Below, one piece after another: positions 1 through 64,000 of a DNA stretch of 64,000 nt (within the stretch, counting starts at the first letter, position 1; the number at the start of each line of letters is the position of its first letter). The notes below the pieces were generated by a model, which did no database searches, was not told the origin of the DNA, and was given only the letters and a program-made list of their open reading frames with translations. The stretch spans positions 248,001 through 312,000 of the forward strand of contig NZ_BJYT01000004.1 in NCBI RefSeq assembly GCF_007991655.1. The letters run 5' to 3'. Source of the stretch: Segetibacter aerophilus. Its GTDB lineage: Bacteria; Bacteroidota; Bacteroidia; Chitinophagales; Chitinophagaceae. The position numbers and the translations under genes were made by a program.

Positions 1-524
1 GTGTTGTCAGTAAAAAAATAGGGCGATAGCGGCACAAGTCCACCAACGATATAAGAAAGGGCGATGTTAAAAGCGCTTTTACGGGCTCTCTTTTCATCCG
101 GCCGCTCGAGGCCCAGTTCGTGCTTCATCATAAATTCCACCCAAACGTCTTTGTCTTTTGTAAGTTCCTGAACCGCTTTCTCCTGCACTTCTTTACTCAG
201 TCCAAGTCCTTCAAAAAATTCTCTTACTTCTTCTTTTTCTTTTTCGGGCAAATTTTCGACTTCGTCATATTCCCGCTTAAGTTCCGCATTGTAATGATCG
301 ACCTCGGTCTGACCCGCTAAGTAGCCTCCAAGTCCCATTGCGATTGACCCTGCCGCAACTTCAGCCAGCCCTGCTATAACGATAAGACTAGTGTTGTCGA
401 CAGCGCCACTTAATCCTGCAGCGAGGGCAAACGGAACGGTTAGCCCGTCACTCATACCAATAACAATATCTCTTAAAACATCAGAACTGTTGGAATGCTC
501 TTCGTGCGAGTAATGATCGTGCAT
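1..524 (-). CDS. VIT/CCC1-family transporter (3' end cut by window edge)
   Basis: This is the N-terminal 174 codons of a VIT1/CCC1-type membrane protein, a family that moves iron or manganese across membranes. The first segment reads RDIVIGMSDGLTVPFALAAG and is followed by EVAAGSIAMGLGGYLA, the two hallmark helices of the family. After them comes a charged Glu/Lys-rich cytoplasmic stretch (EVENLPEKEKEEVREFFEG) that in this family forms the metal-binding insertion, and then the start of the next helix pair. The ATG at 524 is chosen because an in-frame TAG lies just upstream; only a TTG at 557 offers an alternative. It lies 47 nt downstream of the ornithine aminotransferase gene on the same strand and may be co-transcribed. 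The C-terminus is outside the window, and the transported metal cannot be told from sequence. Confidence 0.85.
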   Translation of the reverse strand, partial: MHDHYSHEEHSNSSDVLRDIVIGMSDGLTVPFALAAGLSGAVDNTSLIVIAGLAEVAAGSIAMGLGGYLAGQTEVDHYNAELKREYDEVENLPEKEKEEVREFFEGLGLSKEVQEKAVQELTKDKDVWVEFMMKHELGLERPDEKRARKSAFNIALSYIVGGLVPLSPYFFTDN

Positions 525-571
525 GTAATTGGTTTGAACCTGGATAAAAACCGGCAACTAAAGATTTTTAC

Positions 572-1804
572 CTATTCGAGTACTTTTAGCGACTGTTTAA
601 TAATTTGAATACAATCCAAAACCTGCTTTTTACTGATAATTAATGGAGGCGCAAACCTGATTTTATCGCCATGCGTTGGTTTTGCCAACAAACCATTTTT
701 CATTAATTCTATACAGAGATGCCACGCAGCGTTAGGGTCAGCGTGGTTGATAACGATGGCATTTAGAAGGCCTTTTCCACGAACGAGTTGGATTGCAGGG
801 GAGCGCAGATTCTCAAGTTCATGTCTTAAAAGCTTTCCCATATCCGCTGCATTTTGAGCCATGTTTTCGTCTTTTAAGACTTGCAAAGCTTCGATTGCAA
901 CTGCGCATGCCAGCGGATTTCCTCCGTAAGTTGAGCCATGCTCGCCTGCTTTTAGGTTGAGCATTATTTCATCGTCTGCAAGCACCGCTGAAACCGGCAA
1001 GACACCTCCACTTAAGGCTTTGCCAAGTATCAGTATATCCGGCCTTACATCTTCATGATCACATGCGAGCATTTTTCCCGTCCGGCATAAGCCGGTTTGA
1101 ATTTCATCGGCAATAAATAAAACATTGTGCTCGTCACACAATTCACGAACACCTTTTAGATAACCATCGTCAGGGATCACTACACCCGCTTCTCCCTGTA
1201 TAGGCTCAACCATAAAAGCTGCTACATTAGAGTCTTGGAAAGCTCTTTCGAGTTCGGTTAGATTGTTATAAGGAACCAGTTCGAAACCGGGCATATAAGG
1301 GCCAAAATTTGTGTAACTGTCAGGATCAGTCGATGAAGAGATAGCAGCGAGTGTTCGTCCCCAGAAATTATGTGTAGCAAAAACGATCTTCGCTTTATTG
1401 TCCGGAATACCCTTGTTTATATAACCCCACTTCCTAGCGAGCTTTATTGCCGTCTCGCCACCTTCGACACCAGTATTCATGGGCAACACCTTATCGTATC
1501 CGAAGTATTCTGTTATATACCTGCAGTACTCTCCTAATAAATTATTATGAAAAGCGCGGCTTGTAAGTGTTAGTTTTTGCGCTTGTTCTACTAACGCGGC
1601 AATTATTCTCGGGTGACAATGTCCCTGGTTAACTGCAGAATAACCACTTAAAAAATCGTAATATTTCTTGCCTTCAACATCCCATAAAAACACACCCTGC
1701 CCCTTTTTAAGTACAACTGGCAAAGGATGGTAATTATGTGCGCCATATTTCTCTTCCAAGTCCAGGAAATGAGCAGTATGAGAATTGGCGGTATTAATTG
1801 TCAT
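572..1804 (-). CDS. rocD: ornithine--oxo-acid aminotransferase
   Basis: Class-III PLP aminotransferase of 410 residues, the usual length for ornithine delta-aminotransferase, which converts ornithine and 2-oxoglutarate to glutamate semialdehyde and glutamate in arginine and proline metabolism. Visible family signatures are the N-terminal [18 protein letters not shown], the substrate-region motif [20 protein letters not shown], the PLP Asp in [14 protein letters not shown], and the Schiff-base lysine K262 in [16 protein letters not shown]. The motif set is specific enough to prefer RocD over acetylornithine or GABA aminotransferases. It is divergent from rpmB, and the intergenic region holds promoters for both. 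The upstream sequence contains TAACTTTT, a weak -7 element. Confidence 0.95.
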
Positions 1805-1888
1805 GGTGATGATTGATTAAGAAGTGGGCGTATTGAAAAGTTAATTTTGATGCACTTGCCTTTCTTTTTTAAAATAGAGTCAATTTCT

Positions 1889-1920
1889 TTTGTTTCTTTT
1901 AATGAAATTAATGACATTTG
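1889..1920 (+). promoter_or_regulatory. Bacteroidota-type promoter of the rpmB operon
   Basis: TTTG at 1889-1892 is followed after 20 nt by GACATTTG at 1913-1920, close to the phylum consensus TTTG / TAnnTTTG with the first T replaced by G. Transcription would start a few bases on, giving a very short A-rich leader before the ATG at 1942. No Shine-Dalgarno sequence is present. Confidence 0.6.
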
Positions 1921-1941
1921 CACTCCGAAAAAAAACAAATC

Positions 1942-2178
1942 ATGGCGAGAGTATGTCAGGTAACCGGTAAGAAGCCAATCGTTGGAAATACTGTTTCTCA
2001 CTCAAACATTAAGACCAAACGTCGTTTCCTTCCAAATTTACAAACAAAGCGTTTTTACTTTGTTGAAGAAGATCGTTGGATCACTTTAAAGGTTTCTTCA
2101 GAAGCTATCCGTACTATTAATAAAAACGGATTGTCTAGCGTGTTGAAGGAAATGAAAGCGAAAGGCGTTAAAATATAA
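1942..2178 (+). CDS. rpmB: 50S ribosomal protein L28 (bL28)
   Basis: Small basic protein of 78 residues beginning [20 protein letters not shown], the conserved bL28 N-terminus, with the typical internal [17 protein letters not shown] stretch. It is a component of the large ribosomal subunit. An upstream in-frame ATG at 1918 would add MHSEKKQI, but the ATG at 1942 gives the canonical start and fits the promoter, which ends at 1920. It is the first gene of a tight operon with rpmG (21 nt gap) and the DUF4295 gene, an order common in Bacteroidota. Confidence 0.97.
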
Positions 2179-2199
2179 ACACCCATAAATTTTTATATA

Positions 2200-2382
2200 A
2201 TGGCAAAGAAAGGTAACAGGGTACAAGTGATTATGGAATGCACTGAACACAAAAACAGTGGATTGCCAGGTACAAGCCGCTACATCACTGAAAAGAATAA
2301 AAAGAACAGCCCTGAGCGTTTGGAGTTGAAGAAATTCAACCCGATCATGAAAAAAGTAACTGTACACAAAGAAATTAAATAG
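2200..2382 (+). CDS. rpmG: 50S ribosomal protein L33 (bL33)
   Basis: 60-residue protein starting [20 protein letters not shown], the canonical bL33 sequence, with the [20 protein letters not shown] core and a lysine-rich C-terminus. The zinc-binding CxxC pairs found in some L33 proteins are absent (only one Cys is present), so this is the C-minus type. It follows rpmB by 21 nt and precedes the DUF4295 gene by 75 nt. Confidence 0.97.
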
Positions 2383-2457
2383 TTTAAAGTTGTTGGTTTT
2401 GGGTTGCAAGTTTGCTTCAGCCCGAATCCTTAAACCTTAAACATAAAACTTATAAAC

Positions 2458-2631
2458 ATGGCAAAAGCAGCTAAAACAGCGATTAAGACTAAAGACCAAA
2501 AGGCAGCAGCAGAAGCTAAAAACTGGAGCAAGGTTATTAAGGCAGTTCGTAGCCCTAAAACTGGAGCTTACACTTTTAAAGAAGCTATCGTACACAAGGA
2601 CAAGGTTAAGGATTTTTTATCCAGCAAGTAA
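2458..2631 (+). CDS. DUF4295 protein, probable Bacteroidota-specific ribosomal protein
   Basis: 57-residue, strongly basic protein starting MAKAAKTAIKTKDQKAAAEA and ending DKVKDFLSSK. It matches the DUF4295 family, which occurs essentially only in Bacteroidota and sits after rpmB and rpmG. My recollection is that cryo-EM work on a Flavobacterium ribosome assigned an extra large-subunit protein, bL38, to this operon position; that link is from memory rather than from sequence seen here. The charge, length and operon position all fit a ribosomal role. A rho-independent terminator follows at 2662, closing the operon before ftsY. Confidence 0.85.
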   Translation: MAKAAKTAIKTKDQKAAAEAKNWSKVIKAVRSPKTGAYTFKEAIVHKDKVKDFLSSK

Positions 2632-2661
2632 TTGTTGCCTAAGTTGGTGTTGAAATAATTA

Positions 2662-2690
2662 AAGCTGTCCTATGAGGGATGGCTTTTTGT
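2662..2690 (+). terminator. rho-independent terminator after the ribosomal operon
   Basis: Nine-pair stem AAGCTGTCC / GGATGGCTT (two G-T wobbles) around a 6-nt loop, followed by a T-rich tail. It separates the rpmB-rpmG-DUF4295 unit from ftsY. Confidence 0.75.
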
Positions 2691-2754
2691 ATTTTACTTA
2701 TCTATATTGCAAACTTTAATATTTTTTTGAAGCCCCCGTTCATCTTTTATCAGC

Positions 2755-2776
2755 ATTGTTGCGTCGCACACTTCAA
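2755..2776. repeat. intergenic GCGTCGC motif, copy 1
   Basis: ATTGTTGCGTCGCACACTTC. One of seven intergenic copies in the window of a short motif centred on the odd palindrome GCG-N-CGC. It lies between the ribosomal operon terminator and ftsY and shares its longest identity with the copy at 8415. Confidence 0.6.
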
Positions 2777-2829
2777 CTTACAGTAATTCTAATCAACGTA
2801 AATCGTCAAGCATTTAAACTAACCACAGT

Positions 2830-3792
2830 ATGAGTTTTTTAGGAAAGTTATTTGGAAAAAAAGAAAAGGAAAGTCTCGATCAGGGTTTGCAAAAGACCAA
2901 GGAAAATTTTTTTACCAAGATAACAAAAGCCATTGCGGGTAAAAGTACGGTTGATGAAGAGGTGCTTGACCAGTTAGAGGAAGCTCTTATTGGTGCAGAT
3001 GTGGGATTAGACACAACCATAGAAATAATAAAGCGAATTGAAGACCGTGTTGCAAGGGACAAATATGTAAACACAAGCGAATTGAACTCAATCCTGCAGG
3101 ACGAGATTCGGGCGATGCTTGTTGTTTCGCCAGAAAATAGTTACAAAGATTTTTCTACCCCTGCCGGTAAAAAGCCCTATGTTATTCTGGTAGTAGGCGT
3201 TAACGGAGTTGGTAAAACAACCACCATCGGTAAACTTGCTTACAACTTTACCAAGGCCGGCAAAAATGTATTGCTGGGTGCTGCAGATACCTTTAGGGCA
3301 GCTGCTGTTGACCAGCTTACAATCTGGAGCGATCGAACAGGAGTGCCTATTGTAAAACAGCCAATGGGAAGCGATCCCGGGGCAGTTGCATTTGACACGG
3401 TGCAAAGTGGCGTGGCAAGAGGAAGCGACGTCATCATCATAGATACAGCCGGACGCTTGCACAATAAAATTTACCTGATGGAAGAATTGGGAAAAATTAA
3501 GCGTGTTGTACAAAAAGTAATTCCTGATGCGCCTCATGAAGTGTTGCTGGTATTAGATGGATCGACTGGCCAAAACGCGGTGGAGCAGGCCAAACAGTTT
3601 ACCGCAGCTACCGATGTTACGGCCCTCGCCATTACAAAGCTCGATGGTACTGCAAAAGGTGGAGTTGTGCTGGCAATCGCAAACCAGTTTAAAATTCCCG
3701 TTAAGTTTATTGGTGTGGGTGAAAAGATGGAGGATTTGCTGATCTTCGATAAACACGAATTCGTGGATAGCTTATTCAAACTAGAGGATTAA
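2830..3792 (+). CDS. ftsY: signal recognition particle receptor FtsY
   Basis: SRP-family GTPase of 320 residues that docks SRP-ribosome complexes at the inner membrane. There is a short basic N-terminal region, an N domain (about 20-100) and the G domain with P-loop GVNGVGKTT at 123-131, DTFRAAAVDQL, DTAGR and the base-recognition motif TKLDGTAKGG. The long acidic A domain of E. coli FtsY is missing, as is usual in this phylum. The conserved neighbourhood rpmB-rpmG-DUF4295-ftsY supports the call, although a terminator suggests ftsY has its own promoter. Confidence 0.97.
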   Translation: MSFLGKLFGKKEKESLDQGLQKTKENFFTKITKAIAGKSTVDEEVLDQLEEALIGADVGLDTTIEIIKRIEDRVARDKYVNTSELNSILQDEIRAMLVVSPENSYKDFSTPAGKKPYVILVVGVNGVGKTTTIGKLAYNFTKAGKNVLLGAADTFRAAAVDQLTIWSDRTGVPIVKQPMGSDPGAVAFDTVQSGVARGSDVIIIDTAGRLHNKIYLMEELGKIKRVVQKVIPDAPHEVLLVLDGSTGQNAVEQAKQFTAATDVTALAITKLDGTAKGGVVLAIANQFKIPVKFIGVGEKMEDLLIFDKHEFVDSLFKLED

Positions 3793-3896
3793 TATAAGCC
3801 TTCTAAATATCGTTTCCCAACCTTATAATCCTAATCATTTAAGCCTGCTCTTTTTTATTGCTATTCGGCAAAAGACTAGAATAATTATTTAAACTG

Positions 3897-5108
3897 ATGG
3901 AGCACGTTAAGGTTGGAATTCGAAACAATCTCCAGCAATTCACTTTACTTGTTATTATCACTGCTTTTATAGGTGGAATGGTTGGGATGGAAAGATCGCT
4001 TATTCCCCAGCTTGCTGAAAAGATCTTTCACCTGGCATCGAAAACTGCCATGTTTTCCTTCATAGTAGCCTTTGGAGCTACCAAAGCAATTACTAACTAC
4101 TACACCGGTTTTTTTGCAAATAACTACGGCCGCAAAAATTTACTTGTTACCGGCTGGCTCTTTGCTCTTCCCATCCCCTGGATATTAATGTATGCTCCTA
4201 CCTGGAATTGGATTATCGCTGCTAATATTTTACTTGGCTTAAACCAGGGCCTCGCGTGGTCAAGCACTGTAGTGATGAAAATAGATTTAGCAGAAGAAAA
4301 GAACAGGGGATTGGCAATGGGTTTAAATGAATTTGCCGGTTATTTTGCTGTAGGGCTTATCACTTTTTTGGTTGCTTATTTGGCTGCAGAATATGGATTG
4401 AGACCATACCCGTTTTTTGTAGGTGTTGTCTTTTCAATTGCAGGCTTACTTTGTAGTATATTCTTTATAAAAGATACCAGAAGCCAGATGACATTAGCAG
4501 CATCAGCCACTGACACGTCTGGCGAACTGAAAAATGTTTTTTGGGGAACAACGCTCTTAAATAAAAACTTAAGTGCAGTTACCCAGGCCGGCTTGGTTAA
4601 TAATATGAATGATGGGATGATGTGGGGACTATATCCTTTGTTGTTGCACGCGAAAGGATTTTCTGTTGCACAAGTTGGTTTAGTAACGGCGATTTATCCT
4701 GCTTGTTGGGGAATTGGACAATTGTTTTCGGGGCGTTTGGGCGACTTTGTACCTAAAAAGAGGTTTCTTTTTATAGGTATGTTCCTGCAAGGCTTGACCT
4801 TATTAGTGTTGTCTACCGCTTCTGCCTTACAGTTTTTTATTGTCCTGTCGGTTGTGTTAGGATTAGGTAAGGCGACCGTGTATCCAATTTTTGCTGCCGC
4901 CATTGCCGAAAATTCTCATCCTCAGCAAAGAGCACAAAGCATTGGCATTTTTCGTTTTTGGCGAGATCTCGGTTATGCGTTAGGTGCGGTGTTAACTGGT
5001 GTTTTAGCCGATCAGTTTAGTCTTCAAGTTGCCATTATCATTGTTGGCTGTATTACATTGCTTTCAGCTTTTATTATTAAGATCCGCATGCAACTGTTAA
5101 AGGCCTGA
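3897..5108 (+). CDS. MFS transporter
   Basis: Major facilitator superfamily permease of 403 residues with about 12 hydrophobic segments. The MFS signature loop after TM2 is visible as GFFANNYGRKNLL, and a second copy occurs in the second half as GRLGDFVPKKRFLF. A charged central loop (around KDTRSQMTLAASATDTSGELK) separates the two six-helix halves. The substrate is not evident, and no neighbouring catabolic or resistance gene gives a hint. It has its own intergenic upstream region and is a single-gene unit. Confidence 0.85.
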   Translation: MEHVKVGIRNNLQQFTLLVIITAFIGGMVGMERSLIPQLAEKIFHLASKTAMFSFIVAFGATKAITNYYTGFFANNYGRKNLLVTGWLFALPIPWILMYAPTWNWIIAANILLGLNQGLAWSSTVVMKIDLAEEKNRGLAMGLNEFAGYFAVGLITFLVAYLAAEYGLRPYPFFVGVVFSIAGLLCSIFFIKDTRSQMTLAASATDTSGELKNVFWGTTLLNKNLSAVTQAGLVNNMNDGMMWGLYPLLLHAKGFSVAQVGLVTAIYPACWGIGQLFSGRLGDFVPKKRFLFIGMFLQGLTLLVLSTASALQFFIVLSVVLGLGKATVYPIFAAAIAENSHPQQRAQSIGIFRFWRDLGYALGAVLTGVLADQFSLQVAIIIVGCITLLSAFIIKIRMQLLKA

Positions 5109-5188
5109 TGCAAGCAAGTATGTCAGCTGGTGATGCAAAAGTTATTTTACCCCATTTCTAAACTTCGGCTCAATGATGTTGAAAAGTT

Positions 5189-5207
5189 GAACGGAGCGTC
5201 GCAACGA
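5189..5207. repeat. intergenic GCGTCGC motif, copy 2 (variant)
   Basis: GAACGGAGCGTCGCAACG. It shares AACGGAGCGTCGCAACG exactly with the reverse complement of the copy at 16994, so these two form a subtype of the GCGNCGC element. Confidence 0.6.
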
Positions 5208-5267
5208 AGGCGCTTAGAATACAAATGCCGACGGCAAAAAAAGACAATCTTTTTCGTCACACATACT

Positions 5268-5275
5268 TACATTTG
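5268..5275 (+). promoter_or_regulatory. -7 promoter element for the 5287 gene
   Basis: TACATTTG, an exact match to TAnnTTTG, 11 nt before the ATG. I found no clear -33 TTG at the expected spacing. Confidence 0.45.
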
Positions 5276-5286
5276 AAAAAAAAGCT

Positions 5287-5604
5287 ATGGACTTTGGAAA
5301 TTGGAAAGTTACAGACAGCAATATCGAATGGAAAGGTGGGGGGATACATAAGTTCTCAATGCCGCTGAGCGAACTAAATGCAACCAGACAAGATAGTACA
5401 GACAATACTGTTTTTTATGATTGGATCCTTCGTGCTACCGCTGAAGATTGGTTGACTCAAAACGATCTATTCGACTTGAATTATGGGTTTGTGTATGGTA
5501 TTGCAAAAGCTGGCCTCGACTTCAATTTCGAAATTTTTGATGCTACGTTAGAAGAGCAATTTGACCAGTTCGATATGGAAGATAATGAGGACTTTGAACT
5601 ATAG
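5287..5604 (+). CDS. hypothetical acidic protein
   Basis: 105-residue soluble protein with no signal peptide or membrane segment and a very acidic C-terminal tail (EEQFDQFDMEDNEDFEL). I do not recognise a family. The coding signal is convincing: an exact -7 element sits just upstream, the leader is A-rich, and a strong bidirectional terminator follows it. It is a single-gene unit convergent with ndk. A role cannot be inferred. Confidence 0.7.
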   Translation: MDFGNWKVTDSNIEWKGGGIHKFSMPLSELNATRQDSTDNTVFYDWILRATAEDWLTQNDLFDLNYGFVYGIAKAGLDFNFEIFDATLEEQFDQFDMEDNEDFEL

Positions 5605-5619
5605 GTAGTCCTTAAATAC

Positions 5620-5648
5620 AAACAGCCCGAATAAAATTCAGGCTGTTT
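5620..5648. terminator. bidirectional terminator between the 5287 gene and ndk
   Basis: Perfect outer stem AAACAGCC / GGCTGTTT with an inner GAAT/ATTC helix, flanked by A-rich and T-rich sequence on the two sides. It lies between two convergent genes and can serve both. Confidence 0.8.
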
Positions 5649-5666
5649 TAAATTATATCTGAGAAA

Positions 5667-6083
5667 TTAGTACCTCTCGAAAAAGTTGAAAAAGAAGTTT
5701 CCTTCGATTTCTGCATTCTCATCACTATCACTTCCGTGAACCGCATTCTCGCCCACAGACGCTGCAAAGTTTTTACGGATCGTTCCTTCCTCAGCTTGAG
5801 CAGGATTAGTCGCTCCAATTAATTTACGAAAATCTGCAACCGCGTTTTCTTTCTCAAGAATTGCCGCCACTATTGGACCGCTACTCATAAAATCTACTAG
5901 CTCACCATAAAACGGCCTCTCTTTATGTACAGCGTAAAATTCACCCGCTTTTTCAGTTGAAAGTTTAGTCCACTTCATTGCTTTAACGGTAAATCCGGCT
6001 TTAATAATCTGGTCTAAAATAGCTCCTGTATGTCCCTTCGAAGTGGCATCAGGCTTAATCATTGTGAAAGTTCTGTTTGTCAT
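5667..6083 (-). CDS. ndk: nucleoside diphosphate kinase
   Basis: 138-residue NDK that transfers gamma-phosphate from ATP to NDPs through a phosphohistidine. The N-terminus [20 protein letters not shown], the [16 protein letters not shown] segment and the active-site NAVHGSDS with catalytic His116 are all present, and the length is standard. It is a single gene, divergent from the DHH phosphoesterase gene, with terminator stem-loop 5620-5648 downstream. Confidence 0.98.
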
Positions 6084-6214
6084 AACCTATTTCTATTTGC
6101 TGCGCAAAAGTGCGGGGAATAGGTTAAAAAGCCTAATATTTATATTGGTTTTTGTTAAGAGTGTAAAATTATTTTGACGTTGTTAAGCAAATAATACAAT
6201 TTTGCCGCCTTTCT

Positions 6215-7222
6215 ATGCAATCTATTCAAGCCTTTTACCCTCAACTAGCTGAACCGAAAAAGGTGATTATAACCACTCACCAAAAACCTGATGGCGACGC
6301 TATGGGTTCTTCACTTGGCTTATATCACTTTTTAACGAGCCTTGGTCATTCGGTCACTGTTGTTTCACCTACTAACTGGGCAGGCTTTTTAAAATGGATG
6401 CCGGGCGTAGCTAACGTTGTTGACTTTGAAGCTTCGAAAGAGGTCGCGATAGCGTTGATCAAAGAAGCAGAACTTCTTTTTTGTCTTGATTTTAATGTGT
6501 TGCACAGAACAAAAAACATGGAACCTGTTTTAGCGGAACTGGAATGCACAAAGGTTCTTATCGATCATCATCAACAGCCGCAGGAAGAATACTTTACTTA
6601 TGGAGTAAGCAATACCAATAAAAGTAGCACTTGTGAAATGGTATATGATTTTATTGTTGATAGCGGTTTTGCAGATAAGATAGATACTCACGTTGCCCAA
6701 TGTTTATATACCGGCGTCATGACGGATACCGGTTCTTTCAGGTTTCCATCAACAACAGGTGATGTTCATAGGATGGTTGCCCGTCTAAAAGATACCGGCT
6801 TTAATCACACCATTGTTCATGAAAACATATATGACAGCTTTCTTGAAAACAGGGTGCGTTTTATTGGTTATGCACTGCTAAACCGAATGGAAGTATTATA
6901 CGAATGCAATACGGCAATGATGTCTATTTCTAAAAATGACCTTTTGAGGTTTCGTATAAAAACTGGCGACACAGAGGGTTTAGTTAATCAGTTGTTGACC
7001 ATCCAGGGAATAAAACTTGGAGCGCTGGTCATCGACCGAGACGAAGAGCGCAAGTGGAGCTTTAGAAGTAAAGGTGATTTTGATGTGAACACATTTGCCC
7101 GCACTCATTTTGAGGGCGGAGGACACTTCAACGCAGCAGGAGGTCGTACGGACGAGTCGCTTGACGCAACAGTATGGAAGTTTAAAAAAGTAATAAAACA
7201 ATATCAGGAACAATTACAATAA
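6215..7222 (+). CDS. DHH-family phosphoesterase (NrnA-like oligoribonuclease/pAp phosphatase)
   Basis: 335-residue DHH/DHHA1 protein. The metal-binding set of the N-terminal domain is visible: THQKPDGDAMGSS (Asp26, Asp28), LDF near 92 and the signature DHH at 117-119. The C-terminal DHHA1 domain carries GGGHFNAAGG near residues 300-310, which binds substrate phosphate. The NrnA family degrades nanoRNAs and dephosphorylates 3'-phosphoadenosine-5'-phosphate. The length and domain order fit NrnA rather than RecJ, which is longer. The stop codon is only 6 nt from the following FKBP lipoprotein gene, so the two are probably co-transcribed. Confidence 0.9.
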   Translation: MQSIQAFYPQLAEPKKVIITTHQKPDGDAMGSSLGLYHFLTSLGHSVTVVSPTNWAGFLKWMPGVANVVDFEASKEVAIALIKEAELLFCLDFNVLHRTKNMEPVLAELECTKVLIDHHQQPQEEYFTYGVSNTNKSSTCEMVYDFIVDSGFADKIDTHVAQCLYTGVMTDTGSFRFPSTTGDVHRMVARLKDTGFNHTIVHENIYDSFLENRVRFIGYALLNRMEVLYECNTAMMSISKNDLLRFRIKTGDTEGLVNQLLTIQGIKLGALVIDRDEERKWSFRSKGDFDVNTFARTHFEGGGHFNAAGGRTDESLDATVWKFKKVIKQYQEQLQ

Positions 7223-7228
7223 TTATAA

Positions 7229-8242
7229 ATGAAACAAATGTTAGCGCTTGCAGCGCTTGCCGTAGTAATGGCATCGTGCAACACGAATTATGAGAAGACT
7301 AAATCGGGTCTTACTTATAAAATTATCCACGGTAAAGGAGGTGGGTCAACTTTAAAAGCGGGGATGTTTGCAAAGTTGAACATAGAATACCTGTTAAGTC
7401 CGAAAGACACTATCTTAAATAGCACTTATGGAAAAGTTCCACTTTTTACGGCTGTTGATACAAGTGCAAAAACGGCCTACTCTTTTATGGAGTTGTTGCC
7501 CAAGGTTAGACAAGGCGACAGCGTTATTTTCTCGATAAGTGTAGACAGCTTAAAATCAAAAGGTGCTATCCCGGACTACAACGAAATGTTTAAAAGGGGC
7601 GACCAGATTAAATGCAAGATGAGCATCCTGAAAACCTTTACAAATGAAAATGATATAAAGGCTGATTACGAAAAAGAAATGGCGGGAGAGAAGGATCGTG
7701 AGGTAAAAGAAATCAAGGACTATTTATCTAAAAAAGGCATTAAAGCCCAGGAAACAAAAAATGGTGCTTTTGTACAAATTGATAATGCAGGTGATGCGCA
7801 AAAAGCACAACCAGGCAAAGTTGCTACTATCATGTACAGAGGTTATTTGGTGGATGATAACAAGAGGATTTTTGATACTAATATGGACTCATCAAAAGGG
7901 CACACTGACCCGCTTGAAGTTCCTGTTGGACAAGGACAGGTAATTCCAGGATGGGAAGAGGCATTGCCTTTATTTGGTAAGGGTGGCAAAGGAAAAATAT
8001 TTGTTCCGGCTATGCTTGCTTATGGCCCGCAAGGAAGCCAGGGTGCTATTCCTCCATATGCAAACCTGATTTTTGATATAGAAATAAGAGACGTAAAAGA
8101 TGCGCCAAAGCAGGCAGCTCCAACTGGTCAACCCGGTGGAATGAATAATCTTACTCCTGAGCAAATTCAACAATTACAGCAGCAAATGCAACAGCAAAGA
8201 GGTCAGCAACAAGACCCTCGTCAGCAACAAGCTCCACGATAA
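7229..8242 (+). CDS. FKBP-type peptidyl-prolyl isomerase lipoprotein
   Basis: 337-residue lipoprotein. The signal peptide ends in lipobox VMASC with Cys17 as the lipidated residue. Two FKBP-like domains follow. The first (about 25-135) is degenerate and lacks the aromatic pocket. The second (about 190-290) is canonical, with YRGYLVDDNKRIFDTN, GQGQVIPGWEEALPLF and AYGPQGSQGAIPPYANLIFDIE. The C-terminus is a low-complexity Gln-rich tail. It is likely a periplasmic or outer-membrane-attached folding factor. It is translationally close to the upstream DHH gene, and a long perfect terminator follows. Confidence 0.92.
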   Translation: MKQMLALAALAVVMASCNTNYEKTKSGLTYKIIHGKGGGSTLKAGMFAKLNIEYLLSPKDTILNSTYGKVPLFTAVDTSAKTAYSFMELLPKVRQGDSVIFSISVDSLKSKGAIPDYNEMFKRGDQIKCKMSILKTFTNENDIKADYEKEMAGEKDREVKEIKDYLSKKGIKAQETKNGAFVQIDNAGDAQKAQPGKVATIMYRGYLVDDNKRIFDTNMDSSKGHTDPLEVPVGQGQVIPGWEEALPLFGKGGKGKIFVPAMLAYGPQGSQGAIPPYANLIFDIEIRDVKDAPKQAAPTGQPGGMNNLTPEQIQQLQQQMQQQRGQQQDPRQQQAPR

Positions 8243-8260
8243 TTATACGGATATTTGAAA

Positions 8261-8296
8261 AATTAAAAAAGCTCCCAAAAGGGAGCTTTTTTAATT
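8261..8296. terminator. rho-independent terminator after the FKBP gene
   Basis: Perfect 16-pair inverted repeat with core AAAAAAGCTCCC / GGGAGCTTTTTT around an AAAA loop. It is symmetrical enough to act on both strands. Confidence 0.9.
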
Positions 8297-8414
8297 AACC
8301 TCATCCTCGTTCCTTCTCATGAGGAGAAGGATGCCTCTGTGAAGCAGTTCTGTAGTTTCCAGGTTTTCTGTACCAATAATATTTTTTTGTTACGAGCTGC
8401 AGATACTTTATTGA

Positions 8415-8438
8415 TCATTGTTGCGTCGCACACTTCAG
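8415..8438. repeat. intergenic GCGTCGC motif, copy 3
   Basis: The core TTGTTGCGTCGCACACTTCA matches copy 1 (2755) over about 19 contiguous bases. It is located in the convergent space between the FKBP and folP genes. Confidence 0.6.
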
Positions 8439-8500
8439 TTTGTAGATTTTCTTGAGCTTTTTCATTGACTACATAACTTAATGACTCCAGGAATTGTTCT

Positions 8501-9331
8501 TCAAATCCATTGTAATTCCGTAATCAACTTAACCGCCTCCACAGCTTCTTTCACATCGTGTACCCTTAAGATACTCGCACCATTTTGTAATGCAACCGTA
8601 TTTAAAACAGTTGTTCCGTTTAAAGCTTCTTCAGCCGAAATCTCTAAAGTCTTATAAACAGTTGCCTTTCGCGAAAGACCAACTAGCAGGGGTTTTTGCA
8701 GTATTTTAAAAATTGCCAGATTTTTCAACAAAGTAAAGTTGTGGGTGATTGTTTTCGCAAAACCGAATCCCACATCTACTATTACGTCTTTAATTCCTGC
8801 AAGACGACATTCTTCTATTTTCTTAATAAAAAAATCAAGCACTTCAAGTGTCACGTCTTCATAGTTTGCAAGGCCGTTCATTGTTTGTGGTGTTCCTTTC
8901 ATATGCATGGCTATATAGGGAACATTTAACGAGGCAACAGTTGCGATCATGTTATTATCAAGGCTTCCGCTGCTAATGTCATTTACTATGCATGCTCCAG
9001 CCGATACTGCTTCTGTCGCAACCCTTGAGTAATAAGTGTCAATTGAAATCATGCTTTCTGGAAAGTGATTTTTTACAGCCTCAATTGCAGGAAGCACGCG
9101 GTTTAATTCTTCTTCAACGCCGATATCCTCACTTCCTGGCCGGGTACTTTGACCACCTACATCCAGGAGGTTTGCACCAGAATCGAGCATTTTTTCTGAC
9201 TGGCGTAATATCTCATCTGGCCCGGTCTTCCTGCTGCCACTGTAAAATGAGTCGGGTGTCACATTTATAATGCCCATCACTATTGGCTGATCAATTACGA
9301 GTAGTCTGCCGTTACAATTGAGGGTAAACAT
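8501..9331 (-). CDS. folP: dihydropteroate synthase
   Basis: 276-residue TIM-barrel enzyme joining p-aminobenzoate to dihydropterin pyrophosphate in folate synthesis. All signature blocks are seen: MGIINVTPDSFYSGSR near the N-terminus, LLDVGGQSTRPGSE, SIDTYYSRVA, IVNDISSG, VDVGFGFAKT, LVGLSRKA and the C-terminal RVHDV. The length is normal. It is divergent from the DUF1599 gene, an arrangement widely seen in Bacteroidota. The minus-strand upstream region contains TACCTTCG, a near -7 element. folK, the preceding pathway step, is separate at 38454. Confidence 0.97.
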   Translation of the reverse strand: MFTLNCNGRLLVIDQPIVMGIINVTPDSFYSGSRKTGPDEILRQSEKMLDSGANLLDVGGQSTRPGSEDIGVEEELNRVLPAIEAVKNHFPESMISIDTYYSRVATEAVSAGACIVNDISSGSLDNNMIATVASLNVPYIAMHMKGTPQTMNGLANYEDVTLEVLDFFIKKIEECRLAGIKDVIVDVGFGFAKTITHNFTLLKNLAIFKILQKPLLVGLSRKATVYKTLEISAEEALNGTTVLNTVALQNGASILRVHDVKEAVEAVKLITELQWI

Positions 9332-9535
9332 TCAGTCGTTTCCTTTATTTTTGGCGAAGGTACAGTAAGTCATAACTCATTGAGTTAATAAGTCTTTGAG
9401 CGAAAAAGCCAATAAGTTCGTTAATGAATTTCAGGAAAAAAGACAAACCAGCTTTATTCAAATGTGAAATAAAAAAGCTTTCCTTAACGACTAATCAACG
9501 TGCAGCTTCTTTCTGACCGACTTTTAAATGAAACA

Positions 9536-10078
9536 ATGAACACAACGAATCAGTACGATCAGGTAGTAAATAATTGTAGGGAGATTTTTATTAAAAAGGC
9601 CCACGACTATGGCACTTCATGGCGCGTTCTCAGGATGATCTCAATAGTTGACCAAATCTTTATCAAAGCGCTGCGAATAAGAACAATACAGGAACTTAAA
9701 CAGCAGCGGGTTGCCGATGACATCGCAGGAGAATTTAAAGGGATAGTGAATTATGCAGTCATTGCGCTCATACAAATTGATAAAGGCATCTTTATAGTTG
9801 AAGATCTTTCCGTAGAGGAAGCTACAAGGCTTTATGATGAGAAAACGGAGCTTGCAAAGAAATTGATGGAAGACAAAAATCACGATTATGGCGAAGCGTG
9901 GCGCGATATGAGCCAGGAAAGTTTTGTTGATTTAATCTTAGTGAAACTCCTCCGCATCAAACAAATTATTGCCAACGACGGCAAGACCCTCATCAGCGAA
10001 GGTATCGATGCAAACTTTGCTGACATTATCAACTATTCCATTTTTGCATTGATACTAATTGCTGAAGGAAAACATTAA
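9536..10078 (+). CDS. DUF1599 domain-containing protein
   Basis: 180-residue protein with two related halves, each carrying a HDYG motif followed by W (KKAHDYGTSWRVLR and DKNHDYGEAWRDMS) and a VD-I-KALRI / VDLILVKLLRI helix, so it is an internal duplication. It matches DUF1599, a Bacteroidota family of unknown biochemical function. The ATG at 9536 is preferred over the GTG at 9500, which only adds a non-conserved leader. It is divergent from folP and ends 2 nt before the DoxX/thioredoxin-like gene, a neighbourhood repeated in the phylum. Confidence 0.88.
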   Translation: MNTTNQYDQVVNNCREIFIKKAHDYGTSWRVLRMISIVDQIFIKALRIRTIQELKQQRVADDIAGEFKGIVNYAVIALIQIDKGIFIVEDLSVEEATRLYDEKTELAKKLMEDKNHDYGEAWRDMSQESFVDLILVKLLRIKQIIANDGKTLISEGIDANFADIINYSIFALILIAEGKH

Positions 10079-10080
10079 AT

Positions 10081-11199
10081 ATGAAAATTGTAATAGCTGC
10101 TATAAGAATTATTGTAGGCGTTCTGTTTATTTTCTCAGGGCTTATCAAGGCGAACGATCCCACAGGTTTGAGTTATAAAATGCAGGAGTTTTTCGAAGTT
10201 TGGGGTATAGATTTTCTGAACGACTACACGCTTGCTTTTGCAATCATTATGAACGCTTTTGAGATTGTAGCCGGCGTTGCTGTTCTATTAGGATGGCGGA
10301 TGAAGCTGTTTAGCTGGCTCTTACTGATACTTATTATCTTCTTTACTTTCTTAACCGGTTACGCTCTTTTTTCAGGAAAAATAAAAACGTGCGGTTGCTT
10401 TGGCGATTGTATTCCTTTGACAGCTATACAGTCTTTCATCAAAGATCTCATTTTGCTGGTGCTGATTATCGTAATTTTTATTGCCCGCGACGCGATTGTT
10501 CCCTTATTTAAAAATGTCGTAAGCACCTCCCTCATTGCCCTCACTGTTCTTTTCTGTATCATTTCACAGTGGTATGTTCTTACACATTTGCCTGTTGTCG
10601 ATTGCCTTGCTTACAAAACGGGAAATAATATCATTGAGAAAATGAAGGTACCCGAAGGGGCAGTAAGTGATAGTTTCGCTATAAAGTTTAAATATAAAAA
10701 GGCCGGTAAGGAGGTTGTATTCGACAGCGATCATTTTCCTGACGACTTTGATGAATCTACTTATACGTTTGTCGATCGCGTACAAGAACTAGTAAGGCCG
10801 GGTACAGCGACTGCGCCAATCAACGATTTTATTTTGTACGGAGATAGCGGGGAAGATACAACGATGGCAATACTAAATCAACCGGGTTACTACGTGATGT
10901 TGTTTACTAAAGACGCAAACCAGGCAGAAAAAGATTGGAACAAAAACGCGGCACAAGTGGCCGCAACATGTTTTGAGAAAAAAATACCCTTTTTTATTGT
11001 CACGGCTACAACGGATGCAGCAAGAAGTCAGCTTAACAACGTTCAAAATGTTCAATATTTAAAATGTGATGCAACCGTTATTAAAACTGCCGGACGGGTA
11101 AACCCAACTTATGTTATAATGAAACAAGCAACGGTTGAAGGAAAGTATGCAAACGTAGATTACGAGAAAGTTATTAAACAAGTAGCGGGAAGCAGGTAG
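10081..11199 (+). CDS. DoxX/MauE-like membrane protein with thioredoxin-like C-terminal domain
   Basis: 372-residue protein of the BT_3928 type. The N-terminal half has four or more membrane helices and a MauE/DoxX core, beginning with GVLFIFSGLIKANDPTGLSY. It carries a conserved CGCFGDC cluster (about 99-105) that suggests disulfide or redox chemistry. The C-terminal half (about 180-372) is soluble and ends in a thioredoxin-like fold region, but without a clear CxxC. MauE proteins support periplasmic disulfide formation, so a role in envelope redox maintenance is inferred. It starts 2 nt after DUF1599 and is therefore co-transcribed. Confidence 0.8.
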   Translation: MKIVIAAIRIIVGVLFIFSGLIKANDPTGLSYKMQEFFEVWGIDFLNDYTLAFAIIMNAFEIVAGVAVLLGWRMKLFSWLLLILIIFFTFLTGYALFSGKIKTCGCFGDCIPLTAIQSFIKDLILLVLIIVIFIARDAIVPLFKNVVSTSLIALTVLFCIISQWYVLTHLPVVDCLAYKTGNNIIEKMKVPEGAVSDSFAIKFKYKKAGKEVVFDSDHFPDDFDESTYTFVDRVQELVRPGTATAPINDFILYGDSGEDTTMAILNQPGYYVMLFTKDANQAEKDWNKNAAQVAATCFEKKIPFFIVTATTDAARSQLNNVQNVQYLKCDATVIKTAGRVNPTYVIMKQATVEGKYANVDYEKVIKQVAGSR

Positions 11200-11314
11200 G
11201 TGGAGCTTTGTCTGTGAGCTACGATCCAACGGGGGTTGATGATTTAATTTTTTAAGAATAGAAAAAACGTCCAATAAACGTTTAAACCTGGCGGACAAAA
11301 AACTTAAAAACACG

Positions 11315-11357
11315 AAAAGCTAGAAGCTGGCAGCTCGCAGCTTGCAGCTTTTAAAAA
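11315..11357. repeat. AGCT-rich intergenic repeat
   Basis: Several AGCT units within 40 nt (GAAGCTGGCAGCTCGCAGCT), bounded by AAAAGCT and AGCTTTT, so that it can fold into an imperfect hairpin. It directly precedes the ATG of the permease gene. A related AGCT-rich stretch is at 29733. Confidence 0.5.
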
Positions 11358-11359
11358 AT

Positions 11360-12406
11360 ATGTTTCCCTACCTCATCAAGAAATTAATGTACGGCCTGCT
11401 TGTTTTGTTTGGTGTGGTTATATTGGTTTTCTTTTTATTCCAGGGATTTGGAGATCCGGCAAGATTAATCGTTGGGCAAACGGGCGACAGTGCTACGATG
11501 AGTAACATCAGGAAAGATTTGTATCTCGACCAGCCGAAGTGGAAGCAATTTGCACTTTACCTTAATGATGTCTCTCCGCTTAGCATACATACGAAACAAG
11601 ATATCGACAACAAGAAGCTAAAGGGAATTTTTATTGGCGGCGATACGAAGTTGGGTATAAAAGTGCCGTATCTCAGGCGTTCGTACCAAAGTAAAAGAGA
11701 TGTGTCACAAGTATTGCTCGATGCGCTACCCGGCACTATGCTGCTTGCCTTTTCTGCTATGCTGATTGCTACAATCATTGGTATATTGCTTGGAGTGCTG
11801 GCAGCGGTAAAGCAAAATACCTGGTGGGACACCTCTGCTATTTTTGCCAGCGTCTTAGGTATTTCCGCACCTTCATTTTTCATGGGTATTGTTATAGCCT
11901 ATGTTTTTGGGTTTCTTCTTAGCCCGTATACCGGCCTCAACATGACCGGTAGTCTTTACAACATTGACCCGTTTAAAGGACGAGAATTACAATTGCAAAA
12001 CCTAGTTCTTCCAGCCATAACGCTTGGCATACGACCACTTGCAATTATTACCCAGCTTACAAGAAGTGCCATGTTAGATGTTCTTGACCAGGACTTTATC
12101 CGCACTGCCTATGCGAAAGGACTAAGCAGGAGAGTGGTAATATTCAGGCATGCTTTACGAAATGCACTTAACCCGGTCATCACAGCAATCACGGGTTGGT
12201 TTGCAGAACTACTTGCCGGCGCTTTCTTTGTAGAATATATTTTTGGTTGGAAGGGAATTGGAAAAATTACAGTGGATGCCCTTGAAAAATTAGATTTTCC
12301 TGTAGTAATGGGAAGCGTACTAATTACTGCCACCTTTTTTATTGCCATAAACCTTTTGGCAGACTTGCTTTATGCGATTGTTGATCCAAGAATCAGGGCT
12401 AAATAA
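11360..12406 (+). CDS. DppB-type ABC transporter permease (peptide/nickel class)
   Basis: 348-residue inner-membrane permease with about six helices. The N-terminal helix LVLFGVVILVFFLFQGFGDP and the permease coupling motif (RTAYAKGLSRRVVIFRHALRNALNPV) are the DppB/OppB signature. A non-conserved soluble insertion lies between helices 1 and 2 (about 60-125). The ATG at 11360 is preferred over a TTG at 11342 that falls inside the AGCT-rich repeat. Partner permease, ATPase and binding-protein genes are not in the window, so the substrate is unknown. The MOSC gene follows after 11 nt. Confidence 0.88.
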   Translation: MFPYLIKKLMYGLLVLFGVVILVFFLFQGFGDPARLIVGQTGDSATMSNIRKDLYLDQPKWKQFALYLNDVSPLSIHTKQDIDNKKLKGIFIGGDTKLGIKVPYLRRSYQSKRDVSQVLLDALPGTMLLAFSAMLIATIIGILLGVLAAVKQNTWWDTSAIFASVLGISAPSFFMGIVIAYVFGFLLSPYTGLNMTGSLYNIDPFKGRELQLQNLVLPAITLGIRPLAIITQLTRSAMLDVLDQDFIRTAYAKGLSRRVVIFRHALRNALNPVITAITGWFAELLAGAFFVEYIFGWKGIGKITVDALEKLDFPVVMGSVLITATFFIAINLLADLLYAIVDPRIRAK

Positions 12407-12417
12407 ATAGAGCTTAT

Positions 12418-13239
12418 ATGGAGGACTTATTTCTGCAGGACATTTATATCTACCCTATTAAATCACTAGGTGGTATTTCTTTGACGCAGGCAGAAGTGCT
12501 GCCAACAGGGCTTCAATACGACCGACGGTGGATGCTCACTGATGAGAAGGGGAATTTTTTATCTCAAAGAGCTTTTGCCGAAATGGCTATGCTTCAGGTT
12601 AGCATTACATCAGATGGTTTACTAGTAAGTCATAAGAAGAGGAAACTCCAGCCACTTACCCTTCCCTTCGATAAGCATACGGGAAAGGAAGTGACAGTAA
12701 AAATTTGGGATGATGTATGTACTGCGTTAGAAGTTGGGATGGATGCGAACCGCTGGTTTTCCGAAGCTCTTGGTATGACTGCCCGCCTTGTATATATGCC
12801 CGATACTACCCGAAGACTTGTTGATAATCATTATGCATCTAACAATGAGATAGTAAGTTTTGCTGATGCCTATCCACTACTAATGATCGGTCAGTCTTCG
12901 CTGGACGATCTGAATAAGAGACTTGAAATTCCGGTTTTGATGAACCGTTTCAGACCTAACCTCGTTTTTTGTGGAGCGCAACCCTATGCAGAAGATTTAT
13001 TTAAAGAGTTCAGGGTGGGAGAGGTTGCTTTCGCTGCTGTTAAGCCCTGTGCCCGATGTGTATTAACAACTGTAAACCAGGAAGACGGTGTCAAAGGGCA
13101 AGAGCCTTTAAAGACACTTGCTAGCTTTAGAACTTTTAACAACAAAATTCTCTTTGGTCAAAATTTGCTTCCAAGAAATTTAGGGCTGATAAAAACAGGC
13201 GATAATGTTGAAATTTTATCTACTTCTATTGAAACTTAG
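12418..13239 (+). CDS. MOSC domain-containing protein (YcbX/mARC-like)
   Basis: 273-residue protein with the N-terminal MOSC beta-barrel (LQDIYIYPIKSLGGISLTQA and GLQYDRRWMLTDEKGNFLSQ) and the C-terminal MOSC domain (about 130-265). The Cys in KPCARCVLTTVN is the presumed molybdenum ligand. The family reduces N-hydroxylated compounds using Moco. No ferredoxin domain is fused, unlike E. coli YcbX, so an external electron donor is implied. It follows the DppB-like permease by 11 nt. Confidence 0.9.
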   Translation: MEDLFLQDIYIYPIKSLGGISLTQAEVLPTGLQYDRRWMLTDEKGNFLSQRAFAEMAMLQVSITSDGLLVSHKKRKLQPLTLPFDKHTGKEVTVKIWDDVCTALEVGMDANRWFSEALGMTARLVYMPDTTRRLVDNHYASNNEIVSFADAYPLLMIGQSSLDDLNKRLEIPVLMNRFRPNLVFCGAQPYAEDLFKEFRVGEVAFAAVKPCARCVLTTVNQEDGVKGQEPLKTLASFRTFNNKILFGQNLLPRNLGLIKTGDNVEILSTSIET

Positions 13240-13334
13240 AATATTTTTGCTCTAATTATTTAACAACACATTAAAAAAACGGCGTAATTGTTTGTAGGAA
13301 TATGAATGTGTCAATTAAAAATCCAGGTAACATT

Positions 13335-13796
13335 ATGAGAAAAAAATTTTTACTCCTCTCTTTCCCTCTTTTATTAGCGATGCCGCCTATAACTACTTTG
13401 GCTGCTACAACTTCCAAAGAGATTACAGAAGCTGCTTCTGCTGTTAGCCCTGAGCCTGCAATTGGTAGTATCCAGGAAGCGTTGAAGGAGTTTAACAGCC
13501 TTTCAAGGCGAGAGAAGAAAAGTCGCTTTAAAGAAATGAAAAAAGCGATTAAGGAATTTAAAGAACAAAAAAAGGCGGGAAGCGATGTTAGTACCAACAC
13601 ACTTTTACTGGTACTGCTTGCGCTATTTATTCCACCTTTAGCCGTGTATCTGCATGAGGGTGAAACCAACAATCGGTTTTGGATCTCAGTATTGCTAACA
13701 ATACTTGGTCTTGTGCTATTTAATTTTGGAGGAATATTGTTCTTAGGAACATTGCCTGCTATTATATATGCGCTGATCGTTATTCTGGGTAGTTAG
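13335..13796 (+). CDS. YqaE/Pmp3 family membrane protein with signal peptide
   Basis: 153 residues from the ATG at 13335, which begins a clean signal peptide (MRKKFLLLSFPLLLAMPPIT). An earlier ATG at 13302 would put 11 polar residues before it. A charged helical linker (about 40-90, with SRREKKSRFKEMKKAIKEFK) precedes the C-terminal YqaE/Pmp3 unit with two hydrophobic helices (LLVLLALFIPPLAVYLHEG and the final segment). Bacteroidota commonly carry this secreted-linker plus YqaE arrangement. Its function is unknown, and in other organisms small Pmp3 proteins affect membrane potential. A strong terminator follows. Confidence 0.85.
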   Translation: MRKKFLLLSFPLLLAMPPITTLAATTSKEITEAASAVSPEPAIGSIQEALKEFNSLSRREKKSRFKEMKKAIKEFKEQKKAGSDVSTNTLLLVLLALFIPPLAVYLHEGETNNRFWISVLLTILGLVLFNFGGILFLGTLPAIIYALIVILGS

Positions 13797-13814
13797 ATCT
13801 GTAAAACTTACACA

Positions 13815-13848
13815 TAAAAAAGAACCTCCAGCTGGAGGTTCTTTTTTT
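13815..13848. terminator. rho-independent terminator after the YqaE gene
   Basis: AGAACCTCCAGCTGGAGGTTCT is a perfect palindrome split as AGAACCTCC / GGAGGTTCT around a short loop. It is preceded by an A run and followed by seven Ts. It also lies downstream of the convergent small gene at 13882. Confidence 0.88.
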
Positions 13849-13881
13849 ATATTGATTTTTTATTTCGATTAAAACTCTTGA

Positions 13882-14034
13882 TTATAACAAATCCATTCCC
13901 TTAGCAAAATAGGTAAAATTAAATGGAAGCACTACCCAAAAGAATTTTGGTGCAAATAGACAGAAGATAACCAACACGATAAGCGAAATGACGAAATACA
14001 GCCAATATTTTCCGGTAGATTTTGTTGTTTCCAT
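13882..14034 (-). CDS. small membrane protein, 50 residues
   Basis: Short ORF encoding METTKSTGKYWLYFVISLIV followed by more hydrophobic residues, an FFWVVLPF segment and the end FAKGMDLL. It shows a polar N-terminus, one long membrane helix and a second, shorter hydrophobic stretch. Its reality is supported by an excellent promoter just upstream (TTG, 19 nt, TAATTTTG) and by a terminator at its 3' side. It lies downstream of the GntP gene on the same strand but appears to have its own start. I do not recognise a characterised family. Confidence 0.7.
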   Translation of the reverse strand: METTKSTGKYWLYFVISLIVLVIFCLFAPKFFWVVLPFNFTYFAKGMDLL

Positions 14035-14050
14035 TTGTTTGAAGTTTTAG

Positions 14051-14080
14051 CAAAATTAAGGGGCGGCTTAATACCGACAA
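14051..14080 (-). promoter_or_regulatory. Bacteroidota promoter of the 50-residue membrane protein
   Basis: On the minus strand TTG (14080-14078) is followed by exactly 19 nt and then TAATTTTG (14058-14051). Both elements and the spacing match the phylum consensus. Transcription would begin about 10-15 nt before the ATG at 14034. Confidence 0.75.
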
Positions 14081-14105
14081 TAAGAATTTCAGTAAACTTA
14101 AAAAC

Positions 14106-15419
14106 TTATACTATCAGGTTCAATAGCATCACGCCGATCAATCCCACCACTGCAATGATTGTTTCCATCATTGTCCATGAACGCAAAGTATCCTTGATGC
14201 TAAGGTTGAAGTATTCTTTGAACAACCAAAAGCCGGAGTCGTTCACATGCGAACACGCCAGGCTACCGGCACCAATTGAAAGTACCATCAAGTTAGGATT
14301 AACATGAGCCTGGGCAATAACAGGCGCAAGGATACCGGCGGTAGTCAGGCCTGCAACAGTAGCCGACCCTACACAGATCCGAATGATTGCCGCAATCAAC
14401 CAAGCAAGCAAAAGCGGGTGAATGCTCACGTTGTTCAGCTGTCCCGCAATTTGCTGACTGATGCCACTATCTGTTAGCACCTGTTTCAACCCGCCGGCAC
14501 TTCCGATAATTAGTAATATGCCTGCAACATCTTTTACCGAGTCTGCATACGTTGCCATCAGATCCTTCATCTTTTTTCCTTGCTGAATGCCGATCTTATA
14601 GGTGGCAAATGCAAGGGCAATCAACATCACCGTACCGGGTTCGGAAATGAAAGCAAATATCTGCTGAAGTTGAGGTGGTAGCTCTACAAGGTGAGGAATA
14701 AGCGTGGTCACCATTAAGAGAATAACTGGTAAGAGAGCCGATATAAAACTGTTGGCAGTACTTGGAAGCTGGTCATCAGTAAGCGTGTGCGGTTGGAAAG
14801 TTTGTAAAGGAACGGAATGAATATTTTTTAAAGCTCTCGAATATATGGGTCCCGCAATGATGATCGCCGGAACAGATAGGATTAATCCGTATAGAAGCGT
14901 AAATCCCATGTTGGCGTTGAACTGAACAACAAGCGCAGTGGGTGACGGATGCGGCGGTAAAAACCCAAAAGTGACCGACAAGGCCGCAAGCATTGGCAGG
15001 CCAATATATACTGCAGGCAGCTTGTATTGATAAACCACTGAAAAGATCAGAGGCACGACCAATACAAATCCCACTCCGTAGAACAACGGGATACCTATTA
15101 TAAACCCGGTAACTACGAGAGCCCATTGAATATATTTTGTTCCAAAAGACTTCATCATCACTGCTGCTATCTTTTGTGCAGCACCGCTGTCTGCTACCAG
15201 CTTTCCCAGCATTGCCCCTAAGACAATAATGATAACCAGTGAGCCAAGCGTATCTCCGATGCCTTTCTGCACAGAAGCCATTATCTTATTAAAGGGAATA
15301 CCAAGAAATAAACCGGCAGTAATTGAAACAACCAAAAAAGCGAGAAACGGGTTGATCTTGCCCCAGGAGATTAATAGAATAAGTCCCGCAATACAAAAGA
15401 AAATAATGATGAATGACAT
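14106..15419 (-). CDS. GntP-family gluconate:H+ symporter
   Basis: 437-residue integral membrane protein with about 12-14 hydrophobic segments. Family features include the N-terminal LILLISWGKINPFLAFLVVS, SVQKGIGDTLGSLVIIIVLGAMLGKL and, in the second half, GSATVAGLTTAGILAPVIAQ, with GSLACSHVNDSGFWLFKEYF close to the C-terminus. These are the GntP/YjhF-type gluconate or related sugar-acid permease blocks. No gluconate kinase or dehydratase lies beside it, so the exact substrate stays open. It is divergent from the GNAT gene at 15565. Confidence 0.93.
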   Translation of the reverse strand: MSFIIIFFCIAGLILLISWGKINPFLAFLVVSITAGLFLGIPFNKIMASVQKGIGDTLGSLVIIIVLGAMLGKLVADSGAAQKIAAVMMKSFGTKYIQWALVVTGFIIGIPLFYGVGFVLVVPLIFSVVYQYKLPAVYIGLPMLAALSVTFGFLPPHPSPTALVVQFNANMGFTLLYGLILSVPAIIIAGPIYSRALKNIHSVPLQTFQPHTLTDDQLPSTANSFISALLPVILLMVTTLIPHLVELPPQLQQIFAFISEPGTVMLIALAFATYKIGIQQGKKMKDLMATYADSVKDVAGILLIIGSAGGLKQVLTDSGISQQIAGQLNNVSIHPLLLAWLIAAIIRICVGSATVAGLTTAGILAPVIAQAHVNPNLMVLSIGAGSLACSHVNDSGFWLFKEYFNLSIKDTLRSWTMMETIIAVVGLIGVMLLNLIV

Positions 15420-15564
15420 GCGTTAGTTTGTAAACGAAAGATATATGTTGTTTTGTAAAAAGCAGGAAAATAGTTAAGAACTACGAGGTTAGAATTACCG
15501 CCCATTTTTGAATTTATAAACTCTTTACCTCTTTTGTTATTCCTTTGTAAAAACCATTTAAGCA

Positions 15565-16074
15565 ATGAAGATTTTGCAAGCAGAGCTTACAGATGTTGCT
15601 GCCATTTGTGCACTTGTAAACAGCGCTTACCGCGGTGATACTTCACGTAAGGGATGGACAACTGAAGCCGATTTATTAGATGGAATACGCATAGATGAGC
15701 AGATGCTTGAAGATTATATAGAACATAAAAACTCCTGTATTTTAAAATGTGTTGATGATGCAAATGCAATCATTGGGTGTGTGTATCTGAAACAGGAGCG
15801 CGAGCATTTGTATCTGGGCATGCTAACGGTTTTACCTGAATTACAAGCAAAAGGCATTGGCAAATTGTTGCTACGGGCTTCGGAAGAACGGGCAAGACAA
15901 AAAGGATGCAAAAGCATTGTAATGACTGTTATTACCAGTCGAACAGAGTTGATAGAATGGTACAAACGACATGGCTACAAAGAAACAGGTGAAAAGCAAC
16001 CTTTTCCTAAAAGCGAGCGATTCGGTAAGCCAAAGCAGCCGCTTGAATTTTTGGTTATGGAAAAAAGTTTGTAG
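15565..16074 (+). CDS. GNAT-family N-acetyltransferase
   Basis: 169-residue single-domain GNAT. The acetyl-CoA binding motif A is visible as LGMLTVLPELQAKGIGKLLL, followed by ASEERARQKGCKSIVMTV and the C-terminal RHGYKETGEKQPFP segment typical of small-molecule or amino-acid acetyltransferases. The substrate is unknown. The SDR gene follows on the same strand after 32 nt and may share a transcript. Confidence 0.9.
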   Translation: MKILQAELTDVAAICALVNSAYRGDTSRKGWTTEADLLDGIRIDEQMLEDYIEHKNSCILKCVDDANAIIGCVYLKQEREHLYLGMLTVLPELQAKGIGKLLLRASEERARQKGCKSIVMTVITSRTELIEWYKRHGYKETGEKQPFPKSERFGKPKQPLEFLVMEKSL

Positions 16075-16106
16075 GCAGATCATTCCACCATATTTTATCA
16101 GAGATT

Positions 16107-16871
16107 ATGATAGACTTTACAAACAAAAACGTGTTAATAACAGGAGGTTCACGCGGGATAGGGCGTGCTTGTGCTAAGTTGTTTTCAGAACTCAACGCCA
16201 ATGTAATCTTCACTTATAAGTCTAACCACGAAGAAGCTGAGAAGACTTTGGCGATGTTGAACGACAAGCAAAACCATAGTATGTACCAGTTGGATATAAC
16301 TAAGCCTGAGGCGATAGAGGAATTCTTTCGAGAGGTGGTTGACAAGTATCAGCGAATAGATATTTTGGTGAATAACGCTGGGGTGTATGTCGAGCATAAG
16401 ATTAATGAAGTTTCTTATTTGGAATGGCAACAAAAATGGAGCGAGACACTGACTACAAACTTAATCGGCGTGAGCAACCTTTGTTATTTTGCCAGCCGGC
16501 ACATGTCTGCACAAAAGCAAGGAAAGATTGTAAATATTTCTTCGCGCGGAGCTTTTCGTGGAGAACCTGATCATCCCGCCTATGCAGTTAGCAAAGCAGG
16601 ACTGAACGCAATGAGTCAATCGCTGGCAGTTGCCCTAGGAAAGCATAACGTGATTGTCGGAGTAATCGCACCGGGTTTTGTAGAAACTGATATGGCAGCA
16701 CCATATCTCGAAAGTGAGGCAGGCGACCTTGTCAAAAAACAGAGTCCGCTTAATCGTGTGGCAACGCCTGAAGAAGTAGCGAGAATTGTAGCTGTTTTTG
16801 CAAGCGACGGGCTAGAGTTTATGACCGGTGGAATAGTCGATTTGAATGGAGCTTCTTATTTGCGGAGTTAG
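16107..16871 (+). CDS. SDR family oxidoreductase (FabG-like)
   Basis: 254-residue classical short-chain dehydrogenase/reductase. Visible are the Rossmann cofactor motif TGGSRGIGRA, NNAG, the catalytic serine in VNISSRGAF, the YAVSK Tyr/Lys pair, and the C-terminal MTGGIVDLNGASYL typical of 3-oxoacyl-ACP-reductase-like members. There is no acyl-carrier or other fatty-acid gene nearby, so a general carbonyl-reductase role is as likely as fatty-acid synthesis. It is 32 nt downstream of the GNAT gene. Confidence 0.92.
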   Translation: MIDFTNKNVLITGGSRGIGRACAKLFSELNANVIFTYKSNHEEAEKTLAMLNDKQNHSMYQLDITKPEAIEEFFREVVDKYQRIDILVNNAGVYVEHKINEVSYLEWQQKWSETLTTNLIGVSNLCYFASRHMSAQKQGKIVNISSRGAFRGEPDHPAYAVSKAGLNAMSQSLAVALGKHNVIVGVIAPGFVETDMAAPYLESEAGDLVKKQSPLNRVATPEEVARIVAVFASDGLEFMTGGIVDLNGASYLRS

Positions 16872-16879
16872 TGCTGTTG

Positions 16880-16920
16880 CCGTTGCCAGATACTAGTTTC
16901 CCGTTACCAGATACTAGTTT
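16880..16920. repeat. tandem 21-nt duplication
   Basis: CCGTTGCCAGATACTAGTTT and CCGTTACCAGATACTAGTTT with one intervening base; the two units differ at one position. Confidence 0.75.
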
Positions 16921-16993
16921 GCGGTGAAGTGGTAGTAGCCTCGATTTTTATCTTCTTATTTTAATAATCCAGCAACTGTTTTTCATAGCACCA

Positions 16994-17012
16994 ACGTTGC
17001 GACGCTCCGTTA
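16994..17012. repeat. intergenic GCGACGC motif, copy 4 (variant)
   Basis: CGTTGCGACGCTCCGTT is the exact reverse complement of the AACGGAGCGTCGCAACG in copy 2 (5189-5207). Confidence 0.6.
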
Positions 17013-17161
17013 AACTGTTGGAATTTTTAAAGCAGCATTTATCGAATTGTAGATTTTTATTGTAAAAACCTTGGTACCTCCGCGGAGAAATCAATAAATC
17101 TGTAAAGGTCATTTATATTGTTTTAAAGCAATTCCCTTCTGTCAACCGTCATCTTACAACT

Positions 17162-17187
17162 GTCATCCAACATCGTCATCCAACATC
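17162..17187. repeat. 13-bp perfect tandem duplication
   Basis: GTCATCCAACATC occurs twice in direct contact (17162-17174 and 17175-17187), with a degenerate third unit upstream. It lies just beyond the 3' end of the DUF721 gene. Confidence 0.7.
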
Positions 17188-17195
17188 TGCCAACC

Positions 17196-17477
17196 CTACT
17201 GTATTACCACTTCTTTTATCACCTTTTCTCCTAGAGCTTCATTAACCCTTTCAATAATTTTTTCTTTCTGGTACATTAATTCCTGCTTAAGGGGACCGAC
17301 GTTGGTGCGAATGAAAAGTGTATGGTTGATGATTTGAATTTTATCAGTGTACTTGGCGATCGTCTTACCCATCATTGTTTCCCAAATCTGTTCAATTTGT
17401 AAAGCCTGGATACCACTGTTTAATCGGCTCTTTTTTAGAAAAGCTTTTATTGCGTCACCTATCGAAATTTCAGACAT
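17196..17477 (-). CDS. DUF721 (DciA-like) protein
   Basis: 93-residue protein with the DUF721 pattern: IWETMMGKTIAKYTDKIQII, then LFIRTNVGPLKQELMYQKEK and a C-terminal VIKEVVI strand. DUF721 proteins form a KH-like fold related to DciA, the ancestral replicative-helicase loader, so a DNA-replication role is plausible but unproven. Upstream on the minus strand is TACCTTTA, a near -7 element. Confidence 0.88.
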   Translation of the reverse strand: MSEISIGDAIKAFLKKSRLNSGIQALQIEQIWETMMGKTIAKYTDKIQIINHTLFIRTNVGPLKQELMYQKEKIIERVNEALGEKVIKEVVIQ

Positions 17478-17562
17478 GAGGTAAAGGTAAAAATGAAAAA
17501 TGAGCGAATAGGAAAGTGTGGATAATGAACAGGCAAACTAATATCGGAACTTCCTCATTCTA

Positions 17563-17958
17563 TTATAAAAATTGTTTTAACCATTGCTTTGCTTCCTTGT
17601 CGTCCGTAAAGTTTTTCATGGGTATTGGCGGCGCTTTGAACTTAAACAAAATAGTCATGATGAAAGATGCAAGACCGGGCTTTGAAACCATCGCCATTGC
17701 AGTATAGATTTGCGGTAATTGCTGAGAAGCAAACTTCTGTGTCTCCTTGTCAGGAATGGGAGAATTCGATAGATATATTAGAAGCGGAACTTTTTTATTG
17801 TTGGTGATACTTTTAACCAAAGCCACATTGCCTGTAATGTTTTCGACGGTTCTTTTAGGGCTCTTGGATAGTGAGACCAGGACGCCGTCATCGAGCCAGT
17901 AGTCCGCTATTTCGCCCTTGAATATTTCCCTGTCTGTAGGTGGAGTTATTATTTTCAT
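17563..17958 (-). CDS. conserved hypothetical protein, possible STAS/SpoIIAA-like fold
   Basis: 131-residue soluble protein. A DGVLVSLSKSPKRTVENITGN segment resembles the start of SpoIIAA/STAS-like domains, and KKVPLLIYLSN looks like their central strand. The C-terminal part (FKFKAPPIPMKNFTDDKEAK and then WLKQF) fits the last helix of such domains, where a short DDKEA-W-L motif is common. The assignment is by pattern only. TACTTTTA in the leader is a weak -7 box. It sits upstream of DUF721, with 85 nt between them. Confidence 0.65.
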   Translation of the reverse strand: MKIITPPTDREIFKGEIADYWLDDGVLVSLSKSPKRTVENITGNVALVKSITNNKKVPLLIYLSNSPIPDKETQKFASQQLPQIYTAMAMVSKPGLASFIMTILFKFKAPPIPMKNFTDDKEAKQWLKQFL

Positions 17959-18001
17959 TTCAAGCTTTTACTGTCAATTTCATTAAAAGTAAGTAAATAG
18001 A

Positions 18002-18565
18002 CTACGAGACATTGGAAAGCAGGTCTTGTGCATCAAGGGCTGAAAGTTTTAGAAAAATAAGCTCTTCCTCCGAAGGAGACATAGGAGCAACTTGTTCTTT
18101 AAAATTAAACTTCTTTAGAAGCCGAATAGACGGTTCGTTCAGCTTGTGTGTGAAAGCTTCAATGGCCGTTAGTTGCAAAGTTTGAAATCCAAATTGTATC
18201 ACTTTCGCCAGCGCTTCCTGCATTATTCCTTTTGAATGGAATGCCGGCATTAGTTCAAATCCAATCTCTGCTTTCCTATCTGTAGGCTGCTCGTTGAAAT
18301 AGCAGATTGTTCCAATTAGTTTGTCACTGTTCTTCATCGTAATAGCCCAGTATTTTGCGTCATTCTTCACAACTGCCTCAGTAATTTTTTGAATAAATCC
18401 GCGTGCATCTTCCAAAGATTTACATGGCTCTCTGTCGAGATATTTGTTGACCTGCTCGTTAGACCGCAGCGCAAATATTTCTTTCTCATCTGCGATGGAA
18501 AGGGCTCTTAAAATCAAACGGTCAGTAGTTAATGTTGGAAAGGTTGTAAAAATAGTAGGCTCCAT
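18002..18565 (-). CDS. GNAT-family N-acetyltransferase (RimJ/RimL-like)
   Basis: 187-residue acetyltransferase of the RimJ/RimL/Acetyltransf_3 class. The N-terminal FPTLTTDRLILRALSIADEK, the central IGTICYFNEQPTDRKAEIGF, HSKGIMQEALAKVIQFGF and the C-terminal LNEPSIRLLKKFNFKEQ are the class signatures. This class acetylates ribosomal protein N-termini or other amines; the target is unknown here. It is in a same-strand run with the membrane protein at 18582 (16 nt gap). Confidence 0.9.
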   Translation of the reverse strand: MEPTIFTTFPTLTTDRLILRALSIADEKEIFALRSNEQVNKYLDREPCKSLEDARGFIQKITEAVVKNDAKYWAITMKNSDKLIGTICYFNEQPTDRKAEIGFELMPAFHSKGIMQEALAKVIQFGFQTLQLTAIEAFTHKLNEPSIRLLKKFNFKEQVAPMSPSEEELIFLKLSALDAQDLLSNVS

Positions 18566-18581
18566 TTAGTCGATCTCGCAT

Positions 18582-19091
18582 TTAATTTTTTGCCAATTCA
18601 GGTACTTTTTGATTTCCTGGATTCTTTAATACCGGTGCTCTATAATAGCTGTGAGCCATAAAGGAAAGGGGAATACCAATGCAAACAATTAAAATAGCCG
18701 CATTGATGATTGAGTTGACAAGATTAAACGGTCTGTTAGGTATATTAGATAAAGGAATGACAACGAGGTTCATAATTGACCAGGCAAAAAGCCCATAAAC
18801 AATTCCGGTTAGAATTTTATGTTTTGATAGAAATTTCAGTCTGGGAAACAGCCAGAAGAAAAAAGCGGTAAATGAAAATGCAATGATATAATGGAAAATA
18901 AGGCCGGCGATAATCATTGTGCTTCCGCCGGTGGAAGCGGTTTTGCCAAAAACACCACTTGCTACAAATTTCAAAACGTTCAACGGGTTTGATCCGCCGG
19001 TTTTTAGATAATAATACAAGCAGGCTGAAAAGATGTCCAGGGTTCCTACAATCAATCCTGCTTTTATTATTTGGGTAGATAACCGGCTCAT
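18582..19091 (-). CDS. hypothetical four-helix membrane protein
   Basis: 169-residue protein with four predicted membrane helices: around ILKAG-equivalent residues 8-28, 57-81, 92-114 and 125-147. It begins MSRLSTQIIKAGLIVGTLDI and has a soluble C-terminal tail. The pattern of a TGG/GKTAS glycine-rich loop between helices 1 and 2 recurs in uncharacterised membrane proteins, but I cannot name a family. It lies upstream of the GNAT gene with a 16 nt gap, so they probably share a transcript. Confidence 0.7.
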   Translation of the reverse strand: MSRLSTQIIKAGLIVGTLDIFSACLYYYLKTGGSNPLNVLKFVASGVFGKTASTGGSTMIIAGLIFHYIIAFSFTAFFFWLFPRLKFLSKHKILTGIVYGLFAWSIMNLVVIPLSNIPNRPFNLVNSIINAAILIVCIGIPLSFMAHSYYRAPVLKNPGNQKVPELAKN

Positions 19092-19366
19092 AAAAATTAA
19101 TTATTGTAAAGCAAATTCCGACACTGCACTCCAGGTTAAATATAAGTAAAGCCTGAGGCAAACTCAAGGGCACTTTTACGATAAGACATGCCGGCTTTTA
19201 GATTATTTACAAATCACTTTCTAAAAAGGTGAAAAGTAGATGGAAGCTTTAGCTGATAAAATAGCTGGACGAAATAAGAAAAGCACAAGTGAGTGACACA
19301 ACTATGTTGAGTAAAGTTTCAATGCCGGTTCAATAAAAAAACTAAAAGCGATTATGTCTGTATCAT

Positions 19367-19374
19367 TATTTTTG
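19367..19374 (+). promoter_or_regulatory. -7 promoter element before the first GH43 gene
   Basis: TATTTTTG matches TAnnTTTG exactly but ends only 5 nt before the ATG at 19380, implying a leaderless or nearly leaderless transcript if it is used. No -33 TTG at the right spacing was seen. Confidence 0.35.
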
Positions 19375-19379
19375 ACCCA

Positions 19380-20459
19380 ATGATTATTGCCTTACAAACT
19401 CCTTCCGAAAAGTTGTTCCTGGTTTTTATCGCATTCCTCTTTGCTTCGTGTAGTGTTTTTAAGGGGACGCAAAAGGCGGGTCAAACCTTCACCAACCCTC
19501 TCTTGCCTCGTGGTGCTGATCCGTGGAATATTTATAAAGATGGCTATTACTACTACACCCAGACAATGGGTAACCGGATAGAAATCTGGAAAACAAAAAA
19601 CATTTCAGAGTTAAGTACAGCGCCGCATAAAACTGTTTGGACGCCGCCGAAAGGCACGGCATGGTCAAGAAATTTATGGGCGCCCGAAATTCATTTTATC
19701 GATAACAAGTGGTATGCCTATTTTGCTGCAGACGATGGAAGAAACGTCAATCACCGGCTGTACGTGATAGAAAATAGTTCAAAGGATCCTTTGGAAGGTG
19801 AGTGGACTTTTAAGGGAAAAATTTCTGACAGCACCAACCGATGGGCGATTGACGGTTCTGTGTTCGAGCATAAAAAACAATGGTACATGACCTGGGCAGG
19901 GTGGGAGGCGCATAAGAACGGATCGCAGGATATTTACATCGCCAGGATGTCTAATCCCTGGACGATAGACGGTCCGCGGGTGCGCATTTCTGCACCTACT
20001 TTCGATTGGGAAAAATATGGAGACCTGATAGCAGACTCGGCTTCAGACAATCCACCGCACGTGGATGTGAACGAAGGGCCCGAAATCTTAAAGCACAAAG
20101 ACAAACTTTTTTTGGTGTATTCGGCTAGTGCATGCTGGACAGATTATTACGGGTTGGGGATGCTGACTTTCACAGGGAAGGACGACAACCTACTCGACTC
20201 AGCTTCGTGGAGAAAATCACCCGCTTCGGTCTTTAAACAATCGTCTTTGAACAGTGTGTACGCTCCCGGCCACAATTCTTTTTTCAAATCTCCTAATGGC
20301 AAAGAGGACTGGATTTTGTACCACGCTAATCGTGCTCCCAACATGGGCTGTGGAGGAAACCGATCACCAAGAGCGCAAAAATTTACATGGAACAAAGACG
20401 GCACCCCTAATTTTGGTGAGCCTGTAAAGGAAGGCGTGCCTCTTCGCGTTCCACAATAG
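19380..20459 (+). CDS. glycoside hydrolase family 43 lipoprotein
   Basis: 359-residue GH43 enzyme with a lipoprotein signal ending FLFASC, so it is probably anchored in the outer membrane or periplasm. The GH43 five-bladed propeller triad is visible: base Asp47 in RGADPWNIYKDG, pKa-modulating Asp158 in AIDGSVF, and the acid Glu232 in NEGPEI. The family cleaves arabinan, xylan or side-chain arabinose. The next gene is a second GH43, 29 nt downstream and so likely co-transcribed. No SusC/SusD pair or regulator is adjacent, so this is not a complete polysaccharide utilisation locus. Confidence 0.92.
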   Translation: MIIALQTPSEKLFLVFIAFLFASCSVFKGTQKAGQTFTNPLLPRGADPWNIYKDGYYYYTQTMGNRIEIWKTKNISELSTAPHKTVWTPPKGTAWSRNLWAPEIHFIDNKWYAYFAADDGRNVNHRLYVIENSSKDPLEGEWTFKGKISDSTNRWAIDGSVFEHKKQWYMTWAGWEAHKNGSQDIYIARMSNPWTIDGPRVRISAPTFDWEKYGDLIADSASDNPPHVDVNEGPEILKHKDKLFLVYSASACWTDYYGLGMLTFTGKDDNLLDSASWRKSPASVFKQSSLNSVYAPGHNSFFKSPNGKEDWILYHANRAPNMGCGGNRSPRAQKFTWNKDGTPNFGEPVKEGVPLRVPQ

Positions 20460-20488
20460 TTATAAATTATATAGTAAAACCGCTACCT

Positions 20489-21979
20489 ATGAAAAAAGTA
20501 AAATATTACATGGTATTGCTAACAGCAGCAGTGTTCGCCATGTCGTCTGTATCGTCGCAAAGGCTTATTCTTCCAGGCGATTTTCCTGATCCGTCTATCA
20601 TTAAAATTGGTGATACTTATTGGGCCAGCGCCACTACTTCTAACTGGATGCCCGCTTATCCCATTCTAAAATCTGCTGACATGGTTCATTGGACAACGGA
20701 GGGCTATATCTTCAATAAGTTGCCTGACTGGGCCGACTATTATTTTTGGGCCCCGGAGATAACCTACGAAAACGGGAAGGTGTACGTGTATTATGCTGCG
20801 CACAAGAAGGGCGGAAATTTGTGTCTTGGTATTGCCACGGCTGATAAACCAGAAGGACCGTACAAAGACTTAGGCCCAATGATGTGCGAGGCGGCAGGAT
20901 CTATAGATGCGTTTCCTATGCGTGATGAGAACGGGAAGTTGTACCTGATCTGGAAGGAAGATGGAAACAGTGTAAAGCAACCAACGCCTATTTGGGCAAT
21001 GGAAATGAAGGAAGACAGAACAGGTCTGATTGGTGAAAAACATGAATTATTTAGAAATAAAGTTGCCTGGGAAGAGAACCTCGTAGAGGGAGTGTCGATG
21101 ATGAAGCACGGGGGATACTTTTACGCGTTCTATGCAGCTGCTGGCTGCTGCGGGGTTGGCTGCAACTATATTGTCGGTATTGCCCGGTCAAAGAATCTGT
21201 TAGGTCCATGGGAAAAAGATCCCGCTAACCCGGTTTTAAAAAACAACGAGCAATGGATATGTCCTGGTCATGGTACCCCTATTGAAAAAGATGGCAGGTA
21301 TTACTTCCTGCATCATGCTTATGATAAAAAGACGAACGCATTTACAGGCAGGCAAGGTTTGCTGAGCGAGTTTAGGTTTACGCCGGACGGTTGGGTAAAG
21401 TTTGTAAACGTGCCCGAACCAATTGCTAAGACCGCGCCTATCATCGACGAGTTTACTGATCGTTCGTTATCTGTAAACTGGCAGTGGAGCGTGTTTCAGA
21501 AAGACATCAAATACAAGGTAAAAAAGGGCCAGCTTCAGTTGAACGCAGCCAATGTTTCTGCCGGGGCTTTTCTAGGCCAGAAGATTTATACAGGCGATTT
21601 TACCGCAACAGCTAACTTGGTTAAAAAAGGTTCAAAGTCGGCTGCAGGTATTGCAGCAATTGGAGACGATAAAAATACTTTGAGCCTGCTGTATGTAAAA
21701 GACTCGGTGCAGCTTGTGAAGCTAAAGGACGATACAACAACGGTACTGGCTTCTATGCCCGTAAAGCCAAAGCAACAAGTGAGCTTTAAAATGCAGTCAT
21801 CCGGCGGGCGATATTACACTTTCTCTTTTGCAACTGATGGTGGCGCTTTTACCACCATTAATTCCAAACCTATAGACGGTCTTTTTCTGCCTCCCTGGGA
21901 TAGGGCTGTTCGTGCAGGCCTTGTTTCAAAGGGAAGTGGCAAAGCAAAATTCGAGTCTTTCCAAATGATGAGCGAGTAG
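20489..21979 (+). CDS. glycoside hydrolase family 43, two-domain
   Basis: 496-residue secreted GH43 with signal peptide MKKVKYYMVLLTAAVFAMSS. The triad is Asp34 in DFPDPSII, Asp140 in GSIDAFPM and Glu200 in LVEGVSM. The catalytic domain spans about 25-310, followed by a beta-sandwich domain (about 325-495) of the type often fused to arabinofuranosidases and xylosidases. An unusual CCGVGC cluster sits in the propeller near residue 217. It forms a two-gene unit with the upstream GH43 lipoprotein. The specificity of either enzyme cannot be read from sequence. Confidence 0.93.
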   Translation: MKKVKYYMVLLTAAVFAMSSVSSQRLILPGDFPDPSIIKIGDTYWASATTSNWMPAYPILKSADMVHWTTEGYIFNKLPDWADYYFWAPEITYENGKVYVYYAAHKKGGNLCLGIATADKPEGPYKDLGPMMCEAAGSIDAFPMRDENGKLYLIWKEDGNSVKQPTPIWAMEMKEDRTGLIGEKHELFRNKVAWEENLVEGVSMMKHGGYFYAFYAAAGCCGVGCNYIVGIARSKNLLGPWEKDPANPVLKNNEQWICPGHGTPIEKDGRYYFLHHAYDKKTNAFTGRQGLLSEFRFTPDGWVKFVNVPEPIAKTAPIIDEFTDRSLSVNWQWSVFQKDIKYKVKKGQLQLNAANVSAGAFLGQKIYTGDFTATANLVKKGSKSAAGIAAIGDDKNTLSLLYVKDSVQLVKLKDDTTTVLASMPVKPKQQVSFKMQSSGGRYYTFSFATDGGAFTTINSKPIDGLFLPPWDRAVRAGLVSKGSGKAKFESFQMMSE

Positions 21980-22042
21980 GTTAGACTATTTAAAATACTA
22001 ATTTGATTTTTTGTTTGCTGGCTGTTGTAACGCTATGAATCA

Positions 22043-22062
22043 TCGTTGCGTCGCACTCTTGT
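22043..22062. repeat. intergenic GCGTCGC motif, copy 5
   Basis: ATCGTTGCGTCGCACTCTTG, with the shared core GTTGCGTCGCAC, between GH43 and the HAL-like gene. Confidence 0.55.
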
Positions 22063-22221
22063 ACTATTGATAAAATACGTAGCGAATCTGCAAAACGCGA
22101 AAATGAGTCGCAAGGCTTTAATAATATAGCCGTCCATGTAGCGATGGTATCATCGAGCTATTTCCCTTTCCTCCTGTATTGCTATAATGATTTACTTTGT
22201 CGCTGATCTTAATCTTATTGA

Positions 22222-23655
22222 ATGAGTTACAATTATTTACCACTCGACAGAAAATGGCTGAGCTTTCAACAGGTAAAAAACCTATTGGATTATGATCAGT
22301 TAGTCTCTATAACTTTCGATGCGCACGAAAGAATATTAAAGAGCCATGAGTACATCCAAAGTATTTCGGTGGGAGAGAATAATGAGGTTTCGTCTACCAA
22401 TATCGAAAATGTACAAAAAGGTGTAATTGAAAGTGATGTAATTGGATCAGGTGAGGAGGTGGCCATCGATATAGTAAAGCTGTTACTCATGCTTAAAATT
22501 AAATCACTCAGCCATGGCCAGAGCGGGGTGCAAATTGAAACTGTGAAGCGGTTGATGGAAATGTATAATAATAGCGTTTTTCCGGTTGTATATGTTGATG
22601 TAGATGGAGCACAAAAAGAAAGCAATCCTTTACTGAGCCAACTACTGATGACATTGGTCGGCAGAGGCGAGGTTTACTACAAAGGACGAAAACAATTGGC
22701 TTCATCTGTTTTCGACGAACTAAACTGGCAGCCCTTAAAATTGCAAACGGGAGAAACGTCTGCGCTAACAACGGGAACGCATTTTATCAGCGCTCATGCT
22801 TTATATGTGTTAAAGAAATCCGAGCTGCTATTAAAATTTGCAGATATAATAGCAGCTGTATCATTGAATGTAATTAGTTTTTCGACCAATAGTTTAAATG
22901 AAAAAATTAACACGGCACAACGTCACAAGGGACAGGCGGATACAGCCAAGGCGCTCAACAAATATTTGAAAGGGAGTGGGAATCTCATAGCAAAAGAGCA
23001 GAAGTCGAATGATGCTGATTTAGCTAACTTAACTATCGGGATTCATGGAGCGGCAAAGGACAGCTTTGAATATATTTTAGATGTTTTTCTAAAAGAGATA
23101 AATTCTGTAACCGAAGAACGATCCATTTTTTCACATGAAGGGTTGGTTGTAAACGGTGTTCATTCTCATCCTCAGCCTTTGATGCTTGCGCTTGATTATC
23201 TCGTTATCGCCCTAACTGGCGTAGCTAACTTATCTGTAGCTAAAATCGAACAGTTAGCGGGCGTCGAAAGCAGTCCATTGTCAGCCGTATTCCTTGCAAA
23301 TATTTTGTCCAGGGCTACCGAAATATCCAGTGAAAACAGAAAACTTTCTGCCCCCTCGTCTGTTAATTTTACGTTAGCAAGTGACATAAAAAGTGGAGTA
23401 GTTTACCAGGTAGATGGCTGTAAGAAATGCTTAAAGGCTGTAGACAACCTTGAAAAGATTCTTGCTATAGAATTGGTGGCTGCAACACGTACCCGGGAAT
23501 TTGAAGGATTAGATCGGACGCTTCCAGCTTTAAACGTTTTCACGAAAAGTTTTAGGGAACAGGTTTCATTGACAGAAGAAGAGGCTGGGGCAAATAACAA
23601 CCTGACAAAAGCAATCCAGTTCTTACGCTCATTTAATGTATCGCTTGTATCATAG
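22222..23655 (+). CDS. histidine ammonia-lyase-fold protein lacking catalytic residues (pseudoenzyme)
   Basis: 477-residue protein aligning end to end with the HAL/PAL superfamily. Recognisable blocks are LKIKSLSHGQSGVQIETVKR (HAL: RANALAKGYSG), TGTHFISAHALYVLKKSELL (HAL: NGTQ-MSA), IGIHGAAKDS (HAL: PQVHGA-RD), SSENRKLSAPSSV and KAVDNLEKILAIELVAATRT. The Ala-Ser-Gly triad that cyclises into the MIO electrophile is gone: at the aligned position (131-133) the protein has QKE. The active-site Tyr of the GVNTGFG loop, the SH histidine (here SD, 71-72), the QD-YS-R block and QEDHVS are also replaced. Lyase activity is therefore not expected. It lies 24 nt before a BadF-type kinase and just upstream of MurQ, which suggests a scaffold or sensing role in amino-sugar recycling (inference). 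Confidence 0.8.
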   Translation: MSYNYLPLDRKWLSFQQVKNLLDYDQLVSITFDAHERILKSHEYIQSISVGENNEVSSTNIENVQKGVIESDVIGSGEEVAIDIVKLLLMLKIKSLSHGQSGVQIETVKRLMEMYNNSVFPVVYVDVDGAQKESNPLLSQLLMTLVGRGEVYYKGRKQLASSVFDELNWQPLKLQTGETSALTTGTHFISAHALYVLKKSELLLKFADIIAAVSLNVISFSTNSLNEKINTAQRHKGQADTAKALNKYLKGSGNLIAKEQKSNDADLANLTIGIHGAAKDSFEYILDVFLKEINSVTEERSIFSHEGLVVNGVHSHPQPLMLALDYLVIALTGVANLSVAKIEQLAGVESSPLSAVFLANILSRATEISSENRKLSAPSSVNFTLASDIKSGVVYQVDGCKKCLKAVDNLEKILAIELVAATRTREFEGLDRTLPALNVFTKSFREQVSLTEEEAGANNNLTKAIQFLRSFNVSLVS

Positions 23656-23679
23656 TCCATTTATTCAATCTTTTAGTTT

Positions 23680-24534
23680 ATGTCTGTTCAATTAATTGCC
23701 GATAGTGGTGCTACCAAATGCGAATGGCATTTAGTGAGTAATGGAATAGAGAAGACAATTTTTACTACCGGTATTAGCCCTTACTTCCTGCAGGAAGAAG
23801 AAATCGTAGAGCTTTTGAAAAAGGACTTGCTGCCGCACCTGGACAATATGGTGGTAAATGAAACTTATTACTATGGGACAGGTCTTGGTAACCCTAAAAA
23901 TGTGGCTACTATAGTCAGCGCTTTGAAGGCACTGCTGCCCCAAAGCAGCGTTGAGGCAAACACAGACTTGTTAGCGGCTGCGCGGGCGTTGTGTGGTAAT
24001 GACAGGGGGATCGCATGCATTCTCGGTACTGGTTCAAATTCCTGTTATTATGACGGCAAGGAGATTGACAAAAATATTGCAAGCCTTGGTTATGTCTTGG
24101 GCGATGAGGGAAGCGGTGCACACCTAGGTAAGAAAGTAATACAATATTACCTCTACAATACTTTTGACGAGGACTTAAGATTTAGGTTCGATGCCCAGTT
24201 CGTAACTACGTACATGGAGATACTTGAGAATGTGTACCAAAAACCCTTTCCTAATCGATACCTCGCGGGTTTTGCCTCTTTCCTTTCTGAAAACCGTGGA
24301 CATTACATGGTTGAAAATATACTGGAAGACGGACTGAACGATTTTTTCTTCAACCACCTAAACAAGTATGGCGAAAGCTGGACCTCACCCATCAACTTTG
24401 TTGGCAGCGTCGCCTTCGGATTTAAAGATGTCTTGCAGGAACTTTGTAACACCTACCAGTTAGAGTTAGGCAAAGTTTTAAAAGCTCCGATGGACGGCTT
24501 GGTAAAATTTCATTCTCAATCTTCATTTGTGTGA
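23680..24534 (+). CDS. BadF/BadG-family amino-sugar kinase (GlcNAc or MurNAc kinase)
   Basis: 284-residue ASKHA kinase. Phosphate-1 motif LIADSGATKCEWHLV starts at residue 5, phosphate-2 ILGTGSNSCYYDG is near 116, and the GDEGSGAHLGKK block follows. The family is usually annotated as N-acetylglucosamine kinase, but characterised members also phosphorylate N-acetylmuramic acid (MurK). MurQ, which uses MurNAc-6-phosphate, is encoded 239 nt downstream, and this favours MurNAc as substrate by context. It is co-directional with the HAL-like gene, with a 24 nt gap. Confidence 0.88.
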   Translation: MSVQLIADSGATKCEWHLVSNGIEKTIFTTGISPYFLQEEEIVELLKKDLLPHLDNMVVNETYYYGTGLGNPKNVATIVSALKALLPQSSVEANTDLLAAARALCGNDRGIACILGTGSNSCYYDGKEIDKNIASLGYVLGDEGSGAHLGKKVIQYYLYNTFDEDLRFRFDAQFVTTYMEILENVYQKPFPNRYLAGFASFLSENRGHYMVENILEDGLNDFFFNHLNKYGESWTSPINFVGSVAFGFKDVLQELCNTYQLELGKVLKAPMDGLVKFHSQSSFV

Positions 24535-24644
24535 TAACGCTTCCGTTACGCTTCACGGCGTCGTTAATTTGTTCTGGCTCACGGTATTATTTCGCCCGAA
24601 GGTTTGAATGTTTTTCCCGCTTGTTCCTCTGAATTCGAAAACCT

Positions 24645-24666
24645 GAAGTGTGCGACGCAAGAATGT
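24645..24666. repeat. intergenic GCGACGC motif, copy 6
   Basis: TGAAGTGTGCGACGCAAGAA is the reverse-strand form of copies 1 and 3 (TTGCGTCGCACACTTCA with one change). It lies between the kinase and murQ. Confidence 0.6.
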
Positions 24667-24702
24667 TTAATAGCGAGCAAAAGCTGGTAACATAATAGAA
24701 AT

Positions 24703-24710
24703 TAACTTTG
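24703..24710 (+). promoter_or_regulatory. -7 promoter element upstream of murQ
   Basis: TAACTTTG, an exact TAnnTTTG match, 63 nt before the murQ ATG. It suggests murQ can be transcribed separately from the kinase. The -33 element is not clear. Confidence 0.5.
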
Positions 24711-24773
24711 CGATACAACCTTTACTGAAGTTGTCATTTTTATCATCAAAGCTCTCCTTGAGTCTACATTATT

Positions 24774-25589
24774 ATGCCAGATTTTATTAAAGTAACAGAA
24801 CAATCGTCGAAGTACAGGCACCTTGAAAAAATGTCTGTCAAAGAACTTCTAACGAATATAAATAATGAAGACAAAACAGTTCCTGCTGCTGTAGAGAAAG
24901 CCATTCCGCAGATAGAAAAACTGGTAAGCATCATATCTGATCGTATGCTGGCTGGCGGAAGACTTTTCTACCTGGGAGCCGGAACAAGCGGCAGGCTTGC
25001 GATAGTGGATGCAAGTGAATGCCCTCCAACTTTTGGCGTTCCTCATGGATTGGTGATCGCATTAATTGCCGGCAACGAAAAGGCAATAACGCAGGCAGTG
25101 GAATTTGCAGAAGACGACCTGGAGGCAGGTTGGAACGATTTGCAAAAACATTTTGTCAGTGAGAAAGATGTGGTGGTCGGCCTGGCAGCAAGCGGTGCCA
25201 CGCCTTATGTAGTAGGCGCATTGGAACAATGCAAAAAAAATGGCATAAAAACAGGCTGCATTGTTTGTAATCCCAATAGCCCGGTAGCTGCTACTTCAGA
25301 GTTTCCGGTAGAAGTGATTGTGGGGCCAGAGTTTATAACGGGTAGCACCCGGATGAAAAGTGGTACTGCTCAAAAGCTGGTGCTGAACATGATTTCGACA
25401 TCGGTGATGATACAACTTGGCAGGGTAGAGGACAACAGGATGGTGAACATGCAACTGACAAATGCGAAGCTAGTGGACCGGGGTGTAAAGATGGTAATGG
25501 AGCAACTGAACCTTGATGACTACGATAAAGCGAAGCAACTTTTACTACAAAATGGCAGCGTAAAAAAAGCGGTAGAAACGCGGGAATAA
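24774..25589 (+). CDS. murQ: N-acetylmuramic acid 6-phosphate etherase
   Basis: 271-residue SIS-domain etherase that removes D-lactate from MurNAc-6-phosphate to give GlcNAc-6-phosphate in peptidoglycan recycling. Visible are LGAGTSGRLAIVDASECPPT with catalytic Glu82, AVEFAEDD with the second acidic residue near 113, and GSTRMKSGTAQKLVLNMIST. It is a little shorter than E. coli MurQ (about 298) because the C-terminal helical part is reduced, which is common in this phylum. The preceding kinase and HAL-like gene form its functional neighbourhood. Confidence 0.96.
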   Translation: MPDFIKVTEQSSKYRHLEKMSVKELLTNINNEDKTVPAAVEKAIPQIEKLVSIISDRMLAGGRLFYLGAGTSGRLAIVDASECPPTFGVPHGLVIALIAGNEKAITQAVEFAEDDLEAGWNDLQKHFVSEKDVVVGLAASGATPYVVGALEQCKKNGIKTGCIVCNPNSPVAATSEFPVEVIVGPEFITGSTRMKSGTAQKLVLNMISTSVMIQLGRVEDNRMVNMQLTNAKLVDRGVKMVMEQLNLDDYDKAKQLLLQNGSVKKAVETRE

Positions 25590-25654
25590 ATTTTTCTTGC
25601 CTTTTATATAGTTGTGCAATAGTTGTAACTTTAGAGTAAACTAAAAACATCTGT

Positions 25655-26863
25655 ATGAAAAGAAGAATTTTACCCATTATTACCATTACTGCCGTTTTAC
25701 TTTCTTCACAGTCTAATGCTCAAAAAAATACTGCATTTGCTGTTACAGCCGCCAATAAGGGAAGTTTTAACTGGAATGTAATCCGGGAAATTGATTTGTC
25801 GACAGGCGAAGTAATCAGAACGCTGTATGATCCCGCCATTAACAAAAATATCAGTTATAAAGCTGCAAAGGGATCTGACCTAAAGCCCAACACTACGGTT
25901 CACTCGGCAACCGGCGCCGGGGTTGCGGCTGCAGCTTTTGATGCCTTGCACAACCGCCTTTATTTTACCAGCATGCGAGGTGATGCTTTGCAATATTTTG
26001 ATCTTAGCACAAACGATCTAAACGTTGTCGTCAACAATAATCCGGCTTTCAATACCGGCATAAAGCACAACGAGGGAAACGTAATTACCCGTATGGCTTT
26101 TGGTTCTGATGGATATGGATATGCTATCTCAAATGATGGTAAAGGTTTCATTCGTTTTACAACTGATGATAAGCCAACTGTGACCAACTTAGGTGAATTA
26201 ACAGATGGTAGTAAAAACGGCAAAATAAGTATCCATAGCCAGGCTACGAGCTGGGGTGGTGATATGGTCGGTGATGCTTATGGAAATTTGTATCTCGTAA
26301 CTTATCGCAACCATCTTTTCAAGATCAATCCTAATACAAGAGTTGCCGATTATTTAGGTCAGTTAAAAGGTATACCCGAGCAGTTCACCAGCAACGGTGC
26401 TGTCGTAGATGATGAAGGTGAATTAATTGTAAGTAGTGCAACGGTTACCGACAATTATTATAAGGTGAATATTTCAACGCTTGATGCTACACCTATCCAA
26501 AAGAAAGAAATGACTGTCTTCAATAGTTCAGATTTAGCGAACAAAAATTTGTTGTACCAGAAGAAGGGCCTAGCTAATGTATTTAATACCATCAAAGTAA
26601 ATGATGCTCTAAGTGTTTTTCCTAACCCCGTTACAAACAAGGTCTTTAATGTGCAGTTTGATAAAGTTCCTTTAGGTAGATACAACATGCTTTTGACTGA
26701 TGCTTCTGGTCGCGCAGTTCTATCAAAATCATTAATTATCGCAATGAAAGGTCAGGTTGAAAGAGTAGCTCTACCACGCACAGCAGGTGGCGGAACTTAT
26801 TTTGTAAAATTGGTAGGCAGCGTTGACACTGCTGCCTTTAACCAGGAAATAGTGGTGCAGTAA
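25655..26863 (+). CDS. T9SS-exported beta-propeller-like protein
   Basis: 402-residue secreted protein. The signal peptide (MKRRILPIITITAVLLSSQS, then NAQ) is followed by a repeated-strand region (about 25-300) with propeller-like blocks such as FDALHNRLYFTSMRGDALQY, GSDGYGYAISND, DAYGNLYLVTYRNH and VDDEGELIVSSA. The C-terminal 80 residues form a type A T9SS sorting domain (LSVFPNPVTNKVFNVQF, MLLTDASGRAVLS, GTYFVKLVG). It is therefore predicted to be exported by type IX secretion and possibly surface-anchored. The ligand is unknown. It starts 65 nt after murQ. Confidence 0.85.
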   Translation: MKRRILPIITITAVLLSSQSNAQKNTAFAVTAANKGSFNWNVIREIDLSTGEVIRTLYDPAINKNISYKAAKGSDLKPNTTVHSATGAGVAAAAFDALHNRLYFTSMRGDALQYFDLSTNDLNVVVNNNPAFNTGIKHNEGNVITRMAFGSDGYGYAISNDGKGFIRFTTDDKPTVTNLGELTDGSKNGKISIHSQATSWGGDMVGDAYGNLYLVTYRNHLFKINPNTRVADYLGQLKGIPEQFTSNGAVVDDEGELIVSSATVTDNYYKVNISTLDATPIQKKEMTVFNSSDLANKNLLYQKKGLANVFNTIKVNDALSVFPNPVTNKVFNVQFDKVPLGRYNMLLTDASGRAVLSKSLIIAMKGQVERVALPRTAGGGTYFVKLVGSVDTAAFNQEIVVQ

Positions 26864-26883
26864 GTTCAGGATATTTCTAAAGT

Positions 26884-26910
26884 AAGGGCCGCAAAAGCGG
26901 CCCTTTTTTT
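26884..26910 (+). terminator. rho-independent terminator after the T9SS propeller gene
   Basis: Stem AAGGGCCGC / GCGGCCCTT with an AAAA loop and a T-run, 20 nt after the stop. Confidence 0.9.
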
Positions 26911-26990
26911 GTTTCATTTTTAAGGAATATTAGTTGTTTTTTTAAGAAAGGAAATAAACATTTGCAATAAGAAAAGAGGCGATAGATTTT

Positions 26991-27560
26991 ATGCACGATA
27001 TAGAACCATATTTTAACTGGAGGCACATGTACACCGCTGAAGAAGATGAGAAATCTCCTTTTTTTGGCCGTACATACAGTGAGTTCGAATATTCCCAATC
27101 GGTTTATAATTATTACATCCATCCCCAATGGGATGAGTTTGGCAGCAAGACTTTGTATTTGAAAGTTTTGTATGCTGACTATTCAGAGAACTTTGCAATC
27201 ATTGAGTTAATCGGTGAATGGAACGACGCGATTGAGAATGATATAATGACACTGAAACGCGACGTTATAGATGAAATGTTCTTTGAACATATTACCAAGT
27301 TTATTTTGATAACTGAAAATGTGCTGAACTTCCATAGCGGTGATAAAGATTATTATGAAGAATGGTTCGAAGAGGTGACTGATGAAGGTGGATGGATTGT
27401 TGCCATCAACATGCCTGAGCAAACGCAGTACGATTTCAAAAGAAAAAAGCTTAACTATTTTATTGAACTGGTTAATATTCCAAATTGGAGGGTATACAAA
27501 CCGCAACATTTATTTGATAAAATTGATACCGACATTAGCAACAGGATCGGTAATGTGTAA
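26991..27560 (+). CDS. conserved hypothetical acidic protein
   Basis: 189-residue soluble protein without signal peptide or membrane segments, rich in Asp, Glu, Tyr and Phe (MHDIEPYFNWRHMYTAEEDE, FFGRTYSEFEYSQSVYNYYI, and PQWDEFGSKTLYLKVLYADY). It has an alternating pattern suggesting a mixed alpha/beta domain. I do not recognise a family. It has its own intergenic upstream region after a strong terminator, and its reading frame has typical codon use. Confidence 0.7.
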   Translation: MHDIEPYFNWRHMYTAEEDEKSPFFGRTYSEFEYSQSVYNYYIHPQWDEFGSKTLYLKVLYADYSENFAIIELIGEWNDAIENDIMTLKRDVIDEMFFEHITKFILITENVLNFHSGDKDYYEEWFEEVTDEGGWIVAINMPEQTQYDFKRKKLNYFIELVNIPNWRVYKPQHLFDKIDTDISNRIGNV

Positions 27561-27636
27561 AGCCCCGACGCAGTAATTGTAGTAAAGGCAACTTTTTATC
27601 AAAAAATGTTGTCAATACTTTCTAAATAAGGGACTG

Positions 27637-28452
27637 ATGAAAATTAAACTTTACACTTCTATATATATACTTGCTTGTCTTGCCATAGCTACTTCCTGCA
27701 ACAAAAGAAATGACTACAACGGAAATGTGGAGGTTATAAAAGAGTGGAACTTTACACTTTCTTCTTTCAACGAAAATTATGCAACACCTGCAATTGAGAC
27801 CAGTGCAACTTTTCACATGGTTGCCCTTGCTGATAACAGCATCAGGTACGATGTAAAAATAGACAGCGCAGATAGAATTGTAGCAGCAAGGATAAACTTA
27901 GGAGACCCACTAACAGAAGGCAGCTTACTGATCGATCTTCCTGTAAGAATTTATAGCACATATGCCAGCGGCGTACTGCCTGGTTTAAGGGCAGGCTTAA
28001 TGGATACCTTACTTAATAATGACATAGAGAAGTATATAAACATTACATCCAACAAGGCGCCTTTAGGACTTGTTCGCGGACAGCTGAACTCAGAGTTGGT
28101 CTTATCAAAGAATGTAAGTTTATCGGGAAGCGCTGTTGTTCCTTCAGTAACGACCACTACCGCCGGCACTGCCTTTCTGCGGTTAACTGCTAACAATGTT
28201 TTGTATAGTAAAATCGTCCTTACTAATAACGATCCTTCCGATCCTGTTACGATGGCCACCATAAACCAGGGCGGCTCTGCAGCAAATGGTCCTGCAATCG
28301 TAACTCTGGCATCTACTCCGCAGGATATTGGGGTTGCAAAGAAAGCTAGCGTAAATTCTTCAGTTTCTACTGCTCTTTTAAATGGTAACACCTATGTTAC
28401 TTTGAGTTCTGCTCTTAAGCCGGTAGGAAAATTAAGGGGACAAATAAAGTAG
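27637..28452 (+). CDS. CHRD-domain lipoprotein
   Basis: 271-residue lipoprotein with lipobox ending IATSC (Cys21). Two CHRD-type beta domains are visible. The first (about 35-150) ends with APLGLVRGQL and the second (about 160-270) ends with LKPVGKLRGQIK, the GxLRGQI signature of CHRD. CHRD domains occur in chordin and in many bacterial surface proteins of unknown role. It is probably an outer-membrane-attached binding protein. There is no neighbour that specifies a function. Confidence 0.85.
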   Translation: MKIKLYTSIYILACLAIATSCNKRNDYNGNVEVIKEWNFTLSSFNENYATPAIETSATFHMVALADNSIRYDVKIDSADRIVAARINLGDPLTEGSLLIDLPVRIYSTYASGVLPGLRAGLMDTLLNNDIEKYINITSNKAPLGLVRGQLNSELVLSKNVSLSGSAVVPSVTTTTAGTAFLRLTANNVLYSKIVLTNNDPSDPVTMATINQGGSAANGPAIVTLASTPQDIGVAKKASVNSSVSTALLNGNTYVTLSSALKPVGKLRGQIK

Positions 28453-28627
28453 CCTATTTTCCCACTCGATACTTTCAACATTTTAACTGCAATATTTCCG
28501 TTTCACTATAAATGTAAAGGCGTAGCCTTTAGTGTTAGCGGGTACAAGAAGAAACATTTTTATTGTTATTTGGAATTTCTTTTCCAGCGAAGCGAGATGT
28601 TATAAAATTGATACATTTACTTCTTTA

Positions 28628-28659
28628 TTTCTAAACCCAATACGGACTAGGTTTAGAAA
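28628..28659. promoter_or_regulatory. 10-bp perfect inverted repeat upstream of the HutG-like gene (possible operator)
   Basis: TTTCTAAACC at 28628-28637 and GGTTTAGAAA at 28650-28659 are exact reverse complements separated by 12 nt. The element lies 21 nt before the ATG and just after a near -7 box TACATTTA (28612-28619), where a repressor would cover the transcription start. There is no T-run, so it is not a terminator. Confidence 0.5.
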
Positions 28660-28680
28660 GCTGCAAAACCAAATAACCAT

Positions 28681-29727
28681 ATGAAGTATTTCAAATTCTA
28701 CAGTAAGCAGGAAATATTATCTATTACCAATACACGTCGGTTTGAAACTAAGTTAGGAGAGCGACTGTTGGTTATTTCAGACCCTAATAAACTGGAAGAG
28801 TCGCTAAAAGAATCCAAAGCCAAGTTTGTAGTTTTTGGTATTCCTGAGGATATAGGAGTCAGGGCGAATTTTGGTGTTGGGGGAACAGGAACAGCATGGC
28901 AGCCTTTCTTATCTTCTTTTGTCAATATTCAAAGCAATGATTTCCTTGAAGGAAGCGAGATAATATTACTTGGAAGGTTTGACTTTACCGAAATAGAAGC
29001 ATTGATAGAAACCAATGCACACAACTTTGAAGAAAAGGTAGATGCTTATCGCCATGCGGTAAATGAAGTAGATGAAGCTGTTGAGCCGTTGGTTAAACTA
29101 ATCACACAGTATAATAAAATTCCCATTGTTATTGGAGGAGGCCACAATAATGCTTACCCTCTCATCAAAGGCGCTGCAAAAGGATTGTACAAATCGGGTC
29201 TCATTCCACTGGCGTCAATAAATTGCATCAACCTCGATGCTCATGCTGATTTCAGGCCTTTAGAAGGTCGACATAGCGGCAATGCTTTTTCATACGCTGA
29301 GGAAGATGGATTTCTGCAGAAGTACTGCGTTATTGGCATTCACGAAAACTACCTAACCCAAAATATCTGGATGGATGTGGTGAATAATCCTTTCATAGAC
29401 TTTATAACTTATGAGGACATTTTTATCCACGAGAAGAAAAATTTTCTGGAAGCAATTGCACACGCCACAACCTTTACAGAAGACAACTACACAGGTATTG
29501 AACTTGATTTAGATTGTATAGAAAATACACTAAGTAGTGCAGCTACACCAAGTGGAGTTGAGCCATTACATGCACGCCAATTTATATCTTACGCTTCTGC
29601 AGATAGCAAGACGGCGTACTTACACATTTGTGAGGGAGCCACGAGACTTTCTGATGGAAGAAGCAGCGAAACTACCGGCAAGCTGATCGCTTATCTTGTA
29701 AGTGATTTTTTAAAGGCAAAAGAGTGA
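28681..29727 (+). CDS. hutG: arginase-family hydrolase, formimidoylglutamase-like
   Basis: 348-residue ureohydrolase. Mn-binding residues are in place: His155 in IGGGHNNAYP, the Asp186-Ala-His188-Ala-Asp190 block in NLDAHADFRPLEGRHSGN, and Asp276 and Asp278 in GIELDLDCIE. The extended N-terminal region and the whole-length pattern match the Bacteroidota formimidoylglutamase group, which acts last in histidine degradation, releasing formamide. No other hut gene is adjacent. Arginase or agmatinase activity therefore remains possible, and the gene symbol is by similarity only. An inverted repeat upstream suggests regulated expression. Confidence 0.82.
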   Translation: MKYFKFYSKQEILSITNTRRFETKLGERLLVISDPNKLEESLKESKAKFVVFGIPEDIGVRANFGVGGTGTAWQPFLSSFVNIQSNDFLEGSEIILLGRFDFTEIEALIETNAHNFEEKVDAYRHAVNEVDEAVEPLVKLITQYNKIPIVIGGGHNNAYPLIKGAAKGLYKSGLIPLASINCINLDAHADFRPLEGRHSGNAFSYAEEDGFLQKYCVIGIHENYLTQNIWMDVVNNPFIDFITYEDIFIHEKKNFLEAIAHATTFTEDNYTGIELDLDCIENTLSSAATPSGVEPLHARQFISYASADSKTAYLHICEGATRLSDGRSSETTGKLIAYLVSDFLKAKE

Positions 29728-29732
29728 AAAAA

Positions 29733-29826
29733 GCTTCAAGCGTTTAGCTATAAGCCGCAAGCTTGAGCTGCGAAGCGACGATAACAAGAAACGTTCTAGG
29801 CTTGTAGCTTGAAACTAGCAGCTTAA
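29733..29826. repeat. AGCT/AAGCTT-rich intergenic repeat
   Basis: Repeated short units AAGCTT, TAGCT, GAGCT and GCTTGTAGCTTG on both strands, between convergent hutG-like and ABC-F genes. It resembles the stretch at 11315 and can form several alternative small hairpins. Confidence 0.5.
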
Positions 29827-29838
29827 GTCTCGAGACTC

Positions 29839-31815
29839 TTATCCTGCTGCCTGTGTTTCCAGTTCCATTACTTTTTCGAAAAGCGATTCGTATTCTTTGT
29901 TTAAAGATTGCAACGTGTCGTGGGCTTTTCTATAGTCGTTCTCAACGAGTGCAAATTTCTTTTTGTCAGAATAATTTTCAGGGGCACCAAGCGCCTTTTC
30001 AAGCCTCGCTCTTTCATCTGAGGCTTTGCTTATTTCGGTTTCGAGAGCCATCAATCTTTTCTGTTGCTTCTGCAATTCCCTTTGCAACTCACGGTTAACA
30101 GGAGCATTACTGACAGCTTTTTCCTGCATTGGTGCTGCAGGTTTCGCTTCTTCTTTTTTTACACTTTCGGTTTTTGGTTTTCCGCCTTCACTTTTTTTAT
30201 CCGCGTCAATTTTCGCCATTCGCTCGTTCCATTCAACCCATTCCTGGTAAGTGCCTTTAAATTCTTTGATCTTGTGATCAACGATTTCCCAGATCTTATT
30301 AGCAGTTTTAGAAATGAAAAAACGGTCGTGACTAACCAGGATATAACTACCGGGATATTTGTTTAGCGCTCCAGCCAATAACTCCACAGAGTGCATATCA
30401 AGGTGGTTGGTAGGTTCATCGAGCATTAAGAAGTTGGCTTTGCTTACAATTGTTTTTGCCAGGGCTACACGTGCCTTTTCACCTCCACTCAATACCTTAA
30501 TTTTCTTTTCCACATCATCACCTCCAAACAAAAATCCACCTAGCAAGCTACGCAGTTCCATCTCAGTTTTCTGGCTTCCACATTCTTTCATTTCGTCAAG
30601 AATCGTGTTATTAAGGTTCAAAGCTTCTAACTGATGTTGAGCGTAAAAGCTTTCGTCTACATTGTGTCCCCACACCCTTTCTCCTTCAAAAGTTTCGGCT
30701 TCCGCCACTATCCGCAAAAGGGTAGATTTACCTTTACCATTCGCACCAATCAATGCAATCTTATCACCGCGGTCAATTTCGCCGGTAGCATTTTCGAGAA
30801 TTACATTATCGCCAAATCTCTTGTTAATATGTTTTAAAGAAACCAACACGCGACCCGGTGTTTTATCCATTTGAAAGTTAATCCTGATGTCGGGACGCTC
30901 TAACTGCACATCCTCAACTACATCCAACTTATCAAGTCGCTTTTGCACACTTTGTGCTTGTGCAGCTTTACTTGCCTTAGCCTTAAAGCGCTCTATAAAT
31001 CTTTCCTGCTGTCGAATGTAATCCTGCTGATTTTCATAGGCCCTTTGTTGCATGTCTATCCGGATATCTTTCTCCCGCTCGTAGTAATCGTAATTACCAG
31101 TGTAGATGTGTAACTGCCTTTGATATAATTCCACAATCTTATTCACCATTCGGTTAAGGAAAAACTTATCGTGACTGACAATAACGACGCTTCCCTTATA
31201 GTTCAACAAGTATTTTTCCAACCATTCGATCGACGGTAGGTCAAGGTGGTTAGTAGGTTCATCAAGCAATAAAACATCGGGAGCTTGTAAGATCATTTTA
31301 GCCAGCAGCACACGCATTCTCCAGCCTCCGCTGAACTGCTTATACGGTTTCTCGAGATCTTCGTTAGAAAAGCCAAGACCGTGTAAAACCTCTTCAGCTT
31401 TGTAGTGAACGTTGTATCCGTCCAACACGTCCATCTCATGTAGCGCGTCAGTATATTTTAATAAAATCTCTTCACTTTCCGGATTTGCTTCTAATTCTTT
31501 ACCAAGTCTTTCAATATCTTTTTCGAGTTGTTGTACACGTTCAAATGCACCCAGTGCAACGCCTGTAATGCTTTCGTTTGTATCAAAGCTTAGCAAGTCC
31601 TGATGTAGGTAACCGATCGTCGTTTCACGTCCTTTTTCAACAGTTCCTGCTGATGGCGAATATTGACCAACTAATACTTTCAGCAAAGTAGATTTTCCGG
31701 TACCGTTGTATCCAATGAGACCAATGCGATCACCCGGTTGAATATGCCATGTTGCATCACTTACAATAACCCTTGCACCAAATTCGAACGTAACATTTTG
31801 AAGACCTAATAACAT
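29839..31815 (-). CDS. ABC-F family ATP-binding protein
   Basis: 658-residue protein with two ABC ATPase domains and no membrane segments, the layout of ABC-F translation factors (EttA/Uup/Vga class). First domain: GYNGTGKSTLL, FSGGWRMRVLLAKM and LLLDEPTNHLD. Second domain: GANGKGKSTLLR, LSGGEKARVALAKTI and LMLDEPTNHLD. The inter-domain linker is basic and helical. The C-terminus (about 530-655) has a KEEAKPAAPMQEKA low-complexity hinge and then a long coiled coil, as in Uup. A role on the ribosome or in DNA or translation stress is family knowledge; a specific resistance function is not indicated. Confidence 0.93.
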   Translation of the reverse strand: MLLGLQNVTFEFGARVIVSDATWHIQPGDRIGLIGYNGTGKSTLLKVLVGQYSPSAGTVEKGRETTIGYLHQDLLSFDTNESITGVALGAFERVQQLEKDIERLGKELEANPESEEILLKYTDALHEMDVLDGYNVHYKAEEVLHGLGFSNEDLEKPYKQFSGGWRMRVLLAKMILQAPDVLLLDEPTNHLDLPSIEWLEKYLLNYKGSVVIVSHDKFFLNRMVNKIVELYQRQLHIYTGNYDYYEREKDIRIDMQQRAYENQQDYIRQQERFIERFKAKASKAAQAQSVQKRLDKLDVVEDVQLERPDIRINFQMDKTPGRVLVSLKHINKRFGDNVILENATGEIDRGDKIALIGANGKGKSTLLRIVAEAETFEGERVWGHNVDESFYAQHQLEALNLNNTILDEMKECGSQKTEMELRSLLGGFLFGGDDVEKKIKVLSGGEKARVALAKTIVSKANFLMLDEPTNHLDMHSVELLAGALNKYPGSYILVSHDRFFISKTANKIWEIVDHKIKEFKGTYQEWVEWNERMAKIDADKKSEGGKPKTESVKKEEAKPAAPMQEKAVSNAPVNRELQRELQKQQKRLMALETEISKASDERARLEKALGAPENYSDKKKFALVENDYRKAHDTLQSLNKEYESLFEKVMELETQAAG

Positions 31816-31908
31816 AATTACCCCAACCCGAAAAGGGTTTAAATTTTAAATTAATAAAAAAAGCTCCTCTTAATTTATTCCCGTTTTAACGGTTTTAAGG
31901 ACGATTTG

Positions 31909-31938
31909 CAAAAGTATGGCAATGACTTTGGAAAGCAA
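31909..31938 (-). promoter_or_regulatory. Bacteroidota promoter of the ABC-F gene
   Basis: Minus-strand TTG at 31938-31936, 19 nt spacer, then TACTTTTG at 31916-31909. Both elements match the consensus. The leader to the ATG at 31815 would be about 90 nt. Confidence 0.65.
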
Positions 31939-31945
31939 TTTCATT

Positions 31946-31953
31946 TACTTTTG
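31946..31953 (+). promoter_or_regulatory. -7 promoter element for the DUF3347 gene
   Basis: TACTTTTG, an exact TAnnTTTG match, 17 nt before the ATG. A TTTG lies upstream at 31927-31930, but the spacer is only 15 nt. Confidence 0.5.
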
Positions 31954-31970
31954 TAAAAACGTTTTTTAAC

Positions 31971-32552
31971 ATGAGAAAATATATGGCGATTGCCGCCTTG
32001 GCTATCTTAACTTCCTGTGGTGGTTCTTCTGAAAATACTCCGGCCCAGGAAGCAAAAAAGGATGAGCCTTTAACCCAGACGAAAAACTCCTCTGATTTTA
32101 ATGTAAAGTTTACTGACTTATTGAATAATTACTATCATTTAAAAGACGCTTTTGTATTATCAAATAGTGACATGGCTACTTCTTCTGCAAGTCTTTTGGT
32201 TACCAGTGCAGATGGGTTGAAATTGGATGAAGTGAAGGCTGACAGCAGTATAGTTGAGATGGCTAAAGGATATTTGCAGACTGTATCTTCTGAGGCGAAA
32301 GCGTTGGGGCAGGAGAAAGATATTGAAGCGAAGCGTAAATCATTTCAAATAATTAGCGATGCGATGTATGACCTTGTAAGAACGGTACGTTTTGACAAAG
32401 ATGTAGTTTATCACCAGTTCTGCCCGATGGCTTTTAATGATGCCGGTGCCTATTGGTTAAGTGCAACAGCAGATGTTAAAAATCCTTATTTCGGTAGGAA
32501 GATGCTGACCTGCGGTGAGGTGAAAGACTCAATAGATTTTAGAGGGAAATAA
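31971..32552 (+). CDS. DUF3347 domain lipoprotein
   Basis: 193-residue lipoprotein with lipobox LTSC (Cys16), a low-complexity linker, and a DUF3347 domain (about 38-190). The domain signature FCPMAFNDAGAYWLSATADV and PYFGRKMLTCGEV with its Cys and Met residues is diagnostic. DUF3347 domains are often found with heavy-metal efflux systems, and the conserved Cys, His and Met hint at metal contact, but no efflux gene is adjacent here. It is divergent from the ABC-F gene. Confidence 0.88.
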   Translation: MRKYMAIAALAILTSCGGSSENTPAQEAKKDEPLTQTKNSSDFNVKFTDLLNNYYHLKDAFVLSNSDMATSSASLLVTSADGLKLDEVKADSSIVEMAKGYLQTVSSEAKALGQEKDIEAKRKSFQIISDAMYDLVRTVRFDKDVVYHQFCPMAFNDAGAYWLSATADVKNPYFGRKMLTCGEVKDSIDFRGK

Positions 32553-32577
32553 CCAAAAGTTTAATAATTCAATTCAT

Positions 32578-32609
32578 AAAAAATCCTGTTTACTTACGAC
32601 AGGATTTTT
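32578..32609 (+). terminator. terminator after the DUF3347 gene
   Basis: AAATCCTGT / ACAGGATTT stem with a 9-nt loop and a T5 tail. Confidence 0.8.
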
Positions 32610-32695
32610 CATTGGTAGCATGATTATGTCACCCACATTTCCATTTAGCACTATTAATAACAAGTTTGAAAATAAAGTGTTGTCAACCTAAAATC

Positions 32696-32722
32696 AAAAG
32701 AGAGGGCGTGAAACACGTCCTC
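32696..32722. terminator. terminator between DUF3347 and DUF4142 genes
   Basis: AGAGAGGGCGTG / CACGTCCTCTCT stem (one G-T) around AAA, with flanking A and T runs. It serves the minus-strand DUF4142 gene and may back up the previous terminator. Confidence 0.8.
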
Positions 32723-32756
32723 TCTTTTTTTAAGATCCTGAATTATTAAGCAAGGC

Positions 32757-33380
32757 TTACTTCTTCATTCCATCCTGTATTTTTTGAATGTGCTCCAGGT
32801 GTTTTTTTAGCACGGGAAGAGTTTTAGTAGCAAAGACTTTTACGTCTGCATCGTTTCCTTTACTTGCTTCATCTTCAAATTTGCTAACATCTTCTTTGTG
32901 GTCGTCGACCATCATTTCTACGTAAGCTTTATCGAAGTCGGCACCCTTTTTAGCCTGTAATTCATCTATGTGCTTTTGATGTTTTTCCATAGGGTGCGGA
33001 GAAACCGTTACATTCTTTTTTGCAGCAACCGCTTTAAGTTCTGCATTGGCTTTCGTGTGATCTGTAACCATCATCCGACCAAATTCTTTTACCTGCGCTG
33101 ATGCCGCATTAGTAGCTGCAATTTTTCCAAGAGCAACTTCCATTAGCCCTCCACTAGCAGCTTCCATTACAAACTCGCGATCTTCGGCCATGCTGGTGTC
33201 AGAGTTGCCGCCAATCGCGGTTGTGTTTGATGCAGATGCATCAGTAGACGTGTCTGTAGTAGTACTAACGGTAGTAGATGTATCACCACTTGTTGTTGTG
33301 TCAGTGCTTGTGCCTCCACCGCATCCGGACGCGAAAGCAAGAAAGGCCATCAGGCCAAAAGGCATTATTAATTTTTTCAT
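32757..33380 (-). CDS. DUF4142 domain lipoprotein
   Basis: 207 residues from the ATG at 33380, which begins MKKLIMPFGLMAFLAFASGC with a clear lipobox. An ATG at 33410 would place ten extra residues before the signal. A Ser/Thr/Asp-rich linker (about 22-60) follows, then a DUF4142 ferritin-like helical domain (about 70-205) with DREFVMEAASGGLMEVALGK and FGRMMVTDHTKANAELKAVA. The family is a periplasmic four-helix bundle of unknown function, often stress-related. Confidence 0.9.
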   Translation of the reverse strand: MKKLIMPFGLMAFLAFASGCGGGTSTDTTTSGDTSTTVSTTTDTSTDASASNTTAIGGNSDTSMAEDREFVMEAASGGLMEVALGKIAATNAASAQVKEFGRMMVTDHTKANAELKAVAAKKNVTVSPHPMEKHQKHIDELQAKKGADFDKAYVEMMVDDHKEDVSKFEDEASKGNDADVKVFATKTLPVLKKHLEHIQKIQDGMKK

Positions 33381-33496
33381 TATCAATGATTTAATTAACG
33401 ATAATATCAAAAAAAGTATGCCAATAGGTAGCGTTAAGGTGTTTACGTTTTTGTTAAGCCTTGCGATCTATCCAGATTTATAAGGGTTAAACAAAC

Positions 33497-34510
33497 TCAA
33501 AATTTATAAATGACTCCTGGCATAAAAGATCCCCCAACGTAATTAAAAGTGTATTCTAATTCTCCACGTTTTTTACGTGCGCCCGTTTTGGACTCCACTC
33601 GCCTGTTTCGTTTTACCACCTGTTTTGCACAGAGGTAACCCATTCCCAACGCTAATGGATAGTCGCTTGCCCAATGCACCTTGTTATTAATCATCGAGTA
33701 AGCAACTAATCCTGTAAGTGAAAATCCTACCGGTTTAATCCATTTTTTTTCAGGATAGTTTTCGGAGAAAATGGTAATAGACGACATTAGTGTTGCAAGG
33801 TGACCAGAAGGGAAAGCGTCGTAATTGGGCGTGTAATTTTGATAATCTGAGAAAGAAGGAAAAGGGTGCCATTCTCCCGCGGGCACGGTGGACTCGCTCG
33901 GATTTTGTCTTCCTGTTATTCTCTTAACTATTTGCGTACCTACACCCATCAGAATAAAAGCTTCTGCAAGTTGACTTGCAGTACTTAAAGCCCGGTAGTC
34001 ATCCTTAATCTTTCCGTAAGTATATAAACCGGCACCAATTAATAAGCTTGGAAAACCTTGACCAACCTGGTAGAATGCGGTGTTTAAATTTCCAGGGAAT
34101 CGAAGAAGTGCTACGTCCTTACTTCCGAGCTTTACAATCACGTTTTTGTTCTTCTCGTCAGGACTTAAATGTATCCGTCTTGAAAAATCTTCGACTCCAT
34201 CTGTTATTGGCTGATCCGCGATTATTAAGAGGCCCGTACTTGCTGCTATAGCTAACAAAGGTTTAATGCTTTTTTTGCTGAAAGTTGTAGTTACGATACC
34301 TGCAGCATCTTTGGGTAAATCGGTTATGAAAGCAAATTTCTTAGGCGTTTTATAGATCAGAGTTTTCCCGTTGCCTACATCATATCGCATTTCCGTTTTG
34401 GCAACTTTGCTAGGGGGGGTAGTAGTGTCGGTTAAAATAGTAGTTTGTGCATTAACGAGAAATGAATTAAAAAAGCAAAGAAGCAGGGCAGAGAGAAAAG
34501 CTTTGTTCAT
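33497..34510 (-). CDS. PAP2 superfamily phosphatase
   Basis: 337-residue protein with a signal peptide (ending FLVNAQ) and a C-terminal PAP2 domain. The three phosphatase motifs are KRITGRQNP, PSGH in AFPSGHLATLMSS, and the NNKVHWASDYP block with catalytic His and Asp. The usual Arg-Pro of motif 1 is Gln-Asn-Pro here. The N-terminal 60-150 region is soluble, so the active site probably faces the periplasm. Likely substrates are undecaprenyl pyrophosphate or other lipid phosphates, by family knowledge only. Confidence 0.87.
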   Translation of the reverse strand: MNKAFLSALLLCFFNSFLVNAQTTILTDTTTPPSKVAKTEMRYDVGNGKTLIYKTPKKFAFITDLPKDAAGIVTTTFSKKSIKPLLAIAASTGLLIIADQPITDGVEDFSRRIHLSPDEKNKNVIVKLGSKDVALLRFPGNLNTAFYQVGQGFPSLLIGAGLYTYGKIKDDYRALSTASQLAEAFILMGVGTQIVKRITGRQNPSESTVPAGEWHPFPSFSDYQNYTPNYDAFPSGHLATLMSSITIFSENYPEKKWIKPVGFSLTGLVAYSMINNKVHWASDYPLALGMGYLCAKQVVKRNRRVESKTGARKKRGELEYTFNYVGGSFMPGVIYKF

Positions 34511-34661
34511 CGGTAAAGAAATAGTAGAAGGCCAAATTTAGATTGAAAACAAATACTGGGAGGTTTATTAAAATATAAAAGACTCCGATACCTTTTTCCT
34601 TTGTCGTAGGCTTTTTAATTTTCCATTCGTTTCCAGTAATTTTAGCTACTAAAAGTCACTT

Positions 34662-34904
34662 ATGGAAGTTGGAGATAAAAAGAAGGAAATTATTAATGCA
34701 CTTCAATCAACTAGCGATGAACTATTAATTGAGGAAGTATATGAGTTGGTACATCCACAGGCAGGAGTAGAAGATGTTACCCTGGGCAACCTTCCTTTGG
34801 AACTTCAAACTAAAATTCTTCGAGCATTGAACGACTATAAAGACGGCCGGTATATCACCCACGAAGAGATGAAATCAAAGATGCAGCAATGGCTTTTGAA
34901 ATAG
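34662..34904 (+). CDS. antitoxin component of a type II toxin-antitoxin pair
   Basis: 80-residue acidic protein (MEVGDKKKEIINALQSTSDE, with helices ELLIEEVYELV and LPLELQTKILRALNDYKDGR). It has the size and position of a RelB/Phd/addiction-module antitoxin for the ParE/RelE-type toxin that follows. Its C-terminal part (YITHEEMKSKMQQWLLK) resembles the segment that wraps the toxin. The stop overlaps the toxin start by 16 nt, which indicates translational coupling. Confidence 0.8.
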   Translation: MEVGDKKKEIINALQSTSDELLIEEVYELVHPQAGVEDVTLGNLPLELQTKILRALNDYKDGRYITHEEMKSKMQQWLLK

Positions 34905-35185
34905 TATGGTCAGCAGAAGCTGATAATGATCTCAGGCAAATTGTAAAATCCCTTAAAGAAGAATGGTCTCAACAAGTTGCAGAAAAATTTATACTAAGAT
35001 CATACAACAAATTAGAACGACTGGCAGCGATACCTTCCCTTGGTCGCCCAACTTCTAAAACTGCCGTGTATATTTATAAACTTGATCGTAAGAACGCCGT
35101 TTTCTTTTCGCTTGAAGGAAAACATCTCGTGTTACTAAGTATTTACGCCTATAGCAAAGACATTAAAAAAAGTAGATTTTATTAA
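34889..35185 (+). CDS. RelE/ParE-family toxin
   Basis: 98-residue basic protein with the RelE/ParE fold pattern: FEIVWSAEADNDLRQIVKSL and EEWSQQVAEKFILRSYNKLE, then IPSLGRPTSKTAVYIYKLDR and the last strands HLVLLSIYAYSKDIKKSRFY. RelE members cleave mRNA and ParE members poison gyrase; the sequence does not decide between them. It overlaps the antitoxin gene. The pair is a small isolated unit between PAP2 and purK. Confidence 0.88.
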   Translation: MAFEIVWSAEADNDLRQIVKSLKEEWSQQVAEKFILRSYNKLERLAAIPSLGRPTSKTAVYIYKLDRKNAVFFSLEGKHLVLLSIYAYSKDIKKSRFY

Positions 35186-35212
35186 TTATTTCCGGGCGTG
35201 TTGAAAGCTCTT

Positions 35213-36346
35213 CTAAAGGTTATCGACCTCACTTTCTACCGCAAGCATCTTCTTTATCTTAAGCGCGGTATGAATGAGTTCCTGCCTTTCGTTGCTTAGA
35301 ATAGTAACGTGGCCCATTTTCCGTCCTGGTTTTGTTTCGCGCTTTCCGTATAAGTGCACGAAAACGTTGTCAAGTTTCAGCACATCCTGCAGCCCTTTGT
35401 AGATCGCTTTTCCGGAAAAATTTTCCTTTCCTAAAACGTTTACAATGGCCGCCGGAAGAATGGGATCCGTGTTTCCAAGAGGGTAGTTAAGTATGACCCG
35501 CCAAAGCATATCGAACTGACTACTGTAGTTCGCTTCAATTGTATGATGGCCGCTGTTATGTACACGTGGAGCAGTTTCGTTCACCCACACTTCATCATTT
35601 TTATCAATAAACATTTCGACTGCAAAAATGCCCGGGCTTTTTAATTCTTTCACTACTCTCAATGCCACCGCCTCCGCTTTCCATAATGCGTTTGGCGGGA
35701 TCTGGGCCGGACTTACCTGGAAGTCAAGCAAGTTTAAAACAGGATCAAAAAACATTTCGGCGGGTGGATAGATGGCTGTCTCACCTTTTGCGTTCATGGC
35801 CACCATTAATGCTATTTCCTTTTTTATGGTGACCATTTTTTCTAAGACAGACGGCGCATCAAACCCTTTTTCGAAGTCTGCGGCTGTCCTTAAAATTTGT
35901 ACTCCGCGACCGTCATAGCCTCCTTCTGCAATCTTGTGTACCGCAGGTAAAAAAGAGGTTTGTACCCGTAACTCGGAAAGACTATTTGTTACCAGGAATT
36001 CAGGAGAAGGGATCTGGCTGGCTTTATAAAACTGCTTTTGCAGTATTTTATTTTTAATCGTTTTAATAGCCGAACTATTAGGAAATACTGCCACGCCTTC
36101 GCTTTCTAATTTCTCCAGCGCACCTACATTAACCGCTTCGATTTCTATGGTAATGGCATCAAGTGTTTTGCCGAAATTGTATACGGCGTCAAAGTCCTGG
36201 ATATTGCCGGTAACAAAATGATGGCACAAATGGGCAGACGGACAGTTTGGATCATTTTCCATAACAAATGTCTCAACGGGATAATTTAGTGCTGACTGTA
36301 ACAACATACGACCCAATTGTCCGCCACCAAGAATGCCTACTTTCAT
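35213..36346 (-). CDS. purK: 5-(carboxyamino)imidazole ribonucleotide synthase
   Basis: 377-residue ATP-grasp enzyme of purine synthesis (AIR + bicarbonate + ATP to N5-CAIR). The N-terminus MKVGILGGGQLGRMLLQSAL is diagnostic; HKIAEGGYDGRGVQI and the metal-binding end of the ATP-grasp domain (ETAPRVHNSGHHTIEANYSS) follow. The length is standard. purE, its partner, is not in the window. It is convergent with the toxin gene, 27 nt apart. A -7-like element TATCTTCG lies upstream. Confidence 0.97.
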   Translation of the reverse strand: MKVGILGGGQLGRMLLQSALNYPVETFVMENDPNCPSAHLCHHFVTGNIQDFDAVYNFGKTLDAITIEIEAVNVGALEKLESEGVAVFPNSSAIKTIKNKILQKQFYKASQIPSPEFLVTNSLSELRVQTSFLPAVHKIAEGGYDGRGVQILRTAADFEKGFDAPSVLEKMVTIKKEIALMVAMNAKGETAIYPPAEMFFDPVLNLLDFQVSPAQIPPNALWKAEAVALRVVKELKSPGIFAVEMFIDKNDEVWVNETAPRVHNSGHHTIEANYSSQFDMLWRVILNYPLGNTDPILPAAIVNVLGKENFSGKAIYKGLQDVLKLDNVFVHLYGKRETKPGRKMGHVTILSNERQELIHTALKIKKMLAVESEVDNL

Positions 36347-36516
36347 ATTACTTATTAATTACTTTCTGGAAGGCGCGAAGATACCATTCCGACTACTGTT
36401 CTAAAAATATTTTACAACGCGGAACTAATGCACATCCTACCTTTTAAATTGCACTTTTTCATACTTTAACTTTACTTTTCCCGTTAATCAACCTGTAAAG
36501 AATATTTTTGACTCCG

Positions 36517-37281
36517 ATGAAACGTTTACTATCCTCTCTGTTTTTGGTCTTTGTTCTACAAGTTGTCTCGTCGACTGTTTTTGCCCAACCTTCTTTTATT
36601 GATTATCAACGAACCTACCCCAAAGTAGCAAATGCGCTTAGGTTAAAAGAGGATACACTAAAAAGCCAGTTCGCGAAGCAGGGACTTCCTTGGCCGGCAA
36701 AGCAGATTTACGTCCGCTCTTTCAAATATGATAGCCAGTTGGAAGTTTGGGTCCGGTACACAAACGGTCAGCCTTTCAAACTCTTCAAAACATATAAGGT
36801 CTGTGCGATGGCCGGTGCAATTGGCCCAAAGCGGATGCAGGGCGACTACCAGGTTCCTGAAGGTTTTTACTACATCAATGAATTTAATCCGAATAGCAGT
36901 TATCACTTATCGCTTGGAATTAATTATCCAAATGCTTCAGACAAGGTTTTAAGTGACTCAGCCAACCCTGGAGGTGATATTTACATTCATGGCAACTGTG
37001 TGACTATTGGCTGCATTCCTTTGCAGAACGACCAGATCGAAGAGCTGTATATTCTTGCTGCTGAGGCTAAAAATCAGGGTCAGGACTTTATTCCGGTTCA
37101 TATATTTCCCATCAGGTTTAACAACAGGAAAAGTTTTGAGTACCTGGCAAAGACGACAAAAGATAACCAGGACTTGCAGCGCTTTGCAATTAAGATAAAA
37201 GAAGTGTTTGATTACTTTGAAGAAAAAAAGCGCCTTCCTCTAATTTCTATTAATAAGAAAGGTGACTACATAGTAATGTAG
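36517..37281 (+). CDS. L,D-transpeptidase family protein (YafK-like)
   Basis: 254 residues from the ATG at 36517 (an upstream TTG at 36508 is not needed), with a signal peptide ending VFAQ. The YkuD catalytic motif is HGNCVTIGCIPLQND with His158 and the nucleophile Cys166. The protein is extended like E. coli YafK/DpaA, which acts on peptidoglycan-lipoprotein cross-links. It is therefore a candidate envelope-remodelling enzyme. It is divergent from purK and a terminator follows it. Confidence 0.9.
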   Translation: MKRLLSSLFLVFVLQVVSSTVFAQPSFIDYQRTYPKVANALRLKEDTLKSQFAKQGLPWPAKQIYVRSFKYDSQLEVWVRYTNGQPFKLFKTYKVCAMAGAIGPKRMQGDYQVPEGFYYINEFNPNSSYHLSLGINYPNASDKVLSDSANPGGDIYIHGNCVTIGCIPLQNDQIEELYILAAEAKNQGQDFIPVHIFPIRFNNRKSFEYLAKTTKDNQDLQRFAIKIKEVFDYFEEKKRLPLISINKKGDYIVM

Positions 37282-37303
37282 CCCTCAAAAATATATTTAC
37301 AAG

Positions 37304-37330
37304 AAAGGTTGACCAACGTCAGCCTTTTTT
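37304..37330 (+). terminator. terminator after the L,D-transpeptidase gene
   Basis: Stem AAAGGTTGAC / GTCAGCCTTT (one G-T) with CAAC loop and a T6 tail. Confidence 0.85.
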
Positions 37331-37396
37331 GTTTCCCTCATGTAAGAACAACACACTTAGCAGTTTTCGTTTTCTTTGCGCATAATCCTGTTACAC

Positions 37397-37825
37397 ATGT
37401 ACAAAGTTGTCTTCATATTGTATGTGATCATATTTTCCTCTTATGTACTTTTTACCCGTATACCGGATTATTTTGAAGGTGAGTTTATAAAGGGGGTTGT
37501 TTCAAAGGCTTCTTTTTCTGAAGAGACAAATGAACCGGAGTTGTTAATTGATTACCGCGTTGGAAACGAAAAGCTGCAGCACAAAACGAATAGCTGGTTT
37601 CTCACTCCTTACAAACAAGGGCAGCAAGTCACCATTATCTATAACCCCTCTGACCCTGCCGTATCGAGTATTTATGCCTTTATTGGTTATTGGATAAAAT
37701 GGCAGGAATTGATTTATACCTCTGTTTTCTTTGTTATTCTTTTTCTTGCTGCAAAGTCAATTGTGGGACACGATAACTCTGGTCCTGCTAAATCACTTCC
37801 AAGAAAGCGTAAGTATGATGAGTAA
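37397..37825 (+). CDS. DUF3592 domain membrane protein
   Basis: 142 residues from the ATG at 37397 (a TTG at 37376 adds seven residues). It has an N-terminal helix (MYKVVFILYVIIFSSYVLFT), an extracytoplasmic DUF3592 beta region (about 24-95) with IIYNPSDPAVSSIYAFIGYW, and a second helix before a basic cytoplasmic tail. DUF3592 is a widespread family of unknown function. The ATG start is chosen because it begins immediately before the membrane helix. Confidence 0.8.
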   Translation: MYKVVFILYVIIFSSYVLFTRIPDYFEGEFIKGVVSKASFSEETNEPELLIDYRVGNEKLQHKTNSWFLTPYKQGQQVTIIYNPSDPAVSSIYAFIGYWIKWQELIYTSVFFVILFLAAKSIVGHDNSGPAKSLPRKRKYDE

Positions 37826-37925
37826 CGCTGGCTTACTTTTTTTGCTTTAGAGAAAAAAACAATAACAAGTTCCGTTGAAGAAACAGCTCGTGCTTCAGTT
37901 ACGGTCCATAAAAAATAAGTTAGGT

Positions 37926-38255
37926 ATGAAGACAATCTCGATGTTAGTTGTTTCAAACATTTTTATGACGTTTGCCTGGTATTGGCATTTAAAAGACAAA
38001 GGAATTCCAATATGGAAAGCCATTGTAATAAGTTGGGGAATTGCTTTTTTTGAGTACTGCCTCACAGTGCCCGCGAATCGTTTAGGGTTTGCTTCGGGAT
38101 GGAATGGATTTCAATTGAAAATAATACAAGAGGTAATTACATTGATTGTTTTTAGTTTTTTCGCCGTCTTTTATCTAAAAGAGGCGTTGCATTGGAAGTA
38201 CCTGGTCAGCTTTGCTTTTATCCTCGGAGCTGTTTATTTCGCCTTTAAAAAATAA
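37926..38255 (+). CDS. DMT/DUF486 family membrane protein
   Basis: 109 residues from the ATG at 37926 with four membrane helices. The DUF486 signature is visible: NIFMTFAWYWHLKD, AIVISWGIAFFEYCLTVPAN and GWNGFQLKIIQEVITLIVFS. The longer frame starting at 37875 adds a basic, non-hydrophobic 17-residue leader and is disfavoured. The family resembles half of a drug/metabolite transporter, and no substrate is known. Confidence 0.88.
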   Translation: MKTISMLVVSNIFMTFAWYWHLKDKGIPIWKAIVISWGIAFFEYCLTVPANRLGFASGWNGFQLKIIQEVITLIVFSFFAVFYLKEALHWKYLVSFAFILGAVYFAFKK

Positions 38256-38453
38256 GGGCATCCCTTTCGGAACGCCCCTGTAAACCATGCTTGCATAAAC
38301 CATCAACTTTACCAAAAAACAAGAAACGATTTTATTTGCGATGCTTTTATTTGCTCTCTTTCAATCATAGACTACTGCATGTTTTGTAAGTTTAAAAGCA
38401 AAATGATTTTTATTTGATCGTGAGGAATATACACGAAAAAGATTGCTTTCGAT

Positions 38454-38948
38454 CTATCCTTTATAAAGCTTCACTTCCAAAAGGTCCAGGCAAATTTCCA
38501 GTAATTGATTGACGGTTTTGTTGAAGACTGGATGTATAAAACCAGGTGCGATCTCGTTCAGAGGAACCAAGACAAAGCGACGTTCTGCCATGCGGGGATG
38601 AGGGACAACCAGGTTAGCAGTAGAAATGACCTGATTGCTATAAAACAGGATGTCAATATCTATCACCCGGGGTCCCATTTTTTCAACTCGTTCCCGACCG
38701 AGCTGCAATTCAATACTTAAAAGTTCCTGCAATAGTTCATTTGGTTTCAGCTCAGTGTTAACACAAATTACCTGGTTTAAAAAAGCTTGTTGTTCGGTAA
38801 ACCCCCACGCCGCCGTTTCATAAATCGAGGATTTTTTCACAACAGCGTCAACCTTACTTTCGATGAATTGACAAGCTTTTTCGAGATAACGCAAACGATC
38901 TCCCATATTTCCACCCGTCAATAAATAGATGTCGGTCATAAAACTCAT
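38454..38948 (-). CDS. folK: 2-amino-4-hydroxy-6-hydroxymethyldihydropteridine diphosphokinase
   Basis: 164-residue HPPK that transfers pyrophosphate to hydroxymethyl-dihydropterin in folate synthesis, giving the substrate of FolP. Motifs are LLTGGNMGDRLRYLEKA, AWGFTEQQAFLNQV, the GPRVIDIDILFYSN block with the Mg-binding Asp pair, and PHPRMAERRFVLVPLNEIAP. A second ATG three codons in (38939) is an equally good start. It is divergent from sppA. Confidence 0.96.
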   Translation of the reverse strand: MSFMTDIYLLTGGNMGDRLRYLEKACQFIESKVDAVVKKSSIYETAAWGFTEQQAFLNQVICVNTELKPNELLQELLSIELQLGRERVEKMGPRVIDIDILFYSNQVISTANLVVPHPRMAERRFVLVPLNEIAPGFIHPVFNKTVNQLLEICLDLLEVKLYKG

Positions 38949-39000
38949 TGATTAAGCCGTTCAAATATCTTTAAATTGTGCCCTTAATCACGATTTGATA

Positions 39001-40755
39001 ATGAGAAGTTTCTTTAAAATATTTTTTGCTTCATTGCTTGCGCTAATTGTGTTTGTGTTTATTGGAGTGTTGATTGTAATAGGTATGGTTGCGAGTGCGA
39101 CATCGGGAGACAAACCCGAAGTGGGAAATAAAGCTGTGCTACTTCTTGACCTAACCAAAGAGTACAAAGAACAAAAAGCAGACGACGCTTTTAATATAAT
39201 CAGAGGGAATGCCGATGAGAATGTACCAGGCCTTTACGATGTAGTTAGAATGATCGAATATGCAAAAAGCGATAGTTCTGTGAAAGGCATTTATATAAAA
39301 GCAGAAGACAACGCAAATGGTTTTGCGGGAAGTGAAGAACTTAGAAATGCACTGATAGACTTTAAAAAAAGCCACAAGTTCGTAATTGCATTTGGCGACG
39401 TTATTAGCCAGAAAGCATATTATGTTGCCAGTGCGGCCGACAAAATTTACTGTAATCCCAAAGGAACAGTTGACTGGCATGGTCTCGCAACCACCTTACT
39501 CTTCTTAAAGGGAGCACTTGATAAACTGGAAATTGAACCACAGATTTTTTACGCAGGCAAGTTTAAAAGTGCAACAGAACCTTTGCGAGCATATGAAATG
39601 ACAGAGCCGAATAAGTTGCAAACGTCTGTTTACCTAAATGATTTGTACAGTCATATTTTACTTGCAGCGAGAGACAAAAGCAAACTAGATACAGCAAAGT
39701 TGCACGAACTTGCCAATAGTGGTGCCATACAGACAGCGACCGAAGCAGCTCAGTATCATCTAATCGATGGGGTGAAATACGACGACGAGGTAAAAAATGA
39801 GATCATCCAAAATATTAGAATTGAACCGACAGCGAAAATTAATTTCATTAGCCTTGGTAAGTATGCAAAGGCCGTTGATTTTACAGCCAGTTCAGGAAGC
39901 AAGATTGCAATCATTTATGCCGAAGGCGAACTCAATGATGGAAAAGGAAAGGATGGGGAAATAGGCTCGGACTTATACAGAAACCTGATTAGGAAAGCAA
40001 GACTTGACAAGAATATTAAAGCCATCGTCTTTCGCGTAAACTCGCCAGGTGGAAGTGCGTTGGCAAGTGAGGAAATCTGGCGCGAAATTACGATTGCGAA
40101 AAAAGCAAAACCAGTTATAGTAAGTTTTGGAGATGTTGCCGCTTCCGGTGGTTATTACATTTCATGTAATGCAGATAGCATTTTTGCCCAACCAAATACC
40201 ATCACCGGCTCCATCGGTGTCTTTGGTATTATCCCCAACACGAAGAAGTTTATGAATAATAAGCTTGGTATTACTTTCGACGGAGTTAAAACCGGGCCTT
40301 TTGCTGATATGCCTTCTACAATCAGACCTTTGAATACTGCCGAAAAACAATTTATTCAAAATACTATTGATACCATTTATACTGCTTTCAAAGGTCGCGT
40401 GGCTGAAGGAAGAAAGTTGTCGATGCAAATTGTAGATAGCATAGCCCAAGGTCGTGTGTGGACAGGTGAAAGAGCATTGAAACTTGGTCTTGTTGATCGC
40501 CTTGGCAATATAAACGACGCTGTAAACTGTGCCGCACGTATGGCGAAACTTAATGACTTCCAATTGAAAGAATACCCCGAACAAAAAGGAGTTTTGGAAA
40601 AGTTCCTCAATAATTATTCAAACGAAGTGAAAGTAAAAACTATCAAGGAAGAGATTGGCGAAGAGCAATATTCGATCCTTCAGCAGCTAAAAAATATTCG
40701 TAAGATGGTTGCAGTTCCTCAAACCCGTTTACCTTTTGAACTTAATATAAGATAA
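39001..40755 (+). CDS. sppA: signal peptide peptidase SppA (67 kDa type)
   Basis: 584 residues from the ATG at 39001 (a TTG at 38995 is disfavoured). One N-terminal membrane helix is followed by two tandem SppA domains, as in the E. coli 67K enzyme. The Ser/Lys dyad is present: Lys138 in SQKAYYVASAAD in the first domain and Ser382 in DVAASGGYYISCNAD in the second. Other typical blocks are VFRVNSPGGSALASEE and GSIGVFGIIPNTKK. It degrades cleaved signal peptides at the inner membrane. Confidence 0.95.
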   Translation: MRSFFKIFFASLLALIVFVFIGVLIVIGMVASATSGDKPEVGNKAVLLLDLTKEYKEQKADDAFNIIRGNADENVPGLYDVVRMIEYAKSDSSVKGIYIKAEDNANGFAGSEELRNALIDFKKSHKFVIAFGDVISQKAYYVASAADKIYCNPKGTVDWHGLATTLLFLKGALDKLEIEPQIFYAGKFKSATEPLRAYEMTEPNKLQTSVYLNDLYSHILLAARDKSKLDTAKLHELANSGAIQTATEAAQYHLIDGVKYDDEVKNEIIQNIRIEPTAKINFISLGKYAKAVDFTASSGSKIAIIYAEGELNDGKGKDGEIGSDLYRNLIRKARLDKNIKAIVFRVNSPGGSALASEEIWREITIAKKAKPVIVSFGDVAASGGYYISCNADSIFAQPNTITGSIGVFGIIPNTKKFMNNKLGITFDGVKTGPFADMPSTIRPLNTAEKQFIQNTIDTIYTAFKGRVAEGRKLSMQIVDSIAQGRVWTGERALKLGLVDRLGNINDAVNCAARMAKLNDFQLKEYPEQKGVLEKFLNNYSNEVKVKTIKEEIGEEQYSILQQLKNIRKMVAVPQTRLPFELNIR

Positions 40756-40809
40756 CAACTTGTTCATCAACCTTTTTAGATGTTCAGCAAAACGTTGACT
40801 CCATTAAGA

Positions 40810-40817
40810 TAGATTTG
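40810..40817 (+). promoter_or_regulatory. -7 promoter element of the ABC-2 permease gene
   Basis: TAGATTTG, an exact TAnnTTTG match, 17 nt before the ATG. Confidence 0.5.
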
Positions 40818-40834
40818 CGCCCTCAACAGAGATT

Positions 40835-41941
40835 ATGAAAGGAGAATACAACCAGCTAACAGCGATGCTGGCGATTACTAAGTCAAGTTTAAAAGCAATT
40901 TTACGAAGTCCTTCTACCGTTGTTTTTAGCCTTGCTTTTCCTTTGATCTTTATCCTTGTTTTTGGCTTTATAGGCGGAGGTGGTAAAGTTTCTTTTACCA
41001 TAGCAGTTGACAAAAATTCTGACACAACAAATCCTGTATTTCTAGGTTTAAAAAGTGTACCTGGGATAAAAATTGCAAGCAAGTCAGATGTTGAATTAAA
41101 CGAAGATTTAGAAAAGGGACGCCTGACAGCTATCGTTAATATTCAAAAAAATCTCGCTCAAAATCCTCCCTATATCATTCAGCTAAAAAGCTCCGAATCG
41201 GTCAATCCTCAAAACTTACAGGTTTTAAAATCTATTATTGGTTCCATCATTAGTAAGGTTGACGAAAAGGCATATCCTAACACTCCAACGTTTGCTACAA
41301 TTAATGAGGACGTCCAAAAAATACCAGGAAGAACTTATCGCACTATAGATTTTATTTTGCCCGGTCAACTTGGCTTTTCGTTATTGAGTGCAGGGGTGTT
41401 CGGTGTAGCGTTTCTTTTTTTTAACCTTCGGCAACAACTGGTGCTCAAACGATTTTACGCCACTCCGATTCAGCGTTCTTATATTATTTTGGGTGAAGCT
41501 TTAAGCCGGGTCATATTCCAATTGTCTACTGCTGTCATCATTATTTTGATTGGTCGTTTTGCTTTCCATTATACACTCGTGCATGGACTAGAAACTTTTC
41601 TTGAGATAATGGTGCTAAGCTTTATCGCCTTAATCCTGTTTATGGGTTTCGGGTTTATTGTTAGCGGAATCGCCAAAACAGAAAGTACCATTCCGCCATT
41701 AGCCAACATCGTTACCTTACCGCAGTTTTTACTGGCAGGAACTTTCTTTCCAATAGACGTATTTCCCTCATGGCTTCAGCCTATTTGTAAAGTGCTCCCG
41801 CTAACGCACTTCAACAATGCGATGCGTAAAATTGCTTTTGAGGGTGCACATTTAAGTGATTGCCTTACCGAAATAGGAATCCTTGGCCTGTGGTCTGTTG
41901 TTGTATATGCTGTTGCTATAAAGGTTTTTAAGTGGGAATAA
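40835..41941 (+). CDS. ABC-2 type transporter permease
   Basis: 368-residue ABC-2 permease. The N-terminal helix (TVVFSLAFPLIFILVFGFIG) is followed by a large extracytoplasmic domain (about 50-170) and then five C-terminal helices, with the family motif around LANIVTLPQFLLAGTFFPID and the terminal LPLTHFNNAMRKIAFEGA. These proteins partner with an ABC ATPase in drug, polysaccharide or Cu/NosY-type export. No ATPase gene is adjacent. The stop and the next ATG are 1 nt apart, so it is coupled to the SRPBCC gene. Confidence 0.87.
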   Translation: MKGEYNQLTAMLAITKSSLKAILRSPSTVVFSLAFPLIFILVFGFIGGGGKVSFTIAVDKNSDTTNPVFLGLKSVPGIKIASKSDVELNEDLEKGRLTAIVNIQKNLAQNPPYIIQLKSSESVNPQNLQVLKSIIGSIISKVDEKAYPNTPTFATINEDVQKIPGRTYRTIDFILPGQLGFSLLSAGVFGVAFLFFNLRQQLVLKRFYATPIQRSYIILGEALSRVIFQLSTAVIIILIGRFAFHYTLVHGLETFLEIMVLSFIALILFMGFGFIVSGIAKTESTIPPLANIVTLPQFLLAGTFFPIDVFPSWLQPICKVLPLTHFNNAMRKIAFEGAHLSDCLTEIGILGLWSVVVYAVAIKVFKWE

Positions 41942-41942
41942 C

Positions 41943-42443
41943 ATGAGATTTATAAAGCTTGGATTAATTAGTATCGTTTTTCTTTTTTTGGTTATAACAG
42001 CCATATCCCTGTTGCTTCCTTCTACCGTAAACGTTTCAAGAGCCATCGACATAAGCGCACCGGCTGATTCTGTTTCTGCCAACATTAGTGATCTGTCCAG
42101 GCGGAAATATTGGTTTGCTAATTATGATTCTTCTCAAGCAATCGTTTCTAAAAATTCCTTTGGTGTAGGGGCTTCGATAAAAATTGGTAGAACAACGATT
42201 GATCTCGTCGAGGCCAAGGCTGGCAAAATAACGACGCTATGGACATCGGGTAGCAAAACCTTACACGGCGATTTTAATATTTTCAAACAGGATAGTGGAA
42301 GTCATATAACTGTGCAGTGGCATTTTAGCCAGCACGTTCCTTGGTATCCATGGGAAAAATTCGCTTCTATCGCTTCAGATAAAATTATGGGTCCGGGGAT
42401 GGAGAAATCGCTTGACAACCTGAAGAAGTTGGTTGAGAAATAA
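41943..42443 (+). CDS. membrane-anchored SRPBCC/polyketide-cyclase-like protein
   Basis: 166-residue protein with an N-terminal hydrophobic segment (MRFIKLGLISIVFLFLVITA) and an SRPBCC fold after it: VNVSRAIDISAPADSVSANI, IVSKNSFGVGASIKIGRTTI and the C-terminal long helix GPGMEKSLDNLKKLVEK. This START-like fold makes a hydrophobic pocket, so a lipid or small hydrophobic ligand is possible. It is coupled to the ABC-2 permease. Confidence 0.8.
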   Translation: MRFIKLGLISIVFLFLVITAISLLLPSTVNVSRAIDISAPADSVSANISDLSRRKYWFANYDSSQAIVSKNSFGVGASIKIGRTTIDLVEAKAGKITTLWTSGSKTLHGDFNIFKQDSGSHITVQWHFSQHVPWYPWEKFASIASDKIMGPGMEKSLDNLKKLVEK

Positions 42444-42583
42444 ATTATGCTCGCTGTCTATCAATTCTTCCAAGTACCGTCCTAAAACTTGTTCTCTTTT
42501 TTAAAGAACGAAAAACTCGTGCGTGGAATCTAAGAACGCTCTTCACTTTGACTTTACCTTTTTCCTTTTTATTTTCTCTTTCG

Positions 42584-42611
42584 TGCAACGGTGACAAATA
42601 ATACATTGTCA
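42584..42611 (+). promoter_or_regulatory. possible autoregulated ECF-type promoter / inverted repeat
   Basis: TGCAACGG (42584-42591) and GTCAAC (42608-42613) resemble the AAC and GTC elements of ECF-sigma promoters, with 18 nt between the cores. The same segment contains the 6-bp inverted repeat TGACAA / TTGTCA (42592-42597 and 42606-42611). It lies about 20 nt before the ATG of the ECF sigma gene. Confidence 0.4.
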
Positions 42612-42629
42612 ACCTGCTGAATTGAAGAA

Positions 42630-43190
42630 ATGACCGATCATTTAGCACTGGTAAAAAATTGTTTGAAAGGAAAAGCTGCAGCACAAAAGCAGCTCTATGA
42701 GGAATTTGCGCCAACTATGCTTGGTGTTTGTTACCGCTATACAAAAAGTTTACAGGATGCTGAAGATGTTCTGCAGGATGGGTTTGTCAGAGTTTTTAAA
42801 TTTTTAAATCAATATAATCGGGAAGGGGAATTGGGCGCCTGGATCAGAAGGATCATGGTTAATACTGCGCTTAACTATCTTAAGAAAAGTCGAAAGTATC
42901 AGCATGAGTTATTATTTGACAAGACTGAGTTAGCCGTTATTTCTACCGATGATCCGGAGGTGCTGTTAAATACAAAGGAACTCGCAGAACTAATCAGGCA
43001 ATTACCAACCGGCTACCAGGCCATCTTCAACTTACATGCAATAGAAGGTTTCTCTCATGTAGAAATTGGGCAGATGCTCGGCATCAGCGAAAACACTTCA
43101 CGCTCTCAATACATGCGTGCGAGACATTTACTCATTAGCTGGATTACCAATACATCCGGAAGTAAAAACAAGGTGTATGCAAGAAAATAG
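42630..43190 (+). CDS. RNA polymerase ECF sigma factor
   Basis: 186-residue sigma-70 family ECF protein. Region 2 is YKYT-like YRYTKSLQDAEDVLQDGFVR with the conserved DAEDVLQDGF core, and region 4 is IGQMLGISENTSRSQYMRAR. It lacks extra domains. The gene overlaps the start of the next (43177) by 14 nt, a typical sigma/anti-sigma coupling. It likely responds to an envelope signal and may control its own operon through the ECF-like promoter upstream. Confidence 0.95.
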   Translation: MTDHLALVKNCLKGKAAAQKQLYEEFAPTMLGVCYRYTKSLQDAEDVLQDGFVRVFKFLNQYNREGELGAWIRRIMVNTALNYLKKSRKYQHELLFDKTELAVISTDDPEVLLNTKELAELIRQLPTGYQAIFNLHAIEGFSHVEIGQMLGISENTSRSQYMRARHLLISWITNTSGSKNKVYARK

Positions 43191-44640
43191 ATTTGAAGGA
43201 AAAGTTCGAATGCAGATGGAGGAGTTTACACTGGTTCCAACCGGTGAAGTATGGAAAGGAGTGGAGGCAAGAATTCGTAAGGAAAAAGGCAGAAGACTTC
43301 TTTTCTTTTGGCTGTTTGCTGGGCTTGTTTTAACCGGATCTGTTGTTGGCTTTTTCTTCTTCTTAAATAGTAAAAAAGATGCCGATTTGGTTCATACCTC
43401 TACAGCTCAAAAATCAATTACCAACGGTTCTTTAAGAAACCCATCCCACAGAAGTAATAATTCTCCTAGTGTAAAAAAGGTCATAACGCAAGAAAAGACG
43501 GAGCCGGAAAAAGAAATAGTACGGCAATCAATAAAGGCTACAGAAAAGAGGATAAACGGAAATCAGAGGAACGCAGGTTCTATCACAACCCCCGGAGTTT
43601 CTACCGCCAATGCACCCGAAAAGCTTTATAGGTTTAAGCCAAGCAGCAACCAAAGAAAAATCTTCAACACAAACGCATCTATAAATAATAAAAGCGCAAT
43701 AAGCAGCTTACCTGTAAGCAGGATGGAAGGAAGAACGGAGTTGCCTCCTCACAAATACTTGCTTTCAGAAATTCAAAAGAAACAAAGGGGCGATACAATA
43801 GAGAAGTCAATAGTATCAACAGAGAATAACACTCCGGTAGGGGATAAGTCTTTGTTACCGGAAGAAAAAAGCCTTCCAAAAACATTCAAACAAAAAGCAC
43901 TTCGAAAACTCCTTGTTGGCTTTACTCTTCAAGCTGGATTATCAGACAACATCAGAGGGATCGGATTCGGATCACAAAAAAGTTTGCTTGCTTTTGACCA
44001 GCAAAATAATGCCTCTTCGCCGTCAACATCCACGTCCTCCTCTTTCAACAGTCGGATTGCTGCTTCCACTTTGCAATATAGAAGTGGTTTCTCGTGGGGT
44101 GTTGGTGTATACGTACAGAAGGCTTTGTCAAAAAAGCTGGACTTATCTGTTGGGATGGATTATCATTTTATGACGACTAGTTCGACTGTTGGTAACAGGG
44201 TAGATTCAGCATTCAATATTTATGATACGTTATTACAAAAGTCAACTAAAGCAAATTCTTTTTATCGTGGTGGTCAAACAACTTCTTATACCAACAAATA
44301 TCATCTTCTTCAAATCCCGGTAAACCTGCAGTTTCAATTAAATAAAAATATTCACCATCCACTCCAGTTCTCTTTTGGGTTATCGCCTTCGTTTTTGATC
44401 GGTTCAAATGCTTTGTATCTCAATAGGAGTACCAATAGTTATTACACTGAAAAAGATCAGTTTAGCCGTTTTTTATTGTTCGGTCAATCAGGTTTAATGT
44501 ACGGCTTCAACGAGAAAGCATTTCAAATAAGCGTTGGTCCGGCACTGCAATACAACTTCAATTCATTTAGCAAACGTTCCATCAATGCACCTCAACACCT
44601 TTTGTTTACCGGTATCAAAGCAAATATTATTCTTAAATAA
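43177..44640 (+). CDS. anti-sigma-like membrane protein with outer-membrane beta-barrel domain
   Basis: 487 residues from the ATG at 43177, inside the sigma gene. A short N-terminal cytoplasmic segment with the recurring TGEVWKGVEARIRKEKGRR motif precedes a single membrane helix (about 42-62). A long Ser/Lys/Asn-rich low-complexity linker (about 65-240) follows. The C-terminus (about 245-487) is rich in alternating strands (GFTLQAGLSDNIRGIGFG, YRSGFSWGVGVYVQKALSKK and LDLSVGMDYHFM) like PorT-type barrels and ends in ILK. The N-terminal part and the overlap suggest an anti-sigma factor. Its physical link to a beta-barrel is odd but common in the phylum (inference). Confidence 0.75.
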   Translation: MQENRFEGKVRMQMEEFTLVPTGEVWKGVEARIRKEKGRRLLFFWLFAGLVLTGSVVGFFFFLNSKKDADLVHTSTAQKSITNGSLRNPSHRSNNSPSVKKVITQEKTEPEKEIVRQSIKATEKRINGNQRNAGSITTPGVSTANAPEKLYRFKPSSNQRKIFNTNASINNKSAISSLPVSRMEGRTELPPHKYLLSEIQKKQRGDTIEKSIVSTENNTPVGDKSLLPEEKSLPKTFKQKALRKLLVGFTLQAGLSDNIRGIGFGSQKSLLAFDQQNNASSPSTSTSSSFNSRIAASTLQYRSGFSWGVGVYVQKALSKKLDLSVGMDYHFMTTSSTVGNRVDSAFNIYDTLLQKSTKANSFYRGGQTTSYTNKYHLLQIPVNLQFQLNKNIHHPLQFSFGLSPSFLIGSNALYLNRSTNSYYTEKDQFSRFLLFGQSGLMYGFNEKAFQISVGPALQYNFNSFSKRSINAPQHLLFTGIKANIILK

Positions 44641-44659
44641 AACTTCTAAAACTACTTAT

Positions 44660-45916
44660 ATGAAAGCAAGACTATCTATTTGTAACCTCGCTGTCTTACT
44701 ACTTACCATGACTGTTGCTTTTAATAGTTGTGTAAAGGATACGGTTTCGCGAACCTATAGCATGTACACACCCGTCTATAAAACTTCTGCAGAGGTTCGG
44801 GCTAACATAAAAAATGATGCACCACTTCCCGTTAAGAGCCCCGGGAAAATGTTTGTGCTAGGCAATTATATCTATTTAAATGAAATTGATAAAGGCATAC
44901 ACGTTATCGACAACTCAAACCCGGCTAACCCGGTTAATAAATATTTTATTGCCATACCCGGCAACATTGATCTTGCTGTTACCGGCACCACTCTATATGC
45001 CGATTTGTATACTGATCTTGTAACGATCGACATTAGCAGTCCCTCATCGATTGTTGTAAAAAAAATTACCGAAGGTGTTTTTCCCTTTAGAAGGTATTCA
45101 GGAAATTTTGTCGCAGACAATAGTAAGATTATTACCGATTGGATAAAAAAAGATACTACAGTTACCACCGACCTTGATACTCATTCTAACACCGGTGTAC
45201 TTTACTTCGATGCCATGGCGCTTTCATCTATCAGCCCAAGTGCCTCAAATAAGGCAGCAATAGGTATTAGTGGTTCGATGGCAAGATTTACCCTGCTTAA
45301 TAATTACCTGTACACTGTTACCGAAAATGCTTTGAATGTTTTTAATATTTCTCAACCTCAAAATCCCGTTTTCAGTAATAAAATAAACCTGCCCTTTGGT
45401 ATTGAAACAATTTATCCTTTTAAATCCAACCTATTTATAGGCTCTCAAACAGGGATGTTGATTTACGGAATAGCCAACCCTGCGCAGCCTTTGCAAGCAG
45501 GTAGCTTTAGTCATGTACGTGTGTGTGACCCTGTTATTGCCGAGGACAACTACGCTTTTGTAACCCTTAGTTCCGGCACAAGATGCGGAGGATTTACTAA
45601 CCAACTCGATGTGGTAAACATACAAGACATACAAAATCCAAAGCTTGTTAAAAGCTATCCTCTTACAAATCCGCACGGTCTCAGCAAAGACGGCAATACT
45701 CTATTTATTTGTGATGGATCAGCAGGTTTAAAGGTTTTTGATGCAACAGATGTAAACAACATAAAACTCCTGCAAACAATTGCTGGAATGGAAACCTATG
45801 ACATCATTACGGTTAACGGACTTGCGATGGTTGTTGCGAAAGATGGGTTGTATGAGTTTGACTATAGCGACAAGAATAAAGTGCAACAAATCAGCAAAAT
45901 TTCATACAATAAATAG
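44660..45916 (+). CDS. LVIVD-repeat lipoprotein
   Basis: 418 residues from the ATG at 44660, which starts a lipoprotein signal ending AFNSC. The body is a repeated beta unit with LVIVD-type signatures such as KGIHVIDNSNPANPVNKYFI, DLVTIDISSPSSIVVK, ALNVFNISQPQNPVFSN, QLDVVNIQDIQNPKLVKSYP and GLKVFDATDVNNIKLLQTIA, so it is a likely beta-propeller. It is the third gene of the sigma operon (19 nt gap), which suggests a cell-surface function controlled by the ECF factor. Confidence 0.88.
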   Translation: MKARLSICNLAVLLLTMTVAFNSCVKDTVSRTYSMYTPVYKTSAEVRANIKNDAPLPVKSPGKMFVLGNYIYLNEIDKGIHVIDNSNPANPVNKYFIAIPGNIDLAVTGTTLYADLYTDLVTIDISSPSSIVVKKITEGVFPFRRYSGNFVADNSKIITDWIKKDTTVTTDLDTHSNTGVLYFDAMALSSISPSASNKAAIGISGSMARFTLLNNYLYTVTENALNVFNISQPQNPVFSNKINLPFGIETIYPFKSNLFIGSQTGMLIYGIANPAQPLQAGSFSHVRVCDPVIAEDNYAFVTLSSGTRCGGFTNQLDVVNIQDIQNPKLVKSYPLTNPHGLSKDGNTLFICDGSAGLKVFDATDVNNIKLLQTIAGMETYDIITVNGLAMVVAKDGLYEFDYSDKNKVQQISKISYNK

Positions 45917-45924
45917 AAATAAAG

Positions 45925-46497
45925 ATGAAAGTAGTAATCGTGTTTCTCCTGTCGTTCGGTATGATTTTACCTGCGATTGCACAGGATAATTTGTTGGATA
46001 AGAAACTAAGGTTTAGCTCTATTAACCAGGTAGGTCTTCTGGTTGGTGCTAATAAAGAGTCGGCACTGGTTCAATCAATTAATGGTATAAAGAAAGATCA
46101 ATGGTTTGCAGGATTTGGAGCAGGAATTGACTTTTACATAGAAAGAGGAGTGCCGCTTTTTATTGACATAAGAAGGGATTTGACGATTGGAAAGAATGCT
46201 CTTTTTTTATATGCTGATGGAGGGGTTTATGTGCCCTGGCTAAACTTTATACAAAAAGAGCGAAAGCTTAATTCGAAAGTTTCTCCCGGCGCTTATTACG
46301 ATGCAGGCATTGGATGGAAACTGACAGGTAAAAACAAGCGAAGCTTTCTGCTAAGCGCCGGCTATACCTTGAAACAGGATAAAGAGGAGAAGATGATGCA
46401 AAGCTGGAATCCCATGTTCACAGGTTTTGAAAGTAATACAGAAAGCTACAGTTATAAGTATCGGCGACTTGTACTGAAAGTAGGAATACAATTGTAG
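45925..46497 (+). CDS. hypothetical secreted beta-rich protein (possible small outer-membrane barrel)
   Basis: 190-residue protein with a signal peptide (ending PAIAQ). After it comes a strand-rich region: INQVGLLVGANKESALVQSI, WFAGFGAGIDFYIERGVPLF, LFLYADGGVYVPWLNF, GIGWKLTGKNKRSFLLSAGY, and a terminal YRRLVLKVGIQL. The alternating pattern and C-terminal strand suggest a small outer-membrane barrel. It starts 8 nt after the LVIVD gene and completes the sigma operon. No family is assigned. Confidence 0.72.
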   Translation: MKVVIVFLLSFGMILPAIAQDNLLDKKLRFSSINQVGLLVGANKESALVQSINGIKKDQWFAGFGAGIDFYIERGVPLFIDIRRDLTIGKNALFLYADGGVYVPWLNFIQKERKLNSKVSPGAYYDAGIGWKLTGKNKRSFLLSAGYTLKQDKEEKMMQSWNPMFTGFESNTESYSYKYRRLVLKVGIQL

Positions 46498-46516
46498 TAA
46501 TTAAGATGACAACCAC

Positions 46517-47338
46517 CTATTCCACTACTGCTTTCCTGATTTTTACTAATTGAACCAATAATTCCTCGAGACTGCTCAGTTGCAACATGTTCGCTCCGTC
46601 GCTTTTTGCGCAGGAAGGATCGGGGTGAGTTTCTATAAACAACCCATGCGCGCCGGTAGCTATCGCAGCTTTTGCAATGGTTCCTATTAGTTGTGGGTTT
46701 CCTCCTGTTACGCCGGTAGTTTGATTCGGCTGCTGTAAACTATGCGTGCAGTCCATTACTACGGGCACGTTGTGAGCGGACATAATAGATATGTTTCTAT
46801 AATCAACAATGAGATCCTGGTAGCCGAAAGTAGTACCTCTTTCAGTCAGCATTACTTTGTCATTTCCAGCTTTGCGTATTTTATCTACAGCAAACTTCAT
46901 CGCATCACCGCTTACAAACTGTCCTTTTTTTACATTCACTATTTTGCCTGTTTCAGCAGCCGCTACCAATAAATCTGTTTGCCTGCATAAGAATGCCGGT
47001 ATCTGCAGAATATCTATATATTTTGCTGCTTGAGCCGCTTCTTCATGTGCATGAATATCTGAAGTGGTCGGAAGACCAAAATGATCTCCTACTTTTTTTA
47101 CAAGTTGCATAGCCGCTTCATCTCCAATACCGGTAAAGGATGAAGCGCTCGTACGATTTGCTTTTCTATAGGATGCTTTGAAAACATAAGGAATGCCGAG
47201 TTTTTTACAAATCGCATAGACATCATTTGCCACTTCCATTACTAAGTCTTCGCTTTCTACCACACACGGCCCGGCTATTAGAAAAAAGCTTTTCGGATCG
47301 TATGACTGATTTTGAAATAACTGCTGTAAAAACTCCAT
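46517..47338 (-). CDS. kdsA: 3-deoxy-8-phosphooctulonate synthase
   Basis: 273-residue KDO-8-phosphate synthase of LPS core synthesis, condensing phosphoenolpyruvate with arabinose-5-phosphate. Signatures are FFLIAGPCVVESEDLVMEVA, FKASYRKANRTSASSFTGIG, LPTTSDIHAHEEAAQAAKYI, the QIPAFLCRQTDLL block and VMDCTHSLQQPN with the metal Cys/His. An exact -7 element lies upstream. The length is standard. Confidence 0.97.
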   Translation of the reverse strand: MEFLQQLFQNQSYDPKSFFLIAGPCVVESEDLVMEVANDVYAICKKLGIPYVFKASYRKANRTSASSFTGIGDEAAMQLVKKVGDHFGLPTTSDIHAHEEAAQAAKYIDILQIPAFLCRQTDLLVAAAETGKIVNVKKGQFVSGDAMKFAVDKIRKAGNDKVMLTERGTTFGYQDLIVDYRNISIMSAHNVPVVMDCTHSLQQPNQTTGVTGGNPQLIGTIAKAAIATGAHGLFIETHPDPSCAKSDGANMLQLSSLEELLVQLVKIRKAVVE

Positions 47339-47361
47339 AGTACTATTTTAAAATTGGTCGA

Positions 47362-47394
47362 CAAAGGTATTCTCAGGGCTCTTAATATTCCAAA
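47362..47394 (-). promoter_or_regulatory. promoter of kdsA
   Basis: Minus-strand TTTG (47394-47391), 21 nt spacer, TACCTTTG (47369-47362). The -7 box is exact and the spacing slightly long. Confidence 0.55.
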
Positions 47395-47471
47395 TTGCTT
47401 TTATTGAGGTGGTAGGTTTGAACTTATTTTATCCTGTTTTTGCTTTTATATTTAATCTTCTTAACTACAAT

Positions 47472-48086
47472 ATGATGAAAGAAAATTTGCAGGAAGCATT
47501 TGGAAATATTGACATCTACTTGTTTGATCAATTGCTTAAAGGACGTTTTGATGGATGTGAAAAAGTGTTGGATGCAGGTTGTGGGTATGGAAGAAATCTT
47601 GTCTACTTTCTTCGGAATAAATATGAGGTATACGGCATCGATCAGAATGAGGAAGCCGTTGTAGAGGTGCAAAGACTTTCAAAAGAGTTGCACCCGGAAA
47701 ATCCTTTAGGAAACTTTGGGGTGGGGCCTGTTGAAGAGCTGCCATTTGAAAATAACTTTTTTGATTTGGCGATTTGCAGTGCCGTCCTACATTTTGCAAG
47801 AGATACAAATCACTTTGATAGTATGCTAAAATCGGTATGGCGCGTTTTGGCGCCGGGAGGTTTTTTGTTTGTGAGATTGGCTTCAGACATAGGTATCGAA
47901 GATTTGGTGATAGATGTAGGCAATGGGCAATATTATTTGCCCGATGGGTCAGAACGGTTTTTAGTAAATCAACAGATGCTATTAGACTATACCGAAAAGT
48001 TGAATGGCCAGCTCTTTGAGCCGATTAAGACGACCAACGTTCAAAACGTAAGATGTATGACAACGTGGTGTCTACAGAAGTTGTAG
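47472..48086 (+). CDS. class I SAM-dependent methyltransferase
   Basis: 204 residues from the ATG at 47472 (an ATG at 47475 is adjacent). The longer frame from a GTG at 47409 adds a hydrophobic leader that does not fit the family. SAM-binding motif I is VLDAGCGYGRNLVYFLRN, followed by YEVYGIDQNEEAVVEVQRLS, LPFENNFFDLAICSAVLHFA and the post-motif VWRVLAPGGFLFVRLASDIG. The substrate is unknown. Confidence 0.88.
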   Translation: MMKENLQEAFGNIDIYLFDQLLKGRFDGCEKVLDAGCGYGRNLVYFLRNKYEVYGIDQNEEAVVEVQRLSKELHPENPLGNFGVGPVEELPFENNFFDLAICSAVLHFARDTNHFDSMLKSVWRVLAPGGFLFVRLASDIGIEDLVIDVGNGQYYLPDGSERFLVNQQMLLDYTEKLNGQLFEPIKTTNVQNVRCMTTWCLQKL

Positions 48087-48171
48087 CGGCAATGGGATAT
48101 ATAAATGTTATGCAAAAAAAGGGTTTCAGCTTAATCTTTAAGTACTGTCTGTAGTCTGACAATAAAAAATT

Positions 48172-48447
48172 ATGAAAAGAGTTTTTGGTTTTATAGGAGT
48201 TTGTTTGTTCACTTTTTCCGTTGGTTTTAGCCAGGATAATAAGAAGCTGCGGTCCCCACGACCTTTAGAGCAGCAAGAGATAAAAGCAGATCAACGCATT
48301 GAAAAAGAGATACAGCAAAAGCAATTATCATCAAAGCCGGAAATGTTAGAACCGTCGATTGGTAAAGATCAAACCGGTAAAGCAAGCCCCGAAAAGGCAA
48401 ATAAAAAACGCAAATACGCTAAGAAGAGTTGTGCGAAAGTTAAATAG
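48172..48447 (+). CDS. small exported basic protein
   Basis: 91-residue protein with a signal peptide (MKRVFGFIGVCLFTFSVGFS, then Q). The mature part is low-complexity and highly charged (Lys/Glu/Gln: RIEKEIQQKQLSSKPEMLEP, then NKKRKYAKKSCAKVK at the end). No family is recognised. It is likely periplasmic and intrinsically disordered. Confidence 0.65.
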   Translation: MKRVFGFIGVCLFTFSVGFSQDNKKLRSPRPLEQQEIKADQRIEKEIQQKQLSSKPEMLEPSIGKDQTGKASPEKANKKRKYAKKSCAKVK

Positions 48448-48532
48448 TTTTCATTCAGCCGCGGTTGGCAGGAATGCTCTAAAACGATTTATGCAGATAT
48501 GGAAAAGGGTTGCAGAAAGATTGATAGTACAC

Positions 48533-48552
48533 GCTGTGCGACGCAACAAAAG
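48533..48552. repeat. intergenic GCGACGC motif, copy 7
   Basis: GCTGTGCGACGCAACAAAAG, sharing GTGCGACGCAACAA with copies 1 and 3 on the opposite strand. Confidence 0.55.
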
Positions 48553-48580
48553 ACAAATAGAACTTTATAGCCGGGTATAT

Positions 48581-48617
48581 AAAAAAAGTCCGTACAACTT
48601 TGTACGGACTTTTTTTA
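48581..48617. terminator. bidirectional terminator between 48172 gene and S41 protease
   Basis: Stem AAAAAAGTCCGTACAA / TTGTACGGACTTTTTT with a 2-nt loop, near-perfect and symmetrical. It serves convergent genes on both strands. Confidence 0.9.
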
Positions 48618-48635
48618 TACTATTATTTTTTCTGA

Positions 48636-50087
48636 TTAATGTTTTTCTATAAACATACCCGTGAACTTATTTCTCTCCAGTTCACGGTTAAAAGGCTCGA
48701 GTTCCTGCTGTGTTCTCATCTGGCTCTGGTACTGTTGTTCACTGCTTTGCGTACTACGAAAAGCGCCCGTGCTAATGTATCTTAAAGCGCTTGCAAGAGA
48801 TGGCTCAGTAACATCGCCCCATACTTTATTAACCCCGTCTGGAGCCGACTTATCAGGCGCGAAGCCATGATAGTAATCGGCATTACCTGCGCTATTTACA
48901 GTCTTGAACGAGATTGGATAGATGGAATAATTGAAGATGTCAACAGGGAAAAAACCAACAGGTTTGCCGTAGGTGGTGTCTCCAATAAGCTTCACATTTA
49001 AGTAGGGCTTTAAATTATTAATCAACAGCTCGCTCGCTGATGCTGTTCCGTGACCCACTATAAAAAACACCTGGTTAAGATTAAGGGTACCAGTGTTTGA
49101 AAAGGTTTCTGTATTGTTTTGTTCTGCAAAAGATGTGGTTCCATACCCCGACTTTTTTTGAAGCAAAGGAAACTTGCCTTGCTGCAAATTGGAGTTGAAG
49201 ATGTATTTGTACATCACTTTGTTGTTTGCAGACGCAGGCGCAATGAGGTTCGCAAGCGCATCTTGAGTCGCTGTAGATCCTCCCGGATTATAGCGGAGGT
49301 CGACTATCAATTCGTTAACGCCTTGTGCCTTAAAATCGCTGAACACGTTGTTCAATTCAGTGACGGAAGGAGCGCCAAAAAATTGTTTAAAAACAAGGTA
49401 ACCGACTTTTCTGCCAGCTGTATTTATAACACTCTTATGCAGAACGGAGTTGGAAGTAAAACTTGTCTTACTAAGATTAAGCGCGGCTGTGCTGCCATCG
49501 GGTTTTACAAATTCAAACGAAGCGCTATTTCCAGTTCCAAAGAAAGTCTTGTTTAAAAGGTCAATACTAGACTGCGAATAAGTAAGGCTGCTGTTATTGA
49601 TCTTGTTGATATACCAGCCTCTATTTACGCCTGCCATACCCGCACTTGACTTATCAAATGCATACTCAACGTACCAACGAACAAAGTCAATCGGCTCAAC
49701 CTTATCGGCAGCTGCAGCTTTTACAAAAAAGCCATAGTCGACAGCCACACCTGTTTGAAGGCCTTCTGATTCTTCTTTGGTAGTCACGAAGCTGAACCTG
49801 TCTAGCGGTTGCAGCGCACGAATTGCATTCATTTCTGCTGTAGCCGCGTCCTTGTCAGTTGCGCCGGTGTATTGTTTTGGCTTAAATACCTCGTAAGAAG
49901 GAATTACTTCCTGCCATAAATAAATCTCCTTTGTGTACAAGTACAGCGAATCTTTCAATAAATCTGACGGTGAAGTTGCTGTAGTTGTTGGATTAGTTGT
50001 AGTGGGAGTCTCTGGTGCTATTTCTTTTTTACATGAAGTAATTGAAAGAGCGAAAAGAGCTGTTATTGCTATAAGAAATGTTTTCAT
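48636..50087 (-). CDS. S41-family C-terminal processing protease lipoprotein
   Basis: 483-residue lipoprotein (lipobox SITSC), then a TPTTTNPTTTATSPSD linker, a PDZ-like region (about 90-200) and an S41 protease core. The core has VNELIVDLRYNPGGSTATQD and FFIVGHGTASASELLINNL with the catalytic Ser (GTASASE) and the GDTTYGKPVGF block. Family members degrade or trim envelope proteins. The N-terminal linker suggests surface or periplasmic anchoring by lipid. Confidence 0.9.
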   Translation of the reverse strand: MKTFLIAITALFALSITSCKKEIAPETPTTTNPTTTATSPSDLLKDSLYLYTKEIYLWQEVIPSYEVFKPKQYTGATDKDAATAEMNAIRALQPLDRFSFVTTKEESEGLQTGVAVDYGFFVKAAAADKVEPIDFVRWYVEYAFDKSSAGMAGVNRGWYINKINNSSLTYSQSSIDLLNKTFFGTGNSASFEFVKPDGSTAALNLSKTSFTSNSVLHKSVINTAGRKVGYLVFKQFFGAPSVTELNNVFSDFKAQGVNELIVDLRYNPGGSTATQDALANLIAPASANNKVMYKYIFNSNLQQGKFPLLQKKSGYGTTSFAEQNNTETFSNTGTLNLNQVFFIVGHGTASASELLINNLKPYLNVKLIGDTTYGKPVGFFPVDIFNYSIYPISFKTVNSAGNADYYHGFAPDKSAPDGVNKVWGDVTEPSLASALRYISTGAFRSTQSSEQQYQSQMRTQQELEPFNRELERNKFTGMFIEKH

Positions 50088-50112
50088 TGATTATATAAAA
50101 TGTTGGTGCAAG

Positions 50113-50120
50113 TAACTTTA
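50113..50120 (+). promoter_or_regulatory. weak -7 element before the 59-residue ORF
   Basis: TAACTTTA matches TAnnTTTG except for the final base and lies 14 nt before the ATG at 50135. Confidence 0.3.
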
Positions 50121-50134
50121 AAAGAACCAGTGAG

Positions 50135-50314
50135 ATGTCTAAAAAAATGCCAATACGAGGTTGGTATTTAAAGTTTATAAATACATTAGGAAAAGGAAGG
50201 GCAATTGTAAAAACGTTAACAACCGGAGAAAAATTTCGCCCATTTACAGTGTCCTTTTTTAAAGCGGATGATTGGTTGATTGTAATCGTGAGAAATGGCG
50301 GTGGCTACTTTTAA
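50135..50314 (+). CDS. possible small basic protein, 59 residues
   Basis: Short ORF in the gap between S41 and S1/P1 genes: starts MSKKMPIRGWYLKFINTLGK, continues GRAIVKTLTTGEKFRPFTVS and ends ADDWLIVIVRNGGGYF. It is basic at the N-terminus and strand-rich afterwards. No family is recognised. Support is modest: an open frame through the whole gap, a weak -7 box, and nothing else in the interval. It could be chance. Confidence 0.4.
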   Translation: MSKKMPIRGWYLKFINTLGKGRAIVKTLTTGEKFRPFTVSFFKADDWLIVIVRNGGGYF

Positions 50315-50381
50315 AGTTTTTATGCCTGTTATTTGAAAGCGGATAAACAATACTTTTACAGCTTAAAATTTAAAATTGAAA

Positions 50382-51194
50382 ATGAGAGTGAAGTATTTGA
50401 ACAAGGCGCTATATGGGGTTGCTTTTTTGATGATCTCGTTGTTTTGCCTGCCAATAAAAACAATGGCGTGGGGAATGCTTGGGCACCGGATTGTTGGCGA
50501 GATAGCAAGTAACTACCTCACATCAAAAGCTAATAGAGAAATTAAGAAAATACTTGGCAACGAGAGTATTGCTATGTCGAGTAACTGGGCGGACTTTATA
50601 AAATCTGATTCTAATTATAGGTATTTAAATGAGTGGCATTATGTAAACGTTGACAAAGGGTTGAATGCTGCGCAAATGGAGTTAGCTCTACAAAAAGACA
50701 CGGCAGCCAGCGCTTATACCCGCCTTAATTTTCTTATCGCTCAACTTAAAAATAAGGAGCTTCCACAAAGCGACAAGGTGATGTATTTGCGCCTTTTGAT
50801 TCATATTGTCGGCGATATACATCAACCCTTTCACGTAAGCGCGACAGGTGATAGAGGTGGAAATGATATTAAGATTACCTGGTTCAATGAAGCATCAAAC
50901 GCTCATCGCTTGTGGGACGAACAACTGATAGAATTGCAGCAGTTGAGTTATACAGAATATACTAAGGCAATTAATTTCTCAACTGCTATGCAGCGGAGCG
51001 ATTGGCAAAAGATGCCAGTGAGTAATTGGTTTTTTGACTCTTATCGCCTAAGTGAAGTTCTTCACGAAGAATTGAAGAAGCCCGACCAGAAGCTAAGCTA
51101 CCAGTATAATTATTCACATCTTAATACGCTAAACGAGCAGTTGCTAAAAGGCGGTATCCGGCTTGCGGCATTACTTAATGAGATATTCGGGTAA
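50382..51194 (+). CDS. S1/P1-type nuclease
   Basis: 270 residues from the ATG at 50382. The signal peptide is cut before W in AWGMLGHRIVGEIASNYL; Trp1 of the mature enzyme supplies a zinc ligand in this family. Other zinc ligands and active-site residues are visible in SNWADFIKSD, WHYVNVD, HIVGDIHQPFHVSATGDRGG and NAHRLWDE. It cleaves single-stranded DNA and RNA and 3'-nucleotides in the periplasm or outside the cell. Confidence 0.95.
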   Translation: MRVKYLNKALYGVAFLMISLFCLPIKTMAWGMLGHRIVGEIASNYLTSKANREIKKILGNESIAMSSNWADFIKSDSNYRYLNEWHYVNVDKGLNAAQMELALQKDTAASAYTRLNFLIAQLKNKELPQSDKVMYLRLLIHIVGDIHQPFHVSATGDRGGNDIKITWFNEASNAHRLWDEQLIELQQLSYTEYTKAINFSTAMQRSDWQKMPVSNWFFDSYRLSEVLHEELKKPDQKLSYQYNYSHLNTLNEQLLKGGIRLAALLNEIFG

Positions 51195-51226
51195 AGATGA
51201 TTTGACGAACTATTTTTAATATAATA

Positions 51227-51262
51227 AAAAAACGCTCTGCATGTTTTGCAGAGCGTTTTATT
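51227..51262. terminator. bidirectional terminator between S1/P1 nuclease and mscL
   Basis: Stem AAAACGCTCTGCA / TGCAGAGCGTTTT with a 5-nt loop, flanked by A and T runs. Confidence 0.9.
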
Positions 51263-51271
51263 TGCACGAAG

Positions 51272-51658
51272 TCATGTGGTAGCGACCACAACAACCGGGT
51301 TTCTTCTTTGAAGCCTGTTCATTGCTTTTACGAGCATAAAGATGATAATGGCAAGAATAATAAAATTGATAACCACCGTTATAAAGTTCCCCCATGCAAG
51401 CACATTTCCTAGTTTTCTCGCTTCTTCTAATGATAAAGTTGGGTTAGTTGCTTTAGCAGCTGTCACCTCAGGGGACAAGGAGAGGTAAGAATTTACAAAA
51501 CCTTTTGGTCCGACAACAAGACCTGCAATCGGCATGATAATATCATTAACAAGTGAGTCAACTATTTTGGCAAAAGCAGCTCCTATAATAACTCCCACTG
51601 CCAGGTCCATTACATTGCCCTTTAAAGCAAATTCTTTGAATTCAGATGAAAAACTCAT
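51272..51658 (-). CDS. mscL: large-conductance mechanosensitive channel
   Basis: 128-residue MscL. The N-terminal [20 protein letters not shown] helix, [20 protein letters not shown], and the second helix [20 protein letters not shown] are all canonical. The C-terminal cytoplasmic bundle is short. It opens under osmotic downshock to release solutes. Its upstream region contains TATATTTA, a near -7 element. Confidence 0.97.
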
Positions 51659-51909
51659 TGTAGTTAGTTTTGGTTAAGAATAAATAAATATAGCCGAAAT
51701 ATTTTCAGGAAAGAAGGCAGCTCTATACCTCTGTTTCAATTTAGAATCCCTGCTTACTTTCCATATGCGTCTTTAATATAAGTAGACGTAGGATTGAGAA
51801 TTTTTTCTTAAGCCCACATTTGCTCTTTGTGCAAATTTTGTTGTGTCACTCACTTATACTTTCACTTTTTATATCATCTTTTTTAAGAGCGAATAAATTT
51901 TGATAAGGC

Positions 51910-53208
51910 ATGATTATAGTGTATTTTTTCCCTATGATTTTTCGCCATCTTACTGCTTATTCAATAAACAACTCTATTACTTCCATTGCTTCTAAAGGGG
52001 CGCTTGTTCTAATTGTACTCGTAATTTTTTGTAATCCTTTTCGAGCAGTTGCCCAGCAGATTACTCCCACTAACGATGATATTGATACTACCAATAAAAA
52101 AGATTTGATAGACGTTTTTCAAAAGACTTTTAAATATACTCCCCAGAAGATCCAAAGGAGAGGCAGGAAGAAAGTTTACTTTTCCCTCATACCAACTTCG
52201 TCTGCTGTTCCCGGCGGAGGTAAAGCGCTGATCACCTCTACTTCAGCAGCTTTTTATCTTGGCAACAGAAGAAATACTTTTTTATCGAGCGTAACATTTG
52301 TTCCCTACTTAAACTTCAAGGGACGTTATTCGCTTGGCTTTAGAAATAACATTTATACCAATAAGAACAAGTGGAATATCCAGGGCGACACGCGTTTTTC
52401 TTTATACCCCGAATATGTGTATGGAACCAACCAGACCAACAACCAAAACAATCGATTGTTAATCACTTATAAATATTTCAGATTTTATCAAACACTCTTA
52501 AAACAGTTAAAACCTTACCTGTTAGCAGGTATCGGTTATAACCTCGACTATCATATCAACATACAAACGGTAGGAGATACGATTGGACTTCCTAAATTTT
52601 TGGGCTACCCTCATGGCACAGCTACAAATCAAAATTCTGTCTCTTCCGGCATCACCTTTAACCTTCTCTACGACTCAAGGAATAACTCTTTAAACCCGTT
52701 GCCTGGCGCATATCTGAACCTCATCTACCGGGTCAATCCCTATATACTTGGAAATGGCGATAACACATGGAAATCGATATACCTCGATGGCCGTAAGTAC
52801 ATTGAATTAACCGGGCAAAAAAGAAAAGTCCTGGCGTTATGGAGTTATGTCTGGACTGCTCTAAATAATAACGTTCCTTACCTCGATCTACCGGCCATAG
52901 GGTACGAGCCATATCAAAGATCCGGGCGGGGAATTGAGCAAAACCGCTACCGTGGTAAAAGCCTCGTTTATATGGAAGGCGAGTACCGCAGTGACTTGCG
53001 CGACGATGGGTTGCTAGGCTATGTTGTGTTTGCAAACATGACTACCACAACAGGCCCGGGAGATGGAAAATTTACAGGACCTCACCCAGCCATGGGAGCA
53101 GGACTTCGTGTAAAATTTAACAAGCGCTCAAACACCAATATAGCAATTGACTTTGGAGTAAGCCAGGGCCATTCAGCACTTACACTAAATCTTGGGGAGG
53201 TGTTTTAA
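51910..53208 (+). CDS. BamA/TamA-like outer-membrane beta-barrel protein
   Basis: 432-residue protein with an N-terminal export signal (hydrophobic segment ALVLIVLVIFCNPFRAVAQ) and a C-terminal barrel. The barrel (about 95-432) has many alternating strands, an omp85-type ending in LTLNLGEVF, and PGGGKALITSTSAAFYLGN near its start. There are no POTRA domains, so it is a short single-barrel member of the surface-antigen family. A second ATG at 51934 is also possible. Its stop overlaps that of the cyclase gene on the other strand. Confidence 0.82.
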   Translation: MIIVYFFPMIFRHLTAYSINNSITSIASKGALVLIVLVIFCNPFRAVAQQITPTNDDIDTTNKKDLIDVFQKTFKYTPQKIQRRGRKKVYFSLIPTSSAVPGGGKALITSTSAAFYLGNRRNTFLSSVTFVPYLNFKGRYSLGFRNNIYTNKNKWNIQGDTRFSLYPEYVYGTNQTNNQNNRLLITYKYFRFYQTLLKQLKPYLLAGIGYNLDYHINIQTVGDTIGLPKFLGYPHGTATNQNSVSSGITFNLLYDSRNNSLNPLPGAYLNLIYRVNPYILGNGDNTWKSIYLDGRKYIELTGQKRKVLALWSYVWTALNNNVPYLDLPAIGYEPYQRSGRGIEQNRYRGKSLVYMEGEYRSDLRDDGLLGYVVFANMTTTTGPGDGKFTGPHPAMGAGLRVKFNKRSNTNIAIDFGVSQGHSALTLNLGEVF

Positions 53209-55187
53209 GCAGTTAGTGAAGTTCCAGACGTTGCTTCCAGGGGAGAATGATTTTTATTGGAGGAAGTATCAATTAATTTGTAGTCGATTATTTCATGCTC
53301 TATAAAGTACATATCAATATCTCCTACGTTCTTAGCATAAATTTTTCCCCGATGATTACAAGCAAATCTGTCTTTTATAACTTGAAATACGGAGTTAGAA
53401 ACATTTACCTTTCCCGGAGCACCGTTGCTTTCCATCCTGCTTGCGATGTTTACAGTATTGCCCCATATATCGTAAGCATATTTTTTCTTACCAACCACTC
53501 CTGCTACAACGGGCCCAACATGTATTCCCAATCTAATAGCCCAGCATTCGCGTCCTAAACTTTGGCATCGGTCGTTATAATCTTCGATATATTTCTGAAT
53601 TTCCAATCCGGCTTTGACCATATTATACACGTAGTCATTATCGGTTCCTGATAAGCCCGCTGCACACATGTATGAGTCTCCAATAGTTTTAATTTTCTCC
53701 AGCCCGTATTTATCTATAATATTATCAAAGGCTATAAAGCAAGTATTGAGTTCTTCTACAAGTTCGCCAGGAGACATTTTTTCAGCAATGGCGGTGAACC
53801 CTTTAAAATCGGTAAACAAAACAGCTACTTTGTCGTAGTGCTTTGGGGTTGCATGCCCTGTCGTTTGCAATTCGGTTGCTACTTCCTGTGGAAGTATATT
53901 GAGTAATAAATTTTCAATCTGAACTTTTTGCCTGTCTAAAATTGTGTTCGTTTTTGCTTTTATCCGATAGTTTCGGTAAATAACAAATGCGATGATTAAA
54001 AGCAAAATGGCCCCAATGGCAAGGGTGTTTCTTGCAAAACGCTGGCGTTGTACTTCTGCCTCAGTCAATTTTTTATCTTTTGTAAGAAGGTTAATCTCAC
54101 CTTGCTTTTTTGTCAGATCAAAGTCAAATTGAAAGTCTTTAAGTTTTTTTGCAGTTTCTACATTGTAAAGCGTGTCTTTAATATTCGCGTACTTTGACTT
54201 AAATAAATAAGCATTTGAAAAATCGCCAATCTTAGAATAAGCGAGCGCCATTTCTACATAAATTTCTTTCAACTCTATATTGGCCTGCAACTCTTCTCCT
54301 AACAGCTTTGCTTTTTGATAGTAACCTATGGAACTCTTATAATCTTTTTGTTCGCTGTATACATTTGCCATGCCTTTTAATGCACGCATTTGTTGCATTT
54401 TGTCGTTTATTTTCTTAGAAATAAACATAGCCTTAGAATGATTGATCCGAGCCATGTTATAGTCTCCTGTTTTAAGATATAACTTTCCTATTCCATTATA
54501 AGCGTAAGCAGCACTAGCAGAATTATTATTTGCCTTAAAGGCTTTATTGTAGTAGGTTAAAGCATTAAGATTATCCCCTTTATCGAAATAGGTTTCGCCA
54601 ATGTTTACAGCTATTACGCCATAAGCCTCTTTGTTACCCATTTCTTCACTTACAGGCAATGCTTTCAAAAAATAGTTGATGGCCCTCGGATCTTTTTTGT
54701 TATGATAAATGCTGCCTATGTTTGCTAGCGCCGTCAGAATTCTTAACTTATCACCGGTTTCTTCAGCAATTTTCAATGACTCCAAACAATACTGAAGTGC
54801 TTTAGCATCATCCCCCTGATCGGCGTAAACACTGCCGATATTGTTTAAGAGATTCGATATTCCGATCTTATTTTTTTGCTCGCGAAAAATCTTCAATGAC
54901 TGCTCATAGTAGTCAAGTGCCTCAACATGCTTCCCTTGGACTTTAGTGACAAGTCCCATGCTTTTTAGTGCATAGGCCTCCCCGATAGGAAAATGAATTC
55001 TTCGCGCCATTTCTTTTGCACGTATTGCCACGCTCAGAGATTTTGCAGGATCCTCATTAGATAATGTTTTACTTTCCTGCAATAATTTGTTTACATAAGC
55101 AGTGTCTTCTTTAGGAGCAACCTGGCCCATTGCAGGACTGATTGCAGCCACGGCAATGCACAGAAACAATTGTAACAGAGCTTTCAT
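53205..55187 (-). CDS. class III adenylate/guanylate cyclase with TPR repeats
   Basis: 660 residues from the ATG at 55187, which begins a signal peptide (MKALLQLFLCIAVAAISPAM). An earlier ATG at 55247 would block it. About six or seven TPRs (40-360) face the periplasm. A membrane helix (about 390-410) follows, then a short coil and the cyclase domain (about 450-645). The catalytic set is VAVLFTDFKGFTAI (metal Asp), EKIKTIGDSYMCAA, GIHVGPVVAGVVG and YDIWGNTVNIASRM. Lys in EKIKTIGD and Asp in YDIWGN favour ATP over GTP. It is a likely sensor linking external TPR interactions to cAMP. Confidence 0.92.
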   Translation of the reverse strand: MKALLQLFLCIAVAAISPAMGQVAPKEDTAYVNKLLQESKTLSNEDPAKSLSVAIRAKEMARRIHFPIGEAYALKSMGLVTKVQGKHVEALDYYEQSLKIFREQKNKIGISNLLNNIGSVYADQGDDAKALQYCLESLKIAEETGDKLRILTALANIGSIYHNKKDPRAINYFLKALPVSEEMGNKEAYGVIAVNIGETYFDKGDNLNALTYYNKAFKANNNSASAAYAYNGIGKLYLKTGDYNMARINHSKAMFISKKINDKMQQMRALKGMANVYSEQKDYKSSIGYYQKAKLLGEELQANIELKEIYVEMALAYSKIGDFSNAYLFKSKYANIKDTLYNVETAKKLKDFQFDFDLTKKQGEINLLTKDKKLTEAEVQRQRFARNTLAIGAILLLIIAFVIYRNYRIKAKTNTILDRQKVQIENLLLNILPQEVATELQTTGHATPKHYDKVAVLFTDFKGFTAIAEKMSPGELVEELNTCFIAFDNIIDKYGLEKIKTIGDSYMCAAGLSGTDNDYVYNMVKAGLEIQKYIEDYNDRCQSLGRECWAIRLGIHVGPVVAGVVGKKKYAYDIWGNTVNIASRMESNGAPGKVNVSNSVFQVIKDRFACNHRGKIYAKNVGDIDMYFIEHEIIDYKLIDTSSNKNHSPLEATSGTSLTA

Positions 55188-55243
55188 AATAACATTTTTA
55201 GCTTTGTAATTGAAAATGCCCTGTTTTATAGGTAAGCACTTAA

Positions 55244-57040
55244 TCAAAGTTTGACAAATCGAAAAGTTTTAAATCCTTCGTTCGTTTTTAATTTCAAGAA
55301 GTAAACTCCCGCTTTAAGGAAGGACACATCTAAATTAATATTATTGCCCGAAATTTTCCTAATACCTTTTGCAGAAACTATCCTTCCACTTGCGTCTGTT
55401 ATTACAATGTCATTTTCCAAAAGAATTCCTGTCGGAGCCTGAAGAACAAGTTGTCCGTGCGTCGGGTTAGGGAATAATGATATTTTGAAAATCTCTGGTT
55501 CTATTGCTTCAACGGCCGTTTCTATTGATTGCCGAGCCATTGCAGGTCCTGCATTACAACGATAAGAAGTTGCGCTGGCAGCTGAAGCAATCGCAGTGGT
55601 GTGAACTGAACCATCTGTACGCAAAGACCACGAAAGCTTTTTGCCGTCAAAAGGTATCTGGAAATAATTAGTTCCCGGATTAATCAGATTAGGAGCGACA
55701 CCACTAAATGTTCCTTCTGCAGTAAAGTAATTGTTCCCGCTTGCGTTGTTAAACGGTATGTAAAAAGGAGTAGAATTTGAATTTGTATAAGAGAACTTAG
55801 CAATATAGTTTGTCTTTGTTCCTTGAGTTACAGTTTCTATACACTCCAACTTGGTTATTACTTTTTTAGCCGTATTGCCAGCAGGATTTACGTACAAAAT
55901 ACCTCGATTGAAAGTAATTTGATAATTCGGATAAGCAGGTAACAATGAAGGCATATTTGGATAAACACCTGCTATTGCACTATTGACGGAAGCAGCTGAG
56001 TAGTTAATGCCAGTGATTTGCTCTGCTCCAATCAGCCCAACTATCATAGAAGTAAATACAGGCAATGGGCCGCCTTGATTTATGTATTTTAGGTCTGCAG
56101 TTATTGAGAGCGGGGCTGGCGATATATTAGCCTTTGTGGTGACAGGAGTAGATGCCAAAGCATAATTAGCTGCGTCGTTTCCCGCTAAAACAAAGCCTGA
56201 ACCAGTTACCACTTTGGCAATGCCAACATTCTTGTTATCAAAATTTTCAGTTCCGTTTATTGCACTAACAACATCAGGCGAAATGACACCAGTCAGAGCT
56301 CTGGTGTTGATAGTCGCTGTAACAGTACCGTCATAAATTTTATTGTTAGCTGTAAAGCTTGCGGTTATCGGTTTTGCAGTGATGTTTGCCAATGCTGTTG
56401 CAGTGGCGGGCTGTAAAATGTAGTTGCCGGACTGGGCACCACTCAATGTAAAGCCAATCCCACTTACTGTTTTTCCATTGCCTGCATTTTTAGTGTCAAA
56501 ACTAGCAGTTCCACTTGTGCCTAATGATACATCGTCAGTGCCAACAATACCTGTCAACGTTCTTGTAGCAATAGATGCAGCTGTATTGCCATCATACACT
56601 TTATTGGAAGCGGTAAACCCTGCGGAAAGGCTTTTTGGGGTGATTGTGAAAGTGCGTGGTACATAATGTAAATTGTAGTTACTGTTTAGCGCAATTGTAC
56701 CTTTTTCAATGTTGTAAGCACCAGCGTTTTGTCCTGCAACTCTTGCTAATTCACCCGAAATATGGTCAGTCCCAACAACTGAACCGGCGGTAACTTTATA
56801 TGTAAGCGGTGGGTCGATTTCGCCGTAAATTTTAGTTATAGGATCAGCTGTAATCGTTATTTCTTTTGCCACTATTGTAGCAGTTCCGGAAAGATAGGTT
56901 ATATCAAAATTTCCGTTTGCAAAAGTGCCGGCAATAACTTTTTGGATGCCAACATCAAGCCCGGTAATCATATTTACAGAGAACATTCCGCTTAATGATC
57001 CTTCTTGAGTTGATAAGTCTGACTCATCCACTATAATCAT
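55244..57040 (-). CDS. C-terminal part of giant T9SS MBG-domain protein (separate frame)
   Basis: 598 residues from the internal ATG at 57040. There is no signal peptide. Five or so MBG/YDG-type beta domains (ITADPITKIYGEIDPPLTYK; SAGFTASNKVYDGNTAASIA; TASFTANNKIYDGTVTATIN) are followed by a SLRTDGSVHTTA domain and a canonical type A T9SS sorting domain (ISLFPNPTHGQLVLQAPTGI; ITDASGRIVSAKG; VYFLKLKTNEGFKTFRFVKL). The frame is open upstream into the octapeptide tract (NNTNIGTGNSNTKA), so this is the missing C-terminus of the 57067-62151 gene. The first gene has the signal peptide and no sorting domain; this one has the reverse. Confidence 0.85.
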   Translation of the reverse strand: MIIVDESDLSTQEGSLSGMFSVNMITGLDVGIQKVIAGTFANGNFDITYLSGTATIVAKEITITADPITKIYGEIDPPLTYKVTAGSVVGTDHISGELARVAGQNAGAYNIEKGTIALNSNYNLHYVPRTFTITPKSLSAGFTASNKVYDGNTAASIATRTLTGIVGTDDVSLGTSGTASFDTKNAGNGKTVSGIGFTLSGAQSGNYILQPATATALANITAKPITASFTANNKIYDGTVTATINTRALTGVISPDVVSAINGTENFDNKNVGIAKVVTGSGFVLAGNDAANYALASTPVTTKANISPAPLSITADLKYINQGGPLPVFTSMIVGLIGAEQITGINYSAASVNSAIAGVYPNMPSLLPAYPNYQITFNRGILYVNPAGNTAKKVITKLECIETVTQGTKTNYIAKFSYTNSNSTPFYIPFNNASGNNYFTAEGTFSGVAPNLINPGTNYFQIPFDGKKLSWSLRTDGSVHTTAIASAASATSYRCNAGPAMARQSIETAVEAIEPEIFKISLFPNPTHGQLVLQAPTGILLENDIVITDASGRIVSAKGIRKISGNNINLDVSFLKAGVYFLKLKTNEGFKTFRFVKL

Positions 57041-57066
57041 TGCTTTTGTATTGCTATTGCCCGTTC

Positions 57067-60000
57067 CTATATTGGTGTTATTGAAAGAGTAAGGGTTTGG
57101 CCATTTGAAAGAGTTAAGGTTTGCCCATTCGACAACGTAAGCGTTTGCCCTTTTGAAAGAGCCAAAAGTTCTGTGTTTGAAAGCGTAAGTGTTTGCCCGT
57201 TTGAAAGCGACAAAAGTTGACTGTTAGAGATGGATATAAGTTCACCATTGGAAAAGATAAAGACCTCTCCGCTATTGCTTAATGTAAGCGTCTGACCATT
57301 AATTAATGTATAAATGACGGAACTACCTGAAGCATTTATTTGTAAGCTTCCCAAAGGTTCCACCTGGCCATTAACGATTACGAACGGTTCTCCATTCGAA
57401 AGGGTAAGGGTTTGACCATTTGACAGAGTTAATGTTTGTCCGTTTGAGATTGTTAACGTTTGTCCATTAGAAAGGGTTAACGTCTGTCCATTAGAAAGAG
57501 TTAACGTCTGCCCGTTAAATAGAGTCGTTAACTCACTATTAGAGAGAGTTAAGGTCTGACCATTTGAAAGCGTTAAAGTCTGACCGTTTGAAAGGGTTAA
57601 AGTCTGCCCATTTGAAAGAGTCAACGTTTGACCATTAGAAAGGGTTAGCGTTTGTCCGTTAGACAGCGTTAAAGTCTGACCATTTGTAAATACTAATGTT
57701 TGAGTATTAGACAGAGTTAACGTTTGGCCGTTAAAAAGAGCTGCGAGCTCATTGTTAGCAAGCGTTAATGTCTGTCCATTAGCAAGGGTCACAACGTCTC
57801 CATTTGAAAGAGTTAAGGTCTGGCCATTTGATAGCGTTAGTGTTTGTCCGTTTGCAAGAGTTGACAGTTGGTTACTCGCGATGGCCCGCAGTTGATTGTT
57901 AGATATAGTAACCAATTCACCATTAATAAGCGTAATCAATTCACCGTTCGAAATCGTAAGTGTCTGCCCATTAGAAAGGGTTGCTAGCACCTCGCCGCTT
58001 GCGGTAACAGTGACACTCTGCACTAATTGAATTTGTCCATCTTGTCTTACGGCCAACTGTCCATTTGCCAATGCTTGAAAGTTGACATTATCAGAAGAGG
58101 TTAGTAACTCGCCGTAATTAAGAGGTACGAGACTGCCGTTGTTCGAAAGGGTTAGCGTTTGCCCATTTCCTAATGATAATAGCAATTCTCCCGTTGCATT
58201 TGTAAGCAAATCGGCGTTTAGTAGTGTTAGGGTCTGCCCGTTATAAACGGTTTGAACATGACGGTCGGCAACAATTCTACTATTAGCCAATCCTCTTAAC
58301 GGACCGCCCGGATAAGCAGGAGTTAGAACCAGTGTGCGATCATTGTTTTTATAATCATTTATCGATTGAGCCGAAAGGTCGATGAGATAACGTTGCACGC
58401 CGATCTTGTCATTGGCTACTGCTGCTGTCAGAGGTATTAAACGATCGTCCTGTAGAGTAAATTTGCGGGCATTTCTAAAAGATTGATACGAAGCCATCAT
58501 GCTCATGTTTGCTATATCTGGTGATGATATAGCTGGAATTACAGTATTATAACCACTTAGGACAGCTAATGCATTATCTGCTACTAGTTGTTTATGCTGT
58601 GTTCTTAGCGCTTGTACCAAAGAGTCTGGATTTGATACGGCAGTTCGATCAAAAGAATAGTCATAAGCTATTTGATTTGGGAACTGACCATACGCCATGG
58701 TAAAACTTTGAGGGGTAATGGTTAGCGGCAACTTTTGAATTTGAAGCTGTGCATCAATAAACCTGTAGTTATACTTTCCAAGCAGCAATTGATCTGCTAA
58801 ATTATTAGGATCAAGAGGATTAGCGACTGTTATCGAGTATTGTCCGATACTGCTTGAATTAGTAGCCCCGGTAGAAAAGGTTAGATGATTTAATTTCAAC
58901 TGGCCAGCGGATAAGCCGCTTGCAATTAACGGTTGTCCATCAACTGTTATTGTTACCTGAAAAGCAGGGTTACGCTCTCCAAATTTTCTTATAACACCCT
59001 GAACCGCTACGACCACGTTTTTCTTCGCAGTTTCAAAAAAATATCTCTTATCTGAGTAGCCGCCGTCCATGTTTCCATTTACAAGGGGTGGGTTATACAC
59101 TTCAATAGCAGGGTTACCCGGATATATTGCACTTCCTGTAAATTCAGGCACGGGAGCAGTAATTTGCTCTGGACTTACGAAGGTTGTTGGCAGGGGATGT
59201 CCAGCAAAATAAATAACGGATCCAGGCTTAAAATCTTCGCCCTGAACCGACACTGTAAATGGCGCCGTTCCGGGGACAACAGCAGGCTCAACTACATGCA
59301 ATTCACCTATAAATGGCAATGGATTTGCAAAGGTGCTCATGGCCGATTCTGCATTTATTAAACCCGCGCCAGCCTCTGGTGTGTAGGCGCTTCCACCCAT
59401 TTGCACTGCAGTGTTTTTCAATAAAACTTTTAGCTGAGCTGGTGTAAGACTGCCAAGTGTGAACTTTTGCTTAGCTTCTTTTATTAGCGCTGCAACTGCG
59501 GCAGCATGAGGTGCAGCGGCAGATGTACCATAAAAATTCGATGTATTATCAGCCTGGGATGTACCTAAGGGCGGGGCATATCCATCAGTGTCAGGACCCA
59601 TATAAACCCTCACATTGACTCCGTCAGGGGCGGTTAAATCAGGCTTTGATCGATCTACTCCATTTACCTTCGTTCCACCGACAGATGAGTAGGGTTCAAC
59701 ATTAAAATCAGAAGGGTTAGCCTCGAAAGCGGGGGTCTGATTATATTTAACTGCACCTACTGCTATAGCATTTGCCGAATTAGCCTGGCCAACTAAAGTA
59801 GATGCTCCTGCATAATTGTTGAACGTTAATCGGCCACGAAATACTACGAACTTAAATTTTAAATTTACAGGAGTACCTGCAGCGCCAACAATCATTATGT
59901 TGGCTGCACGGTCTTCAGTCCCGTTTACCGTAAAAGGTAAAACTTCAATTGGATCTCTTCCAATGTTCACTCTATTAAAGCCAAATAACAAATTCCCCGC

Positions 60001-62151
60001 ATTATCCAGTAGAAAAATATCAAGATCGTTAACTGCTCCCGGCAGCTCCCCGAGAGAGTAAATTTTATCATCCCATTGTAATACGATAGTATAGTCACCC
60101 GGTTTCAATGTCACTGGTTGCAAATAATTTCCTGGGCCAAAGTTGTGAGCCAAACCGGTAAAACCACTTGGGGCAGCAATTCCGGTAAACTGTCCGTCAA
60201 ATGCCTTTTTGCCAAAATTTCCTGCAGAAGAGAAATAAGTGACGTTACGATTAATTGCCACATCATCAACAGCACGCGCAATTACACCGTCTTTAAAAAA
60301 AGGCTCAGTAATGTGTGTCACATCTTCAACAATGATATCACTTTGCGCCTCTGTGGCAAGTCGCCGAATGCCAAGTGCCATATCTCCCGGACTAATAAAA
60401 CCGGTTTTAAAAGCAAGACGAGCGCCTGGTGCGACATCATGAATAATGTGCATCATCGCTCTTCCCTCGTCTGAACCCCGAGTAAAATAGTCTTCTAAGA
60501 TCTGGATACTATCTGCAATCGGAAGATCTCTGCCCAGGTCTTCACTTAGAGGCGCGGTGAGAGGATTAGCCGCTGCCCTGGCGTAACTATCTGACAAAAC
60601 ACCAATTCTTATTCCGGAGCCAGTTACATTATAACTCCTTCGCGTGATGCCGGCCCGCATTGAGCTATCACCTAAAGTTTCTGCCAGGCCTCCATTTACA
60701 AGTGGCAGGTAAAGAGGTTTTACATAATCGATATATTGAGCAATTGGTGGGAGGTTCAGCTTTAGAAGATTCTTTACGGGATAGCTTCCGGTTAAAACAA
60801 GAGAGCCACCGCCATTTGTAATGGAGTCTCTAAAGCCATAGTCTGAACCGACAAGAAGATTTCTTAGCGTTGTATATTGTCCGGCTTTAGCAATTACTTC
60901 TATTAAGATTTCGCCCGCATACTTACTTCGGTACACAAAATCTGTGTCTGATGGAGGATTTGTTGGATCATAATTTTCAAAAATAGATTCCAGTGAAGCA
61001 TCTATTACATCATAAACCTTACCGCCAAGAGGAGGCGGATAATAGGGTGCAATGGAATTTTGGTTTGTCGCCAACGGAACATGATAAACAAAAACTGCTT
61101 TATCAAGATAAATATAAAATCCTGACCAAAGTGCTCCGTTTATCATAGTTGTTGTTGCACTTCCCTGTCCATAAGACGTTCCAATATATATCCCCCCATA
61201 GGGCGCCCAAACTGTTCCCTTCCAGTTACTGCCACCAGGCTGACCATCTATCGTAAAAGAATTCCTGCGTCCAGATACCCCGACACCTTGTACTTCAGTA
61301 TAGATTCTTGAACCGTCGCCGCCTGCCGTTGTGGTCTGTATTTGGCCCAGTTCCGCATGTTGGAGAATAATTATGCGAATTAATCCCGTAGAAGTATTAA
61401 GAAAGTCGTAATTAAAGATATTAGGCCCACCCGTATTTAAATTTCTAATGCTGTCAAAATAGTAGTCACCTGGCCCTGCAAAAGTTACGGTTTGACCACC
61501 ACTTAATTCTATAGACTTATAGCTACCGGGGCTGATGGTCGTTGTTGTGTTTATAACGCCAGAGCCGGGGTTGAAAGGGCTGATTAGAGGCATGACCGGC
61601 ATCGGCACGTTTCCAAAGCTTCCTTTATATGTTCCTCCTTGGGGTGTTGGGCCGGTATAGGTATTTGCTTGAGGTATTGAAACTTGTCCTTTAACCGAAT
61701 TATTTATATTTAAAGAAATGTTTCCTTGTGCTATTACGTTCTGAAAGGTATTAGTGGAAGTGTTGTTTGATACTATTGCAGGTGCAGCTGAACCTGTAAA
61801 ATTATTTGCAATGATATTGCCATAGATTTGGCCAGTATCTCCAAGTGTAATTCTATGATTACTATATACGTTTCCATAAATCTGGTTGTTATAATCAAGC
61901 TGTATTAATCCCCTGCTTCCTACATTTCCACTAAACACCTTTCCGACAGAAAAAAAAGTAATTCCATAATTGCTTGAGTCCGCAGGAAGGTTATTGTTAC
62001 TACCTGCAAAAAGGGAAAAATCGCTAATTTTTACCGTTTGCGGTATCACTGGAGGAGGGGCTGTATTATTGGTTTGCCCAAAAGAACTTGTTGTAATTAA
62101 CAGAGCAAGGGGAAAGCAAAGGCAGTAAAGCTGCAAGTAAAGTTTTCGCAT
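57067..62151 (-). CDS. N-terminal part of giant secreted subtilase / MBG protein
   Basis: 1694-residue protein with a signal peptide (LALLITTSSFGQ). Order: a bactofilin-like, polymer-forming region with repeated GNV-IYGN motifs (about 45-160); a strand-rich region (to about 500); an S8 peptidase domain with Asp521 in GIRIGVLSDSY and Ser877 in FYGTSAAAPHAAAV, while the His is not certain (candidates in MMHIIHDVAPGARL); an Ig/IPT-like part; one MBG domain (KLPLTITPQSFTMAYG); and a 24-nt-unit repeat tract coding NGQTLTLS. It ends LTLSITPI and a stop. The frame change at about 57081 is read as a one-base deletion: the aligned repeat has CTTTCAAAT where this copy has CTTTCAAT. Confidence 0.85.
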   Translation of the reverse strand: MRKLYLQLYCLCFPLALLITTSSFGQTNNTAPPPVIPQTVKISDFSLFAGSNNNLPADSSNYGITFFSVGKVFSGNVGSRGLIQLDYNNQIYGNVYSNHRITLGDTGQIYGNIIANNFTGSAAPAIVSNNTSTNTFQNVIAQGNISLNINNSVKGQVSIPQANTYTGPTPQGGTYKGSFGNVPMPVMPLISPFNPGSGVINTTTTISPGSYKSIELSGGQTVTFAGPGDYYFDSIRNLNTGGPNIFNYDFLNTSTGLIRIIILQHAELGQIQTTTAGGDGSRIYTEVQGVGVSGRRNSFTIDGQPGGSNWKGTVWAPYGGIYIGTSYGQGSATTTMINGALWSGFYIYLDKAVFVYHVPLATNQNSIAPYYPPPLGGKVYDVIDASLESIFENYDPTNPPSDTDFVYRSKYAGEILIEVIAKAGQYTTLRNLLVGSDYGFRDSITNGGGSLVLTGSYPVKNLLKLNLPPIAQYIDYVKPLYLPLVNGGLAETLGDSSMRAGITRRSYNVTGSGIRIGVLSDSYARAAANPLTAPLSEDLGRDLPIADSIQILEDYFTRGSDEGRAMMHIIHDVAPGARLAFKTGFISPGDMALGIRRLATEAQSDIIVEDVTHITEPFFKDGVIARAVDDVAINRNVTYFSSAGNFGKKAFDGQFTGIAAPSGFTGLAHNFGPGNYLQPVTLKPGDYTIVLQWDDKIYSLGELPGAVNDLDIFLLDNAGNLLFGFNRVNIGRDPIEVLPFTVNGTEDRAANIMIVGAAGTPVNLKFKFVVFRGRLTFNNYAGASTLVGQANSANAIAVGAVKYNQTPAFEANPSDFNVEPYSSVGGTKVNGVDRSKPDLTAPDGVNVRVYMGPDTDGYAPPLGTSQADNTSNFYGTSAAAPHAAAVAALIKEAKQKFTLGSLTPAQLKVLLKNTAVQMGGSAYTPEAGAGLINAESAMSTFANPLPFIGELHVVEPAVVPGTAPFTVSVQGEDFKPGSVIYFAGHPLPTTFVSPEQITAPVPEFTGSAIYPGNPAIEVYNPPLVNGNMDGGYSDKRYFFETAKKNVVVAVQGVIRKFGERNPAFQVTITVDGQPLIASGLSAGQLKLNHLTFSTGATNSSSIGQYSITVANPLDPNNLADQLLLGKYNYRFIDAQLQIQKLPLTITPQSFTMAYGQFPNQIAYDYSFDRTAVSNPDSLVQALRTQHKQLVADNALAVLSGYNTVIPAISSPDIANMSMMASYQSFRNARKFTLQDDRLIPLTAAVANDKIGVQRYLIDLSAQSINDYKNNDRTLVLTPAYPGGPLRGLANSRIVADRHVQTVYNGQTLTLLNADLLTNATGELLLSLGNGQTLTLSNNGSLVPLNYGELLTSSDNVNFQALANGQLAVRQDGQIQLVQSVTVTASGEVLATLSNGQTLTISNGELITLINGELVTISNNQLRAIASNQLSTLANGQTLTLSNGQTLTLSNGDVVTLANGQTLTLANNELAALFNGQTLTLSNTQTLVFTNGQTLTLSNGQTLTLSNGQTLTLSNGQTLTLSNGQTLTLSNGQTLTLSNSELTTLFNGQTLTLSNGQTLTLSNGQTLTISNGQTLTLSNGQTLTLSNGEPFVIVNGQVEPLGSLQINASGSSVIYTLINGQTLTLSNSGEVFIFSNGELISISNSQLLSLSNGQTLTLSNTELLALSKGQTLTLSNGQTLTLSNGQTLTLSITPI
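57078..57084 (-). other. apparent single-base frameshift in giant T9SS protein
   Basis: The plus-strand sequence TTATTGAAAG here corresponds to TTATTTGAAAG expected from the neighbouring repeat units (TTTGAAAG). Restoring one T joins the 57067-62151 frame to 55244-57040 as one protein of about 2302 residues, with NGQTLTLSNNTNIGTGN crossing the junction. No slippery heptamer was seen, so programmed frameshifting is not favoured. Confidence 0.7.
57086..58243 (-). repeat. coding 24-bp octapeptide repeat tract (NGQTLTLS)
   Basis: Many copies of an 8-residue unit N-G-Q-T-L-T-L-S, partly degenerate (NGELVTIS, NNQLRAIA, NTQTLVFT), inside the giant T9SS gene. The longest uninterrupted stretch is about six units. 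Adjacent units use different synonymous codons, so the tract is not a recent expansion. Confidence 0.85.
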
Positions 62152-62418
62152 CAGAAATTATTAAAAACAAAATGATTAGGATATCCAATGACACCTGCGA
62201 TGCGGAGTATTTTTACTGCAACCTTTCTTCAACTAGTCGAAACTTGCTGTAAAGATTTATCAGAATATATGTATTTAGGGGGCAAAGTCTAAAAAAGCAT
62301 CGAAAATGAAAATGCAATCACTCATTCAAGATTTGAAGTGGTTGATTCGTTGGTAATATTATTGAATCTTATTATTATAAGCAACGATTTCTTTGCCAGT
62401 TTGTTCTTTTTGCCTTTT
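62152..62418. other. gene-free interval
   Basis: 267 nt between the giant gene and the sulfatase. Only short random frames are present. There is no clean terminator, and the minus-strand TCATTTTG is at best a weak -7 box. Confidence 0.5.
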
Positions 62419-64000
62419 CTAATTGCGATTATACCTTTTATTTTTAAATAGCCACGAACTAACCTGGTAGTACGCAATTGCTTTTTTAGCCAGTGAGTCT
62501 GTAACACGTTCTTCTGTTGCAGAGCCTGTTGCAAAATTTGGTTTGAACTGTTTTATTTTTCTTACGGGTGACTGTATAACGAGGCGTTCATTTTCTATAA
62601 ATCCAAGTCCCTGGTAAGTGCTTATGAAAGCTTTTTCTTTTCCTTCCCGCAGGTTAAAAATGTCTTGTCCTAAGAATTTGGATTTGTAACTAAAGTTGAG
62701 CATCCCAAGAATAGTAGGAGGGATGTCTATTTGAGCCACCAACCGATCGACTACCATTGGTTGCTTTATAATAGCCGGAGCATACATAAGCATTGGAATA
62801 TGATAGCCTGTGACGGGTAGTTCAACACTTCCGGCACTTCCCGCGCAATGATCAGCAACAATTACAAAAATGGTGTTATTGAACCACGGTTTTGCCAAAG
62901 ACTCTTTTAGAAATCTATTGATGGCATAGTCAGTATACTTTACTGCACCTTCACGAACATGATTGTCAGGAGAAATATCAATACGACCTTCAGGATAAGT
63001 AAAAGGGCGATGATTTGAGACCGTCATTATCTGAGAAAAGAAAGGCTTTCCTGTTGCATGATTTCTATCTAAAGTTCGACCTGCTAAAGTGAACAAGTCC
63101 TCATCTGCTACACCCCAAATGTTTTGATAGTGTACCTCTTCAGGTTTAAGCGCATCGCGATCAATCACATCATAATCGTTGTTACTAAAAAACTGCTTCA
63201 TGTTATCGAAATAGCTATACCCACCATAGATGTATTGGGTGATGTATCCCTTCGATTTAAAAACAGTACCGAGCGAAAATAGGTTTTCATTGTTTGGACG
63301 TTTTACAATGCTTTGTCCTGATGACGGTGGTAAGCCAAGAGACAGTGACTCCAAACCTCTTACGGTTCTTGTTCCTGATGCATACAAACTTTTGAAAAAA
63401 ATACTTTTGCTAACTAATGAATCCAAGTATGGAGTAATATTTTTTTCTCCTCCCAACGCTTTCATAAAATCACCGCTAAGGCTTTCGACACTTATTAAAA
63501 CAACGTTGTGTTTTAGTTCAGGTTGCTCATACGTTATTTGTCTTTCTATGTTAAAAACATCATTAGTAGTAAAAGTGCTGTTCTTATTCAACAAATCCTG
63601 GCGCACTATCTTGAATGCTTCTTCGTCGGGAAGGGTTTTATAGAATTTAAAAAAGTCGAGTTCGTTGTGCCAAAAAGCATTTCCAAATTGAAAGATGCCA
63701 TTGCCTGCCAGTTCATTCGCGTATTCGTTCTTACTAAAATTTCTCCATTCTTCTTTTACGCCCACATAGTTTAATAAGGTTATTAATATTAAAACAACAG
63801 CTATAACAGTGCGTGAAAAAAAAGTTGAGGGAGCATATACAGACTTCTTTATAACCGGGCGAATAAGAAGAAAGATCGCTGTGGTAACTATCAGGATAAC
63901 GGCTACTATAGCGGGGATAGGATAAGACTCTTTTATGTTTCCCAATACTTCATTGGTATATACCAGGTAGTCAACGGCAATGAAGTTATAGCGCACTGAA
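62419..64000 (-). CDS. LTA synthase-like sulfatase (5' end cut by window edge)
   Basis: At least 527 residues of an alkaline-phosphatase-superfamily membrane enzyme. The frame is open through the right edge; the GTG at 63996 is not the true start. Two hydrophobic helices (about 28-48 and 60-80 in the visible part) precede the extracytoplasmic sulfatase domain. Signatures are HNVVLISVESLSGDFMKALG, SGTRTVRGLESLSLGLPP with the nucleophile Thr, YGGYSYFDNMKQFF, VSNHRPF and IVADHCAGS. The family includes LTA synthases and phosphoglycerol or phosphoethanolamine transferases; in Bacteroidota the substrate is undetermined. Confidence 0.9.
   Translation of the reverse strand, partial: SVRYNFIAVDYLVYTNEVLGNIKESYPIPAIVAVILIVTTAIFLLIRPVIKKSVYAPSTFFSRTVIAVVLILITLLNYVGVKEEWRNFSKNEYANELAGNGIFQFGNAFWHNELDFFKFYKTLPDEEAFKIVRQDLLNKNSTFTTNDVFNIERQITYEQPELKHNVVLISVESLSGDFMKALGGEKNITPYLDSLVSKSIFFKSLYASGTRTVRGLESLSLGLPPSSGQSIVKRPNNENLFSLGTVFKSKGYITQYIYGGYSYFDNMKQFFSNNDYDVIDRDALKPEEVHYQNIWGVADEDLFTLAGRTLDRNHATGKPFFSQIMTVSNHRPFTYPEGRIDISPDNHVREGAVKYTDYAINRFLKESLAKPWFNNTIFVIVADHCAGSAGSVELPVTGYHIPMLMYAPAIIKQPMVVDRLVAQIDIPPTILGMLNFSYKSKFLGQDIFNLREGKEKAFISTYQGLGFIENERLVIQSPVRKIKQFKPNFATGSATEERVTDSLAKKAIAYYQVSSWLFKNKRYNRN

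Follow-up and report, generated by a model that had tools for sequence, protein, structure and literature searches.

Three described systems come closest to the locus reported here: the histidine ammonia-lyase (HAL) HutH, ergothionase, and the murTKQ operon of Tannerella forsythia. Ergothionase lacks the MIO cofactor, according to PMC13405746. The murTKQ operon encodes a MurNAc transporter, a kinase and an etherase, and its MurK serves as the characterised comparison for the kinase found at the present locus (PMC5790795). The protein described in this study is probably a HutH orthologue that has become a pseudoenzyme inside the genus Segetibacter and was retained for a non-catalytic role. No description of such a HutH pseudoenzyme was found in a search of the open-access literature, with subscription papers mostly outside its range, and none was found in PMC9002059 or PMC7653990. 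Copies with an intact active site are called live in the following, and copies that have lost it are called dead.

Identification of the gene and predicted fold

The gene was located at positions 22222-23655 of the forward strand of the window, i.e. the whole 64-kb stretch of DNA from Segetibacter aerophilus that was analysed. It is an uninterrupted open reading frame with an ATG start, encoding 477 amino acids, and was assigned as a HutH-derived pseudoenzyme of the HAL/PAL fold from Pfam and TIGR profiles, comparison of the active site and the predicted fold. The host, a soil bacterium, has a genome of 79 contigs with a listed completeness of 100% (G000), and the window protein was its only Lyase_aromatic match at E 0.001.

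A preliminary description of this DNA had aligned the whole length of the protein with histidine ammonia-lyase and had named a profile search and a structure prediction as checks. The alignment was confirmed by the Lyase_aromatic profile (PF00221), which matched residues 32-444 with E 4.9e-67 and 227 bits at a cut-off of 27.3, placing the protein in this superfamily, and by a sequence search of the PDB, in which chains of P. putida HutH were matched with E 4e-34 to 3e-33. Histidine ammonia-lyases were on top among the solved relatives (best HAL 4.2e-34), with ergothionase further down at E 4.5e-17. The score for the hutH equivalog TIGR01225 was 217 bits, below the cut-off of 539 and outside the equivalog. 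The live Segetibacter copies of G298 and G223 reached 615 and 623 bits, three other dead copies 246-346 bits, and the dead copy of G098 had no TIGR01225 match at E 1e-60. The window protein was closest to HutH of the Chitinophagaceae (36-49% identity), and on these matches it is the HutH orthologue of Segetibacter, a genus of that family.

The AF2 model, calculated from an alignment of 33 sequences, had a pLDDT of 80.9 and a pTM of 0.85. In Foldseek the HALs ranked first with TM 0.85-0.88 (0.86 to the P. putida HAL 1b8f), and ergothionase was found at rank 6 with TM 0.87-0.88. The predicted structure has the HAL fold of the PF00221 superfamily, although the model may have been pulled towards this fold because its alignment is rich in live homologues. 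A control model of the live copy of G298 (L107), made from the same 33 sequences, gave a pLDDT of 84.1 and a pTM of 0.87. Low-confidence stretches in the model of the dead copy were residues 51-74, 128-134, 256-263, 383-391 and 454-456. Low model confidence was considered as a mark of a dead active site, but this idea was weakened by the control, in which pLDDT fell below 50 at residues 1-3, 62-64 (Tyr loop), 142-147 (MIO loop), 373-379 and 406-411 (just before QEDH). The active-site loops of the dead model are set apart from those of the live control by the longer Tyr-loop stretch and by residues 256-263.

Loss of the active site

Corresponding residues were taken from an alignment with P. 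putida HutH and live Chitinophagaceae orthologues, and P. putida numbers follow this alignment; the catalytic roles of the compared residues are assumed to be those generally given for HutH. Only two of the 13 positions followed are unchanged in the window protein, namely Ala in the triad and His in GNFH. It lacks the Tyr loop, and D72 (22435-22437, forward strand) occupies the place of the conserved SH histidine, which corresponds to H83 of P. putida; both changes had been noticed in the preliminary description, as a lost Tyr of the N-terminal loop and an SD in place of SH. The MIO-forming Ala-Ser-Gly was also rightly reported as lost, but its place was given one residue off, as QKE at 131-133. 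The correct residues are A130-Q131-K132 (22609-22617, forward strand), followed by E133 in place of the Asp. At the conserved Asn of INGT the window protein has T184 (22771-22773, forward strand), and each of the five dead copies has either Thr or Ser there. In QDPYSFR the Q, Y and R have become N, D and N, and K390 (23389-23391, forward strand) stands in place of the Glu of QEDH, in agreement with the earlier observation that the QD-YS-R and QEDHVS blocks are altered. The Phe of GNFH is Ser. With Ala-Gln-Lys where HutH of TIGR01225 has Ala-Ser-Gly for MIO, the cofactor would presumably not form in the window protein.

One of the dead copies, that of G267, is intermediate. The Tyr loop, the SH His, the Ser and Gly of the triad, the Asn of INGT, and the Q and Y of QDPYSFR are gone from it, and it retains the Arg of QDPYSFR, the Phe and His of GNFH and the Glu of QEDH.

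The preliminary description had left two readings side by side, a pseudoenzyme or a new activity. Ergothionase provides a precedent within the family for catalysis without MIO, and it is related to the window protein by both sequence (E 4.5e-17) and fold (TM 0.87-0.88). The columns of the A-S-G-D motif, however, read AQKE, TGEN, SQGD, ANTD and NKLS in the five dead copies, with no conserved replacement set. The only uniform change in all five is His155 to Gln (numbering of L019), as the INGT Asn has become either Thr or Ser. Since the five copies carry different residues at the former MIO position, a new MIO-free activity is not supported and appears very improbable. The pseudoenzyme with its fold kept is the part of the earlier statement that is favoured, on the evidence of the sequences.

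Live, dead and absent copies of HutH

A family search of 294 genomes from 101 genera gave a match at E 1e-5 in 258 genomes. From 139 homologue loci, 96 distinct proteins were taken; these are not a random sample, because likeness to the window protein or its relatives (alignment A1) decided which loci were taken. An identical 13-residue active-site string was found in 90 of the 96. Among the other six, the copy of G297 is intact up to the end of its contig and five differ, all of them from Segetibacter. A further 40 loci were drawn from the next 49 rows of the survey, where eight were left out and the ninth was the dead copy of G098; at least two of the 40 were already in the set. The active site was intact in 39 of these, and L197 could be read in its second half only and was intact there. 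Among the homologues examined, no complete one outside the five Segetibacter copies was without the active site. The match to L197 (G239), a homologue from another genus, is interrupted by a stop codon, and this copy is possibly an ordinary pseudogene.

Within the ten genomes of the genus, HutH is live in G223, G298 and G297 (where it is cut by the contig end), dead in G000 (the window), G295, G296, G267 and G098, and no match was found in G172 and G294. The genus thus covers the whole range from live through half-dead and dead copies of one enzyme to its absence, with live and dead copies in the same gene order. Such a set permits tests of what a pseudoenzyme is kept for, and of whether a second role preceded the loss of catalysis. 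Among the relatives with a dead copy, at least three are labelled as metagenome assemblies, which might suggest an error of sequencing or assembly, or a fragment of a pseudogene. This explanation is hardly credible and was rejected, because the dead copies come from five separate assemblies of five species, have open frames of 461-478 codons with no stops, and carry different residues.

Distribution of hutU and hutI

Of the 21 genomes tested, 13 gave both hutU and hutI and the rest gave neither. The 13 are all 11 genomes from other genera together with G223 and G298, the two genomes of the genus with a complete live copy. Neither gene was found in the five dead-copy genomes (88-100% complete) or in G172 and G294, which have no HutH copy. 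Both were likewise not found in G297, although this is weak evidence as the assembly is 71% complete. In the host genome hutU was not detected, hutI gave no match at E 1e-30, and the best partial match for hutI was 37.5 bits (cut-off 298). The pathway context of a TIGR01225 HutH, a urocanase and an imidazolonepropionase in the same genome, was not found there. The distance between hutH and hutU is at most 3 kb in 8 of the 11 genomes from other genera and approximately 257 kb in G223. The death of HutH goes with the absence of hutU and hutI, and not with the neighbourhood of the gene. A practical consequence is that such a gene could be named histidine ammonia-lyase by similarity, despite no hutU or hutI being found in the genome.

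An arginase-family gene at 28681-29727 (forward strand) of the window resembles formimidoylglutamase, with a hutG score of 60.7 bits (cut-off 229). This hutG-like gene is kept in nine of the ten genus genomes and in 10 of the 11 others. It is 96% identical between G000 and G296, though the host genome is without detected hutU and hutI, and it adjoins hutI in G087, G216, G164 and G045.

Constraint on the dead gene

In the three closest pairs of dead copies, dN and dS were 0.48 and 2.52 for G000-G295, 0.46 and 2.38 for G000-G296, and 0.45 and 1.89 for G295-G296, giving apparent ratios of 0.19-0.24 at saturated synonymous sites; the shared four-fold codons of HutH pairs were mostly 1/4 to 2/5 identical, and dS was not computable for most other HutH pairs. 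For the same three pairs, the dN of the neighbouring kinase was 0.12-0.13. The dead HutH thus evolves at roughly four times the rate of the kinase next to it, yet well below the neutral rate, and part of this may date from the live period. Should the copies have died only after the species had separated, the same holds for part of the conservation between copies.

Neutral change was simulated by random substitution in the first 1431 bases of the live gene of G223, with 300 runs at each of three transition biases. Stop-free runs numbered 3/900 at 75% identity and 0/900 at both 60% and 47% identity. Neutral change to 47% identity introduced 11-13 stops on average, and the real dead copies have none. 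The dead gene does not have the look of a neutrally decaying sequence.

Conservation was followed at 213 sites where 90 live sequences show 97% identity or more, with gaps counted as changes. All five dead copies kept 47 of these sites, and 38 were changed in all five. The changes are unevenly spread: 0/45 in residues 1-40 (five copies at nine sites) and 55/65 in residues 41-75 (five copies at 13 sites). In the window protein, 50 of the 61 conserved V/I/L/M/F sites are still hydrophobic (A, C, T, Y and W counted too), which agrees with the earlier remark that the fold-defining hydrophobic helices remain. Identity is kept at 45 of the 113 conserved sites that are not V/I/L/M/F/A/G.

The most conserved stretch is residues 1-41 (22222-22344, forward strand), where the ten pairs formed by the five dead copies are 95% identical and five live copies, of which three are from Segetibacter and two from other genera, are 86% identical. 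In the three live Segetibacter pairs alone, 31, 35 and 34 of the 41 residues are identical. In residues 42-81, identity is only 24% among the dead copies, compared with 73% among the live copies. The abruptness of this change after residue 41 is the study's most striking new result. The same synonymous codons were used in residues 1-41 at 52% in dead and 55% in live copies, compared with 30-49% and 33-46% elsewhere. Since synonymous codons are more alike in residues 1-41, constraint at the nucleotide level near the start may add to the conservation, which would nevertheless be due mostly to selection on the protein. The comparison shows the protein sequence to be still constrained, most of all in residues 1-41 and in the helices around residues 82-117. 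Catalytic residues that are lost in a sequence whose fold-bearing part remains constrained are what is expected of a pseudoenzyme.

The kinase and MurQ neighbourhood

A gene for a MurNAc/GlcNAc-type sugar kinase (23680-24534, forward strand) starts 24 nt past the stop codon of the HAL-like gene and was assigned from its solved relatives. It is similar over its full length to solved MurNAc/GlcNAc kinases, with E 7.6e-65 to 8ow9, 'Putative novel MurNAc kinase', and E 9.8e-56 to 8ow7. It is followed by murQ (24774-25589, forward strand), for an N-acetylmuramic acid 6-phosphate etherase, at 373 bits and a cut-off of 168. The preliminary description had placed the HAL-like gene upstream of murQ and 24 nt before a BadF kinase. 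The 24-nt gap was exact, and murQ does follow. The window kinase does not reach the cut-off of the Pfam BadF model (31.5 bits), and two of its relatives are borderline at 29.2 and 31.5 bits.

The kinase gene lies directly 3' of HutH in all seven genus genomes that have both genes, including the live G223 and G298. The gap is 12 nt in G223, 24 in G000, 40 in G296, 42 in G295, 49 in G267, 63 in G298 and 71 in G098. MurQ is found downstream of the kinase in five of the seven. It was not found within 31 kb at the locus of G267, and in G295 the contig ends. Whether homologues with the same loss of the triad keep this neighbourhood had been raised as a check; the kinase is kept in all five and MurQ in three of five, the other two being G267 and G295. 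A relative of the kinase was present in all 11 genomes tested from other genera, and none was found in 16 HutH neighbourhoods of 17-20 kb from other genera. Since live HutH shares the same kinase and MurQ neighbourhood, the neighbourhood does not explain the loss of the active site. G172 has kept the kinase and MurQ with no HutH match, and no recognisable relic of HutH was found in 20 kb (best tblastn E 0.077), so any role of the protein at this locus is dispensable there. A link to wall recycling rather than to histidine breakdown had been proposed from the gene order; the kinase and MurQ neighbourhood stands, whereas the separation from histidine breakdown does not, as the protein is the genus's own HutH.

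Two GH43-type genes were observed upstream of the dead HutH in G000 (19380-21979), G296 (L168) and G267 (L046), and the pair was not seen in the stretches examined from G098 and G223. In one other genus (G087 L183, G164 L187, G216 L189) the kinase lies about 3-4 kb from hutU, a second case of proximity between hut genes and the kinase. Promoter-like and terminator-like sites near the genes were not above shuffled sequences (within one standard deviation), and PADLOC gave no match.

The main rival explanation is that the dead gene has no function and is protected by its position. As the first gene of a putative transcript with the kinase and MurQ, it would have to stay translatable and not misfold, because stops or aggregation would harm downstream expression. 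HutH stands directly before the kinase in 7/7 genomes with gaps of 12-71 nt, and in the window 242 nt separate it from its upstream gene; the former active site varies from one dead copy to the next, and HutH was not found in two genomes of the genus, one of which (G172) keeps the kinase and MurQ. All of this would suit a protected remnant. A remnant, however, needs only an open and soluble frame, and 47 of the 213 live-conserved sites are kept in all five dead copies. In addition, the dead copies agree more closely with one another than the live copies do in the protein sequence of residues 1-41, while roughly half of the synonymous codons differ. Protection by position without function is consequently regarded as unlikely, and retention of the pseudoenzyme for a non-catalytic role is preferred.

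Number of origins

A species tree was made from rpoB, the kinase and MurQ; it is poorly supported and has many gaps. In constraint tests, a clade of the five dead-copy genomes with G172 and G294 was rejected (p-AU 0.015). The same clade without G294 was not rejected (p-AU 0.063), and the program warned that 5000 replicates were few. The species tree and these tests lean against one single origin. In the HutH gene tree, all dead copies fell on one side of a branch with support of 99, on long branches, and long-branch attraction may explain this grouping. G000, G295 and G296 share derived residues at 6 of 48 jointly changed sites, compared with a mean of 2.1 in shuffles, which reached this number in 2 of 400. 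Trios of two of these genomes with G267 had no excess over the shuffles (reached in 80, 174 and 181 of 400), and trios with G098 had a weak excess in two cases (22 and 33 of 400) and none in the third (191/400). A common start of death is supported most clearly for G000, G295 and G296. The change of His155 to Gln, the only one at a live-conserved site that is the same in all five dead copies, points against separate origins.

Proposed role

The window protein is expected to fold as a HAL-like helical bundle and to work by binding and not by catalysis, possibly as a scaffold or regulator with a contact surface that includes the 41 N-terminal residues. Loss of the hut pathway would have released catalysis from selection, and a second role of the protein would have kept the gene. 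The co-encoded MurNAc/GlcNAc-type kinase is a candidate partner, suggested by gene order. A more far-reaching proposal, which is tentative and which we consider rather doubtful, is that the second, non-catalytic job predates the loss of catalysis. The site would then have died separately in more than one Segetibacter line after the loss of hutU and hutI, with the 41 N-terminal residues and the helical body held fixed, and the protein would bind or regulate the adjacent kinase.

Comparison with known systems

The window protein resembles HutH (TIGR01225; P. putida HAL, PDB 1b8f) as an orthologue by descent, with an alignment over nearly the whole length and a predicted fold at TM 0.86. It differs from HutH in having lost the Ser and Gly of the triad, the Tyr of the Tyr loop, the SH His, the INGT Asn, the Q, Y and R of QDPYSFR, the Phe of GNFH and the Glu of QEDH. 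A further difference is that neither HutU nor HutI was found in its genome. With ergothionase (PDB 6s7j; PMC13405746) it shares the absence of the MIO triad and a HAL fold without the cofactor, a likeness of overall sequence and fold. Ergothionase, however, is an active lyase, whereas the window protein is closest to Chitinophagaceae HutH and has no conserved replacement site. The murTKQ operon of T. forsythia (PMC5790795) likewise has a kinase gene together with murQ; unlike that operon, the Segetibacter window has a dead HutH upstream of the kinase.
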